NCBI GenBank assembly: GCA_039704465.1 | Contig: JASFAU010000002.1 | Coordinates: 310,001 to 374,000 of the forward strand | Direction: 5' to 3' | Length of the DNA: 64,000 nt | From: Plasmodiophora brassicae | Lineage: Eukaryota > Endomyxa > Phytomyxea > Plasmodiophorida > Plasmodiophoridae | Part shown: one piece after another, positions 1 through 64,000 of the stretch | Layout of the letters: the number at the start of each line of letters is the position of its first letter | How positions within the stretch are numbered: the first letter of the stretch is position 1 | Position numbers and translations under genes: made by a program | Notes under the pieces: generated by a model | The model's database searches: none | Seen by the model: the letters and a program-made list of their open reading frames with translations, nothing else | Told to the model about the DNA's origin: nothing

Positions 1-240
1 ACGTACCGAGCTGACGCCGAGCTTCTGCTGTATGCAGACGGCCGTTGCCGCGCCGGACGCTGCGACGATGGCGGTGCTGTACGCCAGCGCCCTTACCGCC
101 ACTCCCGCCGATGACGCGGTAACCAGCACGCCTGAGCGGCGCACAGCAACAGCAGCGCCGGCCGTTAACGCGAATATCCCACCGAACAATGTCGCTAGCG
201 CTCGGGGCCAGACGTTGCCGTCGTCACTCGTGGCATCCAT
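1..240 (-). CDS. TMEM242: TMEM242-like small membrane protein, C-terminus cut by window edge
   Basis: Reading the minus strand from an ATG at 240 gives an open frame of 80 codons that runs off the window at position 1. Two hydrophobic stretches are visible: residues about 16-33 (a glycine/alanine-rich segment containing LFGGIFALTAGA) and residues about 50-70. The end of the frame, AVRALAYS followed by QQKLGVSSVR, lines up with the conserved C-terminal half of TMEM242 (DUF1358), where a similar ALRALGW and KALGVHS pattern occurs. TMEM242 is an inner mitochondrial membrane protein implicated in ATP synthase c-ring assembly. The assignment rests on recalled family pattern and a short stretch, so it is moderate. 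The next gene (chromodomain) lies on the same strand with its stop 216 nt upstream of this ATG. Confidence 0.5.
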   Translation of the reverse strand, partial: MDATSDDGNVWPRALATLFGGIFALTAGAAVAVRRSGVLVTASSAGVAVRALAYSTAIVAASGAATAVCIQQKLGVSSVR

Positions 241-455
241 TGTGCGCGCGGGCCCCGCACACGCGACTGACCATCGTGAGGACGCAGCAGACAGAAAGCA
301 CGAACGTTAACGAGGTTGGCAAGGCGTTTAGACAATATGGTGGATATTCGCCGGGTATTTGACTACAGGAGGGGCATTTCGGGCAGGATATTCGTGTTGC
401 CCGTCAGTTCCGCATTCAGGCTGATCTCAGCCAGGATCCTGTAGCGCGGGAACGA

Positions 456-1385
456 TCAGCCGGCATCGAAAGGCAAGGGCACAACCGGACGTGTGTACCT
501 CTTGAGAGACGCGTTCTCGTCCAGCAACGCAAGGTTCTGAGCTCTCAGCTGGGATATTACGTCAGCCAAGGCTGGGTCGTCGGTGGCGGCGGCGGCCTTA
601 GCCGGCGGGGGAGCTGGCCGCTCGGTTTCGGTCGTGTCCTCGGACCGACTGCCTGCAGAGCGGGGCGCTTTCGGTATCGATTTCCGCATGGCACGCTTCT
701 TCTTTGGCGGCGGCGGTGATTCGGTGATGGTGACCGGGCGCCGCCGGTGCCCTCCGCCATCCCGTTCGCCCCATGACTTTCGCGCCAGGCGCCGCGGCCG
801 TACTGGAGTGCGGTCAGCAGGCCTGCTGTCGTCATCGTGTTCGCGCCCAGCCTTGCCCGACGACTTCCGGGCGATCCGCTTCGCCCGACTTGATGACCCG
901 GGCGTCGGGGCGGCACGGTTCGGCGTTGAATTGCGGCTGGTCGTCAGTACGTTGGGTTTGCGCGCCGGAGACGACCGCTTCGAGGAGGAGGACTTTGGCG
1001 TCCTCGCTGCATCGCTCGAGCGACGACGAAACTCGGCCAACTTCTTCGGGCAGTTCAGGTGTTCTATAGGCTCCCAGGTATTGTCTGACGCAGCGCTGCG
1101 AGACAGAACGGCAGTCAGTTCACCCGAGTTCGCAGGAGCTCCTGGCAGCCACGCTGTCTTACTATCCCTTCCATTTAATCTGTGCCAATGCGCATCCGTC
1201 AGTTGTGGGCGGGCCGAGAACCAGGCCGGCAGTTCACCGACCTCGTACTCGACGCGTTTCGTCTCCGGGTTCGATCGTCGCCCCACGATCCTCTCGACCT
1301 GGCGCCGACAAATTTGGTACCCTGACGCATCAACATATCCGCTGACGTGCCTGACCTCAAAGTCTTTGGACTCGACGTCGGACAT
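456..1385 (-). CDS. Chromodomain protein, four exons with a 17-nt microexon
   Basis: A naive open frame runs through this locus, but the chromodomain only becomes continuous if three introns are removed: 1299-1355 (57 nt), 1180-1241 (62 nt) and 1096-1162 (67 nt), all GT-AG. Exons are 1356-1385, 1242-1298, 1163-1179 (17 nt) and 456-1095, giving 247 residues. The spliced N-terminus reads KDFEVERIVGRR, then EYEIKWKGYAASDNTWEP, then HLNCPKKLAEF: the aromatic-cage and Trp-Glu-Pro pattern of an HP1/Polycomb-type methyl-lysine-binding chromodomain, residues about 7-60. The remainder is basic and Ser/Pro/Arg-rich with several KRIARK- and KKKR-like clusters (probable nuclear localisation and nucleic-acid contact), ending in a short heptad-like segment near residue 215. 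No chromoshadow domain is recognisable. A likely histone-mark reader; its target is unknown. The inverted end of a mobile element lies about 100 nt upstream of the start codon. Confidence 0.85.
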   Translation of the reverse strand: MSDVESKDFEVRHVSGYVDASGYQICRRQVERIVGRRSNPETKRVEYEVGELPAWFSARPQLTDAHWHRLNGRDSKTAWLPGAPANSGELTAVLSRSAASDNTWEPIEHLNCPKKLAEFRRRSSDAARTPKSSSSKRSSPARKPNVLTTSRNSTPNRAAPTPGSSSRAKRIARKSSGKAGREHDDDSRPADRTPVRPRRLARKSWGERDGGGHRRRPVTITESPPPPKKKRAMRKSIPKAPRSAGSRSEDTTETERPAPPPAKAAAATDDPALADVISQLRAQNLALLDENASLKRYTRPVVPLPFDAG

Positions 1386-1544
1386 GGCGCGATGGGCGCG
1401 CACCGCAAACGAGGCGAGCGGCGAAGACGGCAACCTTTTGCGCGCGCGCGGAGTCCTGGAGGGGGCTTCCTGTTGGTTACGTCTAGTGATGCGGGTATTT
1501 GAAATACGTATTTTAAATAGGTACAACCACCGGAAGGTATATTT

Positions 1545-1743
1545 GGATCACAGGGACACAATTTATGGATCACGGGGACACAAACATTGGATCACGGGGA
1601 CATAATTTTTGGATCATGGGGACACAATTTTTGCATCACGCGGACCAAATTGGCGGATCGGGCGGACAAGTTAAAATGGATCACCGGGACGGATTTCGTG
1701 GATCGTTGGGCCAAATCAAATGGATCAGGCGACCGCATGTGGC
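1545..1743 (+). repeat. Left-end 22-bp iterons, nine units
   Basis: Copies of a unit beginning GGATCACGGGGACACAATTT start at 1545, 1567, 1589, 1611, 1633, 1655, 1678, 1700 and 1722, a strict 22-bp period with one 23-bp step. The outer four units are almost identical; the inner five keep GGATC and GGGAC with substitutions. Confidence 0.9.
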
Positions 1744-1914
1744 GAGGCGAATGCATCAACGTTGAGCGTCGCAAGTCGTCAGAGTCGGCATGCAAATAGT
1801 GGTAAGCGTAATGTACTTGACGGGCAGCATCACATTGGCAATGTGATTCAGTGATTCACAGCAGAAGGAGACGAACCGTCTCATCTCATTCGGCGTCGGC
1901 GGGGGCGACCAGCG

Positions 1915-2184
1915 ATGTACCCTGAACGGATCCCGAGGTTGGATCCCACGATCGCCGCAGACGCGAGAATCGGTCAGGTCGAATTCACGTCGGCGGCTAC
2001 AGAAGCACGACGCGCTGCCGACAAACGGCGCTTAGACGACCAGTGCCGGGTCGTGCGTGAGAAGTCTCGGCAGCGTGCAACGCAGCAATTGCTCCCACTA
2101 CAATGCGCTGTTGATCACGTTCGCGCCGTTGCTGACAGAAAGATAAGTCGCTACCATGAGTTGGCGCCTGATCGTCAACAGTAG
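1915..2184 (+). CDS. Open frame inside the mobile element, 89 codons
   Basis: An ATG-initiated frame between the inverted ends encodes a charged, Arg/Asp/Gln-rich segment predicted mainly helical (stretch EARRAADKRRLDD). It stops at 2182-2184, and a GT lies just at the stop, so it may be the first exon of a spliced gene that continues into the 2363-2782 frame. No family recognised. It may be only a chance frame. Confidence 0.25.
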   Translation: MYPERIPRLDPTIAADARIGQVEFTSAATEARRAADKRRLDDQCRVVREKSRQRATQQLLPLQCAVDHVRAVADRKISRYHELAPDRQQ

Positions 2185-2362
2185 TTCGAGAACGAGGTCG
2201 CCCAGTGGAGTAACCGACTACTAGCCAGTGACCAGGGAAGTGGGGTGCTCTCAGTCCACCGTATCGCGGCACTTGAACGAGGTCTCGAATGCTCACGACG
2301 GTATTCCGTGAGGAGCGCGCCGTAAGCTATCCGATGTCCAGCTTGACGCAGCAGCCCGATTT

Positions 2363-2782
2363 ATGTTTGTCTGTCCTGGGTCGACTCTTGCACTTGCGAA
2401 GAAGTTCCTGAAGCTATCCTACGATGTCGACGTTTCTGAAAAAACATTGAGCGGGCACTTGGGCGACCGAGTTGGGTTCCGACTTGGCGATTTTAAGTCG
2501 TTCCACATCAGGCGTAATGCGCAAGAGACCATCGATAAGCGGCTGGATGTCGATGATCTCCTGAACAGTTATCTACCACATTTCTACGAGGAGTACACAC
2601 CGGACCACTGCCAGCACCTTCGCGACGTTTTCGGTTGCTCCCGTTTAACCAAGGATTTCATTGAGAACTGGTACGGCGCTCAAACGCAGACGAGTTCATC
2701 GGGACCCGGCGACGACAATGACAACGCTCCTCAAGGACCACCTGGAGAACCTGCCACTGACTACCACCCACCTCTCGCCTAG
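2363..2782 (+). CDS. Hypothetical protein encoded inside the mobile element
   Basis: This is the best open frame between the inverted ends, 139 codons from an ATG at 2363 (the frame is open back to a stop at 2309). The first 110 residues have globular composition (KKFLKLSYDVDVSEKTLSGH, then DFKSFHIRRNAQE, then HFYEEYTPDHCQHL). The last 30 are acidic and Pro/Gly-rich. I do not recognise a DDE transposase triad, zinc finger or recombinase motif. It could be the last exon of an element-encoded protein or a captured host fragment. Confidence 0.35.
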   Translation: MFVCPGSTLALAKKFLKLSYDVDVSEKTLSGHLGDRVGFRLGDFKSFHIRRNAQETIDKRLDVDDLLNSYLPHFYEEYTPDHCQHLRDVFGCSRLTKDFIENWYGAQTQTSSSGPGDDNDNAPQGPPGEPATDYHPPLA

Positions 2783-2802
2783 ACACCTATCCTGTTGAGG
2801 GA

Positions 2803-2956
2803 CACAATAAATGCATCATGATCCATTCACGTTGTCTGTCTGATCCATCATTTTGTTCCACGTGATGCAAAAATAATGTCCCCATGATCCAAAAATTGTG
2901 TCCCCGTGATCCAATGTTTGTGTCCCCGTGATCCATAAATTGTGTCCCTGTGATCC
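2803..2956 (-). repeat. Right-end 22-bp iterons, seven units, inverted
   Basis: On the minus strand the same GGATCA...GGGACA unit begins at 2956, 2934, 2912, 2890, 2868, 2846 and 2824, again at exactly 22 bp. The outer five match the left-end units position by position, including the GCATCACG variant at the fifth place. Confidence 0.9.
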
Positions 2957-2975
2957 AAAAATACCTTCCGGTGGT

Positions 2976-3657
2976 TGTATTTAAAATACATTTTAAAATA
3001 CCTCCCGAATTTTGGGTCATTTTTTATATTTTAAATTGCCCAGCATGCAGAGCAGGCCCTAGCTGCCAGGCGACCATCACAGGGCATCACGGGGTCGTAG
3101 ACTCGTGGTACGTGGGTCCATGGTCCGTTCCAAGTTCGCGAGGCATGCAGTTTGCGTGCTTACGCTTGTCAGTGCCGAGTGTCGACCGACGCCGGAGCCC
3201 GGAGACGACGTAGTCCCGACGCCGATGGGTCGTACTTAAGCGTGAGTGCCCCCGAGATAGCATTCATGAGCAGTTCAAACGGATTCCGAAACCTGCCGGT
3301 TGCGCTTTGGATCAAGCAGCGTGCAATCAGTGCTCCGACCGTGTTCCATACTCCAAGCAAACTATGGATCGTCATGCGAGTACAGGCCGGACTGACGAGC
3401 GCAACTTACCCATCGAGCATTCTTGGTCAGTACAGTACCTGGGCAACTTCGACTTCGAGGAAGTTGTCGAATTAGAGGAATGGTTATAACCGGCCGCAAC
3501 GAACGTGACTGGAATATACGTACTGCTATCGGCGTCGCTATGTGCCGCTGTGCTGTGGTAATGGTATTTCTGAATAAAAAATATTCGAGTATATTTTAAA
3601 ATGCATTTTAAAATATTTAAAATATTCGAAATTCCCAAAATATTTTAAAATACAACA
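2976..3657. repeat. AT-rich inverted pair abutting the element
   Basis: GTTGTATTTAAAATACATTT at about 2978 is matched, inverted, by ATTTTAAAATACAAC ending at 3657, with further AT-rich palindromic sequence around 3572-3650. The intervening roughly 550 bp is ordinary GC content with only short frames (largest 3152-3475, 107 codons, no recognisable content). It may be a second, degenerate element sharing the same outer tip, or a nested insertion. Confidence 0.4.
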
Positions 3658-3659
3658 CT

Positions 3660-4311
3660 AGTTACGTCGCTTACGTTACAGGCCAGCACTGTACTCGTCA
3701 GCCCACGTGCCGCTGCTCCTGCAACGATGGTTTCGTTTGCTAGCTTGCTGACAGGTTCGGGAACCGCACTGGCAGGCCAAGATACACGCGGGATCCCTGT
3801 ACCAATAACGACCAGGAAACCATGTTGGTCGATAAAGCACCTGACCAGGTATCGGAGTCATTGCCGAAGTTGTACAGAAACGAGGTATGCTCACCTATGG
3901 CGATGGGCTGGACGGTCACCTGTGGATCTCGGTGCTGAGAGGACAAACAGGAACGATTCGCGTGGCGAGCGTTCGACGTTGGGAGCAGCCATTGCCACTT
4001 CGAGCGGCCGTTGTCGTCGAGTGAAGGAAGTTGAGGACATAGCAGAGGTTGTCGACAGACTGGTCGTCGACGATGGGCTTGCACATTTCTCCAGCACTGT
4101 TCCTTGCGATACAGTTGACATTAATCGGGGCGCACTTGAATCGGAGCGCAGCAGACATTGCATGGGAAACGTCTGGAACCGAAGGTCACTGCCATGGTCT
4201 TCTCGCTGCTCGGCACGAACGTTGCCAACTAGCAATCTCGGACGCCGCGTGACGTCGTGGCCGTCCGTGAATATGCCCTCCAACTGCTTCGAAGGGGGCT
4301 ACGTCTATTGT
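3660..4311. other. Unresolved 650-bp stretch, possible minus-strand gene
   Basis: Frames overlap on both strands. On the minus strand an ATG at 4158 opens 80 codons containing CKPIVDDQSVDNLCYVLNFL, and another frame at 3740-4084 contains IGEHTSFLYNFGNDSDTWSG. Both have protein-like composition, but I could not join them with an in-frame GT-AG intron of the size used elsewhere. It may be a decayed or unusual spliced gene. Confidence 0.25.
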
Positions 4312-5043
4312 TTATAGGTTGTTAGCTCGCCGAAGGTTCTCAAGGTTTTGATTGGCCTGGCGACCTCTGGCACAGAGTTCCCGTGTCTCTTCGTTGATGG
4401 CGTCGAGCATGGCCTGCAGTCGTTTCATCGTAGACGTGCTAGATAGCATTGTATCGCCGCCCTGTTTTAAAATGGTATCGATTCGTTTCCTGGCGACGGC
4501 GATGTCTTCGCGCCTGAGTTCAATCCGCCGGGCCAGCCGGCGGCGACAGCGAACTGTTTCTTTGTGTTGCTCAAGAGCGTCGATCTCTTGCTTGCTGGGG
4601 ACCCCAAACGAGGCATTGTCGACCGGTGATGGCGCTTCGCTGCTAGCCAACGGTTCGTCAAGGTCAATCTCGAGCGCAGACTTCACTGCCTCACTGACGA
4701 TGCCGTTCTTGCTGGCCAGGTCCCCCAATGTTCGCTTCGCTATTCGTATTGACAGCTGGAGGTCCCTCGTGATCGCTTCGAGACGAGCCGAGTCCCGCTG
4801 TACGTCTTGCAGGTTGCGACGCGCCGTTCGCACATCGTTATGCAGATCTTCGACGTCGCGAACAATATGGTCCTGCGAGCCAGCTGTTGACGTTGCCGTT
4901 GGTACGATGGCTTGGGGAAGACCAAGAGACTGGAGCACATCGGTTGGCGGCAGCGTCCCGACTGGCGCGACGACATCGATATGGACCATAGGTGTTCTGG
5001 CAGGCGCATTGCTGACGTCGTCGGAAAGAGTCGTCGACGACAT
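4312..5043 (-). CDS. Hypothetical coiled-coil protein, single exon
   Basis: An uninterrupted ATG-to-stop frame of 243 residues. Residues about 60-125 and 150-243 carry heptad-like spacing of leucine, isoleucine and valine in a highly charged background (HNDVRTARRNLQDVQRDSAR; ELCARGRQANQNLENLRRAN), predicting two long coiled coils separated by an acidic/Ser-rich linker. The N-terminus is Thr/Pro/Val-rich and probably disordered. No membrane segment or signal peptide. I do not recognise the family; tethering, cytoskeletal or kinetochore-type scaffolds are compatible. Codon use is like that of neighbouring genes. It is transcribed in the same direction as the downstream-numbered citrate carrier, 268 nt away. 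Confidence 0.6.
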   Translation of the reverse strand: MSSTTLSDDVSNAPARTPMVHIDVVAPVGTLPPTDVLQSLGLPQAIVPTATSTAGSQDHIVRDVEDLHNDVRTARRNLQDVQRDSARLEAITRDLQLSIRIAKRTLGDLASKNGIVSEAVKSALEIDLDEPLASSEAPSPVDNASFGVPSKQEIDALEQHKETVRCRRRLARRIELRREDIAVARKRIDTILKQGGDTMLSSTSTMKRLQAMLDAINEETRELCARGRQANQNLENLRRANNL

Positions 5044-5310
5044 ATCTAGGTGCCGTAGAGAGCACGCTGATGGAATACATCCAGTCCCAGGACCTGGACG
5101 ACACTAGGACATGCGCGCCAACCGCTGCTGCTGCTTCTGCAGACACCGACACTCGAGGGCTAAACTCAACTCGCGATTCACGAATGGCAACAGACGTAGT
5201 GCAGAAGGTCTAGTGTGAGGCCGTGTATACCCTGAGGACACTGATATGAGGGCGGTTCGAGCACGCTGCCTTATTTGTAGTCGCTGGTGTCCCATACAGC
5301 ATCGAGAGCC

Positions 5311-6691
5311 CTATAATAAACGACGCATGAGCAACCTTGTTTGAACACGCATCGAGCCTACGGCGTACTTGTTGATGAGGTCGACAAGCGTAAACACCAG
5401 AGCGACATCGCCGCACACTCTGCCGAGTCGAGGTACAGTGCCCTGTTGCAGAGAATTACGCGGCGGAAAGCAATCGCAGAGGCCATGCGTGCAACCAACC
5501 TTGTAGAAACCAACAAAACCCTCTTCTCGCGCAATCGCCTTGACGCAGTCCCACGAGTTCTTGTACTTTGCAGAATCGAGCCCTTGCTGCGAAACGTTAC
5601 GGTTTGTACGCAGAACGCGAGGGCTGACGACGAACCATTCTGCTCTTGACAACGTCAATCGGCGTGTTGCCAAACACGCTAGCCGCGCCGGCCGCCGCCC
5701 CACACAGTGCCGTGGCAACTGACCTGCGACGCCGTCGACGTCAGTGTTTGGCAACGGCGTCGACCCGGATGTGAACCTGACCCGATGTCCTTCTTTGGGT
5801 CCCCTCCCTGAAGCAGGCCCTTCAGCTCACCGAACACGAAGAACCGAATCATCTGGTTGCTGCCTTGCTTGAGGACAGTTGGGCCCAAGCCTTTGTAGCA
5901 GCCCTGGATCCCTTCCTGTTCGACGGGTAACGTTCGCTCGCACGCCCAGCTGGGACAACATGCAACTACCTACCTGCTGCATGACTTGGATGATGCCGCC
6001 CAGGCCAGGTTTATACTTCGGTACATCACGAGACAAGTCGTGGACCAGTTTGACCTTGGGAGCACATGTTACGACCAACGCTCGCAGGCACTGGTTGCCC
6101 CGGACCAGACCTTAATCGTTTCCTAGCAGCATATTCAGTTATAGCCCGTGATTAGGACCTCCGCGATTTGATCCGAACCATTGGTGTGACGATCAGGATA
6201 GCCTCAGCGACGCCGGCGCCCAGCCCTGCCAGGAGCGTGTTCGTGCGGGACAGTTCGCCCTTGCTGTCCATCAGCGTGTTCCGAAGCAGATCGTACGTGC
6301 CGAATCGGACAGCGCTCTTCGGCACCGAGCCGTACAGCAGCGAACCCATTCCTAAGACATTCGCCGACCGGTTCACGACCACATCTTCCCGGATGTCCCG
6401 CGAGCGAACCTCTGTACAGGCCCCGGAACCCATGCTGACCGATCGTCTGCTTCACGACGTCAAACGACCCTTTGTAACGGCGTTCGGCGCCGAGTTTGCT
6501 GTCCAGCTGCAGCAGCGTCTTGCAGAACTCGGTCGGGTACATGCAGACGATCTGCACGCGCTCGCATCGCATCGGGCGCCCTCCGACGGGCGGAACGGGC
6601 GCGTTCGTACCTCAACGCCGCCGGCTATCCCGCCGGACACCAGCGACTTCACGGGATGGCGCTTGTCCTTGCCCGACGACGGCACCCCCAT
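5311..6691 (-). CDS. SLC25A1: Mitochondrial citrate/tricarboxylate carrier (SLC25A1 type), nine exons
   Basis: Exons 6611-6691, 6410-6551, 6179-6351, 6111-6122, 5974-6054, 5782-5915, 5636-5723, 5500-5586 and 5311-5442 join to 309 residues, the normal length of the family. All eight introns are 49-59 nt. The product has the three mitochondrial-carrier repeats, with [21 protein letters not shown] and [13 protein letters not shown] as the P-x-[DE]-x-x-K signatures, plus tricarboxylate-carrier hallmarks [13 protein letters not shown] and [13 protein letters not shown]. It should exchange mitochondrial citrate for malate across the inner membrane, exporting acetyl units for lipid synthesis. Exon 4 is only 12 nt and encodes exactly Glu-Thr-Ile-Lys of the second signature. 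Several donors are weak (GTTCGG, GTCTGG). Assignment to citrate rather than another tricarboxylate is by sequence resemblance. Confidence 0.92.
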
Positions 6692-6933
6692 CGTGCCCGC
6701 CCACCAAATACCACGTCCACGCCCGGACTATATATTGTCGGCCGCCGCCGTACACGATCCCGCTGCCTGTCCCGAACGCGAGTCACCGCCGCTCGTCGCC
6801 TACCCGTCGTGCCGCTGACGTGCCCGGCCGCCCGCGAGTGAAGCGGCCACCGGCCGTAACGAAAACGAACCTGGCGGCCGAGATCGCACCACGGCACAGG
6901 TCAAGGACGGCCTGCCATCCGAGCTCGCGGGTA

Positions 6934-6952
6934 GATGATGATGATGATGATG
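6934..6952 (+). repeat. ATG/GAT trinucleotide microsatellite
   Basis: About six GAT/ATG repeats in the spacer between the citrate carrier and ETHE1. Confidence 0.7.
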
Positions 6953-6970
6953 CCGCCACTACCGGGTTCA

Positions 6971-7817
6971 TTAGGCGCTGGGCTGGATGCCGCATTTGAG
7001 GTTCGCGGGCACAGCGATGTCGATCTTCGCGGGGCGCGGCAGGTTCAGGTTGGCCATGATGGCGATGAATTCGGGCAGCGTCTTCGTCAGGCGCGGGTTG
7101 TACTGCTTCTCCTCGCCGATCGTCGACGCCGTAAACCCTTTGTAGTCGTGCGCCGGATAGACCAGCGTGTCGTCCGGCAACGTGAACAGCTTCTTGTGGA
7201 CGGATTCGTACAGCCGGGTGCTGTCGCCTTCCTGGAAATCCGTCCGTCCGCACCCGCGAATCAGCAACGTGTCGCCGGTGAACACCGCCAAGGTCGCATC
7301 GGGTCCCCGCAGGACATATGAGATGCAGCCGTTCGTGTGGCCAGGTGTCGCTCGGCACTCCAACCAGAACCTGAACGGGACGGTAAGAGATGTGCCGATA
7401 GCAGGCGCATGAAGAGCGACACGTACTTCCCGAATTCAATCTTGTCATTGTCTCTAACCTTCACGTCGGAAGTGCATCCGCTGTCCGCGCTGATGACGCT
7501 CTTCGTGCCCGGGATCATCTGCTTCAGGACGCCGGTCCCGGTCACGTGGTCGGCATGGCAGTGCGTGTTGATGGCGTACTTCAAGTCGAACCCGAGCTGC
7601 CTGATCAGGTTCGCATCACGATCCGCACAGACGTCCACCGGGTCGATCAGGATCGCCGCCTTCGCCGCACGGTCCGCCAGCAGGTACGTGTACCTGGCCA
7701 AGCACGAACGTCAGCGGGATGCGCGTGCCTCTCTGGGGCGACGGCCTACGTTGACGACTGCGCCTCAAACAGCTGCCGAAAGAACAGGCCCGGGATCGAT
7801 GCTGACAACGACGCCAT
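6971..7817 (-). CDS. ETHE1: Mitochondrial persulfide dioxygenase ETHE1
   Basis: Exons 7750-7817, 7427-7693 and 6971-7370 (introns 56 and 56 nt) give 244 residues. The protein is a metallo-beta-lactamase-fold enzyme that oxidises glutathione persulfide to sulfite with O2 in the mitochondrial sulfide-detoxification pathway. Visible motifs: THCHADH (His/Asp iron ligands of the fold), PGHT (third metal His), FTGD (bridging Asp), the ETHE1-specific RGCGRTDFQ around the glutathione site, and PAHDY (distal His). The short N-terminus [17 protein letters not shown] is hydrophobic/basic, consistent with import, and the FFRQLFEA stretch matches the family start. No C-terminal rhodanese domain is present. 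Stop codon lies 280 nt from the carrier start on the same strand. Confidence 0.93.
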
Positions 7818-8066
7818 CCGACGCGCGATCGACCTCTGGCCAGGGACGGGTGGACCGAAACTCTGTCACAGAAGGCCGCACTGCAATCCCATCGGCCTGC
7901 TGCTGAGGGCCCCCACCGGCGCCCTGTTGCACTCATTTTCGGCCCCCTATGTAGTACAGTACTGGGGTTCACCAGTTTTCTGTAGACTGTAAAATGGGCC
8001 CCGTTGGCTGCCGGCTGTAGCGGACTGCAGCAGCGGCGGCGGTGCGTGCGACCACTGCGCGTGGCG

Positions 8067-8529
8067 ATGGCCATGGACGGCCGCCTGGACGTGCTGAACG
8101 AATCCTGCGACCTGCTGATCAGCGAGATGGCGCGCCTCGTGGCGTCGCTGTCGACGACGCCGCTGCCGGCGGCCATGTCGGATATCGCCGATGTGGCCAT
8201 CGCGAACAACGCGCAGCGCGCGCAGGTTACCGCCCATGCGCAGCGTACGCCCGTCGGTCGTCCTGCACACCGCTGCCCCTCAATTGTCCACAGGCATGGC
8301 GCTGGCCGCGCAGTCGATATCGTCGATCGTCTCCGAGGTGAAGGTCGCCCACGCGCTGTACGATTCGGAAGCGCGTCGCAGGAACATGCTGTCTGTGGTC
8401 GCAGCCGCCAACGAGCAAACCTCGCTGGCGTACGACCAGATCGACCGGCTGCGCAGCGACATCAGCCGCGCCATCGACGACATCCACCGGCACCTGGAGA
8501 CGAGCGCCTGCCCGCCCGCCCATCGATAA
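8067..8529 (+). CDS. Small helical protein, two exons, unknown
   Basis: An exon from ATG 8067 encodes MDGRLDVLNESCDLLISEMA-type helical sequence; a second from about 8294 encodes VKVAHALYDSEARRRNMLSV and ANEQTSLAYDQIDRLRSDIS. Joining 8067-8244 to 8294-8529 (49-nt intron) preserves frame and gives 137 residues; an alternative 88-nt intron (8226-8313) is also in frame. The protein is almost entirely amphipathic helix with coiled-coil spacing, no membrane segment. Size and composition recall subunits of BLOC-, Mediator- or kinetochore-type assemblies, but I cannot assign one. Divergently transcribed from ETHE1 with about 250 nt between start codons. Confidence 0.55.
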
Positions 8530-8545
8530 AACGATCTGAACGAGT

Positions 8546-9871
8546 TTATACCATGTTTTGTAGGGCTTCGACGGCGGCCGCTTCGGATTCGGGATCCGTC
8601 TGCGCCAGCTTGGCCAGCGTCGACAGCTTGTACGTCTGGTCGTCGTCGGCGTGGCGCTGCTTGACGTTGCCGACAAAGTTCTTGCAGAACTTCTGCCCGC
8701 CCCGCCCGGGACAGTCCTGCAGGCCGCAGACGACCAGCTGCCCGTCGATCATCTGCCTGTTCTGGCAACGTCGGGGCCGCCGTTTCCTCTTCCGGTCGGG
8801 CGTGCTCGGCGCGGAATCGCCCGCCCGCGTCGCCTTGTCCGCCGGCGACGACACGATCGCCGGCTGTGGCCTGGCTTCGGCGCCGCCGCTCGCGGCGCTG
8901 ACAACGGCGACCTCGACCTGGTCGTCGACCTTGATCGCCGTCGTGGCGACCGGCGCCTGGCCGGTCGTCATTCGCAGCTGGATCGCCTGGCAGGTCGTGC
9001 ACCGGTTGAACCCGGCGCATTCGGCACTGCCACAGACGGATTCGAACCCGTTCGGGAGCAGGGCCTGGGCGGCGGGCACCGCTTCCGTCGCCGTCACGAC
9101 GAGCGCGTCCGCGCTGGTGCCCGCCTTGCCGGTGACGAACTGGGCCAGGAAGTGCAACGGGGGGACGAACCCGGCGTACCCGGCCTGGTCCTCGAACTTG
9201 GAGAAGAACCTGGGCGGTGCGGCGCCGGTGCCGTCGCCGTGATCGGTACGCTGGATGGCCTGGGCGGCGCCGGCTTCGAACGCCGACTTGCGCTGGACGT
9301 ACCGGGACATGTGCATGTCCAGCAGGACGTTGCGGATCTGGTCCAGGGTCTGGTTGGCCCGTGCGGCGGCCTGGATGAAGCCGACCGCGCGTCTGGACAG
9401 GCCGCCGACCTTGCCCTGGACCATGATGGCGGGGAAGGCCGCCTGCAGGTCCGTTGGGAGGCTCTTCAGGTACGACGGGTCGCAGGTGGTGAACATGCCC
9501 GCGTCGATCCGGTCGGGAAGCGCCCTGGCGCAGCACAGGCATTTGAATTCGCGCGCCAATATGAACATAGACGTGTCGATGTCGATGATACGACGCGAGG
9601 ACCAGCCTATGGATTCCAGGTCGCCCGTGCTGCCACAGGTCGGGCAGGCGATTGTCAGGTCCGGGCATAGCTGGTCGGGCAGCCAGACGAACACGTTCGG
9701 GTGGTAGAATGCATCGGGGTTGATGCTACCAGAGGGCATCGCCGGTAGCACTTGTGGCAGGACCCAGCATTTGCCACGATCGAGTGTCCCGGCAGCGATG
9801 CGCCCGTCGACGGCTTCCGCGATCTGCCGCAGAAGCTGGCCGACGACGCCGGTCGGCGCCCAGGCGTCCAT
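8546..9871 (-). CDS. DUF6729-like zinc-ribbon protein, single exon
   Basis: Open frame of 441 residues from ATG at 9871. Residues about 55-165 contain HPNVFVWLPDQLCPD, a CPTCG knuckle, IGWSSRRIIDIDTSMFILA and CLCCARALP, followed by SLPTDLQAAFPAIM. This spacing matches my recollection of the DUF6729 zinc-ribbon domain, found in scattered eukaryotic, often repeat-associated proteins. A second Cys cluster (CGSAECAGFNRCTTC) follows near residue 290, then a low-complexity basic linker with RKRKRRPRR (likely nuclear signal) and a third Cys set (CQNRQ...CGLQDCPGRGGQKFC) near the C-terminus. Likely a DNA- or RNA-binding protein or domesticated transposon product. No catalytic nuclease motif seen. A profile search would settle the domain. 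Confidence 0.6.
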   Translation of the reverse strand: MDAWAPTGVVGQLLRQIAEAVDGRIAAGTLDRGKCWVLPQVLPAMPSGSINPDAFYHPNVFVWLPDQLCPDLTIACPTCGSTGDLESIGWSSRRIIDIDTSMFILAREFKCLCCARALPDRIDAGMFTTCDPSYLKSLPTDLQAAFPAIMVQGKVGGLSRRAVGFIQAAARANQTLDQIRNVLLDMHMSRYVQRKSAFEAGAAQAIQRTDHGDGTGAAPPRFFSKFEDQAGYAGFVPPLHFLAQFVTGKAGTSADALVVTATEAVPAAQALLPNGFESVCGSAECAGFNRCTTCQAIQLRMTTGQAPVATTAIKVDDQVEVAVVSAASGGAEARPQPAIVSSPADKATRAGDSAPSTPDRKRKRRPRRCQNRQMIDGQLVVCGLQDCPGRGGQKFCKNFVGNVKQRHADDDQTYKLSTLAKLAQTDPESEAAAVEALQNMV

Positions 9872-10509
9872 GGGGACAGAATAACAAACGAACACTGCAC
9901 GCGCGGACGACTTTACGGTCGCAGGGCCGCGCGCTGGATAATAACAATTTCGAGAGGGGACGATGGGCCAGCCCGATCAGGTGATGATATAGCGACTGGC
10001 GTCCACAGAACCGCTGACGGCCACCACCCGCGCACACACACACACAGGGCGCAACGTTGAGTCACAGCGGGCACTCGGTCGGCGATGTCAGTGTGACGTC
10101 ATGCACCAGGGCGGGATATCCTCGTACGTCCCGGAAGATACTGAACTTGTCGCGGCTGCAATTTTTGTCACTGGCACCTACCACGCCTGGACTTGATGTT
10201 CAACCCCGTTTTCCGCGCGGCCTCCGATCCTCCAAAATGTCCGTCGTCCGCGACCGGACGTCGGCTGCTGGGAGTCCGCGCGTGGCCGCGCGCGCGCGCG
10301 CGCAGCGCGGCCTTTCCCCGGCGTGAAAATCGCCGACGCTGGCGGCGTCTGATTGATTCGCACCAGAGTGGCTGGCTCCACCGTATTTTCCATTTCTGGG
10401 GCAACGGGGGTGTCGGTTTTAATAAGTATTTACGCCCTGTGGTAGAAGCACTTCCCACGTTCGTTCCGTCGACTGGGACGGTTCTTCTTCAGTGGGTTGT
10501 AAACGGTCG
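9872..10509. other. Intergenic spacer, about 640 bp
   Basis: Spacer between two divergent genes. It contains a (CG)n run at about 10287-10302, a short (CA)n at about 10033-10044 and no frame with recognisable content. It probably carries both promoters. Confidence 0.6.
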
Positions 10510-11780
10510 ATGACCGGGGTGGAGGTGGAGGACCCGGTTGGGGTCGGGATCGATGGGGGCGGCAGCTATACGAAGGTCGTGATCGTGTCGATGGCCACCG
10601 GGGAGTTTCTGTCGGGGCCAGACGCGATCGTGACCGGGCCGGCGAACTGGAACTCGGTGGGCGCCGAGGCGGCCCAGCGCGCGATTCGCGAAGCGCTAAC
10701 GGGTGCGCTGAAAGTTGCCGGCCGACCTGCGCGCGATGTCGTGGCGATAGCCGCCTGCATCAGCGGGTTGCACACTGATGCCGATGCGTCCATGGTGATC
10801 TCGTGGCTGCAACCAGACTTCCCGAACGCGCTCGTTGAGGTCTGCCGACGTGGCGTCTATACGCGCGGTCTCCCGGTTTCCGGGCCTCTGAATTGTTCCT
10901 AACTAGGCGTTCAACGACGTTGTCGCCGCCGTTGTATCGGGCACCAACGGGGTCCTTGTAGGTTGACGGGTTTCTCGTTGTTGCCATCCGGCTGACGCCT
11001 CGTAAACAGAACGGTTTCGCTGTCATCGCCGGCACGGGTTCCAACTGGTGATGTTGCCCAATGCAACAATGCCTGGATAACATTGGGCTGACGTCGCGCG
11101 TTTAGTATGGCCGTTGAGGGCGCACATCAGGAGTTCGCGGGTGGCTGGGGGCCACTGCTCGGTTCAGGAGGTTCCGGGCACAGTATATCGTCAGCAGCAC
11201 TGGCGGCCTGCTGCAGGGCTATTGATGGGCGTGGGCCATCGACCATCCTTGTCGAACAGGCACTGGCTTTCCGTGTGTCCTTGCGGTGATTGGCAACTGA
11301 CGAATGGAACAGATGGAGAAGGCGCTAGGCTGGGATGCAGGATCGTTTAGTTCCGTCATCCTTGGCTGGATGTACGACAATGGAGGGAGGCGAACCTGGG
11401 CGGAAGTCGTATGGCAGACAGTTTCGAAGGCGTTCTGTTATTCCGTGGCTGATCACATTTGTCAGGCGTCTCTTGCTCCCGTTGTATTCAATGCTGAGGC
11501 CGCAGGGGACCCGGTGGCGGTCTCGATCATCAAAGACGCTGCCGCGGAGCAAGCTCTAGCGGTGGAAACGGTCGCGAGAAAAATGGGCTGGACGGACGAC
11601 GATTGCCCACCGAGACCACTTGTCCTCGTCGGCTCGCTCTGGAAGCAACCATCTATGCTACATTCGTTTGTCGACGAGTTGAATCTGCGGAAGGTCCCGC
11701 ACCGGATTGTTCTTCCCGACATTTCAGCCGCCCAAGGCGCCGCACTGCTCGCCAGGAGGTCGTACCTGGCTCGAGAATGA
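10510..11780 (+). CDS. NAGK: N-acetylglucosamine kinase, five exons
   Basis: Exons 10510-10839, 10907-10957, 11010-11047, 11106-11250 and 11313-11780 join to 343 residues, the size of animal NAGK. It belongs to the BadF/BadG ATPase group of the actin/hexokinase fold and phosphorylates GlcNAc (and perhaps ManNAc) at O6 with ATP, feeding amino-sugar salvage. Motifs: phosphate-1 loop GVGIDGGGSYTKVV at the N-terminus, AFNDVVAAVVSGTNG with the catalytic-position Asp, FAVIAGTGSN (phosphate-2), GGWGPLLG, and the C-terminal LVLVGSLWKQ. The loop normally reading GDEGS is GSGGSG here, removing an acidic pair. This is an oddity to check rather than proof of inactivity. Introns are 52-67 nt. The start at 10510 is the only ATG in frame before the first motif. 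Confidence 0.9.
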
Positions 11781-12070
11781 TGTGCACATCCACTGTCATA
11801 CAATGGTCATCAGTATTTATTCCGCGAACCGATACCGAAACCAGGCGGCCGATCAGCGAGATGGCATCGCGTATCATAAGCTCGTGGCACTGCGTCCACT
11901 ACAGACGATTCCCGGGCAACCTTCGCTGAAACCAGCGACAATGTCTCGCTTCACCACGATATCGTCAGATACAATGTGGTTGATTGTATAATTGCAGCAC
12001 AAGATCGCCTTGCCACGCGAGACAGCGCTTGCGATCTAGACATGCTTGAAGCCAGTACGGTACATAATAT

Positions 12071-14845
12071 TTATGCAAGTGTGCCTAATAGTCGATATGC
12101 CTCGTTGATGTAGTCGGTTTCCTCCACCTTCGATACGATGAGATTCATCCTCGGCAGGACGCTCGTGATAAATTTGTTCTTGCCGATTGTGATCTCAGAG
12201 CTGTGAGGAGTATCCGCGATCGGTGCCTCGTTCGGCCATCGCTGAGGAACCCGTCCATAGAAGACAAATTGCCGGGTCGTCTGAGAAACCCATCGCAAGA
12301 CGGTTCGAGCCAGGTCATGGACCGGGGCGGGCATACTTTCACTCGGTCGGTTTGGAACGAGATCAACGTCCCCGGCAGATCGCAGTTGCGCGTATAATTG
12401 CCCAGAAAGAGGTGGCAATACCAACCTGGCATTGTCGCCATCTAACGATACGTTTGCTTGGGACGTGCCATCGTCGACGACAGCAGAGACACGTAGATCG
12501 ATGGACGAATCACCTGAGAACCGCATACGAATACGGGTAATGCTTGTGACAAAACAAATGGTCCTCTGCGTCGTTGCTGGCGCGAATGGATCCCGTAGCA
12601 TTCGCAACGTAACGGTCGGTAATTGTGGGGCCGTCTCCAAACCATCGCTTCCATCAAATTCGGCTTCGATAAACATCGCAGTCTCTGGAGTGCCATGGAG
12701 ATAGACGTTGCCGATAACAGATAGGTGGCGTTCAATACGCATCAAGGTGACGATCGCTCCAGGCTTCAGCTGAACTGGCGGGCGCTTGAGGGAGATTTCA
12801 ACATAGGCTTCAACCGTTTCCGCAGAGCGATAGTCAACCAAACCGAGGACGATCGTGGCGGTCCGTTCTGTACTGTCGTGCTCGCGAAGTTCCATTTGCG
12901 ACACATGCGCCCGAACGGATACAATGGCGCCCTTTTCAAAAGGACGGCCGACGATTGTGCTGACATCGCAGATATCGCGGTCGGAACCATCCACCTCAAC
13001 AACGTCGCCGTCGTTGTCAACCACAAACCCAGACTCGGACGCTATGACATCAATGAAGTCATACACGCGCCCAGGGCGGACGACAGTTTCCACAGCAGCA
13101 GCAGCCAAACCTTGACAGCGAACGCAAACAGGGTCCACGGCGCTCGATTGTACAATCTGGGCCAGTATGCTGAAAGAGTGGTCGCCAACGGATTCAGTCC
13201 TCGTCAGCACGCGCCCGCGAAACGTGGACCGATTCGCAGGCCGCTCCTGTCGTGGACGGTTGAACATTAACGACGAACTCAACCGAAATGTTACGTATCG
13301 TCCCGCGAGCTCGCTCTCTGCAACCTGAAAGTCCACAGAGCAGAGTGGAACATTCATGGCCTTGACGACGAGATCGGGGACGTGGCATTGAATAGCGCGA
13401 CGCGATCGGCCATCTTCAGAAACGATCAGCGCCCCACAAGTTGGGTCAACGGTCAGCCTTCCAGCAAGAATCGATGATCCAGGACGCAGATCGTCAAGGG
13501 CCGATACGACACGATGCCGTCTACAGCGCGCAACACTGAGAGGCGCAACCAGGTTGCATTTCCAGTGCTCGAAGAACTCGTCGACTTCGTTGCGACGGAA
13601 ATCTTCACGGGCCGATTGCCCTAAAACCAGATCCAGGCATGCAGCCAGCAGTCTGGCACTGCGAACGCGTTGACGGAACCGCTCTTTGAGAGAGATCAGA
13701 GCGCGGCTGACGGCTACAGCATCAACAAGGTCGAGACGGTCCAACTCGGGGCTGACTCTGAATCGTGGTTCCGCTTTCATCGTCGCGCTAAGCTTGACGA
13801 TTTCGATAGACCCATAGGTGCACAGACCGACAACCGCTCTCGAGGCATCATCGCTTGGAATGACGTGAGCATTGAAGATGTCGACTAAGGCCCCGACCCG
13901 AATGCCAATCCCGCTGCGCAGGCATGGAGGCGTCGCATGTGTCAAATACACAACAACCTTGCCCTCGTCGATCTCGTACACGCCGTCCATAACATGACCA
14001 GTTACGAGGCCACGATAGCGAGGTACCATGGCCATCTGCCGGCACAGCAACGTCCTAACCGGGACGTCAGGAATACATCCAGCGCCATCAACGCATCCGA
14101 TAAGACGTGACGTGGGCTTGGCGAGGAAGACGACCCGGTTTCGATCTGGACTGTCACCGGTCCTCATGGACTTGATGGCAACGTCCGTCAGGGTGTATCG
14201 AGCAGACATACGAACGAACGGCCGCCATGTGAGGTGCTCGCCGGTGAAGGCAATGTACGCAGCCACCGGAGTCAGCGAGTCGACAGCACAAGTCGCTTCA
14301 ACGAAGAACATGGGGGCGTGTCGGAACACGAGGCTGACCGCAGCGACCGCGAATGAGATAGCGGTGAACGCCTTCTGCCTCCGCTGTTCGTACCTTCTCA
14401 GACAGTCAGCGAAGGCAACAGGTGACGGGGCCGCCTCACAGGAATCATGATGGCATGGCAGGCGAACAATGGACCCAGAATCGATTTCAAGCCCGGCGTA
14501 CGTTTCGCCTTGCATGATGAGCGCCCAGCATCTGACGATAATCCATTCGTTGTGGAGCGGCGGCCGCGCCATTGTCGATGACGACAACGCGCATGGGATT
14601 TCGCCGCTATGGTCAGCAAGCACGGGCGAGCAGGTCGTCCGATCGTGCCCCAGGCGGGCAATCAGAACTGTGTCCCCGGCCGATCGGAACGGCGTCGCGC
14701 GTCGCTGCAGGTCGCGTATCGACGCGACCGCGCTCGATCCCAGTGCGATGCCCAGCCGGTCAATGCACTGCCGGCACGAACAGCCGGCGGCGCGCGACTC
14801 GATCGCCTCCTGCAGGCGACGGCCCCGCGCTCCATCCCCGGTCAT
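12071..14845 (-). CDS. CTC1: CTC1-like subunit of the CST telomere-replication complex
   Basis: A single exon of 924 residues from ATG 14845. Stretches scattered along the first half resemble CTC1: VLADHSGEIPCALSSSTMA with EWIIVRCWALIMQG, ARYTLTDVAIKSM followed by RVVFLAKPTSRL, and YRGLVTGHVMDGVYEIDEGK with YLTHATPPCLRSGIGIRVGA. In CTC1 these belong to successive OB-folds. The C-terminal half has repeated beta-rich segments (GAIVTLMRIERHLSVIGNVY; TICFVTSITRIRMRFS) compatible with further OB-folds. CTC1 with STN1 and TEN1 binds single-stranded telomeric DNA and recruits Pol alpha-primase for fill-in. Length is below that of animal CTC1 (about 1200). No membrane segment. The call is from pattern memory of a fast-evolving family, so it needs a profile or structure check. 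Confidence 0.65.
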   Translation of the reverse strand: MTGDGARGRRLQEAIESRAAGCSCRQCIDRLGIALGSSAVASIRDLQRRATPFRSAGDTVLIARLGHDRTTCSPVLADHSGEIPCALSSSTMARPPLHNEWIIVRCWALIMQGETYAGLEIDSGSIVRLPCHHDSCEAAPSPVAFADCLRRYEQRRQKAFTAISFAVAAVSLVFRHAPMFFVEATCAVDSLTPVAAYIAFTGEHLTWRPFVRMSARYTLTDVAIKSMRTGDSPDRNRVVFLAKPTSRLIGCVDGAGCIPDVPVRTLLCRQMAMVPRYRGLVTGHVMDGVYEIDEGKVVVYLTHATPPCLRSGIGIRVGALVDIFNAHVIPSDDASRAVVGLCTYGSIEIVKLSATMKAEPRFRVSPELDRLDLVDAVAVSRALISLKERFRQRVRSARLLAACLDLVLGQSAREDFRRNEVDEFFEHWKCNLVAPLSVARCRRHRVVSALDDLRPGSSILAGRLTVDPTCGALIVSEDGRSRRAIQCHVPDLVVKAMNVPLCSVDFQVAESELAGRYVTFRLSSSLMFNRPRQERPANRSTFRGRVLTRTESVGDHSFSILAQIVQSSAVDPVCVRCQGLAAAAVETVVRPGRVYDFIDVIASESGFVVDNDGDVVEVDGSDRDICDVSTIVGRPFEKGAIVSVRAHVSQMELREHDSTERTATIVLGLVDYRSAETVEAYVEISLKRPPVQLKPGAIVTLMRIERHLSVIGNVYLHGTPETAMFIEAEFDGSDGLETAPQLPTVTLRMLRDPFAPATTQRTICFVTSITRIRMRFSGDSSIDLRVSAVVDDGTSQANVSLDGDNARLVLPPLSGQLYAQLRSAGDVDLVPNRPSESMPAPVHDLARTVLRWVSQTTRQFVFYGRVPQRWPNEAPIADTPHSSEITIGKNKFITSVLPRMNLIVSKVEETDYINEAYRLLGTLA

Positions 14846-15060
14846 ATCATCGCGGATCCCGCACCGCCAAACAATAGACCCGCCACCCAACCACCAACTA
14901 CCCAAATGACGGGGCAGCGCTGCACGACGCACATCATGGGAGGGGCTGCGCGCCCCGTTGGCGTTCTTTCGGCGATCACCACTGTGGCCTGAACGTCAAC
15001 GTTTGTCCGGCAGGTTCAATAAGGTTATGCAAACGAGAGATGTGTATCGTCATTGGTGGT

Positions 15061-16175
15061 TCACTGAGGCAGTTCTGGGTCGACGTGAACGCTGGCGAGC
15101 TTGTCAATTGCCAGGTCGCAGGTCGCGCCCGTTCCGTCGCATTCCGGGTCGTTCTTGAAGTTATGGGTGGCGCTCTCCGAGCACATTCGTGCGAACTGGG
15201 AGTACGACAGCGTGTGGATCTCGGTTGCCGCTCGAGGGTTGTAGTGCTCGACGATTCGGTCGACGATATCCGTTCTGCGGTAGGCAACGTGTCAGGCACG
15301 CCTATCGGCTACATGCGCAATTCGACCTGACCTGGCCACGTCCACGCCTGTTCGCTTGCAGAAGTCCAGCAGCTCTTCGGACGTGACCAGATGAGCGTAC
15401 GTGTGCGACAGGGAGAAGAACAGGTCCTTGATCGTGCCGCCATGCGCGCTTGCGGCCACACATTTCCCGATATGCTCCAAGAGTAATAGTTCTTCGCCCC
15501 GAAGTCGAGGCCGCGGCGTATGAACGACCTTATCCTCCTCGTCGATGGCGTATTGCAACGCGGCCTATCCGGCTGGGGGGTCAACGCCCTGAGACATTCG
15601 TTCGCAAACGGGCTAACCTGGATAAACGGAACAAACTCAAAGTAATGCAGGTACGAGTGCCGCTGATGGGCGAACGCCGCCATGATCTGGCGCACCTGCG
15701 ATTGCAGAACATCGACATGCATATGGCTTCGCAGCCCTTCCCGCAGGTCCTGCGAACTGATGATCCTACAGCGCGCTAGAAACGTCACCATGACGTCGCA
15801 GCACGTTGGACGTCAGCAACAGACCCGTCATGATCGACGTCTAGCATCTTGAAGATGTCTTTGAGCCTGACATGCGCCGAACCGACGGTCGCGAACACGC
15901 CGCGCCCGACCAGTTCGAGAGCATGAGCCAGGTTGTCCCGGGAAGGGAAACCATCGGCCAGCGATACCGCTTCCCGATTCATATCGACCGCATTCTTCTC
16001 CAGGACCCCTTTCAACGCAATCCCTACCTGATCCAGCATCCGCTCGCGAGCGACGTCGCCCACATCGCTCGCACGCAAATGGAACAGGAAATTGCTAAAC
16101 AGCTACGAGACCCTGTCACGAGTCACGAATACGCTACCGATCGTGCCGTACCTCGAGGAACTGTTCGTCGCTCAT
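15061..16175 (-). CDS. EF-hand protein, five exons
   Basis: Exons 16152-16175, 15825-16102, 15618-15765, 15332-15564 and 15061-15274 give 298 residues; introns are 49, 59, 53 and 57 nt. A canonical calcium loop, DVDHDGIISSQDL, lies near residue 95 and is itself split by intron 2, which restores the invariant Gly-Ile. Acidic residues sit at loop positions 1, 3, 5 and 12 (Asp rather than Glu). Flanking helices (HVRLKDIFKML; REGLRSHMHVDVLQ) support one functional EF-hand. Other pseudo-hand-like segments (HYFEFVPFIQAAL; TLSYSQFARMCS) may pair with it. The remainder is helical. Likely a calcium sensor or regulatory subunit; no kinase, phosphatase or membrane domain is present. Confidence 0.8.
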
Positions 16176-16431
16176 TTCGGGACGACCGCCGCTGCCGCCG
16201 GTTGTAGAAAATCCGTGGCCTACCTATGTACCTACCCTTGCAAGCAAGCGTTGGGGAATGTGAAGTGTGAACATGATCACAGGTCGGGGCGGCAAAGACA
16301 GGTCGTACGATACAGCGCGACTGCACCCACCTCCGCATCGAATGTTCCCCGTTCGTAGACGGAAGACTGTTTCTTTACTAGGTGAAGCATCCGTAGTCGT
16401 CGTCCTGCAGCCTGCCGTTTCCGTAGAGTGA

Positions 16432-17559
16432 TCAGATCGTGCCGCACCGCTCCCAGCTGCCATCGCTGCGTGAGCTCGCACTGGACTCCGATCCGAGGAA
16501 CGTGACCTCGTGGCTATCCTGATCGCCGGCGACGGTACTCGCCTCGCCTTCTTCGTCGGTGGGCGTGTCGCTGCTGTCGTCACCGTCGTCGAGGGCGGCC
16601 TGGATATCACACACGTCACCATTGTCATCCTCTTCATCGTCCTCGATCTTGTCGTCCACGTCACGAACTCGAACTTGAGCCTCGTCCGGCTCGCTCTCGT
16701 CTTCGTCAGTGCCGCTGTCCGAGCTGGACCCGCGCGTTCGCTTGCGCTTCGGGCAGGTCACGAAGATGCGCTTGATTTCAACACCAACCTCAGTGGTAAG
16801 CTCCTCATTCATGTGAGGAATGGCGCCACGAATGGCTTGCTTGATCCTCGGCATCGGCGTCATCGCAACCAAATCGTCCAGGGCGTCTTGGACGTATCTG
16901 ACAACGTACTGGATGCAGCGGCCAGCGTTCATCAGGCAAAAGCGCTTGGGGTGGCAGATGCGCATCCAGATCGCCACGTCACGAAGCTCATCGTCGTGCC
17001 CGCTGTATCCCATCGTGTCGCGGCATTCGACGAGGAACAGGCCGGCAGGGATGTCAATCGTTGGAGCGGGTTCCTTTTCGGGGTATGTATCGTAGTCGAC
17101 TGGCGTCACCATCATCTCCACGAAACGGTGCTTGAATGTCACTTTGTAGTTCCCCGCAGGCAACGTCATCAGCTTACCGCCGTCCTGGACAATGCGCATG
17201 TACCCGGCCGGCACAGTGAACGATTCCTCGTCTTTCGTGCGATCGTCAGGTTGTCGGACATCGTTGGCGGGTTCGTCCGTCGGTGGCGTCTGCTGTGGCG
17301 TCGACGACTTGCCGTGACGGGACGACAGCGGCGGCGATGTCTTCCCCTTCGGTGGCAATGGCTCCGTCCGGAACATGTCCACGAAGCCGAACATCACGAT
17401 CCCGATAATGGAGACGAACCCAGCTGTCGCCAACATCGACTGCAGGAGGGACGCCGGCAGGATCATCCAAACGGCCGACATCATGACCACAATGAGCATT
17501 ATCATGACGGTCCCACAAATCACATCCTCGACTGTCGACGACGAACGCGACGCCTTCAT
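16432..17559 (-). CDS. SPFH/band-7-like membrane protein with acidic tail, single exon
   Basis: The 375-residue frame starts with two closely spaced hydrophobic segments (residues about 13-32 and 38-61), a Pro/Ser/Thr linker, then about 150 residues resembling an SPFH domain: VPAGYMRIVQDGGKLMTLPA, a beta-rich stretch to VTPVDYDTYPE, DVAIWMRICHPKRFCLMNAG, a long helix with YVVRYVQDALDDL, and EVGVEIKRIFVTCP at the end. This order (entry strand, pH-like core, dimerising helix, final strand) is that of stomatin/prohibitin/flotillin proteins, which form membrane microdomain scaffolds. The last 110 residues are strongly Asp/Glu/Ser-rich and likely disordered. The match is structural and suggestive, not a strong motif hit. 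No intron, unlike most neighbours. Confidence 0.55.
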   Translation of the reverse strand: MKASRSSSTVEDVICGTVMIMLIVVMMSAVWMILPASLLQSMLATAGFVSIIGIVMFGFVDMFRTEPLPPKGKTSPPLSSRHGKSSTPQQTPPTDEPANDVRQPDDRTKDEESFTVPAGYMRIVQDGGKLMTLPAGNYKVTFKHRFVEMMVTPVDYDTYPEKEPAPTIDIPAGLFLVECRDTMGYSGHDDELRDVAIWMRICHPKRFCLMNAGRCIQYVVRYVQDALDDLVAMTPMPRIKQAIRGAIPHMNEELTTEVGVEIKRIFVTCPKRKRTRGSSSDSGTDEDESEPDEAQVRVRDVDDKIEDDEEDDNGDVCDIQAALDDGDDSSDTPTDEEGEASTVAGDQDSHEVTFLGSESSASSRSDGSWERCGTI

Positions 17560-17783
17560 GACTGGTCGTTGACTCCGATGAATAATGTCGCAAATATTGC
17601 GAATGGCCGAGTCGCGAGCTGCCCACTACCTACTCCCAGTCGTGAACTGCTTCATCATGGGCCAGTCGCACTTTGTAGAGTCCGACACTGCGCAACTGCA
17701 GTACCTATGGCTTCCCAAATCTGGTATGCTATTGCCCAGAATTGTACGCGTTACTGCCAGCTGCTACCCATGCGGCTGCACGG

Positions 17784-18373
17784 TCAGTGGAAACAGTTTC
17801 CTTCGCCTATTTCCGAGTCTGTTGCCCAAATTATTGGGGCCCTGTCTGAGTTCCAGGGCCTTAACAACAGTGTTGGCCCGACGATGTTCCGATTACGGCC
17901 GATGCATTTCACGACACTTCGAGGTCTATCCGAATTCCGCCAGGCGTTTCCAGCATATCGGACGTCACCGGCGGGACTGCCAACGGCCGGGTCGTAGTTC
18001 CTTGCGCAGCAGGCCTCGGTCGGAACCGGCCAGTCCTGAGCATTTGATCGATCCGGGCCTGGATACCATTCCAAAGGAACGTTGTCGTTTGCCAACGACC
18101 GTCTAAGGCTCCGCGTGATCGGGTGCGGGAATGCCTTTCGACTGGTGACGCGGCCCGTGTGGACGTTGCGTACGCTTGAAGACTTGAGCACAGAGGGAGA
18201 GGTTTGCCAAGCAGGCAGGCCAGGGCCACTCGTGGACTTTCGGGAGCATCCGCTGCGTCATTGCGTGGTCCTCGACCGAAGACGCCTGCGAATCCGCACG
18301 ACCGTGATACATTCTCCTTGATCGTGCGCGACACGTCCCTGCCAAGGTCGCGGAACACAACGCCGCTCGCCAT
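17784..18373 (-). CDS. Possible two-exon gene, unknown
   Basis: An ATG at 18373 opens MASGVVFRDLGRDVSRTIKE. Removing a 47-nt GT-AG segment joins it in frame to sequence containing KAFPHPITRSLRRSLANDN and VPLEWYPGPDRSNAQDWPVP, ending at 17784. Composition is plausible for a small basic, possibly mitochondrial protein, but no family is recognised and alternative frames overlap. The flanks 17560-17783 and 18374-18634 show nothing convincing. Confidence 0.3.
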
Positions 18374-18634
18374 CGTGATTAACTACCACATCCTGTATCG
18401 ACTATTTTATCGGGCCGTCCTCGCCGTATGCATAGGCTTTACAATGACTGATAAGTGATAAAGGTCCGGCCACAGACGAGGCTATTTCCGTTCGGGCTGC
18501 CAAAAATAGGCAGCGTGAAGCGAATTTGGAAAGAACGGAGAACCCAACAGAAGAGTGGCCCGGGAACTTGACAGGAGCGCAGAGCCCAGAAGCAGGAGGA
18601 GACGGCGCGTGTTGCTCCCGTTCTGCTGCGACTG

Positions 18635-19219
18635 ATGCGATTCCGCACGGCGGTCGCGCTTGTTTGCGTGCTGATTCCCCTGGCGAACGGCCTACTTGAG
18701 AACCTCGGACCCAGCGTCGAAAAGGGCCTCGTCAATGGCGCCAAAGCAATTGCTGGGAGCATTGTCACAGTCGGTCTGATTTTAGCCGTCAACAATCGCC
18801 TGGAGAAGCGGCGCCAGACGGAGCTTGTTCGCGAGAACATCCGATCTCAGTCTCGTCTCAAGACGATCGCCGTCGTCGGCTCGCTCGCGCTGGCCGCCTG
18901 GACACTCCCACGAATCGGGTCGGCGCTGGCACCGTCCATACCGTCCATGAACAGCAAGGCCGAGAAGAGACAAAATGGGTCCTGGCTAGCTTCGAACCGG
19001 TGGGTGCTACTTGCTGCTGCCGGTGCACTTCTGTTCATGCTCATCGCCGCCATCTCGTGTATCGTCTACTGGCGCAACGTCATCCGGCCACGCAGGCGAC
19101 CAATGGCCCGCGCCAAACGCAACGCGAACGTCTTTTCCGGCGTCTTCAGTCGGCAATCGTTTGTACAGCCAAACCGTGCTCAGCTGCAAATCAGGCCCAT
19201 CTCCGACGCCCATGTGTGA
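18635..19219 (+). CDS. Secretory-pathway membrane protein, unknown
   Basis: Single exon, 194 residues. It begins with a classical signal peptide (RFRTAVALVCVLIPLANG). A moderately hydrophobic segment follows (AIAGSIVTVGLILAV, residues about 38-53), then TIAVVGSLALAAWTLP (about 76-92), and a strong transmembrane helix WVLLAAAGALLFMLIAAISC (about 122-145). The tail is Arg-rich (RPRRRPMARAKR), suggesting a cytosolic C-terminus by the positive-inside rule. Asn-Gly-Ser near residue 113 could be N-glycosylated. No known family. It is the first of three successive genes entering the secretory pathway. Confidence 0.65.
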   Translation: MRFRTAVALVCVLIPLANGLLENLGPSVEKGLVNGAKAIAGSIVTVGLILAVNNRLEKRRQTELVRENIRSQSRLKTIAVVGSLALAAWTLPRIGSALAPSIPSMNSKAEKRQNGSWLASNRWVLLAAAGALLFMLIAAISCIVYWRNVIRPRRRPMARAKRNANVFSGVFSRQSFVQPNRAQLQIRPISDAHV

Positions 19220-19484
19220 GTTTCATACACGCCCACGCCTTTATTATTGCACTCCTACATAGCGTTTCGGCATCCAACGTCCAGCTCGCGGTGATCCGTT
19301 GCCATCACAACGAGTTCTTCCGGGCAAAGAGGAGCAGATGCGCGGGCAATGTGAACGGGGTCAGCCAGCGAACCAGATCGCGTGCGTACAGTGGAGTCAC
19401 GCGTGACGTCAACAGCACATGGCAGTGGTCCATTGCTAGCCAACGACTGAATCAACGAGCATAGTCGTAATCGTTAATCGCATC

Positions 19485-22400
19485 ATGGCATTATTATTCT
19501 GCGGGGCGCTGGCCCTGCTAGTCGCCACATGCGCTGATGCTGGCGCACAGCACCGAAACGAAATCAACAGCGTGTCGGCGCAGCAGCTGAACGCCTACAG
19601 AGATGCCTTGCGGCGGTCCCAGGCGGTCGACCACCACTGGCAGTCGTTCTCCATCTTGCATTCCAGCTGCCAACCTTCATCGTCCAGCCTCGTTGACACG
19701 ATGATGTCGGCCCTTCTTTATATTGAGGAACGCATTGGACAGCCAGTCCCGTACTGGGACTTCAACTCGTCCGCCACGATCCCGTCCGCGTTCCTTGACG
19801 CGACGTACGTTCCCAACGATGGTTACGCACCGGTGCCGAACCCACTGCTCGCCGATTCCGTCAATCCGCTATGCCGGATGGACGGGGACATCGATGACCT
19901 GACCAAGAGGGACATTCGGGAACGCCTGCAGGCGTTGCCGATGTTGTCGGCGGCCGACCGTTTCAGTGTCTTGTTCGACGCCATGAGCGTCGTACAGGGT
20001 GTTCTGGGCGGATGCCTGATCTCGCTGGAGACGGCCCCGAGTCACCCGTTGTGGATCAGCATGCTGTCGTACGTGATCACGACGTATCAGTCGTGGAGTG
20101 CGCCCGCGACGAAACCGACACCGTGTCCGAGTCACCTTATGGTGCCCGCGTCCACTGCCGTCATGCTGTCCAGGTGCTGGATCCAGGACGAGGACGTCGG
20201 CATGAAACCTGGGCCTGTCGTCGACCTGTCCGCGCTTCAGAACATGACCTCTGCAACTCCAGACTCCAAAGACACCGTCCAGCTGTTCATCAAGAGCGCC
20301 TCAGGCATCGTCGTCCCTGGCCCGCTTGTCACCCGACGGATGCTGCAGGACCTGCACGACAACCAGGACGAATTCGGCATCGTCCCGTTCGAGGAGCAGA
20401 AGGCGCCCGGCCTGGACTTCACCCATGCACGGTCCTCGCCAGCCCCTGCTGTCGTGCCTGCCGTTCCTGGTGGCTCGGGCATGCCTGGCGCCACTGGCCG
20501 GTCGTACAATGACGTCGGGGCCGCGGCACCAACAGCAGGAGCATCGCATGGAACGCCGTCGAACGGCCGTGGATCACCAGGCGCGGGGTCTTCTAATCCC
20601 GTTGGTGCATCGTCGCCTCAGGGGCAGCCTGGATCCCTCCCATCGAACGGAAATCTGGCGGGATCCCCAGCATCGTCGTCGGGGCCTGGGAGCGCACCAG
20701 GCCAAGGCGCACCTGCAGGATCGTCTCCCAGCGGCGCCCAGTCGCAGCCGAATGGTTCGAAGATGCCCTCAGGCCCTGGTCGTTCTGGCCCGTCCCCTTC
20801 GACGTCTTCATCTGCTGGGACGTTCCCGTCATCTGGTACGTCACCCGATGCAACACCTGACACGGGCAACCAGTCGCCGAACGCGGACCAACGTCAGCCG
20901 TCAATGCCATCCGGGACACCCTTCCAAACGTCACGGTCCAAGTCCCCAACGGTGTCGCCATCGCTGCCATCCTCAGGAACTCCAGCCGATGCTTCGAGCG
21001 GCCCTTCGTCTTCAGGAGGATCTGCAGGACTGCCCTCGGAGTCATCTCACGTGCCGGGCGCTGGCCAGACGTCTCGTACGCCGTCAACAAACCAGCGCTC
21101 GCCTGGAAGCCAAGGCGTATCAGGAACGCCGAGCTCCTCGCTACCATCGACTGTTCCCGGCGATGTGCCAGGCAGCACCGGTGCCCTGTTCAAAAGTGGG
21201 GCACAAGTGCCGGGGCGATCGGGACCGAGTCCTAACCAGAACCTCCCTACTGGACCGTCCAGCCAGAAACCACTTGGCGAAAGCCCAGGTCAAGGTGGTG
21301 GTCAGTCGGGAGCGTCGCCCGCCAACGGTGGAAGCCACCAACAGCCGTCCCGGCAGCAATCACAAGGCGGAATGGCAGGCCAAGGTAGTGGTCAGCAGGG
21401 ATCGTCCCCAAGCAACGGCGGAAACCCCGATTCCCCGAACCAGCAGCAGCCGTTCAACCAGCATCCCCATGGAGGCGAGAGTGGTGGACAGCCTGGAACA
21501 TCGCCAAGCAACGGGGGACGACCCGATCTGCAACAGCCTTCCAGCGGCCAGCAACCAGGAGGAGGACCCGGCCAGAATGGGTCTCCGACGCCCCAGCGAT
21601 CGCCAAGCCTGCAGCCGAACTCGGGACAGCCAAACAGTCATGGGCAACCGCCTAGCGGTGGGTCGCCATCGCAGGGCAGTCAGAAGTCTGGCGGCGCGGG
21701 CGCTCCGGAGGGACCTGAATCTCCTATGACGTCGCCCCAGTCCCCCTCTGGCGAACGCCCACCCAGTGGTGGCTCGTCAAACCCGTCTGGCAGCCAGCCA
21801 TCAAGCGGTTCAGGGCAGCCTGGAATGTCTGGCACCCCGCCAACTTCTCCACAATCGTCTTCTGGCCAGCAACCGCAGAACGGTGGGTCATCAGCTCCAT
21901 CCGGCAGCGCCCAGTCGTCAGGTCAACCGGGAGGATCGGGTTCCCCGTCAACGCCTCCGCAATCGTCCTCAGGACAAGCGTCACCCAACGGTGGTTCATC
22001 AGGCCCCAGCAGCGCAGGTCAGCCAGGTGGCTCAGGCCCCCCGTCCACTGCCCAGTCTTCCGCCGGCCAACCATCACCCAATGGTGGGTCATCTCGGGCG
22101 TCCAGCCAGCCGTCAAGTGGCGCAGGTCAACCGCAAGGATCAGGGTCTCCTTCAACGCCACAATCACCCTCCGGCCAGCAATCCCCCAATGGTGGGTCGT
22201 CAAGCCCCTCTGGCCAGCCATCAGGTAGCTCAGGTCAACCGGGAGGATCGGGAGTTCCACCGTCGTCACAGCCGTCGCCTGGCCAGCAACCCCAGATGCC
22301 GCAATCGAACGGTGGATCACCTTCCAGCCCATCTGGAAACGGCCAGCCATCGAGCGGCTCGACTTCGTCGCCGCAATCTGGCCAACCGCCAGCACAGTCT

Positions 22401-25073
22401 GACCGTGGGTCCCCATCTGGAGGTAACCAGCCACTACCCGGTTCCGGTTCGCAGCCACAAGCGCAGTCAAGCCAACCGTCTAACGGCGGGTCGCCATCTG
22501 GAGGCAGCTCGAGTTCGCAGCCACAATCCTCGCCGAGTCAACCGCCCAACGGTGGGTCACCATCGGGAGGCAGCTCGGGCTCGCAACCACACTCGTCGCC
22601 CAGTCAGCCTTCGAACGGCGGGTCGCCATCTGGAGGCAGCCCGAGTTCACAGCCACAATCCTCGCCGGGTCAACCACCTAACGGTGGGTCACCATCGGGA
22701 GGCAGCTCTGGCTCGCAACCACAATCGTCGCCCAGTCAGCCTTCGAACGGCGGGTCGCCTTCGGGAGGCAGCCCGAGTTCTCAACCACAATCGTCGTCGG
22801 GTCAACCGCCTAACGGTGGGTCGCCATCTGGAGGAAGCTCGAATACGCAGCCACAATCCTCGCCGGGTCAACCGCCTAACGGTGGGTCGCCTTCGGGAGG
22901 CAGCTCGGGCTCGCAACCACAATCGTCGTCGGGTCAACCGCCTAACGGTGGGTCACCATCTGGAGGAAGCTCGGGCTCGCAGCCACAATCTTCGCCCAGT
23001 CAGCCTTCAAGCAGCGGGTCGCCATCTGGAGGTAGCTCGAGTTCGCAGCCACAATCCTCGTCGGGTCAACCGCCTAACGGTGGGTCACCATCTGGAGGCA
23101 GCTCGGGCTCGCAACCACAGTCATCGTCGGGTCTGCCTTCGAACGGCGGGTCCCCATCTGGTGGTAGCCCAAGTTCGCAGCCACAATCGTCGTCGGGTCA
23201 ACCATCTAACGGTGGGTCGCCATCTGGAGGCAGCTCGGGCTCGCAACCAGAATCCTCGTCGGGTCAACCATCGAGTGGTGGGTCACCTTCCGGAGGCAGC
23301 CAACCATCAAGCAGCTCGAGTTCGCAGCCGCAATCGTCGTCGAGCCAACCACCGAACCAATCGAATGGTGGATCACCATCTGGGAGCAGCCAGCCTCCAA
23401 GCAGCTCGAGCTCGCAGCCACAGCCCTCCTCGAATAAGCCATCTGACAGTGGGTCGCCGTCTGGAAGCAGCCAACCACCAAGCAGCTCCAGTTCGCAACC
23501 ACAGTCATCGGGTTCGCAGCCACAGTCGTCGTCGAGCCAACCACCGAAGCAATCGAATGGCGGATCGTCATCTGGGAGCAGCCAGCCACCAAGCAGCTCA
23601 AGCTCGCAACCACAGTCCTCGTCCAACCAACCGCCACAGTCGTCCGACGGCGGGTCATCGTCGGGGAGCAGCAAGCCACCAAGCAGCTCAAGCTCACAAC
23701 CGCAGTCCTCGTCGGGCCAACCATCTGATGGTGGATCACCGTCTTCCAGCAGCCAGCCACCGAGTAGCTCGAGCTCAAAGCCACAATCCTCGTCGAGTCA
23801 GCCCCCGAAACAATCTGACGGTGGATCGTCAAGCAGCCAGCCGCCAAGCAGCTCGAGCTCGAAGCCGCAGTCTTCGTCGAGTCAGCCATCTGATGGTGGA
23901 TCTTCCAGCAGTCAGCCACCAAGCAGCTCGAGCTCGAAGCCGCAGTCCTCGTCGAGTCAGCCATCTGATGGTGGATCTTCCAGCAGCCAGCCACCAAGCA
24001 GCTCGAGCTCGAAGCCACAATCGTCGTCGAGTCAGCCATCTGATGGAGGATCGTCAAGCAGCCAGCCACCAAGCAGCTCGAGCTCGAAGCCGCAGTCCTC
24101 GTCGAGTCAGCCATCTGATGGAGGATCGTCAAGCAGCCAGCCACCAAGCAGCTCGAGCTCGAAGCCGCAGTCCTCGTCGAGTCAGCCATCTGATGGTGGA
24201 TCTTCCAGCAGCCAGCCACCAAGCAGCTCGAGCTCGAAGCCGCAGTCCTCGTCGAGTCAGCCATCTGATGGAGGATCGTCAAGCAGCCAGCCACCAAGCA
24301 GCTCGAGCTCGAAGCCGCAGTCCTCGTCGAGTCAGCCATCTGATGGTGGATCTTCCAGCAGCCAGCCACCAAGCAGCTCGAGCTCGAAGCCGCAGTCCTC
24401 GTCGAGTCAGCCATCTGATGGTGGATCGTCAAGCAGTCAGCCACCAAGCAGCTCGAGTTCGAAGCCACAATCGTCGTCGAGTCAGCCACCGAAACAGTCT
24501 GACGGCGGGTCGTCGTCTTCGAGCAGCAAGCCGCCAAGCAGCTCGAGCCCTCCTCCTCCTCCTCCTCCTCAATCGTCCTCGAGTGAGCCACCGAAACTGC
24601 AACTGCCACCGATGCCGACATTTGGACCGACGCCTGCCCCGACACCTTCTTCTGAGCCGTGTGTGCCGCACCTTCACCCGCACCACTACGTGTATGGACG
24701 TCACCACGATCATCGCGAGATCTCGAAGTCGTCCCTGGACAACGTACCGGCGTCCAGCGTCCCAACCGGGGCGCGCCTCATGCTCCACCTTTTCCTGCCC
24801 GTCTTCGCATCGCAACCCGTCTTCGTCAACGTCGTCGCCAATACGCGTCAGATTGGCCGTGCGTTCATCATGGGCGGACCGAACGACGAGGTCGCAATCG
24901 CCACCGGCCCTGGCCTGCATCGCCTGCTCGACGTCACTCGCGCCTACCACGCGTTCCTCGGCAAGCCGGACGCGCAACCCGTCCAGCTGTCCTTCACGAC
25001 GACGAAATCACCGGCTGACGACGCGCCACGGGCGACACTCCTCTCCGCCTACTTCGAATGGATCTGTTCATAA
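19485..25073 (+). CDS. Secreted tyrosinase-like protein with giant Ser/Pro/Gln/Gly repeat region, 1862 residues
   Basis: A single exon. Residues 1-21 are a signal peptide (LLFCGALALLVATCADAGA). Residues about 24-240 follow the outline of a tyrosinase/hemocyanin core: RNEINSVSAQQLNAYRDAL, ALLYIEERIGQPVPYWDF, IPSAFLDATY, and VLGGCLISLETAPSHPLW followed by a Trp-containing helix. These correspond to the start, PYWD strand and CuB region. The copper-binding histidines of both sites appear missing (no WHR; no HxxxH or HH at CuB), so enzyme activity is unlikely. Residues about 320-1710 are low-complexity Ser/Pro/Gln/Gly with internal tandem repeats. A globular C-terminal domain of about 140 residues follows (His-rich HPHHYVYGRHHDHRE, then LMLHLFLPVFASQPVFVNVV). 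A wall, matrix or surface-coat role is possible. The tyrosinase link is inference from pattern. Confidence 0.75.
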   Translation: MALLFCGALALLVATCADAGAQHRNEINSVSAQQLNAYRDALRRSQAVDHHWQSFSILHSSCQPSSSSLVDTMMSALLYIEERIGQPVPYWDFNSSATIPSAFLDATYVPNDGYAPVPNPLLADSVNPLCRMDGDIDDLTKRDIRERLQALPMLSAADRFSVLFDAMSVVQGVLGGCLISLETAPSHPLWISMLSYVITTYQSWSAPATKPTPCPSHLMVPASTAVMLSRCWIQDEDVGMKPGPVVDLSALQNMTSATPDSKDTVQLFIKSASGIVVPGPLVTRRMLQDLHDNQDEFGIVPFEEQKAPGLDFTHARSSPAPAVVPAVPGGSGMPGATGRSYNDVGAAAPTAGASHGTPSNGRGSPGAGSSNPVGASSPQGQPGSLPSNGNLAGSPASSSGPGSAPGQGAPAGSSPSGAQSQPNGSKMPSGPGRSGPSPSTSSSAGTFPSSGTSPDATPDTGNQSPNADQRQPSMPSGTPFQTSRSKSPTVSPSLPSSGTPADASSGPSSSGGSAGLPSESSHVPGAGQTSRTPSTNQRSPGSQGVSGTPSSSLPSTVPGDVPGSTGALFKSGAQVPGRSGPSPNQNLPTGPSSQKPLGESPGQGGGQSGASPANGGSHQQPSRQQSQGGMAGQGSGQQGSSPSNGGNPDSPNQQQPFNQHPHGGESGGQPGTSPSNGGRPDLQQPSSGQQPGGGPGQNGSPTPQRSPSLQPNSGQPNSHGQPPSGGSPSQGSQKSGGAGAPEGPESPMTSPQSPSGERPPSGGSSNPSGSQPSSGSGQPGMSGTPPTSPQSSSGQQPQNGGSSAPSGSAQSSGQPGGSGSPSTPPQSSSGQASPNGGSSGPSSAGQPGGSGPPSTAQSSAGQPSPNGGSSRASSQPSSGAGQPQGSGSPSTPQSPSGQQSPNGGSSSPSGQPSGSSGQPGGSGVPPSSQPSPGQQPQMPQSNGGSPSSPSGNGQPSSGSTSSPQSGQPPAQSDRGSPSGGNQPLPGSGSQPQAQSSQPSNGGSPSGGSSSSQPQSSPSQPPNGGSPSGGSSGSQPHSSPSQPSNGGSPSGGSPSSQPQSSPGQPPNGGSPSGGSSGSQPQSSPSQPSNGGSPSGGSPSSQPQSSSGQPPNGGSPSGGSSNTQPQSSPGQPPNGGSPSGGSSGSQPQSSSGQPPNGGSPSGGSSGSQPQSSPSQPSSSGSPSGGSSSSQPQSSSGQPPNGGSPSGGSSGSQPQSSSGLPSNGGSPSGGSPSSQPQSSSGQPSNGGSPSGGSSGSQPESSSGQPSSGGSPSGGSQPSSSSSSQPQSSSSQPPNQSNGGSPSGSSQPPSSSSSQPQPSSNKPSDSGSPSGSSQPPSSSSSQPQSSGSQPQSSSSQPPKQSNGGSSSGSSQPPSSSSSQPQSSSNQPPQSSDGGSSSGSSKPPSSSSSQPQSSSGQPSDGGSPSSSSQPPSSSSSKPQSSSSQPPKQSDGGSSSSQPPSSSSSKPQSSSSQPSDGGSSSSQPPSSSSSKPQSSSSQPSDGGSSSSQPPSSSSSKPQSSSSQPSDGGSSSSQPPSSSSSKPQSSSSQPSDGGSSSSQPPSSSSSKPQSSSSQPSDGGSSSSQPPSSSSSKPQSSSSQPSDGGSSSSQPPSSSSSKPQSSSSQPSDGGSSSSQPPSSSSSKPQSSSSQPSDGGSSSSQPPSSSSSKPQSSSSQPPKQSDGGSSSSSSKPPSSSSPPPPPPPQSSSSEPPKLQLPPMPTFGPTPAPTPSSEPCVPHLHPHHYVYGRHHDHREISKSSLDNVPASSVPTGARLMLHLFLPVFASQPVFVNVVANTRQIGRAFIMGGPNDEVAIATGPGLHRLLDVTRAYHAFLGKPDAQPVQLSFTTTKSPADDAPRATLLSAYFEWICS
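22482..23273 (+). repeat. 66-bp tandem coding repeat, about 12 units
   Basis: Each unit encodes a 22-residue variant of NGGSPSGGSSGSQPQSSPSQ plus two residues. Third-position substitutions between units are frequent, so this array is older than the one downstream. Confidence 0.9.
23814..24488 (+). repeat. 75-bp tandem coding repeat, nine units
   Basis: Nine 25-residue units (SDGGSSSSQPPSSSSSKPQS and five more) are nearly identical at DNA level. Two synonymous versions of the SSSS block occur (TCGTCAAGC and TCTTCCAGC), in order B A A B B A B A B. This shows recent expansion with unequal exchange. Confidence 0.9.
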
Positions 25074-25413
25074 AGTACTCGCGTTGCGACATAAAGCATT
25101 GGTAGCGGGGGTTGGTCGTCGACGCGGGAACGCGCGTCAGTACAACGACGACAGTTCCGGTTTACCTGTCCGCCCACAGCCGTGCTGGAAACAGATAGCG
25201 AAGCGTTCATCATTGCGTGAGCTGTCTAGCGGATGGCATGCCGCGGACGTAACGGTGCCTGCAACGCTATGTGCCGTTGTCCAGGGCGTTCCGCTTTGGC
25301 AACCCGGCCGCCCAGGGACCATCTACTCCGCCCCTTCAACCGTGCATGCCGGCATTTGGAACGTGAATTTCGGCTCAACAGGTAACTCTGAAGTATATGT
25401 ATTACCAACGAGG

Positions 25414-26436
25414 TTAAGCGGCAATGGCGATGAGAATTAGGGTGACGGTGGGGACCGAGAGTGTGATTGAGACGGATGTCGCGGCGCTGCTACGCTTGGC
25501 GGCTGTCTTGTGTGCATTAACGCGAGTCCCCGGTTGGCTATCGGTGGCCGATGAGCTCTGCGGCATTAGCATCTCCTCGACGCTGTCGCTTGTCGACTTA
25601 GTGGCGCCACTGGACGTCCCCGATGTCGGACTTCCACCGGCAGGAACGCGACTGATTTCGTCGTACTCAATAACGATGTCGGATAATGCAATGGGCGGAA
25701 CGGGCATTTCCGTCCACGCGTGCAGCGTGGCTTCGATGTAGATGTCGGCACATTCCCGTGCTGCCTCTGTATCCGTCCGGCGCGAAGAGCTTAAAGGATC
25801 CGACCGACGGCCCGTTTCGTACAGGTTGCGAAGAGAGAGTCCCGTGCTCTTGGCCGCCTCTTCCAAATAGACGTGCCTGCCTCGATTGAGTTTGTCGATT
25901 GCTTCCTGAACGAGGTTGATTTCCTGACGCCCGTGGTTGATGCCGGCGCTGCCCTGTGCCATCATCGGGTCCAGCGTTTGTAGTTTAGCCAGTTCGGCTG
26001 CTAACAAGGGACAGTGCTCGCTCAGGACCTCCTCTTCCATAGCGGCTTTGCTGGTATCGAACAAACGATGGCCATTCCAGGGGTTCTCGCCTACAATTGC
26101 ATCTAGGCGCTTCTCGGTGGCCTTCAGCACCTTTTCAAGATGAACCTGCCACTGGCACTTGAAATCTTTCCCGCCTTTGAGAGAAGATTCAGCTGCGTCA
26201 TATGACCACTTGAATCTTGTCTTGGTGATTTTGACGAGCCTGTACATGATGTCGGTCGTTTCAACCGTGAACCGATACTGGAGTTTTTCGACGATGCTTT
26301 TGCTTAACGTCATTAAGTAGTTGACAGTGATGTCGTTGTACAGGGCGGCTTCGTTCGAGGCATCTTGGGAACCAACAGGCAAGGCGGGCGCCAACGTGAC
26401 AAGAACGACAGCGATAAGGAAGAGGTGTCCGTACAT
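25414..26436 (-). CDS. Secreted or GPI-anchored protein, unknown
   Basis: Single exon, 340 residues. Signal peptide at the N-terminus (LFLIAVVLVTLAPALPVGS). The mature part to about residue 240 is helical and charged, with conserved-looking KFKWSYDAAES-like and HCPLLAAELAKLQTL segments and three cysteines. A Ser/Thr/Gly-rich region (residues about 260-310) leads to a hydrophobic C-terminus ending SVPTVTLILIAIAA, the layout of a GPI-attachment signal (small residues, spacer, hydrophobic tail with no charged end). No family recognised. Transcribed convergently with the tyrosinase-like gene, whose stop is 340 nt away; the spacer holds only short frames. In a parasite this would be a candidate surface protein or effector, which is inference. 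Confidence 0.7.
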   Translation of the reverse strand: MYGHLFLIAVVLVTLAPALPVGSQDASNEAALYNDITVNYLMTLSKSIVEKLQYRFTVETTDIMYRLVKITKTRFKWSYDAAESSLKGGKDFKCQWQVHLEKVLKATEKRLDAIVGENPWNGHRLFDTSKAAMEEEVLSEHCPLLAAELAKLQTLDPMMAQGSAGINHGRQEINLVQEAIDKLNRGRHVYLEEAAKSTGLSLRNLYETGRRSDPLSSSRRTDTEAARECADIYIEATLHAWTEMPVPPIALSDIVIEYDEISRVPAGGSPTSGTSSGATKSTSDSVEEMLMPQSSSATDSQPGTRVNAHKTAAKRSSAATSVSITLSVPTVTLILIAIAA

Positions 26437-27227
26437 GCTTGTACGTAGGTCTATAGATTAAACTGGTTTCTCCAATACGCAATGACACCCAAACCTGGCA
26501 TCGGAACGCGACTTCCACGAGACAGACGAAAACGATCAATCGCGGTTATAATTCCTTCGTTTCGGCCATGCGCGTTAGAGATCAATCAATCGTCTAATTA
26601 GTTTCCCCCGTGAGATAAATCGCGTTTCTAATTCGTTCGCGACGATCAATCGTCGAAGACGAATCGGTCGAACGTGGATCACCAAACAGGGACTGCCGGA
26701 CCGGTGATATTCCGGGTATCATCGGCAACGTTTGCTGGTACGCCGTTCGCAATTTTCGACAGCTTGATGAACCCACCATCATTTCTCCTGAACCACCACC
26801 ATACCCTAATCATGTGATCTCGTTATGCTCCGCAGCTTACGTTCTTTCTGGCACAGCGGCGTCCACTTTGAGGGCCGTCTACCTCCGCCACCTATGCCAC
26901 ATTTGTCCGAGGAGGCTTTATACATGCCAGGAAACCGTTTTCATCGTCGACAGAGAAAGCGCTTTCTATCTGCAAAGGCTGTCGTGCCCAGAGCGGATAC
27001 GATGACGTTTGGCGGCATCGGGCGTTTACATCTCTCGAATGATCCTCGATACGCAGCGCCAGATTTACTACCTATGTAGTTTGGATCTGAAACGTTTGCC
27101 TGGCAGGTCCTCGGGGGCTGGTACGGGCGCTGCCACGTCCTCGTCTCGCTCGACGAGGACGTTATGATCGAGTCGGTGTGTTTTCCGCACAAATATCGAG
27201 GGGCGCCCCGCTGCCGCGTAGAAGGTC
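26437..27227. other. Intergenic spacer, about 790 bp
   Basis: Between two divergent genes. Short frames on both strands, an AT-richer stretch with repeated GATCAATCAATCG-like words at about 26535-26660, and no recognisable protein or RNA gene. Confidence 0.5.
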
Positions 27228-28531
27228 ATGATGGTGATGACGGGCATGATGGCACGGGTGGCAGTGGCATGCCGACGCGGGTCGTCGGCGCGGCGCGCGC
27301 TGTCATCGCTGGTGCATATCAAGGTCGACAAGCGGGACAATCGCGTCGCGCTGGTCACGTTGAACCGGCCGAAGCAGCTGAATGCCCTGTGCGATGCGCT
27401 GTACGTTTCGCGTGGCGCTGGGAACGAGTTCGTCCGCGCTGACTGCTGTTCTAGGATCTCGGAGCTGAACGGCGAGCTGCGTGCCCTCGACGTCGACCCA
27501 GCTGTGAAAGCCATTGTCCTAACGGGCAGCGAGCGGGCCTTTGCCGGTTGGGCTTTAGGGACGTCTCTCATCGCGGCCTCGCATGACTGACGTTGGTAGT
27601 CTAGCCGGAGCCGATATCAAGGAAATGAGCTCGCGAGACTCGTATGTTGAAGTGTCGACGGGGCGCATGTTGGCGCACTGGGATGAGATAACGCGCATTC
27701 GAAAACCCATCATTGCCGCTGTCAACGGGTTCGCTCTGGTCAGTTGTATGTTCAGCCGCCGCATTGTGTTCGTATTCAACAGTGGGGTGTAGGGAGGCGG
27801 CTGCGAGCTTGCAATGATGTGCGACATCATAATCGCAGGCGATTCTGCTGAATTCGGCCAACCCGAAATCCGACTGGGAACGTATGGCTGGCACCAGAAG
27901 GTCTGCGTTGGCAATCCTCTTACCGTGCTAGCCGCTCTACAGTATTCCGGGGTGTGGCGGAACTCAAAGACTTATCCGCGCCATTGGCAAGTCCAAGGCA
28001 ATGGAAATGGTATCTGCAATGCATGCGAATTCGTCGTCCGGATCTGACTCTTTCGAAAAGATCCTAACGGGCGACCGGATGAGCGCTGATGACGCGGAGC
28101 GTGCAGGTGCGCTCCCGTTTCGTCACGGTTTCGCATTCTGACGTTCACTGTGGATGCACCAGGCCTCGTGTCTCGTGTGGTGCCCGCAGAGCAAGTTGTC
28201 GACACAGCTATAGAGATAGCAGCGAAGATTGCCTCGTATTCGAGCCCCGTCGTGTGCCTTGCCAAACAGGCTGTTAACGCGGCCTACGAAGTGAACCTTC
28301 ACAGTGGGATTGAATATGAAAAGGTGTGCCCCGTTGAAGTTGCACTACAGACAACGATGACGCTTACTGGTTAACTGCCACAGAGCTTGTTTTACTCTAC
28401 GTGGTCCACAAAAGGTCTGGTTGATGTCCAACAGTGGACTGTTCTTTCAGCTGATTGTTGTCCTTGTAGATCGACGGTCGGCAATGAAGGCTTTTATTGA
28501 CAAGACCCCTCCGAAGTTCGAGGACGCCTGA
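27228..28531 (+). CDS. ECHS1: Mitochondrial short-chain enoyl-CoA hydratase (crotonase), nine exons
   Basis: Exons 27228-27400, 27455-27546, 27605-27738, 27793-27881, 27943-28009, 28061-28106, 28163-28323, 28384-28414 and 28470-28531 give 284 residues; the eight introns are 51-61 nt. The protein hydrates 2-trans-enoyl-CoA in mitochondrial beta-oxidation. Family signatures: [25 protein letters not shown] (oxyanion hole), [15 protein letters not shown] (first catalytic Glu), [20 protein letters not shown] (second catalytic Glu) and [13 protein letters not shown] [20 protein letters not shown]. The N-terminus ([17 protein letters not shown]) is Arg/Ser/Ala-rich, as expected for mitochondrial import. 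Coding exons as short as 31 and 46 nt occur. Start: the first of several in-frame ATGs at 27228-27249; the exact one is uncertain. Confidence 0.95.
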
Positions 28532-28727
28532 TCCCCCCTCTATCGCAAATCGTCAGCGTTAGAACATCTCCTCAGTCGGCCTTTCATCAATCGAATGCTG
28601 CTCTCGACAGCCAGTTATTATAAAACGGTGCAACAAAGCGGTCGCGAACTATTGAGCCCATCAGCATCCCACATGGCCGAATAGGTGTATTGATATATAC
28701 TGTAGGAGACTACAAGGGCCGCTAATC

Positions 28728-31700
28728 CTAGTACGACGATGATATGAGAGGAGGTGGTCGCAGGTTGAGATCGGGGGTGGATATCTTGGCGAGCAGTTTG
28801 AAGAGACCAGTTCCGACCGGCATGGGTATACCAAGAATGATGCTTTCGCTAACGCCCTTGATGTCGTCATGAGAACCACGAACAGCCGCCTCAAACAGGT
28901 GATCGGTCGTCTTCTCGAACGACGCCAACATCAGGACCGAGTTTTTCATCTTGGAGATACCATGCCTCGTAATGCCAAGGATTTTCCCCTTGTACGTCAT
29001 CACATCGGCCAGCAACATGACATGGCGGGCATCAACAGTCAACCCATGCCCTTCCATCGTCATCTTGATCTCGTTCGCGATCGTCTGCCGAGCAGCTTCG
29101 ATGCCAAGCGTTCCCTCGACTTCCAGGATATGGTTCGACGTCGTGTTCAGCCCATCAACGCCAACAGTGCCCATCACTTCGCGGAGGTTTGTTCCTTCGA
29201 CAAGAAGCTGGAGGTTATCTCCGTTGCCAGAGGAATCCTTAATGACAGCGCGCGACACCGAAGGAATGCCCTTGACGACAACGTGTGGAAGTTCCAGCTT
29301 CAGGCGCTGCAACGAAAACAGCATCCGTTCCGGGTTGTTCTCGGGTGGATAGACTCGCAACGTATCCTACAGTAGCACCCCATCGGTCAGCACAGATGAC
29401 AATTACCCTCCAAATGCGAGGCGCCACTACGTACGCGGCCCTCGATTGCGACCATATTCGGGCCGCTCTTCAGCTTCAGCGGCTTCCACGCTAGAATGCA
29501 GGACCGGATCTCGTCGATGTCCGTTTCCAGTTGCAACTTGGCGATGGCATCGAGATCGATCTTGACGGCGACGTAGGCGATCGCCTTGGAGAAGACTTCC
29601 TCGATGCAGACACTGATCCCGCCTAACGTCGTCAACTCGACCCGTGCCTTAACGATACGAGCAACGCGCTCGTCGTCCTTGCAGTCGAGTGCAGCAGTGA
29701 TGATCGGCGTCTTGATGGCCTTCGTTGCGTTGATAATCTCCTTGATTCGCGGCACACCCAGCGTTACGTTCATCGACGCGACACCGGCGAAGTGGAACGT
29801 CTTCAGAGTCATCTGCGTACCCGGTTCCCCAATCGACTGTGCTCCAATGGCGCCAACGGCCGTGCCAGCCTCCACCTTCGCCTTCAGGTACCGGTCAATG
29901 CAGACATCGTAAAATTCGTCCAGGAGACCACGAGACACTCGAAGCGATCGCGAAGTCGACCGCAGCACGGGAACGACATGCTTGTCGAAGAACTCTTGTA
30001 CCTAAGAATAATCAGGCCGTTGCATAAAGATGGGCATGCAGAAACAGCTGACCTCGTGCTGAAACTGATCAGAGCAGCCTTTGCTTAAACGGCTTGATCT
30101 GTCGGCCACGTACTCGGCAACATCGTCGGCGGTCATGTCGTCGTCAGTGACAGGATGGGAGAACCGGAGGTGGTCCAGAAGCCGCGAGAAGTTCACAGGT
30201 CCGAGCGCTTCCAGCATGATCGGATCCAGGCCGTCATCGCCGTACGTGAACTGGACAACATCCATCGTCGATGAACGGACCGAATGATCGTAATGAGCGC
30301 ACATGTCCTCCAGCGCCTTCATCAATCGCCGCTGCATGTACCCGGTCTCGGCCGTCTTGACGGCCGTATCAACCAGACCTTCTCGTCCGCCCATCGTATG
30401 GAAGAAGAATTCAGTGGCCGTCAGCCCCGTGTAGAACGAGTTCTGAACGAAACCCTTAGCTGCTGGCGTCCTGGATTGCAACGGGAAATGCGGCAGTGTT
30501 CGCTGGACGAACCCATAGGGAATACGCGAACCGCTAACGGCCTGCTGGCCGACACAGGCCACCATCTGGGAGATGTTCAGGGGAGAACCCTTACTACCAC
30601 AGACGGCCATGATCAACGGCGAGTTGTACAGGTACGGAAGCTCTTTCAGACACGCCTGGCCGGCCGCATCACGAATCCTCGATAAGGTTCCCAGCAGTTG
30701 CGCCTCGAGCGTCTGTTCCTCGTTACATCCCGGCTGGGGCGTCAGTTGCCCACGTTCGAACTGCTGGATCATCTCCTGGCAGGCCGCATATCCTTCATCG
30801 AGCAGCTCGGCTTTGAGTTTGACGAGGCGAGGCGGTGGCGTCACGTCGTCAATACCGATCGAGAACCCACGGTTGCCCAGCCAACGTGCACAGAGCTTCG
30901 CCAGACGCGTCATGACGCGCGCGGCCTGATCGGCGCCGTGGTCCCGAAGCAGAACGTAGATCAACGACTTCTTGCTTCCGCCCAGGCAGGACTTGCCCAG
31001 GTTTCCACACAGGAGTTCGCTGTTGCGAAACACGATGTACCCGTCCCGAGGGCACATGACGCCTCCGCGCGTGTAATTCTTCTCCATCAGCTCCAGGTTC
31101 ACCTTTGGACAATCAGTCTCATTCGGCGCCAGGAGCACCTTGAAGACCTGCTTGCCGGTCCACAGCTCGATGGGCTTGACGATGGCGGGCGGCGGTAATC
31201 GGATCCGTTCCTGGGCGTCCGAGAAGTAGGTGCAGATCAGGGAGATGCGCGCCCGATCATAGAACACGTCCTTAACAGACAGCAGGTACGATGCCGTCAG
31301 GAAGTCCTGCAGCAAGGTGACCAGAGGTGTACCGTCGCGTGGCGTCTGGATGTTGTTGTGAACGGCCATCAGGGTCGCTGCCTCAGCACGTGCTTCCTGC
31401 GTCTGTGGCAGGTGAATGTTCATCTCGTCACCATCGAAATCGGCATTGTACGGATTACACGCACCTGGACGCCCATCGTCACGTCAGACAGCAAACCAGA
31501 ACAACGGACGTACGCGCTTACAAGGGTTGAAACGAAGCGTTCGCCATGGAAGAACGCGTGCCCGGTGCGCCATGATCGAGATACGATGAAGAGACGGCTG
31601 TCGATTGAACAGGCAGACGTCGCCATCGGCCATGTGCCGTTCGACGATGTCACCAACAGCGAGGCGTTCGGCGGTCTGCGCGCGATCGCCGTACTTCAGC

Positions 31701-33082
31701 ATGCGTTTCTCGCCGGTGCGCCCGTTCTCGACGAAGTTCGCACCCGGGTGCACGTCGGGTCCGTTACGAACGGCCGCACGAAGCACCTCGATGTTGTGTG
31801 GGGTGACCACCTCCGGGAACGTCATCTTCAGGGCGATCCACTCGGGAACGCCGACCTGGTCAAGCTGCAGGTTCGGGTCGGGCGAGATGACCGTTCGTCC
31901 CGAGAAATCGACACGCTTTCCGGACAGGTTGCCTCGGAACCGACCATGCTTGCCCTTGAGACGTTGCGTCAAAGCGCGAATCGGCTTCTGACTAGTGGAG
32001 GCCAGAGTCTTCGGGAACCCGGGCAGGTCGCTGTTAATGAGCATGGCGACCTGCTGCTGGAGGAAGTCCCAGTTCTCGGCGATGACGTTCGGGACGGCAC
32101 CCTTCAGGCACATGTCGGCGATGAACCGGTTGATGTAGATGATGTCGGCGAGCTTGACAGTGAGATCGTCCTCGTTCGTCCCGGACGTGCCCATTGGAAC
32201 TGAGGGACGGATGCAAACGGGTGGGACGACGATCTGACGGATAATCAGGTTCTCCGGGCGCCCCGACATGTTCAGGAGGATGAGGTCCTGATCGGAGATA
32301 CGCTCCAGAAGACGGAGGGCGACGAGCGGCGACAGGTCGTGGGTGGCCTTTGACAGGAACTGACCGACTTCGTCGTTGGCGGCGATGGCTTCCTTAAATC
32401 CGGCGTTGAAGTGCGAACGGGATTCCTCAGAAGCCTTGCTCTTGAACGCGTCGTGGACGATCTTGAACACGCCACGAAGCTTCTTGACAGGACCGTTTAC
32501 TGCGCCACACTGTGGGCACGACGTGATCTTCTTGCAGGGCAGGTGGATGGCGGCCTTAAAGACGACTTCCTTCAACAGACGATCGTCGGCAGGGACCCGT
32601 CGCATGCGATTCACAGCGTTCTTCTTGGCCTCCGGGGCAAGCAGGATCGCTGAGCAGGTCTTGCAAATGCATTGAAGAATGTCGACGATCTGTTTGATGT
32701 ATCCGATGTGGAACACGGGAAGGTGGAGGCGAATGTATCCAAAGTGCCCGACGCAATCCTGAAGCGATAGACCGCACGTCTCGCAGGCATCCGTCTTCGT
32801 GGAGATACCCAGGCGCCGATCCAGGCATCCGTAGGCAGCGGGAGCACCAGATGTCCCATCGTACAGGTTACGCACGGCAACTTCGATCGTCGACATTCGT
32901 CGGCCTGTATCGATAGAAGGTATCCCGAACTGGATGCGCGCCACCCGCTTCGGGACAACGGACTGCGCCAGGACGACATCCTTGACGAGGTATTCCACCG
33001 CATTTGTCGACGATGATTTCGGCGGGCGCCTCGACCCTGGCGGCCGACGCTGCTGCTTCTTGCCTGCGGGGCCAGACGCCAT
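28728..33082 (-). CDS. POLR3A: RNA polymerase III largest subunit RPC1
   Basis: Exons 31522-33082, 30053-31464, 29435-30001 and 28728-29366 (introns 57, 51 and 68 nt) give 1392 residues, against about 1390 in human. It is the catalytic core subunit of Pol III (tRNA, 5S, U6 transcription). Visible: zinc clamp with [16 protein letters not shown] and [32 protein letters not shown], the metal-binding loop [17 protein letters not shown] (just after the first splice), [20 protein letters not shown], bridge-helix [17 protein letters not shown], and trigger-loop/jaw [35 protein letters not shown] sequence ([18 protein letters not shown]) and [13 protein letters not shown] near the end are Pol III-typical. 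There is no CTD heptad tail. The start at 33082 is the first ATG in frame. Confidence 0.97.
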
Positions 33083-33794
33083 GGTCCTCCTCGCTGCGGC
33101 TCCCCAGGACAAGTCCGCCTCGGACTCCGCCACGGCCCCACGGCACCCCGTTGGTACCTACAGATGCGGTCCCGTCGCTAACCCAACGATGGCGCCAAGT
33201 GGGCTCGTGGCGACGGGTACAGTGTTCAGTGCTTAGGATACTACCGACGAGATCGTCGACATCAGGCTTGACGACGCCCTCCTTGAGATGACGGCAAAGT
33301 TGCACAATGAACCGATTGAGACACGATACGTGCACAATGAACCAATTGGGTGGGGTACGAGACGTACGTAATGGCAGGGCAATGACAGAATGATTTAATG
33401 ATGCCGAGGAGCTCCCACTCGACGTCGACACAGTGTCTCGATTAAACAGGCGTCTACGAATAGCGCTCCTCTAGCAAACCCTGCTAGCATGTTAGCGCTG
33501 TTCGGAAGTATTGAGGCGTTCGGCGTTTCACGACGTTGTCAAGCGGCGCATGTACGACTCGACGGGAATCTCTGTCCGGCTAGTCAGTCGCTATCCGTCC
33601 GGCCATTTTACACAGGACAGAGGATAGGCGTTCACGAATTTCGGACGATGTCGTGCCGTGTTTGGATGGTTTTCTTGGGACCTCGGACGGTCGACGCGTA
33701 TGAATACCTGACGGAGCGACGTCGGACAGTGTGCGGTTCATTCGCGGTCTTCATACGCTTTGTGCCACCGCCGGTTTGTCCTAGCGTCGTCACG
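33083..33794. other. Divergent promoter region, about 710 bp
   Basis: Between RPC1 and the small heat-shock gene. It contains a near-duplicated short segment (tgcacaatgaac at 33301 and 33332) and no frame with recognisable content. A heat-shock element is expected here, but I did not find a perfect nGAAnnTTCnnGAAn array. Confidence 0.5.
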
Positions 33795-34535
33795 ATGTTT
33801 CGCGACCGTGGTTCGGTGATGAACATGCGCCGTGCGTTCCAAGACATCCAGAACATGTTCGACACGCTGGCGGATCCGTCCTTTGCTGTCGATCAGTTCA
33901 TGGCGCCGTCCTGGGGCACGTCTAGCCTGCTGGATCTCGGTCCCACGCCGCTAGTGACCGGCCCAGTGGAACCTTGGACACGGCCATCCACCGTTACGTC
34001 GCTGGCTGCCCCCACAACGGGAGCATTGACAACTGCACCTTCGTCGTGGCTATCTCCCTGGTCGGCGACGACGACCCAAATGCCGATCGTGGTCAGCTGT
34101 GAGCACGTCCACGCGTCCTAACGTGTTGCTGACGTTTCGCATGCAGTCGTTACCACTGGATGTCTCAGAGACGGACAAGGAGATGACGATCAAGGCCGAT
34201 GTGCCCGGCATGGACAAGTCGAACTTCAGCATTCGCGTCGTGAACAACAACCTGGAGATCGCCTGTGAACGCAAGGAAGAGTACGTTCGCGAGGACGAGC
34301 GCACGCGGGCCCGGGAACGCCGATGGGGTCGTGCCGTCCGCACCCTCCGCCTTCAGGACAACATCGACGTTCCCCATATCACATCGGAATACGTGGACGG
34401 TGTGCTGAAGGTCGGTGGTGCACAACGTGGCCGTCATTGCTGGGCATGCCTGGGGAGCTTACTGCATGTGTTCAGCTCTACCTGCCGAAGACGAGCCCGA
34501 CGCCCAGCAACGTCAAGACGATTGAAATCCAGTAG
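33795..34535 (+). CDS. Small heat-shock protein (Hsp20/alpha-crystallin), three exons
   Basis: Exons 33795-34091, 34147-34410 and 34476-34535 (introns 55 and 65 nt) give 206 residues. Residues about 100-195 form an alpha-crystallin domain: SLPLDVSETDKEMTIKADVP, GMDKSNFSIRVVNNNLEI, then RTLRLQDNIDVPHITSEYVD and GVLKLYLPK. The C-terminal KTIEIQ supplies an I-x-I motif used for oligomer assembly. The N-terminal 100 residues are Met/Phe/Ser/Pro-rich with no targeting signal, so a cytosolic ATP-independent holdase is likely. A basic insertion between beta strands (EDERTRARERRWGRAVR) is typical of the dimerisation loop. Divergent from RPC1. Confidence 0.9.
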
Positions 34536-34696
34536 GCATGGCGTTGCGGCACGTCTCGAATGTGCACCTCTGTGAGTTTCAATGAAGGCTTCCGTGAGTT
34601 ACGAGGAATCGCCCGGCCCGCCCGCGTCCACATTAGCCATGATGTTTATGTTAGGCATATACAGACGATATATTGATCAGGTGTCAGCCGTCAACG

Positions 34697-35566
34697 TCAG
34701 TCGTCGCGCAAGATGATCGCGTGCGTGTCCCTCCCCAGCCCGCCACTGATATTAAACGCTGTGTCGTCGCCCAGGAAGGATTCGCAAGACGATGCCGTTG
34801 TGTTTGCTGACAGGAGCCCACCCGAGTCCATGAACGAACGCGAACGTCCTGTCCACCCGGCCGAACGCGACTTGGTCCTACAGCGAAGCTGGGCCAGGAC
34901 GTCTTGGACGAACGGTACCTCAGTCTTCTCGGTTCGTGCCAGTTCCAGGATGGCCAGCGACGCCTTCTGGCGCACCTTGCGTTTCGTGTGCTCGACCTTC
35001 TTGGCGACCGTCTTGACAAACCGCTGGTGAAGGTCGTCGATCGCGTTCGTCGGCAGGAACGCCCAGTTCGACGTGTACTCGTCCCGTAGCCTCTGCCATT
35101 CGTCCGATTGCAATATGGCATTGGCCACCTGTCCGATCCGTCAGATCAACATGGCAGAGGTGTCGCAGCAGAACGTCCAGTATCCCACATTCTTGTCGGA
35201 CCCGACGCGAAGGAACCTCAGCGCGTATTCATCGTCCGACATGGAAATTCGTCCTAGCTCATGGATAGCGTTCTTGACCGGGTCACTGAGTTGCGCATGG
35301 AGCAGCATCAGATCTTCCTCGGGCAGCGCAATGGTGATCGGATCCTGTCGCGGGCGTTTCGCTCCCTGGATCCAGGCCGGCGACGCATCCAGCGGCGGCG
35401 GCGGCGGCGGCGGCGTCTTCCGTTTCGCCGTCCCTGTCCCCTCCAGCACGTGAACGCGATCGGCCAGCGCCCGCACCTGCGTCTCCAGCGACGACACGAT
35501 CGTCTCGATGCGGGCGTACTGGCTGGACAGCGCCTGGACAATGGCATCGACTCCCCCAACGACCAT
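34697..35566 (-). CDS. Hypothetical coiled-coil protein, two exons
   Basis: Exon 35189-35566 and exon 34697-35128 join across a 60-nt intron to 269 residues (a 78-nt alternative donor at 35206 is also in frame). The first exon encodes a short heptad coil (SSLETQVRALADRVHVLEG) followed by a Lys-Pro linker with seven consecutive prolines. The second is helical and basic (WAFLPTNAIDDLHQRF; KKVEHTKRKVRQKASLAILE) with a Ser/Asn/Gly tail. The arrangement suggests a nuclear or cytoskeletal scaffold with a profilin/WW/SH3-binding proline run, but no family is recognised. Confidence 0.6.
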
Positions 35567-35890
35567 CTTCGCCCGCCTGCCTCTCTCTCAGGTTCGCATC
35601 GATCCTGCCGTGTGGCGACCGCGATCAAATTTTGACGCTGAACGACAACGCCCCTCCCGCCCGCCGAAAATCCGAAATGAGGTTGACGTCGTCGGAAAAA
35701 GACACACCCCCAGAGGCCAGACCTGACTCGTCTGCGCGCGAAAGGACGCGCGCTACACACGCGCCGCGTTCCCGTTGCCGGTTACACGCAATGCCACGGG
35801 GACACCGGCTGCGAATAATCATCGCCGGCGCCGGGGGTGGGCCGGGCCGCCCTAAAAATACGCCTGGTTCTGCAGCGTCGCCCCCCCCGG
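35567..35890. other. Spacer, about 320 bp
   Basis: Holds a short poly-C tract (about 35881-35888) and GC-rich sequence with only incidental frames. It lies between the 5' end of the coiled-coil gene and the 3' end of the next minus-strand gene. Confidence 0.5.
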
Positions 35891-38029
35891 TCATGAATCG
35901 GCCGCGTTGTATAGTGTGGAGGCGAGGGAGTAGTCGAAGATGTAGACGGGCGTGCACACGGACCTGTCGAGGGCCATGATGTGGCACGGGTTCGACGTGG
36001 TGCGGACCAGGTCGAATTCGCGGGCCCAGGTCGCCCGCGATCGGCGGTGCTCGTCGAGAAGGCTGTCGAGGGATTCGCTGCGATCCAGGACCCGTGTGAG
36101 CCGGATGCAGCAGGCTATCGCCCTGTGCCTTGGCCCCTAGGACAATGCGCGATGCTCAGTCACAGGATGGGTTCCCCCATTGAGATGTCCACCGTACGTG
36201 TTGCTGCTGTCGCTGTAGCTTCCTCTGCCTTGTTCTGGGTTGTATCAGCTGGGAGAATGCCTCCAGTGAACTGCTGAACAGAAGGTCGTACTGGTCGCTC
36301 TGCAGTCGACGACGTATTAGTCGGGGTATGCCAGGATCCGGCAGGGGCAGCAGACGTACCAGCCCATCAAAGGAACCTCGCTCAGCGATGCTACACAGCG
36401 TCTTTGGATCAGCTGAGTGAAGCATGAACACGTACCTGTTGATTGATGAGCAACGTGACCAGCACAACGCTGCATGGGGATCGTACCGGGAACGCTCTTG
36501 GGCTGGCATACGATTGCCGACAATGTGACCCACCGGAAGCCCCTGCCGCCATTGCGCCCAGACCTGGAACCCTGGTCAGATAGGACCGCTGTGCTGAAAC
36601 GTATGATGTGGCCGTACAGAGTGACGGTGATACGAGAAGATCTTGACGATCCGGGATATGATGCACCTGGCAAGCACGTTCAGCTGGCTCGCACCCTGCG
36701 CCGGGCGCCAACGCATACGTACGCTGAGGCGCGCGTCGCCATCCCGATGTCGACTAGGTCCTGACAAGCAGTGAACTCGGGGGAACTTCGAGCCACCTCC
36801 TTGAGCAGAACGACGCCCGGCCTGCGTTCGCTTGCAACCAGGCAATGCGGCGGGACGCTGGAGTACTCCAGCAGCACTTCGCTGATTCGTTGCAACGGAG
36901 TCGAGGCAGGTGCCACGACTGCTGGTACGACCGGGCGGTCGCCCTCTGCCTTCGCCGGCAACGGCATTCCTGCGTCGGGACGCGCCGACAGAGATCGCCC
37001 TTCGTCAGTACGTTTCGCCCTGCTACGGTCGCGACGTCGTAATGTTCGGCGCCTCGCCTGCCGTGTCGGCGTCTGCATTGTGGAGCCGAGGCGCTTCGCC
37101 AGCGACTCAAGCCGCTCCTTAGCAGGGACCGGATCAGGTTCGTCGTTGTGGTCGTGCCCTGTCGGCTCCTCGTTCGACGCAATGCGGTCTAGGCTTGCCA
37201 CCATCGTGTCGTCGGCGTTCTCGTCCAGAGGAACGTCCGCTGGCGTCTTGTCGCATACACCCCCGATTGGAACTCCAAGTAGCGAGGAGAAGCGCTCGGC
37301 GTAGAGCCTGTAGAAACCGGTTTCGAGGTCGGCGGATGCAGATGTTTCCGACTTCAGGTACGTGTCGAAGAAACGATCCAGTTGCGGGTCAGGGCGTGCC
37401 GCATTGCAGGGGACGGTGTCGGGTAATCGGCGTTTCGGCGACGCCGACCCGTCCGATCCGGATGAACCAGATAGCCAGGGGAACCTGACGTCGCTCTCCA
37501 TGTCGCTGGAACGCGACACGTGGCCCCAACAGGGGGTCGAGCTGAAACCTGAACCAGGCAGGCAGTGCCAGGTGGGGTGCAACGCGCCATTTGTATTGGG
37601 ACGAACGGCACAACTCGCCCGGATTGTACCGATGCATCGGCCGGGGAACAGGTTCCCTACTATGCGCCTTTTGGTCTTCTTCCCAGATTGTCGCTCGAAC
37701 CACGGCTTGAACTCCACGAAGTGCTTCGCCGCCTCACTTTTCTTCCTAATCAACTTCACCGAGCCGTGCCGGGTCTTCTTGTCCCAGGTCCCCGAGAAGT
37801 ACCAGGGACCACGCCTTCCCTTGACTGGGAACTCGCCACTGATGTCAGCACGTACGACTTCTCCGATCTCATTTGCGTCGTCACCCTCGTTCACGACCGC
37901 CTGACGCTTACTCTTCCCGACATCGCAGTCCACGACGTTCTTCGAGGCACACCTGTGCCTAAGCAGACAGGAATCTGAAGCGGGCCCATCGTTGCAAATC
38001 ATTGCGCTCTTACTTGCGTTATGGTACAT
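35891..38029 (-). CDS. Orphan 635-residue protein, five exons
   Basis: Exons 36723-38029, 36626-36666, 36360-36571, 36198-36299 and 35891-36136 splice (introns 56, 54, 60 and 61 nt) into one uninterrupted reading frame. The N-terminal third has a segment GRRGPWYFSGTWDKK followed by Lys-rich sequence (VKLIRKKSEAAKHFVEFKPW). The centre is Asp/Ser/Arg-rich and probably disordered, with an Arg-rich block (QARRRTLRRRDRSRAKRT) that could be nuclear localisation. The C-terminal 300 residues look globular and alpha-helical (VPPHCLVASERRPGVVLLKE; LHSADPKTLCSIAERGSFDG; LDSLLDEHRRSRATWAREFD; VCTPVYIFDYSLASTLYNA). No family recognised. Its start codon is only 41 nt from that of the divergent gene at 38071. 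Confidence 0.65.
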
Positions 38030-38070
38030 GGGCGATCATCACCCCAGAATCTCGCCGAGGGCAAGATTCG

Positions 38071-39009
38071 ATGACGCCTGGAATGGGGGAGTGTGCACCC
38101 AGCGGGTCTCCGCCGTCGAAAGGTGCCAAACGACCATCTACACCCGAGCAACTCGCAGAACCCAGCGTGGTTCTTCGCCGAGCCGACCCACATGCCCGGT
38201 TAAAGAAGGGTATAGCGGTCGTGACCGGCGCGGCCCAGATCAAGTCGTTCAGGAGCACGCGGGCAACGCACCGGCGAACGTCGACGAATTCGTCGGCGAG
38301 CGGGGCCGGCGCCAGTCGAGTGAAAGGGCAGAAGGCGCCCGCTCTGCTGGGCAAGTACCAAGCGCTCTGCGAGACGATCAAGACGAAGTGGGGCGCGATC
38401 CTGGCGACCCTCCCGAAATTGCTACAGCACAGCGCTGACCTGTTCGGCGAGCTGTCGACCCAACCAGAGTGCGATGAAGCCATGCAAGAGTCCCTACAGG
38501 ACATCGTCCGACTTGTATCCGAGGCAAGCGTTCACACAATATGACACAGAGTGAGGTCATCTAACCAGCCCCTGTTGCAGGACTGCCTGTCAGGAAAGGC
38601 GATGATCGACGAGCTGCAGAGCAGGGTCGATATCCAGACGACGTGGCTGACGATGATGTGCAACCAGGGTTATGCGCATATCGGCCTGGGTCACATTGAC
38701 CAGCTCGAACGGGTGGTCGCCGAGCAGGACCAGTTGATAACGTCGCAGCGCGGCTGGGTCCAGCTCATGAAAACAGCGACCGACCTGACCAACTCGCACT
38801 CGACGTTCCCGAAGGAGGGCGCCGCCCTGCGCTGGGCCTGGCTGCAAACCCGGGTGAAATTCGGCGCGTTCGCCCCCCAGAAGGTCTCGATCCGCAAGCG
38901 AATCCAACAGATTTTCTTCCGTCGCGTCAAGAACATTCGCCGTGTCAAAGCCCTACGCGCGGCCGCCTGTCGCGTCAACTTCAGCAGCGAGGGCACCATC
39001 ACGGCATAG
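38071..39009 (+). CDS. Orphan 294-residue protein, two exons
   Basis: Exon 38071-38514 and exon 38569-39009 join across a 54-nt intron. Residues 1-100 are Ser/Pro/Arg/Ala-rich and disordered. Residues about 105-294 are helical: LLGKYQALCETIKTKWGAIL, SLQDIVRL, then GKAMIDELQSRVDIQTTWLT, LERVVAEQDQLITSQRGWVQ, and a basic C-terminus (SIRKRIQQIFFRRVKNIRR). Possibly nucleic-acid associated or part of a helical assembly with the divergent orphan at 35891-38029. No family recognised. The intron boundaries are supported by the stop codons in the gap and frame continuity. Confidence 0.6.
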
Positions 39010-39300
39010 GCAAGCAATACAACGCTAGCGGAGCGCCACCTGGGTTTGCTCACTGCGGGATGGTACGTCGCCGTGACACGTCGCCACGTGGAACCCTCAG
39101 ACTGCGCAGTGCGCAGGGCCCGGCGGGCCGGGGCCACCACATGGACAGAACGAGGAAGTCTGCGCGGATCAATGCGCGGCGTCCATTGTCCGACGGAGTC
39201 AAGTGCGCCGGCGCAGCCTTACGAGTTACGACGCCCGCGCGCGACGCACGTCGAGGGGTTGCACAGGGTTACGGTTGGCGTGGGGACGTCAGGTTAATAT

Positions 39301-40601
39301 ATGGAAGTCGCTGCGGCGGTTGTTCGCTGGCTCCGATGTCTTTGCCGGTGCCTGACCGTGTTGGCGTCCTGGATGCTGATTGCTATACCGGTGACGGCCG
39401 GAATCCCGTTGCTCATCGTGATGTATATCACTGTTAAGCCCCTGGCTCCTACAGTTACGTCAGTGGACCTGCATATGTGAAGCTCATTTTGACGTGTGCG
39501 TTTCTGTAGGTTTGGGCTCAGTTGACAACGGCGCTGTCGGGGTGGTACTATTTCTTCTGGGTCATCGACATGGAATTATTAGCGGGCACGAAAGTCGTCT
39601 TTACGGGCGACACGCTGCCGTTTAACGAGTCCGTCCTCGTTATTTCCAACCACTGCTCTACAATGGATCCGTTCTACATGTTCACCATCGCGGTACGCTA
39701 CTACACCAATAGCGTCCCTGAATACTGAGTGAGCGTGACAAACCAGGCGCGAAGGTTCCGTATTGGCAACGTGAAGTTCTTTGCCAAGAAAGTCATCCAA
39801 TCCTACTTTCCGTTCGGCCCTGCCAGTAGGTTGAGCGTTCCTGTCGTCGCCGTTCAATTTCGAACATGCATGTGGAACAGTGGCGCTAGTTGACTGTATC
39901 TTCATCGATCGGGACTGGACCAGCGATCGAACGAAGATCAATGAAGCCTTCGAATCGGCCTACAACCATCCAACAGTGAGGGTGCTGTTCAAGTGTGGCG
40001 TTTTCGTTTGCAGCTGATAGTTAAAGTGAAGGTTCCTATATGGATGATGTCGTTCCTGGAAGGCAGGCGAATGTCTGAGGCGAACAAGAAGCAATCGGAT
40101 CAGTACGCCGCTGAGCATGGCATGCCTATGTTGCACAAGACGCTGTACCCTCGAACCAAAGGATTATGGGCGATCATCTCTGGAGCAGGACCACTTCTTG
40201 ATGCGGTCTACGATGTGACGCTTAAGTTCCCAGTAGGTCCACTGATGTCATACGCCTCGACCGCGACGGTGACAGTGTTGCAGAAAGGAGCGCCCTCAGT
40301 TATAGAGTTCTTCGCAGGTGGGCCGAAGGCTGAAGTGCACATGCACGTCAGGCGAATTCCCATTGCCGATATACCCGCTGGGTCGATCGACGAGTTGAAA
40401 CCGTGGCTGTACGCGTTATGGAAATCCAAGGACGACCTGCTCATGGCCTTCGAGCAAGATGGCAGGTTCCCGGGACCAGTCGTCGAGGAACCTCTCTCCG
40501 TCTGCAGACACTGGACAGGGTGTGTCCTTCATGGTCTCTTAGACGAAAGACGGTTCAAAGATCGATCGGTCCGTAAAGACGTGGCGGCACCGGCATCGTG
40601 A
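39301..40601 (+). CDS. Lysophospholipid acyltransferase of the AGPAT/LCLAT type, five exons
   Basis: Exons 39301-39453, 39510-39692, 39747-39825, 39890-39975 and 40032-40601 give 356 residues; introns are 54-64 nt. It is a PlsC-domain enzyme transferring an acyl chain from acyl-CoA to a lysophospholipid at the ER membrane. An N-terminal transmembrane helix (ASWMLIAIPVTAGIPLLIVM) precedes the H-x4-D motif NHCSTMDPF, the second motif FIDRDWTSDR, and the glycerophosphate-binding motif FLEGRR (usually EGTR). KTLYPRTKGLW and PAGSIDELKPWLYALWKSKD follow, as in the LCLAT1/LPGAT branch. The HCSTMD loop and EGRR differ slightly from textbook NHxSxxD and EGTR, so substrate choice (lysophosphatidate, lysocardiolipin or lyso-PI) cannot be read from sequence. 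Confidence 0.88.
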
Positions 40602-40767
40602 GCAGTGTCCAAGTACTTAGGCGCTGATACGATGAGGTTGCCACAATACGATGGTCTGACTGATATAAAAGACACATCTACCTACTCAGCAGCAAATAGG
40701 ACGTCGATTGGACATACTGGAGGATTCATTAGTATCTAGTGCCCAGGATGGGCATAGATCAGAGCCG

Positions 40768-43700
40768 TTATTCCTTCTTGCGGGGCAGGCGCTGGTGTGC
40801 AGTGATGCGATCGCCCAGACTGAGAGCAATGCCCTGTGTCTTCGATCGAATGCGAATGTAACCCGCAATGGCTCCGGTGGACTGCTTTTCGACAGAGACG
40901 TTGACAAGCGCATCTTCGCCAAAGATCGACCTGGCATACAGGTTGACGGCAAGGAAATCGCATCCGCCGGAAAGAAGGCCGCGCTCAGTGAGGCAGTTCA
41001 TGTTCGCGAGGTCAGTGACGTGCTGAACGTACTCTTCCAGGTCTTGGATGTCGGTGTTAACAGGAACCTTGTTCTCCCATTCAAATTCGGCCCACATCGT
41101 TCGGAAGTCAGCGTCGGTACATATCGCGGGGACAATGTAGTCCATGATGTCCAGGTGGACTGAATTCATAACAACAAGCTGACGCTCCGTGATGCCGCTC
41201 GCGTCGTAGGCGATGTTGCCGAAGATGATCCCGGATTCCGTAGAGGAAACCTTGATGACTGCCTGGATTGTAACGGATCCATACGGCGCGATCGTGTGGC
41301 CCTGCGGACGCTCCACAAGTTTAAGGTCGCCGGATGTGGTCAGCTCAACGACAACGTTCTGAAGCGTTCTCTGTGTCTGGTTGATGATCAAGATGTCGAG
41401 AACTATGTCGTACTGGTGGACCGTTACATAGGCTTCTCCATACACTGGGTCGCTGAAGCCAGTGAGCTGGAAAACACGGTTCAGCCGAGTGGATCCACTC
41501 TCGCCTAACTCGGTATTTCTACACGTCATCGTTCAGGGACGGAGGGCTTAACGGTTCGACGGAAAATCTTACCCGATAGCTTTGCTGACATCAACTTCGT
41601 CATCGAAATCGAGCTCACCCAAACCAGTCTTGGGTTTGAGTTGACGAATAGACAAACCTTCATCAAACTGCGTCTTTGGAATTTCCGGTTTCTTGGTAGC
41701 ATCTGAAAGAGAACGGCGCTCTTTCAACATCTCCACGAAGACTTCGCGGCACTGCTTCAGAAACACGTCGGAATAGGATGTCGGGTCTAGAAGAACGTGA
41801 ATGCACCGCGAGATTCGATCAACAGAGTCTTGGTCAATTGGCGATGCACACCCTGGGGACAAGCCATAGCGAAGGATTGTTGCCATGGCCATCATCGCGT
41901 GCGATATCGACACATTCGATTGTGGTGAACCGAGTCCCAGCATAGACACCTCGCGTAATGCTATGATTGAAACGATCAGCCATAATCAGGCGAAAAGAAT
42001 CACGGCAATACCTAGTTTAGCCAGGGTATTGCAGAGGGCAGTAGCCAGGAAATAATCGCCATCTTTGATGAGTGCGTGAAGTGTCGTAGCATTGCCTTCG
42101 CGAATCAGCATAAGCGACAGAACACGCAGGAAGAGATAAAATAGCACTACCAATTTCAGCAGTGGCACTGTCGGGCACCATACCAGGAGCCTCGAGAACA
42201 CTTTGCTGCGCGTAAGTCCCATCCGGAAGAATGACTGGACGACTGGCAAATGCTGCTGTTGGGGTTTCCTCAGCGTTCTCCTCGTCCACCGAAGGCAGAG
42301 CGCCCTTCTGTGTCTCATCGACGAATGGAATTGGAGCAAGCGATGTCATAATCGCCGATTTAGCAATGGCTACAACCAGGCGTAAATCGACATGGATAGT
42401 TAGGCAGAAAATGGATTGCACAAACCGATGGATTCTTTGTCGACGGCGAACTCGCCAATTATCCACAACGCGACACGATAGACAAGGGAAAGCTTGATTT
42501 CAGAGAAGCTCTCGACAAGTTTTTCCAGAATAGTGACACGCAGCTAGGCAGACCGTAATGAGTAATGTAACGACAAATAGCAGACTCTAGTCCTACATGC
42601 TCGTATTCTTGGATGATTCCGCGTACGAAGTACATAACGTCCAAAGCGCTCTAGACATCCCGTTAATACGCAACCGTCCAACGACAACACGGAGACCCAC
42701 GTTTCCCTGGTCGTTACCGACGAAGTTTAACAGAAGAAGAGCAACGGTGTTTGCGACAATTGGGAAGCTAACAGCACATTCATAGATAGCCTCAACTGAA
42801 CGATAAGGGACATACGTCAGCGATGATTCTGACAAACCTAGGTTGGTGCCTTACCTAAAAGACCGCGATACTGCACAGCCAGCGTGTCGTTGGAAACTTC
42901 GGTTGCCAGAATTTCTTTTTTCAAGAAGTTGACGACATCGTGGGCGTTCCTGTGTGACACAAGCCGGCGCGCAATAGCCAGAGTCTTCTTTCGAATGTCG
43001 TGATTAGGAGTAGTGACAGTACGAAGAATATCCATAATGGATTCCTGCAAGATCTTCTCATGACGACCTTGAAGAGACTCCAGTTTGTCGAGTATAATGA
43101 GCTTGACGTTGTGGTCGGCCTCTGCAGCCAGCAGGAGAGACAAAGTCGAGACGCAAGCTCGAACAGCAGTTGGAGAACTCGACAAAGTCAACAGGGTATT
43201 TGCGGCTTCGTATGCCACAGTGTTCGATTCCGAGTTGAGCAACGAAAATATGCACCGGATGTACTTGGCCTTCGCAGCAGGGTCACCACGGCATACTTTT
43301 CGAACCAGTTCAAGAACAGCCATCTGGAAACTTTCCCCGAACGATGGAATCGACGGAAGAACGGAGTCCAAGTATTGGACAGCGCGATCGGTATCGCAAT
43401 GAAACAACATGAGAAACGCATTTCGCTTCGCCTGCATATTTGGTTCCGTCATCAGCAACTTCACCATCATATCAGGCGCATCCGGGATCAGATCAGGAAA
43501 GTTCTGCATGTCCTTCAGAACCCGTTCAGTTCACATTCTATACCGAACCGACCTGATAGATTTCGAACACTGCCAATACAGCGTTTTTGCGAACATACGA
43601 ATGGCGATGCTCCAGGTTAGCGGTAATTACCGGAATAAGGGATTCGAGAATTTCAGGGTGTTTGATCTTGCAGATAAGTCGCAAGGTCGACCCTCGAATG

Positions 43701-44162
43701 TACTCGTTGGGACTCTCAAGATCGTTTCGGATGTAATTGCTAAATGCCATAATAAGGAAATATGGACTATACCAGGCATTTGGCGAGCACATGATCTTAC
43801 CAGACGAGAATCATTTCAGGCAGCAGAGCGCCGTTAGCGTCCGTCATATCGATGCACTCCCAGAAAATCAGTAGAATCTTCTTCAATGGCTCGTCATCGC
43901 ATTGCAGGCATGATTTAATGACAGGCATGAGCATGTTTCGTTGTGGTTCGCCATTAAGCGTCAATAAGATAATCTGGAAGAAGCATCAACGGGACGAAGG
44001 AAAACATAAGCAGATGCCGCCGCGCCATACTTGTTTCAGTGCGGCCTTCTTGTCATCGATATTGGCGCTGTCGAGCTTGGCCCGAATATCACTCGACTTG
44101 AGCGACCCGACGTCATCGCTGTGGATCAGTACAGTGCACTGCACGTCGACTGCAGATGCCAT
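40768..44162 (-). CDS. COPB1: Coatomer subunit beta (COPI), eleven exons
   Basis: Exons 44031-44162, 43801-43973, 43553-43739, 42855-43503, 42701-42795, 42597-42650, 42426-42543, 42184-42369, 42012-42095, 41573-41960 and 40768-41518 give 938 residues (human 953). Ten introns: one of 88 nt, the rest 49-61. It is the beta subunit of the COPI F-subcomplex, coating Golgi-derived vesicles and binding Arf1. N-terminal adaptin-like HEAT repeats ([40 protein letters not shown]) lead to the hinge ([14 protein letters not shown]) and the appendage domain ([73 protein letters not shown]). Exon phases are all consistent. Tail-to-tail with the acyltransferase. Confidence 0.97.
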
Positions 44163-44480
44163 GACCAACCCAACTCAGCGATTGGCGATTGCGGATAAAC
44201 CAAGCCCACCAAAAAACGAGTTCGCGACTGTCCTAATTTCCGACAACGGCGTTTTGGAGGTCGCGGCCCGTCACTGATTCGTGAAATCGCAGTACAGTAA
44301 GTAGGTACATGCCATGGTACATGCTAACATGCAGTAATGTCAGCAACGATAGATAACAACCCGCCGTTTTGCTATTAAGAATACACGGTAGCACAAGATT
44401 TCAGTGTTGTACGGTACGTATGTATTATAGTATGGTGCCATGGGGCTGAGACCTTGAGTGCGCCACGGCGTTCTTCCGCA
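44163..44480. other. Divergent spacer, about 320 bp
   Basis: Separates coatomer beta from Y14. It contains short palindromic words (GTACATGCCATGGTACATGC at about 44306) and nothing coding. Confidence 0.5.
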
Positions 44481-44962
44481 ATGGCAATGAGCGACGACGA
44501 GACGCGCTCGCCCGTCCGGCGAACCAGGGGTCGCGGCCATCATCGCAAGACAGACGACTACGATGAGCGGTACAAAGGCCCCGCCGGTCAGTTCGAGTCG
44601 GTCGCTGGCAAATCGTCCGCTGCCGGTGCACCGTTGCCTTGTACGTCCCTTGCTTCTGTGATGCGTAACGAAATTTCACCATTCGCATCGCAGCTGTTGA
44701 GGGATGGATCATTATCGTAACGAACGTCCATGAAGAGGCCCAGGAAGACGATATCTATGATCGATTCGCTGACTATGGCGAGATTAAGCAGCTTCACCTG
44801 AACCTCGACAGGCAGACCGGTTTCGTTAAAGGCTATGCGTTGATCGAGTATGGGACCTCTGAAGAAGCCGAGCATGCCATCAAGGCGGAGAACAACAAGA
44901 TGCTGCTCGAGCAGAAGATCCACGTCGACTGGGCGTTTAAATCCCCCAGTGGTCGCCGTTGA
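44481..44962 (+). CDS. RBM8A: Y14/RBM8A, exon-junction-complex RNA-recognition protein
   Basis: Exons 44481-44640 and 44694-44962 (53-nt intron with GTACGT donor) give 142 residues. A basic RG-containing N-terminus precedes [20 protein letters not shown], the RRM RNP2-like strand with the Y14-typical [25 protein letters not shown] (RNP1 region) and HVDWAF follow at the end of the domain. The junction restores Ser-Val-Glu-Gly-Trp exactly. Y14 heterodimerises with Mago through its RRM and marks spliced mRNA. The presence of EJC machinery fits the intron-rich genes here. The Arg/Ser-rich C-terminal tail of animal Y14 is reduced to a few residues. Confidence 0.94.
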
Positions 44963-45011
44963 CCTGCCTCCATAAGTACACTTGAGCGACACTGATGTAT
45001 GTAGGTATTAG

Positions 45012-46067
45012 TTACGCGCAACTCAATCTTCGAACAGCCTCGAGCGTCTCCCGGCACGCCATCTCTACGTCAGGACGCTCGTGGTCTTCCTCGGCATCCA
45101 TACGTTCTTGAACTAGAGCAGCGCATCGGCGGGAGGCGTTTGTCGTTACCCACGGGCACCATGGCCTATGCTCATGGACAACGTCGAACTGGACTTGATC
45201 CGGCCTCCTTGGCGACGATGGCCTGGAGATGACCATCGCATTGCCGAAGATATCCAGACCCGAGGATGGCAGTTCGCAAACACTAGAGACCCGTTCGCCA
45301 ATTCGGAATATAGCGGGAGGAGATTCATCTTGAGAGGCGCGACATTTCCGCTTCACCGTCGGTTCCGTTCCGGGCGATGATAGTGCTCGCCGCTTGCCAA
45401 CCATCCTATGGCCCGTGGACGCCGTCTTGGGACCTATCGGCACAGAGCGTCCACATACGCTGCATTCGATGACGTAACGCAACGTAGGTGACAATCGCCA
45501 TCCATGCACAGCAAGGGCCTGCAGAACATCGGGATTCGCATCTCTAGCAGCAACTAGTTCTCGAATTTCATGCGCATCAGGGTTGAAAGATTCCAGACGA
45601 GCACGATAATCTCGCAAGATCGACATTGAATCGACAGGAAGAACGCGCGCTGGTGATCCGATGGGCACGCCGCTGAAAGGACAGCTCCGGGAATGACGAT
45701 TGGGCAACGTCTATACGGCACATTACGACGCGAGCAACACGCCAGCATATTACGGCGGGCTGACCTGTGCAATTTGCTGGATAAACGCGGTGCGTGCGTG
45801 CCCATGCAAACGCTCGCTGGGTTGAACCAGAGCGCGTCGATGACAATAGCCGCACTCTAGCGCGTTGACACCGACGCAGCGCCAACCGCGCGCGCACAGT
45901 ACCAGCGGTGACAGTTGCGCGTCATGCCGCCACCGATCGACCCGGAACGACCGCAGCGCGTCCAGCACATTGGTGCCGGGCGGCGGCGCCAACGATGCGG
46001 CCAGCGACGATCGCACAGAGTCGCGCGCTTCCCGCCACCGTACCGCGTCGTCCGGTTCGGAAGCCAT
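45012..46067 (-). CDS. ZC3HC1: ZC3HC1/NIPA-type nuclear-basket zinc protein (Rsm1/Pml39 family)
   Basis: Exons 45765-46067 and 45012-45710 (54-nt intron) give 333 residues. The N-terminal C3HC zinc finger is clear: LRSFRVDRWRHDAQLSPLVL, CARGWRCVGVNALECGYC, then NRHSRSCPF after the splice, supplying the His and last Cys. A second, Rsm1-like module reads VIECSVCGRSV with HEHRPWCPWV downstream. Together these are the paired BIR-like folds of ZC3HC1, a TPR-associated nuclear-basket component and possible SCF adaptor. A basic cluster (GKRRALSS...VKRKCR) lies in the inter-domain insertion. Converges on Y14 with a 49-nt gap between stops. Confidence 0.85.
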
Positions 46068-46320
46068 TGTGCGCGGTCCGCCTGTCAGTGACTGCTGCCA
46101 CGACGGCCCACTGCGGTCCGCTCCTCGCGTGTCGTCAGGCGACTGCAGGATCACTTGGGGGGACAGATTTTCGAATGGCGCCAAAAGGTTTACTGTGACG
46201 CGGCAATGACGGGGCCCATGTTCGCGTGCCTTCTCGAACGTGGCGACGGAGGCGGCTGCTGTCACGGGCGGTGACGCTGCGTATTGCGGTGATGGAGCGC
46301 ATTGTGCTTATCGAAGGAGC

Positions 46321-47798
46321 ATGGCTACACCGGCAGACTGCGTCGCGTCTGATGATGCATCGTCGGCGTCGCCGCACGTCCCCGTGTACATTCATCGTAC
46401 GCGCTCGCAGATCTTCGTAAGGCGTGGCATGGGATTACGCGATCCCGCCAAGTCCGACGGTGGATTGTCTTGGTAGAAGTACACAGAGGACGTGAATCAG
46501 CCGGAGCCGTTGCAGGATGTGCAGGATGCCGAAGACGACATCCGCCTGCGAATGAACCGGCATAGCGCTCGTCATCTGTCGAGCGACGTCGTGGCGATGC
46601 AGACCGTCTGGTCTTCTATCAATACGGCGAATGACGCGACGAAACCAAGCCGGGCCCCGATCGGCATTGTCAAGAGCAACCACTCGCTTGTGGAATTCGA
46701 GCCCGTTGCCGGTTCGTCGATACGGTCCAAGGTCCCCAGTCTCCACGACGTTCGGCTGTCGTGGGGCGAGCGTCCTCGCAACGTTCTCGTTGTACTCAAG
46801 CGAGGCCTGTCCGCCGCACGTGTTGTTCTACTGGAGTTAGCGGTCTGGCTCATCGAGGTCCAGAAGATTAACGTGATCGTAGAGCCAACGGTGAAGGCCG
46901 ACGTGGAACCTGACGTTGCCCAGCGTCTGTCGTCGTGGGATGGCGACGAAGCCAAGAAGCGAATTCTGTCAACAGCGGATCTGGTGGTCATCCTGGGCGG
47001 AGACGGCACAATCCTCTGGACGAGCCAACTGTTTCATGGAGCTCGATCCGGTGATATACCCCCCATCATGGCGTTCGCCATGGGCACCCTCGGGTTCATG
47101 ACCCCATTCCAGGTTGCGGACTGGAAGGGCGATCTCACACACGTCATTGAAACGTGCCCGGGCATATCGCTCCGGGATCGTTTGGTCTGTAGACATTACG
47201 AAAAGGTAACGCCAGTTTGGACGCAAGCGATCACCTTTACCCACGTTCACGTAGGACGATGATCCGAATCGGGCTTCTCCTCAGCACGAGTATTCCGTCG
47301 TCAACGAAATCTGCATTGATCGAGGTGGCGAGCAGGCGCTGACCAATATCGAATGTTTCGCCGATGGCCATTTCGTCACTCGAATTCGCGCCGATGGCGT
47401 TATTGTTTCGACCCCAACTGGGTCCACTGCCTGTTAGACAGCGCGTGCTCCCCACAACCTCTGCTCGCGAAAGTGACGTCGCCATTGCAGATTCACTTTC
47501 ATGCGGTGCGAGCATCGTTCACCCATCGTGCCGGTCGATCCTGTTGACGGCGATATGCCCTCACAGCCTCAGTTTCCGTCCCATCGTCTTCTCGGCCGGT
47601 GTGACCATTACACTGCGATCACAGTTGCCGGCGTCGGCCACGTTCGATGGTGCCCGACGAGTAGCCCTGCAGGCTGGCGACACTGTCCAAGTCCAGACGT
47701 CGCAGTACCCATTGGCTTTCGTATGCAAGGAGAGCGAATCAGCGGACTGGCTCAGAAACATAAGTACCAGTCTGCACTGGAACTCCAAGTCGTGCTGA
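46321..47798 (+). CDS. NADK: NAD kinase, four exons
   Basis: Exons 46321-46416, 46477-47205, 47285-47432 and 47491-47798 (introns 60, 79 and 58 nt) give 426 residues. The enzyme phosphorylates NAD to NADP with ATP. Motifs: LVVILGGDGTILWTSQLF (diphosphate-kinase-like GGDGT), FAMGTLGFMTPF, VVNEICIDRG (NE/D motif), and VSTPTGSTAYSLSCGAS, the last made whole only by removing intron 3 (donor GTTAGA). ICPHSLSFRPIV follows, then WNSKSC near the end. The N-terminal 100 residues are polar, without a clear targeting signal, so a cytosolic form resembling human NADK is likely. Shares a divergent promoter region with ZC3HC1. Confidence 0.95.
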
Positions 47799-47799
47799 G

Positions 47800-48539
47800 T
47801 CAAGTTCCCATTACACTACAGTATGTTGGGACCCATGTTATGATGCCTGATTTTACAGCCGGTTTTCGCATATTCCACGTGTCACTCTCACCGGGCCCAT
47901 GAATCAATCGTGGCGATGATGGTGGTAGCAGTGGGGTGGTATGGAGCAGCGAGGTTCGCGACGTTTTCGCGTGATCCCTGACGATATTCACGACATCGGC
48001 TGACGGTCATGGTTTCAAGTGAAGCATTGCCGTCAATTACGTTGCGCTGTACCACCTACAGTTGTGGAGAAGAGTTTCTGTCGCTTCACCAGCCAGCGAG
48101 TACGCTTGCCGGCCGAATGCGTGGATGGCTGAATGTCGTACACGCCGGCGAACGTAGTCCATGGAAACCCCTTCCGCAGACGAGCGTCGCCATTCATTTA
48201 GAATCGCTACAGTTTTCTGCCGCTTTTCCTCGTCCTGTAAAGACTCATCTCCTTCCGCTTCGAAGCATGAATTTGCGTGCACATTCGCTGGTACAGTGTA
48301 ACGTGAATACGGTATAACATCGTTGAGCCAAGCATTAATGTGAGCGTCGTGATCCACTAAATTATCGCTCCCGCGTCTGAAGAGCTGCTACCGTTTATTG
48401 TTCTGTCGTGTCGCGCGCGAATCTCGGCGATCAAGCTTTGGTTGTTCACATGAGCGTCAACGGGATGAGTAAGTGCCGGAATAGTTGAAGTGCAGCACAA
48501 GTTTGTACTAGAGCTACAAGGCCGACCGTACAACCCCAT
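47800..48539 (-). CDS. Orphan gene, tail-to-tail with NAD kinase
   Basis: ATG 48539 opens MGLYGRPCSSSTNLCCTSTI, continuing HPVDAHVNNQSLIAEIRARH. A 35-nt GT-AG segment (48358-48392) would join it in frame to DAHINAWLNDVIPYSRYTVP and DEEKRQKTVAILNEWRRSSA...VRRRVRHSAIHAFGRQAYSL, then a further intron near 48010-48070 to VVNIVRDHAKTSRTSLLHTT. Protein-like composition throughout. The Glu-Glu-Lys-Arg helix and AFGRQAYSLA faintly recall poly(A)-polymerase starts, but I would not assign it. The 35-nt intron is shorter than any other here, so exon structure is tentative. Its stop, two bases beyond the NADK stop, implies overlapping 3' UTRs. Confidence 0.4.
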
Positions 48540-48655
48540 TGGCCTATACGCCTTTCTTAGAATATTGGGTTACATTGTGAAGACCGGAGTGCCAAGTAGG
48601 TAGGTCATTGGCCTCCCAGGCCGCAACAGTTATTGTTGCTTTCAGTGAAGCGGGC

Positions 48656-49274
48656 CTACGAATACGCTGGAGGTGGATCGTCCACGTTGCTGACGGGATG
48701 CCCGGGGTTGACACCGCCCTGGAACGCTGACTGCGGGTCCTGTTGAAGTGGGGCAAGACACAGCCGTGGCACGTACGGAGGTTGCTGAACGGGTTCAACA
48801 GACGAAACCGCCATCGCCGGATGAGCCGAACGTTCGTTTTGACACTAAGCAAAGAGTTCGCCAAATGAACTTTCATGCTCCACGTAAAACACTGAGAGAG
48901 CGAAAATACCTGGACAGGCCGACCTGGCTCATGCTCCTGATTCTGCCCTGGAATCGCGTTTGGTTCAGGGTTTGGTGACTCCTGTTGAGGTGGCTCCGGG
49001 TTCCTAGCATGGGCTGAACAGCGGTAATGAGAGGAGACCCTGTGCCGTGTTTTGATGCCTGCCAACTAACCACGATCCCACGCCTTTCGGAAGCACCTGC
49101 CATCCGCGTACGTGTCACAACCGAGGCGACGAGTTCCCAAACTCATTTGACAGTATACCATGCGAACATGAAGCAGCAAGCCAGAGCGCCAACGCACCCG
49201 TCGATCCGTCGCAGGTGATGGCGCCGCCTCCCGAAATGCCGGTGATGATGCTGATGGTGACGACGACGCCCCAT
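48656..49274 (-). CDS. Cys-rich PPxY protein, paralogue B, four exons
   Basis: Exons 49159-49274, 49071-49096 (26 nt), 48910-49013 and 48656-48844 (introns 62, 57 and 65 nt) give 144 residues. The N-terminus is Arg/His-rich (MGRRRHHQHHHRHFGRRRHH), then a short Cys/hydrophobic patch (CVGALACCFMFAWCFRKAW) that could be palmitoylated or insert in a membrane. A Pro/Gln/Asn/Glu-rich linker follows, and the terminal DDPPPAYS, a PPxY ligand for WW domains (Nedd4-type E3s). Intron 1 splits a Trp codon in the same phase and place as in the neighbour at 49433-50043, and both last exons are 189 nt, so these are tandem duplicates. Architecture resembles WBP1/VOPP1 proteins, without proof of homology. Confidence 0.75.
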
Positions 49275-49432
49275 ACTGTGGAAACGATAGTACTATTCTC
49301 GCGTGCCTGTCCGAGATTTGCGGCGGCAAGGTGACGTCATTGGGAAAGCTTCTATCAACATGGCTACGGACAGATCGACAGACACGTTTAGATGGTCCAA
49401 TAACGTATGCTGCATTGATCGCGGTTAATGGA

Positions 49433-50043
49433 TTAAGAGTACGGCGGAGGTGGATCCATCCCCTTGCTGCCAGGGTACCCGTAGCTGGCATTCTGGACGG
49501 CGGGCTGCTGGTACTGCTGAGGCGGTACGAATTGCTGCTGTTGCTGCCCATGCTGCGGCTGTTGGACGTATTGTACAGGCGCTGCCACCATCACCGGACG
49601 ACCAGATGCATCGTACAATTGCTGAAGGCGGGATCCGTCAGTAAAATGGCAACGAACTCTGATACAGGAAACGGACTTGGACAGGTCGGCCCGATGCATC
49701 GTAGAATTGTTGCGGTTGTTGGGCGTAGGCCTGCTGCTGACCCGGGTACCCGTTTGGAGCGCGTTGCTGACCTGGGTACCCACCTTGTGCAGCATGTTGC
49801 GGTTGCTGAGGTTGTGCCTGATTCTGGTTGTTCTTACTCGAACCTGAAGAGCCACTAGTAAGCACACGTCGGATGACAACATGGATCCCGAGCGCACCGT
49901 CATCGCAGATCTTCTTGCAGCACCTGTCGTCCGCGTGTCAGATTCGAAACGCACCGTCAGATCACTTGACAATAGTACCAGCAGCATAGAAAGCAGCAGG
50001 CGAGCTCCTCGATGCATCCGCACAGGTCGCCCAGGTCGCCCAT
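49433..50043 (-). CDS. Cys-rich PPxY protein, paralogue A, three exons
   Basis: Exons 49979-50043, 49677-49923 and 49433-49621 (two 55-nt introns) give 166 residues. The first 30 residues are strikingly Cys-rich: LCGCIEELACCFLCCW, split by the intron at the Trp codon, then CCKKICDDG, a likely multi-palmitoylated or membrane-embedded patch. The rest is Gln/Pro/Gly/Tyr-rich with GGYPGQQ- and NGYPGQQ-type repeats and two copies of YDASGRPV that flank intron 2. The terminus is MDPPPPYS, a PPxY WW-domain ligand. Probably a small peripheral membrane adaptor for a HECT ubiquitin ligase or endosomal sorting. Inference only. Confidence 0.8.
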
Positions 50044-50271
50044 CGCGCCAACGTGACACGTGCACCGGCGGCGGCGGCGGCGGCCACTTTGCAGCCGGAG
50101 TTGCTCTGCGCTCCGCGGCTTTCCAGAAGAAAATCAATACCAAACCCGACTCGCGTTCCAGAAAACGCTGTTTTTGCCACGTCAGCGACTGCGAAAAAGC
50201 TGCACGACAGGAGCACCTGGAAACAGACTCAGAGCGAACAGTATGACGCGTTACAGGAATGGCAGAGGGGA

Positions 50272-52162
50272 TCACAGTTGTTTAATCATGTACGGCCCCA
50301 CAAGCTCGTAGCCCAGCTTTCGATAGTAATGGCGGGTGCCGACGCCGGAGATGACCGCGACCTGCCTGCTACAGTGCTCGTCACGCGCGATTCGCTCGGC
50401 TTCTTCCATGAGCAGGCGGCCGTATCCACGGTGCTGTTGCAGCGCATCGAGGCCCAGCCCAGATCTGGCGACATTGTTGTCGCCAACGTGCACAGCGGTT
50501 CCGTAGACGTGAAGTTCACGGATCAACGACGTCGGGGACGACGTCAGCTCAGGACGGAACGTCTGCTTGCCGCAGCGACGCAGCCGAAGCATGCCAACCA
50601 AAGTGTCTTGCTGTGCGTCTTCATAGGACAGGAACGTCTCCCAGTCTCCGTTTGCAACGTAGTCGCGTCGGATCAATTCGACCTGGGTGGGAATCATACC
50701 CTGATGCAGTGAGCGCATACCTGCCTCCCTTTCGAAACGACTCAGTCGGGATGCTTTGTAAAGACACCTGACGCGATTGCATACCGGGTACGGACGTCGC
50801 GGCACACGAGGCCGAGGTCGTTCATGCGCTGGAGGACTTGCTCGCGAAGATTCCCAGTGTCAACTCCTGACGACGATACCAACGGGAGTGGGATGTCGCG
50901 TTGGATCCGGTAGATTCGGGTCCACGGCGGGACCAACGACAGCGCGTGTGCCAGCAGGTCAACCAACTGCTGTGGCGAATACGGCTTGTACACACCCGCC
51001 TTCCACAGCTCGTACAGGCCGGTCCCCCGGATGACGCTACAATAGCGGGTCAATGACAATGCGGGTGCATACCGCCAGCGAAGGAACGTACAGCGTCGGG
51101 TATATCTTCAAGCCATCAGGTCGGAAGTCGGGGTTCTCGAACAGCTCTTTGAAGGACAGGAGGTCGCGCTGAAGGCCGACATTTGGAAGGTCAGGCATGA
51201 TGTGCGAGACAACTTTGTATCCAGCATCCTTGGCGATTTCGAAGGCTTTCGTCACCGCCTGAACGGTGTGTCCACGGTTCGTGTCGCGGGCGACGTCTTC
51301 ATAGACTGACTGGACCCCGATCTCAAGCCGAGTACAGCCGTACGAAAGCATGTCGGAGATGTGCGGGCGAAGGCAGTAGTCGGGACGAGTCTCGATTGTG
51401 ATTCCAACACACTTCCGAAGTGATTCTTCGCTCCACCTGACCGCCTCTTCGATGGACTGGCTGTTGTGCCCGCTGAGCGCATCGTGCAGTCTCGAGACGA
51501 ACATCTCTCGATACGCTTTCGGAAGCGACATGAACGTGCCTCCCATGATGATGTACTCGACCTTATCGGTTTCATGCCCCAGTGACTTCAACTGTTTCAA
51601 TCGTTCACGAGCCTGTTCGTATGGATCATAACGAGCCCGAATTGCTCGCAGCGAGGTCGGTTCGTATCTGAAACCGACGATTTAGACCACACTAGAAACA
51701 GGCGAAGACCATACCCATGCCGTACCCAGTGTACGATTGCGTCGAATACTCAAAGTCGCTGTCAGGACCCCCTGGACAGTAAATGCAGACGTTGCCAGTC
51801 ATGGCAATATGCGGGCATCGATGTGGCTTGCACATGACCTATGGGTTCATTGAGTGATGAAGACAAGGTGACACTATGGTAATAAATCATACAGCGACGA
51901 CAGCTACACCCGACGCAGTGCGAACCGGTCGAGCACGAAGCAATGGCAGCAACCGGTGGCGATGTTGTTTCGGACAGGCCTCGACCAGCTCCACACGCTT
52001 CGGATGCGAGCATCTGTACTTCTTCGTAATCTTCCTCGCAATCTTCACTACATCCACATCGTCGCCCTTCGACATCGTTAGCGCATTGAGGACCTCATTG
52101 ACGACAAGCGACGCGATCGCCAGACGACCAGGCGTCTCTACACCAGGCTCCTGCCGTCCCAT
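50272..52162 (-). CDS. ELP3: Elongator catalytic subunit ELP3, five exons
   Basis: Exons 51893-52162, 51726-51838, 51092-51667, 50785-51036 and 50272-50728 (introns 54-58 nt) give 555 residues (human 547). ELP3 is a radical-SAM/acetyl-CoA enzyme that carboxymethylates tRNA wobble uridine. Seen: [40 protein letters not shown] (iron-sulfur cysteines), [81 protein letters not shown], then the acetyltransferase part with [36 protein letters not shown] and [20 protein letters not shown]. All catalytic regions are intact. Four introns fall at boundaries restoring universally conserved residues. Confidence 0.97.
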
Positions 52163-52315
52163 GGTCGCGCGTGCAGGATCCGACGCACCGTCACGGACTC
52201 CGTCAACTCCGCGGCGATGCGAAGGTCATCTCATCCAAACGCGTTCCCCGGTCCCGCCCGGCTTTGGTAAAAGTATACAAACTGTTTATGGATACAGGCG
52301 TGTCCTATGCTAAGC

Positions 52316-54277
52316 CTATTGGCCAGCTTGCCGCTTGGCAAGAATCGTCTGTTTAAGGGAGTACAAGCGGAACGTTAGGAGCTTGTAAAGGTCGAAGTCG
52401 TTGTAGCTGGAGGCTCGTTCATGAGCGGCCTCAGCCAGGTCGAGGTCACCGGCTTTGACTTTCCACAGGGCGTATGTCGTCCAAGCCCAGGCAACCACCC
52501 CGTCAGCATTGGCACGAGGATCCAGGGACCTGGAATCCTCGAAGACGACCTTGTATTCCCGTTCGGCAGCGCCTGTATTCCCATTACTGCTGTAGATGTA
52601 TGCCCTGTACGTGTGATATCGAAGTTGATCTCCAACGCTCCAGGAAGTCGAGCCGTATCGTCGCAGTTCATCGTCGAGAAGTTCAAGTGCCGTCATTGAA
52701 ACCTGTAGAGCAGCTGCTAAGCCAGATTCTATCGGTGCTGTCCCATAGAGAGCGGTCCGACATCGTGGGACATTGACGGGAACGCGTTCCAAACGAGTAG
52801 CAGCTCAAATGCATCCAACACGCATCCTCCTGCTTTCTTCGTGAACTGTGACGCCTATAACGACGAGAGCATACGTGTCAGGAAACCGCTGAACAAGCAC
52901 AATGGCAGCGTACTTTGCGGAGGCAATAACTGTCCATTGGACGCAACTTGCCCGTTATCAACCCAGGAACGTCATTGAAGCACTCCATGGCGATTTCATC
53001 CTTGCCAGCGCAAAGGAGACAGATGCCGCGATGGTACATGTAGAAGCCACGTATGTTGGAGTTCTTCGTGATGCCGCCTTCAACAAGCTGGACATCAACG
53101 GAGGCGTTCAGCCAAAGGCGAGACTGTTCACGAGAGCAACCACGTACGATTCGCTCTAGGTGCTCGGCCGCATCTGTGAATTGCAACTGAATGAAGTTGC
53201 ACCATGCGAGCTCATATGAAATCAACTGGCGAAATGCAGGCATCGAGCCAGCAACGTCCATGGCCACGGTTAACGATGATAATGCCTGTCAGGTCTATAA
53301 GAAAAGAGGCAGACCTCATACAGAGCCATATCACCTGTGACATCTCGGCCCGCGTCCGGTGAAGACGTGATGCAAAGTAGAGGAAGAAGAAGGAGTTGGG
53401 GATTCGGCTGCCGGCCCAGGCGATGATCTGGCTGGCTCGATCAAGGTCGGCCTCAGTTTGCGACCCGATATGTGTAGAGATCTGGACGAAATAGGACAGC
53501 AGGCACAGTGCAGAAACCGGGCTGAACAGATGGCCACCGCTTTGCGATTCGTGTAACAGGCGAAGGCCGTCGGCTCTGTCGGATTTGAACCCGAGAACCC
53601 CTACAGGATGATGGTAAAGACAGGATTGGAAGAAACAAGTCGTCAACGGAACCTGCAACATATACGACTGACGGCGGGAGGATAGACAGGAAGAGGTTGA
53701 AGACACCGAGCCCGAACTGAATGCCGCTCTTCAGGTCATCCTTGTCTACGCCCTCATACGTTTCTAGCATGACAGCGGCCTCGTCGTACATCCGTCTGGA
53801 CTTCTTCAGGTTCCACGCCGCCTTAACGTACGACTCCTGCAGAATCTGGATCAGCGCCCCGAGTAGATGCGTCTCTCCTGAGAGTACGCCGTGCGTTAGT
53901 TCGGTGTCAGTTAAAGGCTGTGCCTTCCCTTGCGACTAACCTTGAACGAGCTTGCCTTCGACAGTCGGGGACCCTCGACCAACGAGCTCTGCCGCCCACA
54001 TGCACTTCAAGCTCTCGTCGAGTTCTGCCTTCCCGAACGTGACGATGCCTAGGTGCACACACACGGGGACATCATTGACCGTCTGCATGGGGGATCGCGT
54101 GAATCTGGCACCTTTGACGAACACGGTCAAGGCATACAGCGATTGTATCCGCGGCCGCCCAGGAAATTTGACGTTCTGTTCCTGCAGGAACCGCTGGCAC
54201 TCCTCGAACCGGTTCGTGAGCAACAGCTCGAGACCTCGATGGGCGGCAGACGTCTCGCGCTCACATTCGCCCGACAT
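52316..54277 (-). CDS. TTC39: TTC39/IML2-family tetratricopeptide protein, eight exons
   Basis: Exons 54112-54277, 53941-54048, 53653-53877, 53335-53600, 52971-53285, 52895-52912 (18 nt), 52762-52845 and 52316-52702 give 522 residues; introns 49-63 nt. Family features: AAHRGLELLLTNRFEECQRF near the N-terminus, ILQESYVKAAWNLKKSRRMY, IQFGLGVFNLFLSILPPSVV (the family hallmark), LGFKSDRADGLRLLHES, FFLYFASRLHRTRAEM, and KKAGGCVLDAFELLLVWNAF. TTC39 proteins are helical-repeat cytosolic/membrane-associated factors; yeast Iml2 is linked to lipid-droplet and inclusion clearance and animal TTC39 to lipoprotein metabolism. Exon 6 is an in-frame 18-nt microexon (YAAIVL). The start at 54277 is preferred over an upstream ATG at 54394 because the family similarity begins there. 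Confidence 0.88.
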
Positions 54278-54773
54278 GACGACGAGATACTGGGATACGC
54301 CCCAGTGATTCACTGCGCCGACAGGCATGCGACTGCTGTCGGCCGAGATCTCGCCCTCGCGTTTCGAGCGCCATAACCGCATGCCGACCCTCATTGACGG
54401 GATGCAGTTAGTCGCCCCAGTTCGCTAACTAGGCGACGCGTGCCAGTCCCACAGTGAAATGTCGATCAAGAGCCTGTCCACAGGCGCCGCCCGCGATGAC
54501 GTTAACGGCGCACGACTGTCGCGAGCCGGAACTGGGACCTGCCCCGAAATGGGACATGCCTCTTGACCATGCGATGAACCGTGCAGTTTCAGTGTACAGT
54601 GTGTCAGCAAGCGGTCTTTCGTCGAGCGCGACTGGGATGCGGTAGCACTCAACGGGGACGAGGGTCTGCACCTGACGGCTGACGGCCCGCTCAAACCGTC
54701 ACTCCAATCTCCATACGACGCAATTGCGTGACGACTGACGACTGCAGAGGGACCGCGTCAGGCGACAGACGCC
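54278..54773. other. Divergent spacer, about 500 bp
   Basis: Between TTC39 and CENP-X. Frames here have no in-frame ATG-initiated recognisable content. An upstream in-frame ATG at 54394 could extend TTC39 by 39 residues. Confidence 0.45.
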
Positions 54774-55123
54774 ATGCCTGATGATGACAACGAGTTCCGG
54801 GGTGCAATCGTCGACCGGCTGTTCCGAGCTACGCTGTCGACCTCGGGCGTGAAAGGTTGCCGATGCGCGATGTGCTCCATGGTCGACAATCTGACGGTTG
54901 ACACCGTGTGTGCAGTGTCGAAGGAGGCGCGGGAGCTGACGGCGTTCTACATGAAACAGGTTGTTTTAGGTGGGACCGATGCAGTCAATGTGTAGCGGCG
55001 CCCCTGACCACAACCCTGCTTGCAGATGTCCTCCGCCGGTCGACGGCGACTGCGATGGACGATTTCGTTGACACGGACGCCCTTGATTGCATCGTTTTTG
55101 ATACGCTACTCGAGCTGACGTAG
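54774..55123 (+). CDS. CENPX: CENP-X/MHF2 histone-fold protein, three exons
   Basis: Exons 54774-54855, 54916-54969 and 55026-55123 (introns 60 and 56 nt) give 77 residues (human 81). The sequence DDDNEFRGAIVDRLFRATLS, then VKVSKEARELTAFYMKQVVL, DVLRRST, and VDTDALDCIVFDTLLELT follows the CENP-X pattern: FRxxLVxRL, KVSxDA, then VDxDxLExxLPQLLLDF. CENP-X pairs with CENP-S in a histone-fold tetramer that binds DNA at centromeres and with FANCM at stalled forks. Because the gene is tiny and both introns are shorter than 61 nt, automated annotation may miss or misjoin it. Without the introns the frame shows unrelated sequence. Confidence 0.8.
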
Positions 55124-55192
55124 CAGCACTCGGGTTATGGTCTTATATGTAATATATAACCACACACAGCATCTTGGTGGATATCTGCATGT

Positions 55193-55905
55193 TAGTTGTC
55201 AGACGTTCCGCTTGACGGTGACGGAATCAGCGACACCGACCATAAAGAGGTTAAACGGGCACGGGACAGCAAGATGCCGTCGGTCATCTCATCCGCCCAC
55301 ATCATACCAATGAGGTCATCGCCATACCTGCGGAAACGTGGCCACACACACACACACCATATCCTTTAGCGACAATGTCAATTTCCGTCTCATTCAGTAG
55401 CAGACGACAGATTGTCCACACACCTGTTACAGGAACAACACGATCTTCCGTCGTCCAGAACCACATTGAGCCACTCTGTCGGAAAAGGGTGTCATTCCTG
55501 AAGTACCAGAAGGCCTACGATTCGAAGCCATGATTGGGGACATGGCCCGATCAGCCGGGCGGTCACTGATCTGGCTGAAAGGGTCAGCCATCGGAGACGT
55601 CATGCATCGGTGCATGCGAAGCGTGGCACGCCTCCGTATGTAGGTCTGACTTGAACTGGCTTCGAAGACCACAAGGCGCCAGAGACAACGTAACATCGCT
55701 CAGCATGCAACGGGCGAGGTGGTTGTATTGCCAGTACGCCCATGGTATCATTGATATCCCTGGGAAACGTCCTGAGCAGGTCCTGAAGGCCGATACCACG
55801 GACAAGGTCGCTGAACAAGATAGCGTGTCACTCGTTTCTCGCCTTTGCATTCAATGTCGTTAGCCTCAGCTTCGTTGACCGTGATGTGGTTTCCCTGTGT
55901 GTTTA
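55193..55905 (-). CDS. Unresolved spliced gene, coding segments only
   Basis: Several minus-strand segments look coding: near 55815-55650 DLLRTFPRDINDTMGVLAIQ and HAERCYVVSGALWSSKPVQ; near 55490-55370 NDTLFRQSGSMWFWTTEDR with GVWTICRLLLNETEIDIVAK; near 55320-55230 YGDDLIGMMWADEMTDGILL. Candidate introns (a 49-nt one at about 55766-55814 and one ending TACTTCAG at about 55503) are in frame. The junction across the (CA)n tract at 55343-55357 would need an intron of 26-34 nt, or else another solution. No family recognised; start codon not found with confidence. Confidence 0.4.
55343..55357 (+). repeat. (CA)n microsatellite
   Basis: About seven CA dinucleotides; on the minus strand this is a GT run lying where an intron of the unresolved gene should begin, so it may provide multiple alternative GT donors. 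Confidence 0.75.
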
Positions 55906-55929
55906 AGGCAACAACACCTTATGTACATT

Positions 55930-57958
55930 TTATCGTGGGTTTAAAGATGGTTTGCGACCTCGCTGAAACAGCGCATCAGCGAATGTAACTGGGCGATTGC
56001 CAGCGTGCGATTCAGGGCCCGCCACGGCGAGCGAGAAATTCTGCTCGACAAGCTGAGGATCGTCGTCGAGAGCAACAATGTCCTCATCATCAGCCAGAGA
56101 AACATTGTCGTCTGCGGCTTCCTGCGGGTTATTATACTCCAAACACGCGTCGTTGAGGTTCGACGCGGTGACGGTATGCAGCGCGCCTTTGGAAAAGAAC
56201 GACTCAATTGTCGTCTGCTGTAGAGGCTTATCATCATCCTCGCCGGCCAACGAACTCAGCCGTAATCCCATCAGCCGCAGGTGCAGCGGATACAATTGTC
56301 GAAGCAGGTGGAGGCCGACTTGTACGATCTCGTCTACACGCCAAATGAAGCTACGGTATGGAAGTCAGATGGTGCACGAAACGGCATGACGGATTCCTAC
56401 TGGGGCAAACTCATCGACCTTGACGTGACTTTGAAGTCGACTGATTTAACGACTAGTGTCAGAGTCTTGCCTTTGTACTTCCCTCGCAGGTCTTCCACAA
56501 GCATGGCAGCAATCTCTCTGAGCTTCCCCTCCAAGTCGACAGAGTGTTTCAACGAACGAAACGTTCTCGATACGCTGACGCTCTTGCGAGGTTGAAACTC
56601 CAGATCGGTTTCGCTGCGCTTGGACCTGCCAATGCCGACCATGACGCGCATCAGCCAGTCCAGGGAACGAGGCGAAAACGCTCTCTGTGCCCGGAACACC
56701 TGCCGATGCTCCAACATCAGGAAACCGACGCTGCCCAAACGATAACCACAGCACGACCGACATGCTGCAAGAACTGACCACATGTGCCCACCCCGATCTC
56801 TTTCAGTATCTGTCCAAAGTGCTCTTATCAGCGCTACGCGATGCGCCAGACGGCACACTGAACATTACGCGCTCGGTGACTCGCCCGACTCTAGGTATCT
56901 TCCGGGTCGGCAGGTCATACATAAATTTGGCAATTGCTTCGCGTGTACTCTCGAGGCAGAACTGGCCGTTAGGTTTCCCCATATCGGAGCAAATCTAGCA
57001 GCATACGTCAGCCAGGTCTCAACAACACACACAATCAACGATTACCTTGGCAAGCATCTGGTTGCAGGCGATGCCGGCGCTAGCCGTTAATCCTCGTGTC
57101 GCTGTGCAGACTCTGTCCCGAATAGCCTGTGCGACCTGCGAACCGGTCATGCCGGCATGGTCTGCCAGGTAGTCGGTAACATCAAGGGCCGCCTCGTCCA
57201 GCGACCACGACGAGTATTGCGGGTCGTACTCGGCGAATATGGCACGGCAGCGACTAGCAGCTTCCTTGTACGCGTCGAAATCTGGAAGCAGATCAGCCAC
57301 GACGAGACACACGCGTACAGCGTCTCTGTCCATACCGTGCTTTACGAAGACTAGATCCGGGCAGAGCTTGACAGCAATAAACCCTGGCGCACCACTATCA
57401 GAAGATCCCGGGCAAGGGAACGTCCCAGCAAGTACCTGGCATGGCGCTTCGTACACCGTACTGCCTAGCGACATAGTTCGCCGTCGATATCATCTGCATG
57501 CCGCCAACGGCAACTGGTTTCCCAACAAGCGACGGATCGTCCCGCATGGCAACGGCGGCGAAGAACTGATCCATATCGATATGGATCCAGGTCCTGGAAA
57601 GCACGATCCCGTCAATCAGTTGCCGGGCGCGCGCAGTGGCCTCCACCGTCGCCCGTCGTTCCTCGTCTGGATCAACGTTGACGAACCGCTCCTTGAGCGC
57701 CTCCAGCTGAGCAGTGACCCGCTCCGCCTGGCGCTGCTGATTGCGGAAATACGCCGAGTCTTTGCTGGCCTCGTAAATCACCTGGTGCGTTCGCTGCACG
57801 TCGATCCCGCCCATGCCCGCCTTCTGCCCCGTGAAATGGAATAAATGCTTATGCGATGTGCCGACATCGTCGCCCAGCGGCCCGTCTGCGTTGTCGTCGT
57901 CGTCGCCGCTGCTGCTGCGCGACTCACGGCCATCCGCGTCGGCATCGGCACCCATCAT
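55930..57958 (-). CDS. POLK: DNA polymerase kappa (Y-family translesion polymerase), seven exons
   Basis: Exons 57436-57958, 57336-57383, 57046-57281, 56869-56994, 56747-56821, 56401-56699 and 55930-56350 (introns 47-54 nt) give 575 residues. Features: the kappa-specific N-clasp ([20 protein letters not shown]), catalytic [13 protein letters not shown] and [12 protein letters not shown] (metal-binding Asp-x-Asp region and Asp-Glu), [47 protein letters not shown], and the little-finger [10 protein letters not shown] and [12 protein letters not shown]. The C-terminus has QTTIESFF, a PCNA-interacting PIP box. The C2HC zinc fingers of animal Pol kappa are absent, and the insert of the palm is shorter. 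It copies past minor-groove guanine adducts. Start at 57958; upstream frame uses no ATG. Confidence 0.95.
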
Positions 57959-58150
57959 CACGCGTGGCCAACGGCGGCAACTCCGATTTCCGCCCAGTCG
58001 TCCATCGCTCGCTGCATCACGGTGGCGGGTGGCCACTGCCAGCTTCTATTTCGGTTGACTCAGGGGGCAGCGCCAGCCTACCCATCTGCGCATGACCAGG
58101 TGTGCTGGACCAGTGGTTGTATACCCGTCATGTTCATTCGGGCGCAACGA

Positions 58151-59249
58151 TTATCGCGTCACGCGCTGTCGCTGCGATCGCAGATGCGCGAGTTCCGACT
58201 GGGCGTCGTCCAGCTGCTGGAGGATCTCGAGCAGACGTTCGTGGACGGATTGCGACGTGCCCTGGTCGAGCTGGTCAATGAGTTTCGCGGACCGGACGGT
58301 CAGCTTGCGGACGGAGCTTTCGAGGCGCGATACGCGATCGGGTAGCAGTGCATGGCGCGCCGGTAACGATGCGTGCGGCTGGCGCGTTTTCGTCTTCCGG
58401 CATCGCTGCTTCAGCACCGATTTGCTGTACATCATCAGGAGCTGCTCCAGGCGGTCGCATCGCGCTTTCAGCAGCTGGCATGCGTCATCGGCCTGCGTTC
58501 CTCGTAGGAGCCTGACGATCTCCTCGTCATCCCTGTCGCGATCTTTGGCGTCGGCAAACCGCGTTGCCGACGTTACGCTGGAAATGGGCAGCGGGGTCGC
58601 GCTGGCGATAGGTACGTAGGCGATGGGTACAGGAGTAGGTGACGGCGCCATGTAGGCCCGTCTGGAGAGAGCAGGAGGTGGCGAATAATGGACATCAGAC
58701 GAGTCGGGTTCCGGGTCCGTCTGGGTCCCTGTGGTGTACGATTGCTTCGGGCGGGACACGTTCGACAGTTCAGCGCGGGACTCATCGAGATTCTGGGATA
58801 GTGCTTCAGCTGCCTGAGTACTGGCGTGCAGGCGCGCCTTCAGGTCCTTGACCTGCCGCTTGCAATCGGCGAGCTCAAGACGCAGACCTGGACGGTTGGT
58901 ATGAGACGCCGAGTGACAAGAAGGCGCAACAGCTGAGAGGATGTACCGTCCGCTTCCTTGACCGATCGGTCGAGTTCGTCCAGAGCCGACCGATTATGCG
59001 TCGTCAGGCGCTGAACGTCGGCATCATGCGATGCTCGCGATCTTTGCAGGTCGTCGTGGGCGCGGCGCAGGTCGTCGGCGTACCGGGCGGCATCGCGATC
59101 CCGGTCAAGCTGCGCCTCCTTCACCTTCGTCTGCAGCACGCGAAGTGCCGCAACGGCCGCTGGGCACAACGCACCTGCTCAGCACCATGCAGGCCGCTCC
59201 TACGTCGTCGCATCGAACCTTTCGACGAGATCTGGGTCGGCATGCCCAT
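58151..59249 (-). CDS. Coiled-coil protein, three exons
   Basis: Exons 59204-59249, 58947-59159 and 58151-58887 (introns 44 and 59 nt) give 331 residues. Residues about 20-115 are a continuous coil (QTKVKEAQLDRDRDAARYAD; DDLQRSRASHDADVQRLTTH; LRLELADCKRQVKDLKARLH). A Ser/Pro/Ala/Val-rich linker follows (residues about 150-205), then a second coil (LLKARCDRLEQLLMMYSKSV; SRLESSVRKLTVRSAKLIDQ; HERLLEILQQLDDAQSELAH). No motor, SMC or membrane domain. Centrosome, flagellar or cytoskeletal scaffold is plausible; no family recognised. The first exon and its 44-nt intron are the least certain part. Divergent from the PPR gene. Confidence 0.65.
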
Positions 59250-59491
59250 CATCGTGCTAGCCCAACCCAAGACCCTTGATTATTATCGATGTGGTACGCC
59301 CTCCAGATCGCACTCTGCTCCGACCGATTTCCCCCTGCGCTCAGACTTAGCCAGTTTGAACGTCAGCGTTCAGGGCAGGTGGCACAAAGAACGGGGGGCA
59401 CGACACGATCGGCTCATTCCCTCCGGCTCCTGCTCTTCGAGCTGGTGGTTCCCCCAAATTAGATGCTTCGTTGCGGCATAGCGGTGGCGGC

Positions 59492-61855
59492 ATGGTTGGC
59501 GCAGGCGTTGCCCGGAGCGCAGGTCGTCGCTTGCGCGCACCACGAGGAGTCGCGACCCGGGCCAACGCCCAGCACGTGGTAGCATTTAACGGTCAGCGGT
59601 GCAGCACGCCGTCCTCCCTGTTCGCGTCGTTCGCCAGGTCGCCCTCGATTGGCCTGGCCGTTCGGGTGCTGATGGGCGAGGACGACCCAGATCGCGGATG
59701 GAGCGTGTATCAACGCGTCATGCAGGCAGGCGATACGCCTGGGCTTCCGTTCTTCCAGTCAATGATGATATTCTGCCTGCGCCACGTTCCCGGGAAGGCA
59801 CCGGACGTCCTCCAGGCGGCATATGCTCGTGGCCTGCCGATCACTGAGAAGCTCTTCGCCATATTCCTCACCGCTTGTCACAAGACGGACCCGCCGCTCA
59901 TGCGCCAGGCCCTCGACCTGTACTCGAGATGCGGACCGGTCACCCACGATGTCCTCTACAAGCTGGCGAACCTATGCCGAGTCTCAAAGTACCCCGGATC
60001 GGCCCTGTTTCTCGTGCCCGTCGCCGTCCGACACGGCGTCGAGTTCTCTGAAAAGCTTCTGTCCCTGTTCGCCGCTTGCTGCGCCGAATCGGCGTGCCTC
60101 GAGGCGGCCGACACCGCAGAACGGCTTCTGAACCTGGTCCACTCGAGGACAATCACCCCACACGCCAACTACCAGCTGTATTCGAACCTGATCAAACCGC
60201 TGCTAGCACAAGGACGGGTGGATGCAGCGGTGAACGCACACACCCTGATGGAATCGATTGGTCTCCCACCGACGGTGCACACGTACACACACGTGCTCGA
60301 CGCCCTTGCGAAGGCAGGTCGCGTTGCCGATGCCATGTCGCTGTTCCAGACCATGGTGAGGCGAAAGATCCCTGTCGCTGTCCCCGTCCTCGCTTGCATG
60401 ATCGCTGCATGCGGCCGATGTTTCGCTCTAGAGTCGGTCCAAGTTCTCCATCGGCACGCTCGGGACAATGACCTTCTTCTTCCTAACGACATTGTCGTGT
60501 GCGCGCTGATCCTCGCTTACAGTCGGTGCGGAAGCATCGCCGACGCCGGGCATGTGTTTCAGTCGCGAATTGCATCATCGAGCGGGGTGCCCCATGAGCA
60601 GGTGTTCTCTTTCATGATCAGGTCGTACAGTGAGCATCGCATGATCGACGAGCAGGCCAAGGCGTTCGCCCAGATGCAATCCCTTGGAGTGACGCCATCA
60701 CAGCAGACGTTGACGACAATGGCAACCGACCTGGCCAGATGCGCGCGTATCGCTGATGCACTGGCTCTGTTCCCCACCATCACCGACCTGAACGTGCCGC
60801 TGTTCACGACCCTGATCAGGTCGGTTCCTGGGCACCACCTTCAAACGTTGCTTGGCTTCGCACAAGGGAGAGACCTGCTGGCGACCGATGACAACGTTGT
60901 CAGTGCGTTCATCATCGCGTTCGCGAACTGTGGTCAGCTTCCCAGAGCGGAGCACGTGTTCCGCACCCGATGCGTTCACGCCATCCCGAACGTCGCCACG
61001 TTCAATGCCATGATCGCAGCGTATGCCCAGTTCGGGTGTTTACCGCAGGCCATGAAGGCGTTCGCCCACATGAAGGCCGTTGATCTGCGACCTGATGCCA
61101 TCACGATGACCGGCCTCATCGCATCGTGCTCGCACGCCGGCGACGTCTCTGTCGCCAGTGCCATCCTGGGCGAATTCTCAGCCGGCATGAAGCTTCGTAT
61201 CCTGTCCGAGCACATCGCCTGCCTTGTCGACCTGCACGGAAGGATCGGCGACCTGGACGCCGCTGAACGGATTGCTGCGGCCGCGCCGAACGCCGACTCC
61301 CGTTCCTGGATATCAATCCTTCGTGCCTGTGCCCATTGCGGCGACCTGCAACGCGCTGAGCGGATCTTCGCCCGGATCACATCGATCCCTGGCGCCTGCC
61401 CACATCTTCCGCACGCCTACGACCTCATGAAGGCCATGCTCTTCGATGTCGGGCGGGATTCCGATGCCCGCCAATTGCTGGACGAGATGCAAAGCAAAGG
61501 CGTTGCAATCGCCGTCGGTCGCACCAGTTTACATCTCGCTGATGGACTGAAGGACTTCCAGGCGTCCCCGAGCCCCGGCGTCGACCTCACTGCCCTGCTC
61601 GACGACGCTACTACTGAAGGGCGTGACGATGGCGACGTTATACACAGCGAGGTGCTCGCTGTGGCGCATGCACTGTCTGAATTGCCGCCCAGCGAGCCGA
61701 TTCGGTTGCTGAACGACGGGCGCGTTTGTCGGGATTGTCACCAGATCCTGAAGCGCGCCTCGTCGGTCTGCGACCGGGACGTGTTCCTTCGGGAGACGGC
61801 CGGCCTGCACCATCATTTCCGGAGCGGCGCCTGCTCGTGTGGCGACTACTGGTAG
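59492..61855 (+). CDS. PPR protein with C-terminal DYW deaminase domain, single exon
   Basis: 787 residues from ATG 59492, with an Arg/Ala-rich N-terminus (RSAGRRLRAPRGVATRANAQ) fitting mitochondrial targeting. About 14-16 pentatricopeptide repeats follow, e.g. TYTHVLDALAKAGRVADAMS, VVCALILAYSRCGSIADAGH, VSAFIIAFANCGQLPRAEHV and ATFNAMIAAYAQFGCLPQAM, with an E-like module (SRSWISILRACAHCGDLQRA). The end carries VIHSEVLAVAHALSELPP (HSE zinc/catalytic motif), VCRDCHQILKRASS (C-x-x-C-H) and CSCGDYW as the last residues. These are the signatures of plant-type DYW cytidine deaminases that edit organellar transcripts C-to-U. All zinc ligands are present, so activity is expected. The deaminase region between E and HSE is shorter than in plants. 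Intronless, as in most plant relatives. Confidence 0.93.
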   Translation: MVGAGVARSAGRRLRAPRGVATRANAQHVVAFNGQRCSTPSSLFASFARSPSIGLAVRVLMGEDDPDRGWSVYQRVMQAGDTPGLPFFQSMMIFCLRHVPGKAPDVLQAAYARGLPITEKLFAIFLTACHKTDPPLMRQALDLYSRCGPVTHDVLYKLANLCRVSKYPGSALFLVPVAVRHGVEFSEKLLSLFAACCAESACLEAADTAERLLNLVHSRTITPHANYQLYSNLIKPLLAQGRVDAAVNAHTLMESIGLPPTVHTYTHVLDALAKAGRVADAMSLFQTMVRRKIPVAVPVLACMIAACGRCFALESVQVLHRHARDNDLLLPNDIVVCALILAYSRCGSIADAGHVFQSRIASSSGVPHEQVFSFMIRSYSEHRMIDEQAKAFAQMQSLGVTPSQQTLTTMATDLARCARIADALALFPTITDLNVPLFTTLIRSVPGHHLQTLLGFAQGRDLLATDDNVVSAFIIAFANCGQLPRAEHVFRTRCVHAIPNVATFNAMIAAYAQFGCLPQAMKAFAHMKAVDLRPDAITMTGLIASCSHAGDVSVASAILGEFSAGMKLRILSEHIACLVDLHGRIGDLDAAERIAAAAPNADSRSWISILRACAHCGDLQRAERIFARITSIPGACPHLPHAYDLMKAMLFDVGRDSDARQLLDEMQSKGVAIAVGRTSLHLADGLKDFQASPSPGVDLTALLDDATTEGRDDGDVIHSEVLAVAHALSELPPSEPIRLLNDGRVCRDCHQILKRASSVCDRDVFLRETAGLHHHFRSGACSCGDYW

Positions 61856-62004
61856 TATCGTTAACGTAAGATCGCGCCCGCGCCCGTGCCTGTATCCTAT
61901 TAAAACGGGGGTAGGTGATCGGTCGATGGGGTACCCTTGAGCACTGACCTCTCTGTATGTGGCGTGTGGTGCCGGTCGACGCCTAGATTGAGTCGCGGGC
62001 GCCG

Positions 62005-64000
62005 ATGCCTTCCGCTGATGACAAGGACGACCAGCACGGTCCGTCCCTGCAGCACGACCATCATCGTCAACAGCAACCATCGCCCCAGGCAGCGGCCGGC
62101 GATGGCGCCGAATCCGTGTACGACGACATCTCCAGCGCGTTCGTCGACGAGATCTTCCGGGCGCGATGCGATGACCTGGGCATCGCACCGTCCCCCGAGG
62201 CGTTCCGCCGCTTCGAGACCGTCCTGAAGCGGAAAGTCGTCGACACGACGTTCGACATGGCGCAGAACGGGATGGGCCCGGCGTCGGCCGCGTGCATATC
62301 GAAGTGGCTGGCCGGCGACGACCTGTTCGACCGGGTCGACCTGTCGCGGAACGCCATCGGCAACGCGGGTGCCGCCCATGTCGCCGACCTGGTCCGTGCC
62401 AACCCGAACCTGACGTCGCTGACGCTTCGGTCGAACGACATCACGGCCAGCGGTGTCGTCGACCTGGCCGGCGCCCTTTCGACGTCCACGACCATGACGT
62501 CGCTGGATCTGTCATCGGACACGGGCTTCCAGAAGAACACGTTGGGCGATCGAGGCGCGCAGGCCTTGTCGCAGGCCATCGCCGCCTGCCCGACGTTAAC
62601 GTCGGTCTCTCTCGGCAACGTCGGGTCGGCCGGCCTGGCCCACGTCTCGCAAGCCTGCATGGCACGAGTCCAGCACCTGGACCTTCGCGCCAACAACATC
62701 GGGGACGACGCGTGTGCGGCCGTGCTCGCACCGCTGGCATCGTCCGCCGCTCTCACGCACCTGAACCTGTCCAGGAACGCGCTGACCGACGTCGTCACGC
62801 CGGCGATCGTGTCCCTGCTGTCGACATCGTCGTCGTCGCTTCGCCACCTGGATCTATCGCATAACGGGTTGTCGCGCGCGTTCGCCCTCGGCGTGCGTTC
62901 CGTGCTCGAGACGCCCGACACGGCCCGCCTGCAGACGCTGATTCTGGATGGGAACGCGCGGCTCGGGCAAGGCAAGGGCCACACGCCCCTGATCCAGGGG
63001 TGCATGCGCCACCCCTGGCTGACGACGTTGTCGCTGGTGCGCTGTGCGGTCAAGGACTGCTCGACGATCGCCCAGATGCTGAAGGAGAACACGGTCCTGC
63101 AACGCCTGTACCTGGCGCAGAACGCCATCGACGACGACGACGCCGTCGGGATCGGCAAGGCGCTGGCTGGCAATGCGGCGCTCGTCGTCCTGGACCTCAG
63201 CGAGAATTCCGTTGGGGACGCGGCCGGGGTCGCCATTGCGGACGGCCTGTCGACGAACACGACGCTGCAGGAGCTCGTCCTGAAAGACAACTCGCTGACG
63301 GACGTGACGGCGACGGCCATCCTGGCAGCGATCCGGTCGCCATCGGCGGCGTCGTCCCTGAACAGGCTGTCGCTGCGGTTGAACAGCGTGTCGCTGAAGG
63401 TGTGGGTGGACCTGGAGGCGGCGCTTCGCGCCAACCGGAACAACCTTCGCCAGCACATGATTGTCGAGTACCACGGGCAGCTGGCCGACCTGCAGCATCG
63501 GGAACGCCAGGCCCGGGAGCGCGTCGAGGCGCTCAGGGCGGAGCTGTCGGCGCGATCGGCCGCCGACGTCCGCGCCGAGGTCGACGAGGCGCGCGACACG
63601 CTGCCGGCGTTCAAGGACGACGAGGAGCGCCAGACGAGGGAGATGCGCGAGCACGTCCTGCAGGGCAGCAACCGGTGCCGGGCGGCGATCAAGGATGCGA
63701 CGGCGGCGAAGGACGCGCTGGAGAGCGAGTATCGCCGGGCGTACCGCGCGTTCGTGTCGCAGTCGCACAAGCTGGACCTGAAGGTCGGCAGCGAGCAGCG
63801 CAAGAAGGGCAACGCGTTCCGGGCGCTGCGCAAGCTCCAGAAGGCGGTGGCGGAGCAGAGCGCGGTCGTTCGGGAGCGGACGCTCCTGCAGCGCGCCCTG
63901 GAGCAGCAGTTGCAGGACGAGAGGGACGCGTCGCGGTGGCTGCAGGACGCCGTCCAGAAGTGGACGGCGAAGATCGAGAAGCTGACGGGGCAGATCACGC
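62005..64000 (+). CDS. Leucine-rich-repeat plus coiled-coil protein, 3' end beyond window
   Basis: The plus-strand frame from ATG 62005 stays open to the window end (665 codons, no stop). Residues 1-60 are acidic and His/Gln-rich. Residues about 100-460 form ribonuclease-inhibitor/NLR-type LRRs of about 28 residues (DRVDLSRNAIGNAGAAHVAD; LTSLTLRSNDITASGVVDLA; LQHLDLRANNIGDDACAAVL; LVVLDLSENSVGDAAGVAIA). After the LRRs comes a long charged coiled coil (LADLQHRERQARERVEALRA and onward), still continuing at position 64000. There is no NACHT or kinase domain in the visible part. Family resembles cytoskeletal/centriolar LRR proteins; function unknown. The minus-strand 643-codon frame over the same bases is a shadow of the GC-rich codon pattern. 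Confidence 0.85.
   Translation, partial: MPSADDKDDQHGPSLQHDHHRQQQPSPQAAAGDGAESVYDDISSAFVDEIFRARCDDLGIAPSPEAFRRFETVLKRKVVDTTFDMAQNGMGPASAACISKWLAGDDLFDRVDLSRNAIGNAGAAHVADLVRANPNLTSLTLRSNDITASGVVDLAGALSTSTTMTSLDLSSDTGFQKNTLGDRGAQALSQAIAACPTLTSVSLGNVGSAGLAHVSQACMARVQHLDLRANNIGDDACAAVLAPLASSAALTHLNLSRNALTDVVTPAIVSLLSTSSSSLRHLDLSHNGLSRAFALGVRSVLETPDTARLQTLILDGNARLGQGKGHTPLIQGCMRHPWLTTLSLVRCAVKDCSTIAQMLKENTVLQRLYLAQNAIDDDDAVGIGKALAGNAALVVLDLSENSVGDAAGVAIADGLSTNTTLQELVLKDNSLTDVTATAILAAIRSPSAASSLNRLSLRLNSVSLKVWVDLEAALRANRNNLRQHMIVEYHGQLADLQHRERQARERVEALRAELSARSAADVRAEVDEARDTLPAFKDDEERQTREMREHVLQGSNRCRAAIKDATAAKDALESEYRRAYRAFVSQSHKLDLKVGSEQRKKGNAFRALRKLQKAVAEQSAVVRERTLLQRALEQQLQDERDASRWLQDAVQKWTAKIEKLTGQIT

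Follow-up and report, generated by a model that had tools for sequence, protein, structure and literature searches.

The window, a stretch of 64,000 nucleotides of Plasmodiophora brassicae DNA (contig JASFAU010000002.1, positions 310,001 to 374,000), carries near its beginning a chromodomain gene and, upstream of it, a Tc1/mariner-like element that lies inside another, apparently hAT-type element. Copies elsewhere are named by contig (C numbers) of the genome that we searched, which contains the window and comprises 25,344,181 bases in 21 contigs. The two elements are delimited as follows:

1524..2977, + strand (orientation of the transposase remnants): non-autonomous Tc1/mariner-like element, subfamily A, 1,454 bp, ends CAACCACC...GGTGGTTG, TA on both sides
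1522..1523, unstranded: left TA target-site duplication; empty site AAATAGGTATTTAAAAT in the hAT-type copies C1:1104k and C13:124k
2978..2979, unstranded: right TA target-site duplication
1484..3660, unstranded: surrounding host element, 721 bp, non-autonomous, hAT-type, split by the insertion, TAGTGATG...CAACACTA
1476..1483, unstranded: left 8-bp target-site duplication GTTACGTC
3661..3668, unstranded: right 8-bp target-site duplication GTTACGTC

The inner element ends in inverted arms (1522-1669 and 2832-2979, 148 nt, 92% complementary). The initial annotation had proposed a transposon-like element with iteron arms. This is supported: the element is flanked by a TA duplication, empty sites and additional copies exist, and a sister copy on C4 has a transposase frame without interruption. 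The span given there, 1492..3012, was too wide: the true bounds are 1524-2977, and the AT-rich flanks (1492-1521 and 2980-3012) are part of another element. Among seven copies of this surrounding repeat, two (C1:1104k and C13:124k) read AAATAGGTATTTAAAATAC, with a single TA and no element; a third (C1:1632k) has TAGGTATTTAAAATAC in common, and the remaining four differ near the site. The search for further copies recovered them with their ends and TA duplications, as well as the transposase-bearing 2,290-bp relative on C4, and thus the element is not single-copy.

The length of its duplication indicates that the surrounding element is of the hAT type and non-autonomous, and it is older than the insertion that it contains. 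Perfect 8-bp duplications of their own flank four of seven other copies examined (CATATAGC, CCCCCCTT, GTCAGGAT and GGCGGCGA), while the right-end motif was not found in the other three copies. The chromodomain gene, on the minus strand, has its ATG at 1383-1385. The distance of about 100 nt assigned to the iteron element holds for the hAT-type element, which lies 98 nt from this codon, but the Tc1/mariner-like element lies 138 nt from it. For structured RNA, the window gave no Rfam match at gathering thresholds. As a separate observation, two tandem copies of TTTTAGGG, the telomere motif of P. brassicae according to a passage of PMC6823432, occur five times on three contigs, on C13 at most 110 bases from the contig end; four tandem copies had no match in the genome.

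Iteron arrays of the window copy

Both ends carry rows of direct repeats (iterons), oriented inward from the tips:

1545..1743, + strand: 5' array of nine iterons, starting at 1545, 1567, 1589, 1611, 1633, 1655, 1678, 1700 and 1722
2803..2956, - strand: 3' array of seven iterons, at 2935-2956, 2913-2934, 2891-2912, 2869-2890, 2847-2868, 2825-2846 and 2803-2824
1524..1544, + strand: 5' tip, a half iteron by eye, with the inner GGA in register (subfamilies A and B) and the terminus in place of the outer half
2957..2977, - strand: 3' tip, a half iteron by eye
1720..1722, + strand: ATG overlapping the innermost 5' iteron, predicted transposase start in subfamily A (only with the predicted intron spliced) and subfamily C

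The nine left and seven right GGATCA/GGGACA units described earlier were recovered by our unit listing, and TRF detected 22-bp arrays on both sides. Their period is almost exactly as claimed, all steps being 22 bp except a single 23-bp step (1655 to 1678). Conservation is indeed best on the outside, since the outer four units of each arm match the core GGATCA-nn-GGGACA at 12 of 12 positions and the inner units at 7-11 of 12. The innermost (seventh) 3' unit is a half iteron that forms a head-to-head near-palindrome, GGATCATGATGC.

We compared the best lag from 5 to 66 with 500 dinucleotide shuffles per arm. Results showed a lag-22 self-identity of 0.60 in the left arm and 0.62 in the right arm of the window copy, values that no shuffle reached. 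A two-unit pattern with at most three mismatches gave 19 matches genome-wide, all on C2, C4 and C11, against none for the reversed-pattern control. A protein might bind the array cooperatively along one face of the DNA, as the initial annotation suggested, although 22 bp correspond to about 2.1 helical turns and each site would be rotated by roughly 34 degrees relative to the one before.

Transposase remnants and an uninterrupted sister copy

A 2,290-bp copy at C4:414401-416690 is 98% identical to the window element, with 20 substitutions over 1,451 aligned bases plus two 3-base gaps. Relative to it, the window copy is without 125 and 711 bp, and comparison of the two defines the following features:

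1802..1861, + strand: predicted small intron GTAAGC...CACAG (63 nt in the C4 copy; prediction only)
1915..2232, + strand: transposase remnant, residues 1-105, 95% identical, one stop inside
2231..2232, unstranded, approximate: site of the 125-bp internal deletion
2219..2548, + strand: transposase remnant, residues 143-252 (helix-turn-helix region), 91% identical, two stops inside
2541..2542, unstranded, approximate: site of the 711-bp internal deletion, all three catalytic residues gone
2543..2779, + strand: transposase remnant, residues 488-566 (C-terminal tail), 99% identical

The C4 frame has 586 codons from stop to stop and encodes 566 aa counted from the first in-frame ATG. A predicted intron of 63 nt (GTAAGC, TACTGATACACAG) would link an upstream exon in frame, giving a predicted product of 611 aa that starts at the ATG overlapping the innermost 5' iteron; an alternative 66-nt intron would give 610 aa. 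The 63-nt length fits the average of 60 bp reported for introns of P. brassicae in a passage of PMC4471660.

The C4 protein matches the Pfam domain DDE_3 (PF13358) at 8.6e-15, above the cut-off, and the NCBIfam IS630 transposase at 5.7e-26, with 91.7 bits lying under the cut-off of 100. Residues D278, D363 and E402 are conserved in 7/7 aligned proteins, and by our own count 38 residues separate the last two, corresponding to DD38E. Of the two helix-turn-helix motifs joined by a GRPR-like linker that are expected in the IS630-Tc1-mariner group, Pfam places the first at about 131-170; a linker (RGRP/RGAR) and a second helix-rich block are visible in the seven-protein alignment, in a region where the structure model is of low confidence. 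A search of solved structures by sequence returned weak helix-turn-helix matches only (E 0.2 or worse).

The view that no recognisable transposase lies inside the element is therefore overturned, as it holds fragments of a DDE_3 transposase whose identity to the uninterrupted C4 frame is 91-99%. Because the catalytic part is gone, the window copy cannot make a working transposase, and the loss of 125 and 711 bp, catalytic core included, makes it a non-autonomous deletion derivative that can only move if a relative supplies the enzyme. As judged from these DDE_3 remnants, the element belongs to the IS630-Tc1-mariner group and not to a wholly unknown class. Of the features of this group, the TA duplication, a transposase of the DDE_3/IS630 kind with an NPxE motif and terminal inverted repeats are present.

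Three subfamilies in one genome

Searching the genome with the transposase protein gave 41 matches, several of which come from one broken copy and some of which belong to another DDE_3 lineage. Nine copies could be delimited at both ends: two of subfamily A (window and C4), two of B (C3:581k and C8:814k) and five of C (C17:625k, C3:554k, C8:503k, C2:58k and C17:82k). We left out C6:1238104 (5' tip missing), C6:1205410 (other array 7 kb off), C17:589642/595311 (pieces about 5 kb apart), C16:512237, C16:690084, C3:604512, C14:1043714, C6:600578, C15:674510, the solo ends C11:854445 and C4:413464, and the arrays known from the pattern scan only (C11:869643-870195, C3:606k and C19:396k). With one sequence taken for each, the transposases of B and C are 70% and 61% identical to that of A.

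Each of the nine copies is flanked by TA on either side and carries a 22-bp iteron array at either end. The unit itself differs, for example GGATCACGGGGACACAATTTTT in A, GCATGACGGGGACGAAATTTTT in B and GGATCACTCGGAAGAAATTTTT in C, and the step is 22 bp in the three subfamilies, apart from one step of 23 bp in some 5' arrays. The 5' arrays have nine units (A) or seven (B and C; interrupted in C17:82k) and the 3' arrays seven (A) or five (B and C). In 9/9 copies the innermost 3' unit consists of GGATC and, after it, half a unit in inverted orientation (GGATCATGATCC, GGATCGTGATGC, GGATCATTATGC and similar). By eye, the GGA of the tip is in register with the units in A and B and off by one base in C. 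Inverted repeats align over 78-190 bp with arms 88-96% identical (ten copies with a match).

A pattern built on the unit columns, with one mismatch allowed, matched 93 times genome-wide against once for its reversed control. Grouped by hand, these matches form 17 loci, 13 with two arrays and four with one (the diverged array C11:854k, a match of the two-unit pattern, is outside this set). The arrays face inward in all 13 two-array loci and lie 0.6-2.3 kb apart in 11 of them; the other two, with about 7.4-7.5 kb between arrays, are probably split by inserts. Among the single arrays, two (C3:606k and C16:690k) have transposase fragments nearby, one (C4:413k) matches the tip of subfamily B, and the fourth is C19:396k. 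As the pattern was derived from these elements, the count of 93 shows where arrays are and not that they are surprising; that their regularity is unexpected follows from the shuffles and the reversed-pattern control.

These data bear on the proposal that the arms belong to a satellite or a foldback element with no link to a transposase. Internally repetitive arms do look like those of foldback elements, but the arrays found are short, most loci are paired ends, and the TA duplications, the empty sites and transposase-bearing copies with the same arms led us to reject this proposal. Since the C4 copy in itself refutes it, we find it scarcely credible.

Outside the family, we examined stretches of a second DDE_3 lineage (C4:802600 and C8:800700) as a control for arrays. 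Inverted arms were not found within them, nor was a 22-bp period seen where their shared part ends, but on one side this part runs up to the limit of the stretch examined and may continue beyond it. At C4:1316000, no inverted arms were found in the stretch examined.

We also noticed that two subfamily C derivatives of 1,208 bp (C8:503k and C2:58k) are equal in length and 98.8% identical, each with TA and with different flanks. The presence of the same derivative at two loci means that an array-bearing copy devoid of the catalytic core moved or got copied, the source of the transposase likely being another copy.

Conservation of the iteron unit

We asked which features of the unit are kept, using 34 units from three copies with the innermost unit of each arm left out. 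Columns G1, A3 and T4 are invariant; A6, G10, G11, A12, A16, A17 and T22 carry 1.3-1.8 bits; two of the other 12 columns reach 1.0 bits and ten stay below 1. Lag-22 self-identity was 0.58-0.64 in the six arms of the window copy, C3:581k and C17:625k, and in none of these arms was any of 500 shuffles as high. The units past base 110 of the 5' arm lie mostly outside the part common to both arms, yet they keep the period, with a lag-22 identity of 0.43-0.52 compared to 0.23-0.31 at lags 21 and 23.

Position-matched units were then compared between subfamilies, summing both arms and taking columns 1-6 and 9-13 as motif and 7, 8 and 15-22 as spacer, a division of our own choice. Agreement in motif and spacer columns was 84/110 and 46/100 for A and C, 76/110 and 58/100 for A and B, and 76/110 and 55/100 for B and C. 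Thus the motif agrees better than the spacer in all three comparisons, clearly so for A and C only.

Part of the regularity could come from homogenisation between arms and not from selection, because the outermost arm pairs are nearly identical. Taken further, this leads to the idea that the arrays are passive tandem duplications kept regular by gene conversion, with no function except in the one or two outermost units. The two arms of a copy are almost identical over their outer 117 bp (four differences in C4) and the likeness of neighbouring units falls inwards, as such a by-product would predict. On the contrary, the idea does not account well for a 22-bp period kept in three subfamilies and in inner units no longer common to both arms, for particular columns invariant over 34 units, or for deletion derivatives (C2:311k, C8:503k and C2:58k) that retain both arrays. 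We consider it unlikely.

Relatives and known systems

Searching a protein collection (7,997 candidates scored from 5.8 billion proteins) gave six matches at E 0.001 or better: two full-length ones from a source labelled 'lgn', one from Phytophthora fragariae, likewise full-length, two shorter ones from Pythium insidiosum and a weak one. A profile search at E 1e-5 returned the same first five proteins and added nothing, and a subfamily C protein used as query had one partial match (P0008). The oomycete relatives (P. fragariae PF008_g27944, P0004; P. insidiosum P0005 and P0006) are 34-37% identical, their BLASTP alignments spanning 47-93% of the query. P0004 has the same domain order, with an N-terminal GRP motif, helix, helix-turn-helix, DDE_3 and C-terminal tail, whereas P0005 and P0006 miss all or most of the N-terminal part; all three come from oomycete hosts and are compared here as proteins. 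In a viral collection, 126 stretches match a pattern, one of which (L086) encodes a distant relative with 24% identity; no inverted repeat in the 4 kb examined exceeds 31 nt (at 74%).

Elements such as CACTA and Ac/Ds carry many subterminal protein-binding motifs, irregularly spaced, and their transposases are of other superfamilies. As generally described, they share with our family the many subterminal repeats and differ from it in spacing, which is regular here, and in transposase superfamily. One transposase site at each end is common in Tc1/mariner elements. Two or three occur in some, according to a passage of PMC3828361. Bari has three repeats of 18 nt in its terminal 250 nt, and the Bari1 transposase binds its repeats (PMC3828361 and PMC4877112). 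With such Tc1-like IR/DR elements (Bari, Sleeping Beauty, Minos, Paris and S), the family shares the TA duplication and several direct-repeat transposase sites per inverted repeat, as far as passages of PMC3828361 and PMC4877112 describe them. The IR/DR type is characterised by spaced direct repeats, two or three at each end, which is not what is found here: the three repeats of Bari contrast with ends of five to nine units that follow each other without a gap at a 22-bp period, and the transposase, of about 560-610 aa, is also unlike theirs (Minos, Paris, S and Sleeping Beauty compared by description).

Intruder elements share the DD38E spacing, and some of their members have inverted repeats of 100-272 bp (PMC7731502, main text). 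They are given there as restricted to animals, with a transposase of 341-379 aa in an element of 1.5-1.7 kb, unlike the 566 aa (about 610 with the predicted first exon), the protist host and the oomycete relatives of our family; the term 'direct repeats' is absent from that main text. Foldback-like Galileo and Tetris also have repeats within inverted arms, as their titles and the starts of abstracts indicate, but Galileo is assigned there to the P-element group, in contrast to the TA duplication and DDE_3 transposase found here.

In the literature covered, including passages of PMC7731502, PMC4877112, PMC3828361, PMC4495683, PMC7325037, PMC4054914, PMC6823432 and PMC4471660, Tc1-like elements are described with up to three direct repeats per end, and some with long inverted repeats. 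At least five phased units were found for no element of the IS630-Tc1-mariner superfamily in this literature, which was mainly open access, with Repbase outside its scope. The suggestion of an undescribed eukaryotic family thus stands in that no described family in this literature has such arrays, and falls in that the superfamily is known; what appears new is the unusual end structure conserved across three subfamilies.

Proposed role of the arrays

At the level of sequence, the TA duplication, the inverted repeats, the DDE_3-bearing sister, the internal deletions and the two-ended 22-bp arrays are established. The explanation that we favour, and hold to be probable, is that the window copy is a non-autonomous deletion derivative of a low-copy element of the IS630-Tc1-mariner type, whose arrays would load the transposase and whose 5' row would repress its gene. 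The helix-turn-helix domain would bind each iteron through the half-sites TGSAT and GGA, which are separated by about one turn of the helix; two half-sites per unit would suit a two-part DNA-binding domain, the next unit following two turns further. A long N-terminal helix may let neighbouring transposase molecules touch. By such binding and contacts, the array would load transposase beside the tip and pair the ends, the part that is cleaved being the tip's half iteron plus the terminal bases.

This helix is predicted in an oomycete homologue at residues 27-109, where a block with pLDDT 66-88 covers 31-110. The model of this homologue, from P. fragariae, built on five sequences, is poor overall and of too low quality for a fold search (mean pLDDT 47.5; residues 261-561, including the catalytic region, below 50), so that the fold is not confirmed by structure.

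The loaded 5' array might also repress the transposase gene in subfamilies A and C. As the array reaches the predicted transposase ATG in both, its loading should lower expression, a form of autoregulation. In subfamily B, the frame from the array-overlapping ATG gave no product longer than 150 residues in the two copies read; because this ATG opens no usable frame, autoregulation would not be general.

The reach of the arrays to the predicted start in A and C would suit transcription control by a host protein as well, for example a helix-turn-helix or chromatin factor that binds the arrays and acts on chromatin or transcription, while the transposase recognises the tips only. We regard this as decidedly improbable. 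The unit sequence varies within one genome and tracks the transposase subfamily, which makes a single host factor an odd fit; the arrays are paired ends at 13 of 17 loci, three of the four single ones lie near transposase fragments or match a B tip, and the tip itself retains part of the unit in register.

Returning to loading by the transposase, it is possible, albeit somewhat doubtful, that in a branch of the IS630-Tc1-mariner group in Rhizaria and oomycetes the single site at each end became a phased row, onto which the transposase loads as a cooperative chain by means of its N-terminal helix and which also serves as an operator over the transposase start codon, with unit and DNA-binding domain diverging together. 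If so, one DNA structure would set both end pairing and transposase dosage, and co-divergence would insulate the subfamilies of one genome from one another.

The word 'mariner' is absent from the main texts of two P. brassicae papers (PMC6823432 and PMC4471660), and our results add to this genome a transposon family with oomycete relatives. With five to nine phased sites in three subfamilies of a single genome, the family could serve to study the number of docking sites required by a transposase, the effect of additional sites on mobility, be it inhibitory or stimulating, and the joint evolution of a transposase with its sites.

Array pairs and related transposases elsewhere

Other loci of the genome that holds the window carry the arrays in different arrangements. 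On contig C11 (869643-870195), two B-type arrays of 22-bp units face inward with about 0.6 kb between them; this locus is likely to be a miniature derivative. At C6:1205109-1212576 and C17:589281-596680, the paired arrays are about 7.4-7.5 kb apart with transposase frames between them, a wide spacing that looks as if a 5-kb insert had split or enlarged the element. We also observed an inverted duplication made of transposase fragments (137 nt, 88%) at C16:512104-512581.

A second lineage with the DDE_3 transposase domain was found in near-identical copies at C4:802600-805900 and C8:800700-804000, which share 99.9% identity over 2.8 kb and are apparently recent; no inverted arms were found within the fetched stretches. 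Loci at C12:823k and C16:742k give a DDE_3 score equal to that of this lineage. A distant IS630-like transposase (24% identity) is present at 4001-4786 of a 39-kb viral contig; the 4 kb inspected there contain no arms that match.

Sequence context of the iteron element

Elsewhere in the window, extended tandem arrays occupy 22447-24488, with periods of 66, 132, 75 and 225 bp, to which TRF adds 81 and 21. All are multiples of three, and the arrays perhaps represent a repetitive protein.

The iteron element is nested within a 721-bp non-autonomous hAT-type element, next to a chromodomain gene:

Window 456-1385, minus strand: chromodomain gene (PF00385 match, 7.5e-7)
Window 1476-3668: hAT-type element, flanking 8-bp duplications included, with the iteron element inside it

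The hAT-type host has an 8-bp duplication and at least seven further copies in the genome, part of them incomplete. It lies 98 nt from the start of the chromodomain gene. The nested insertion may sit in the promoter of this gene.
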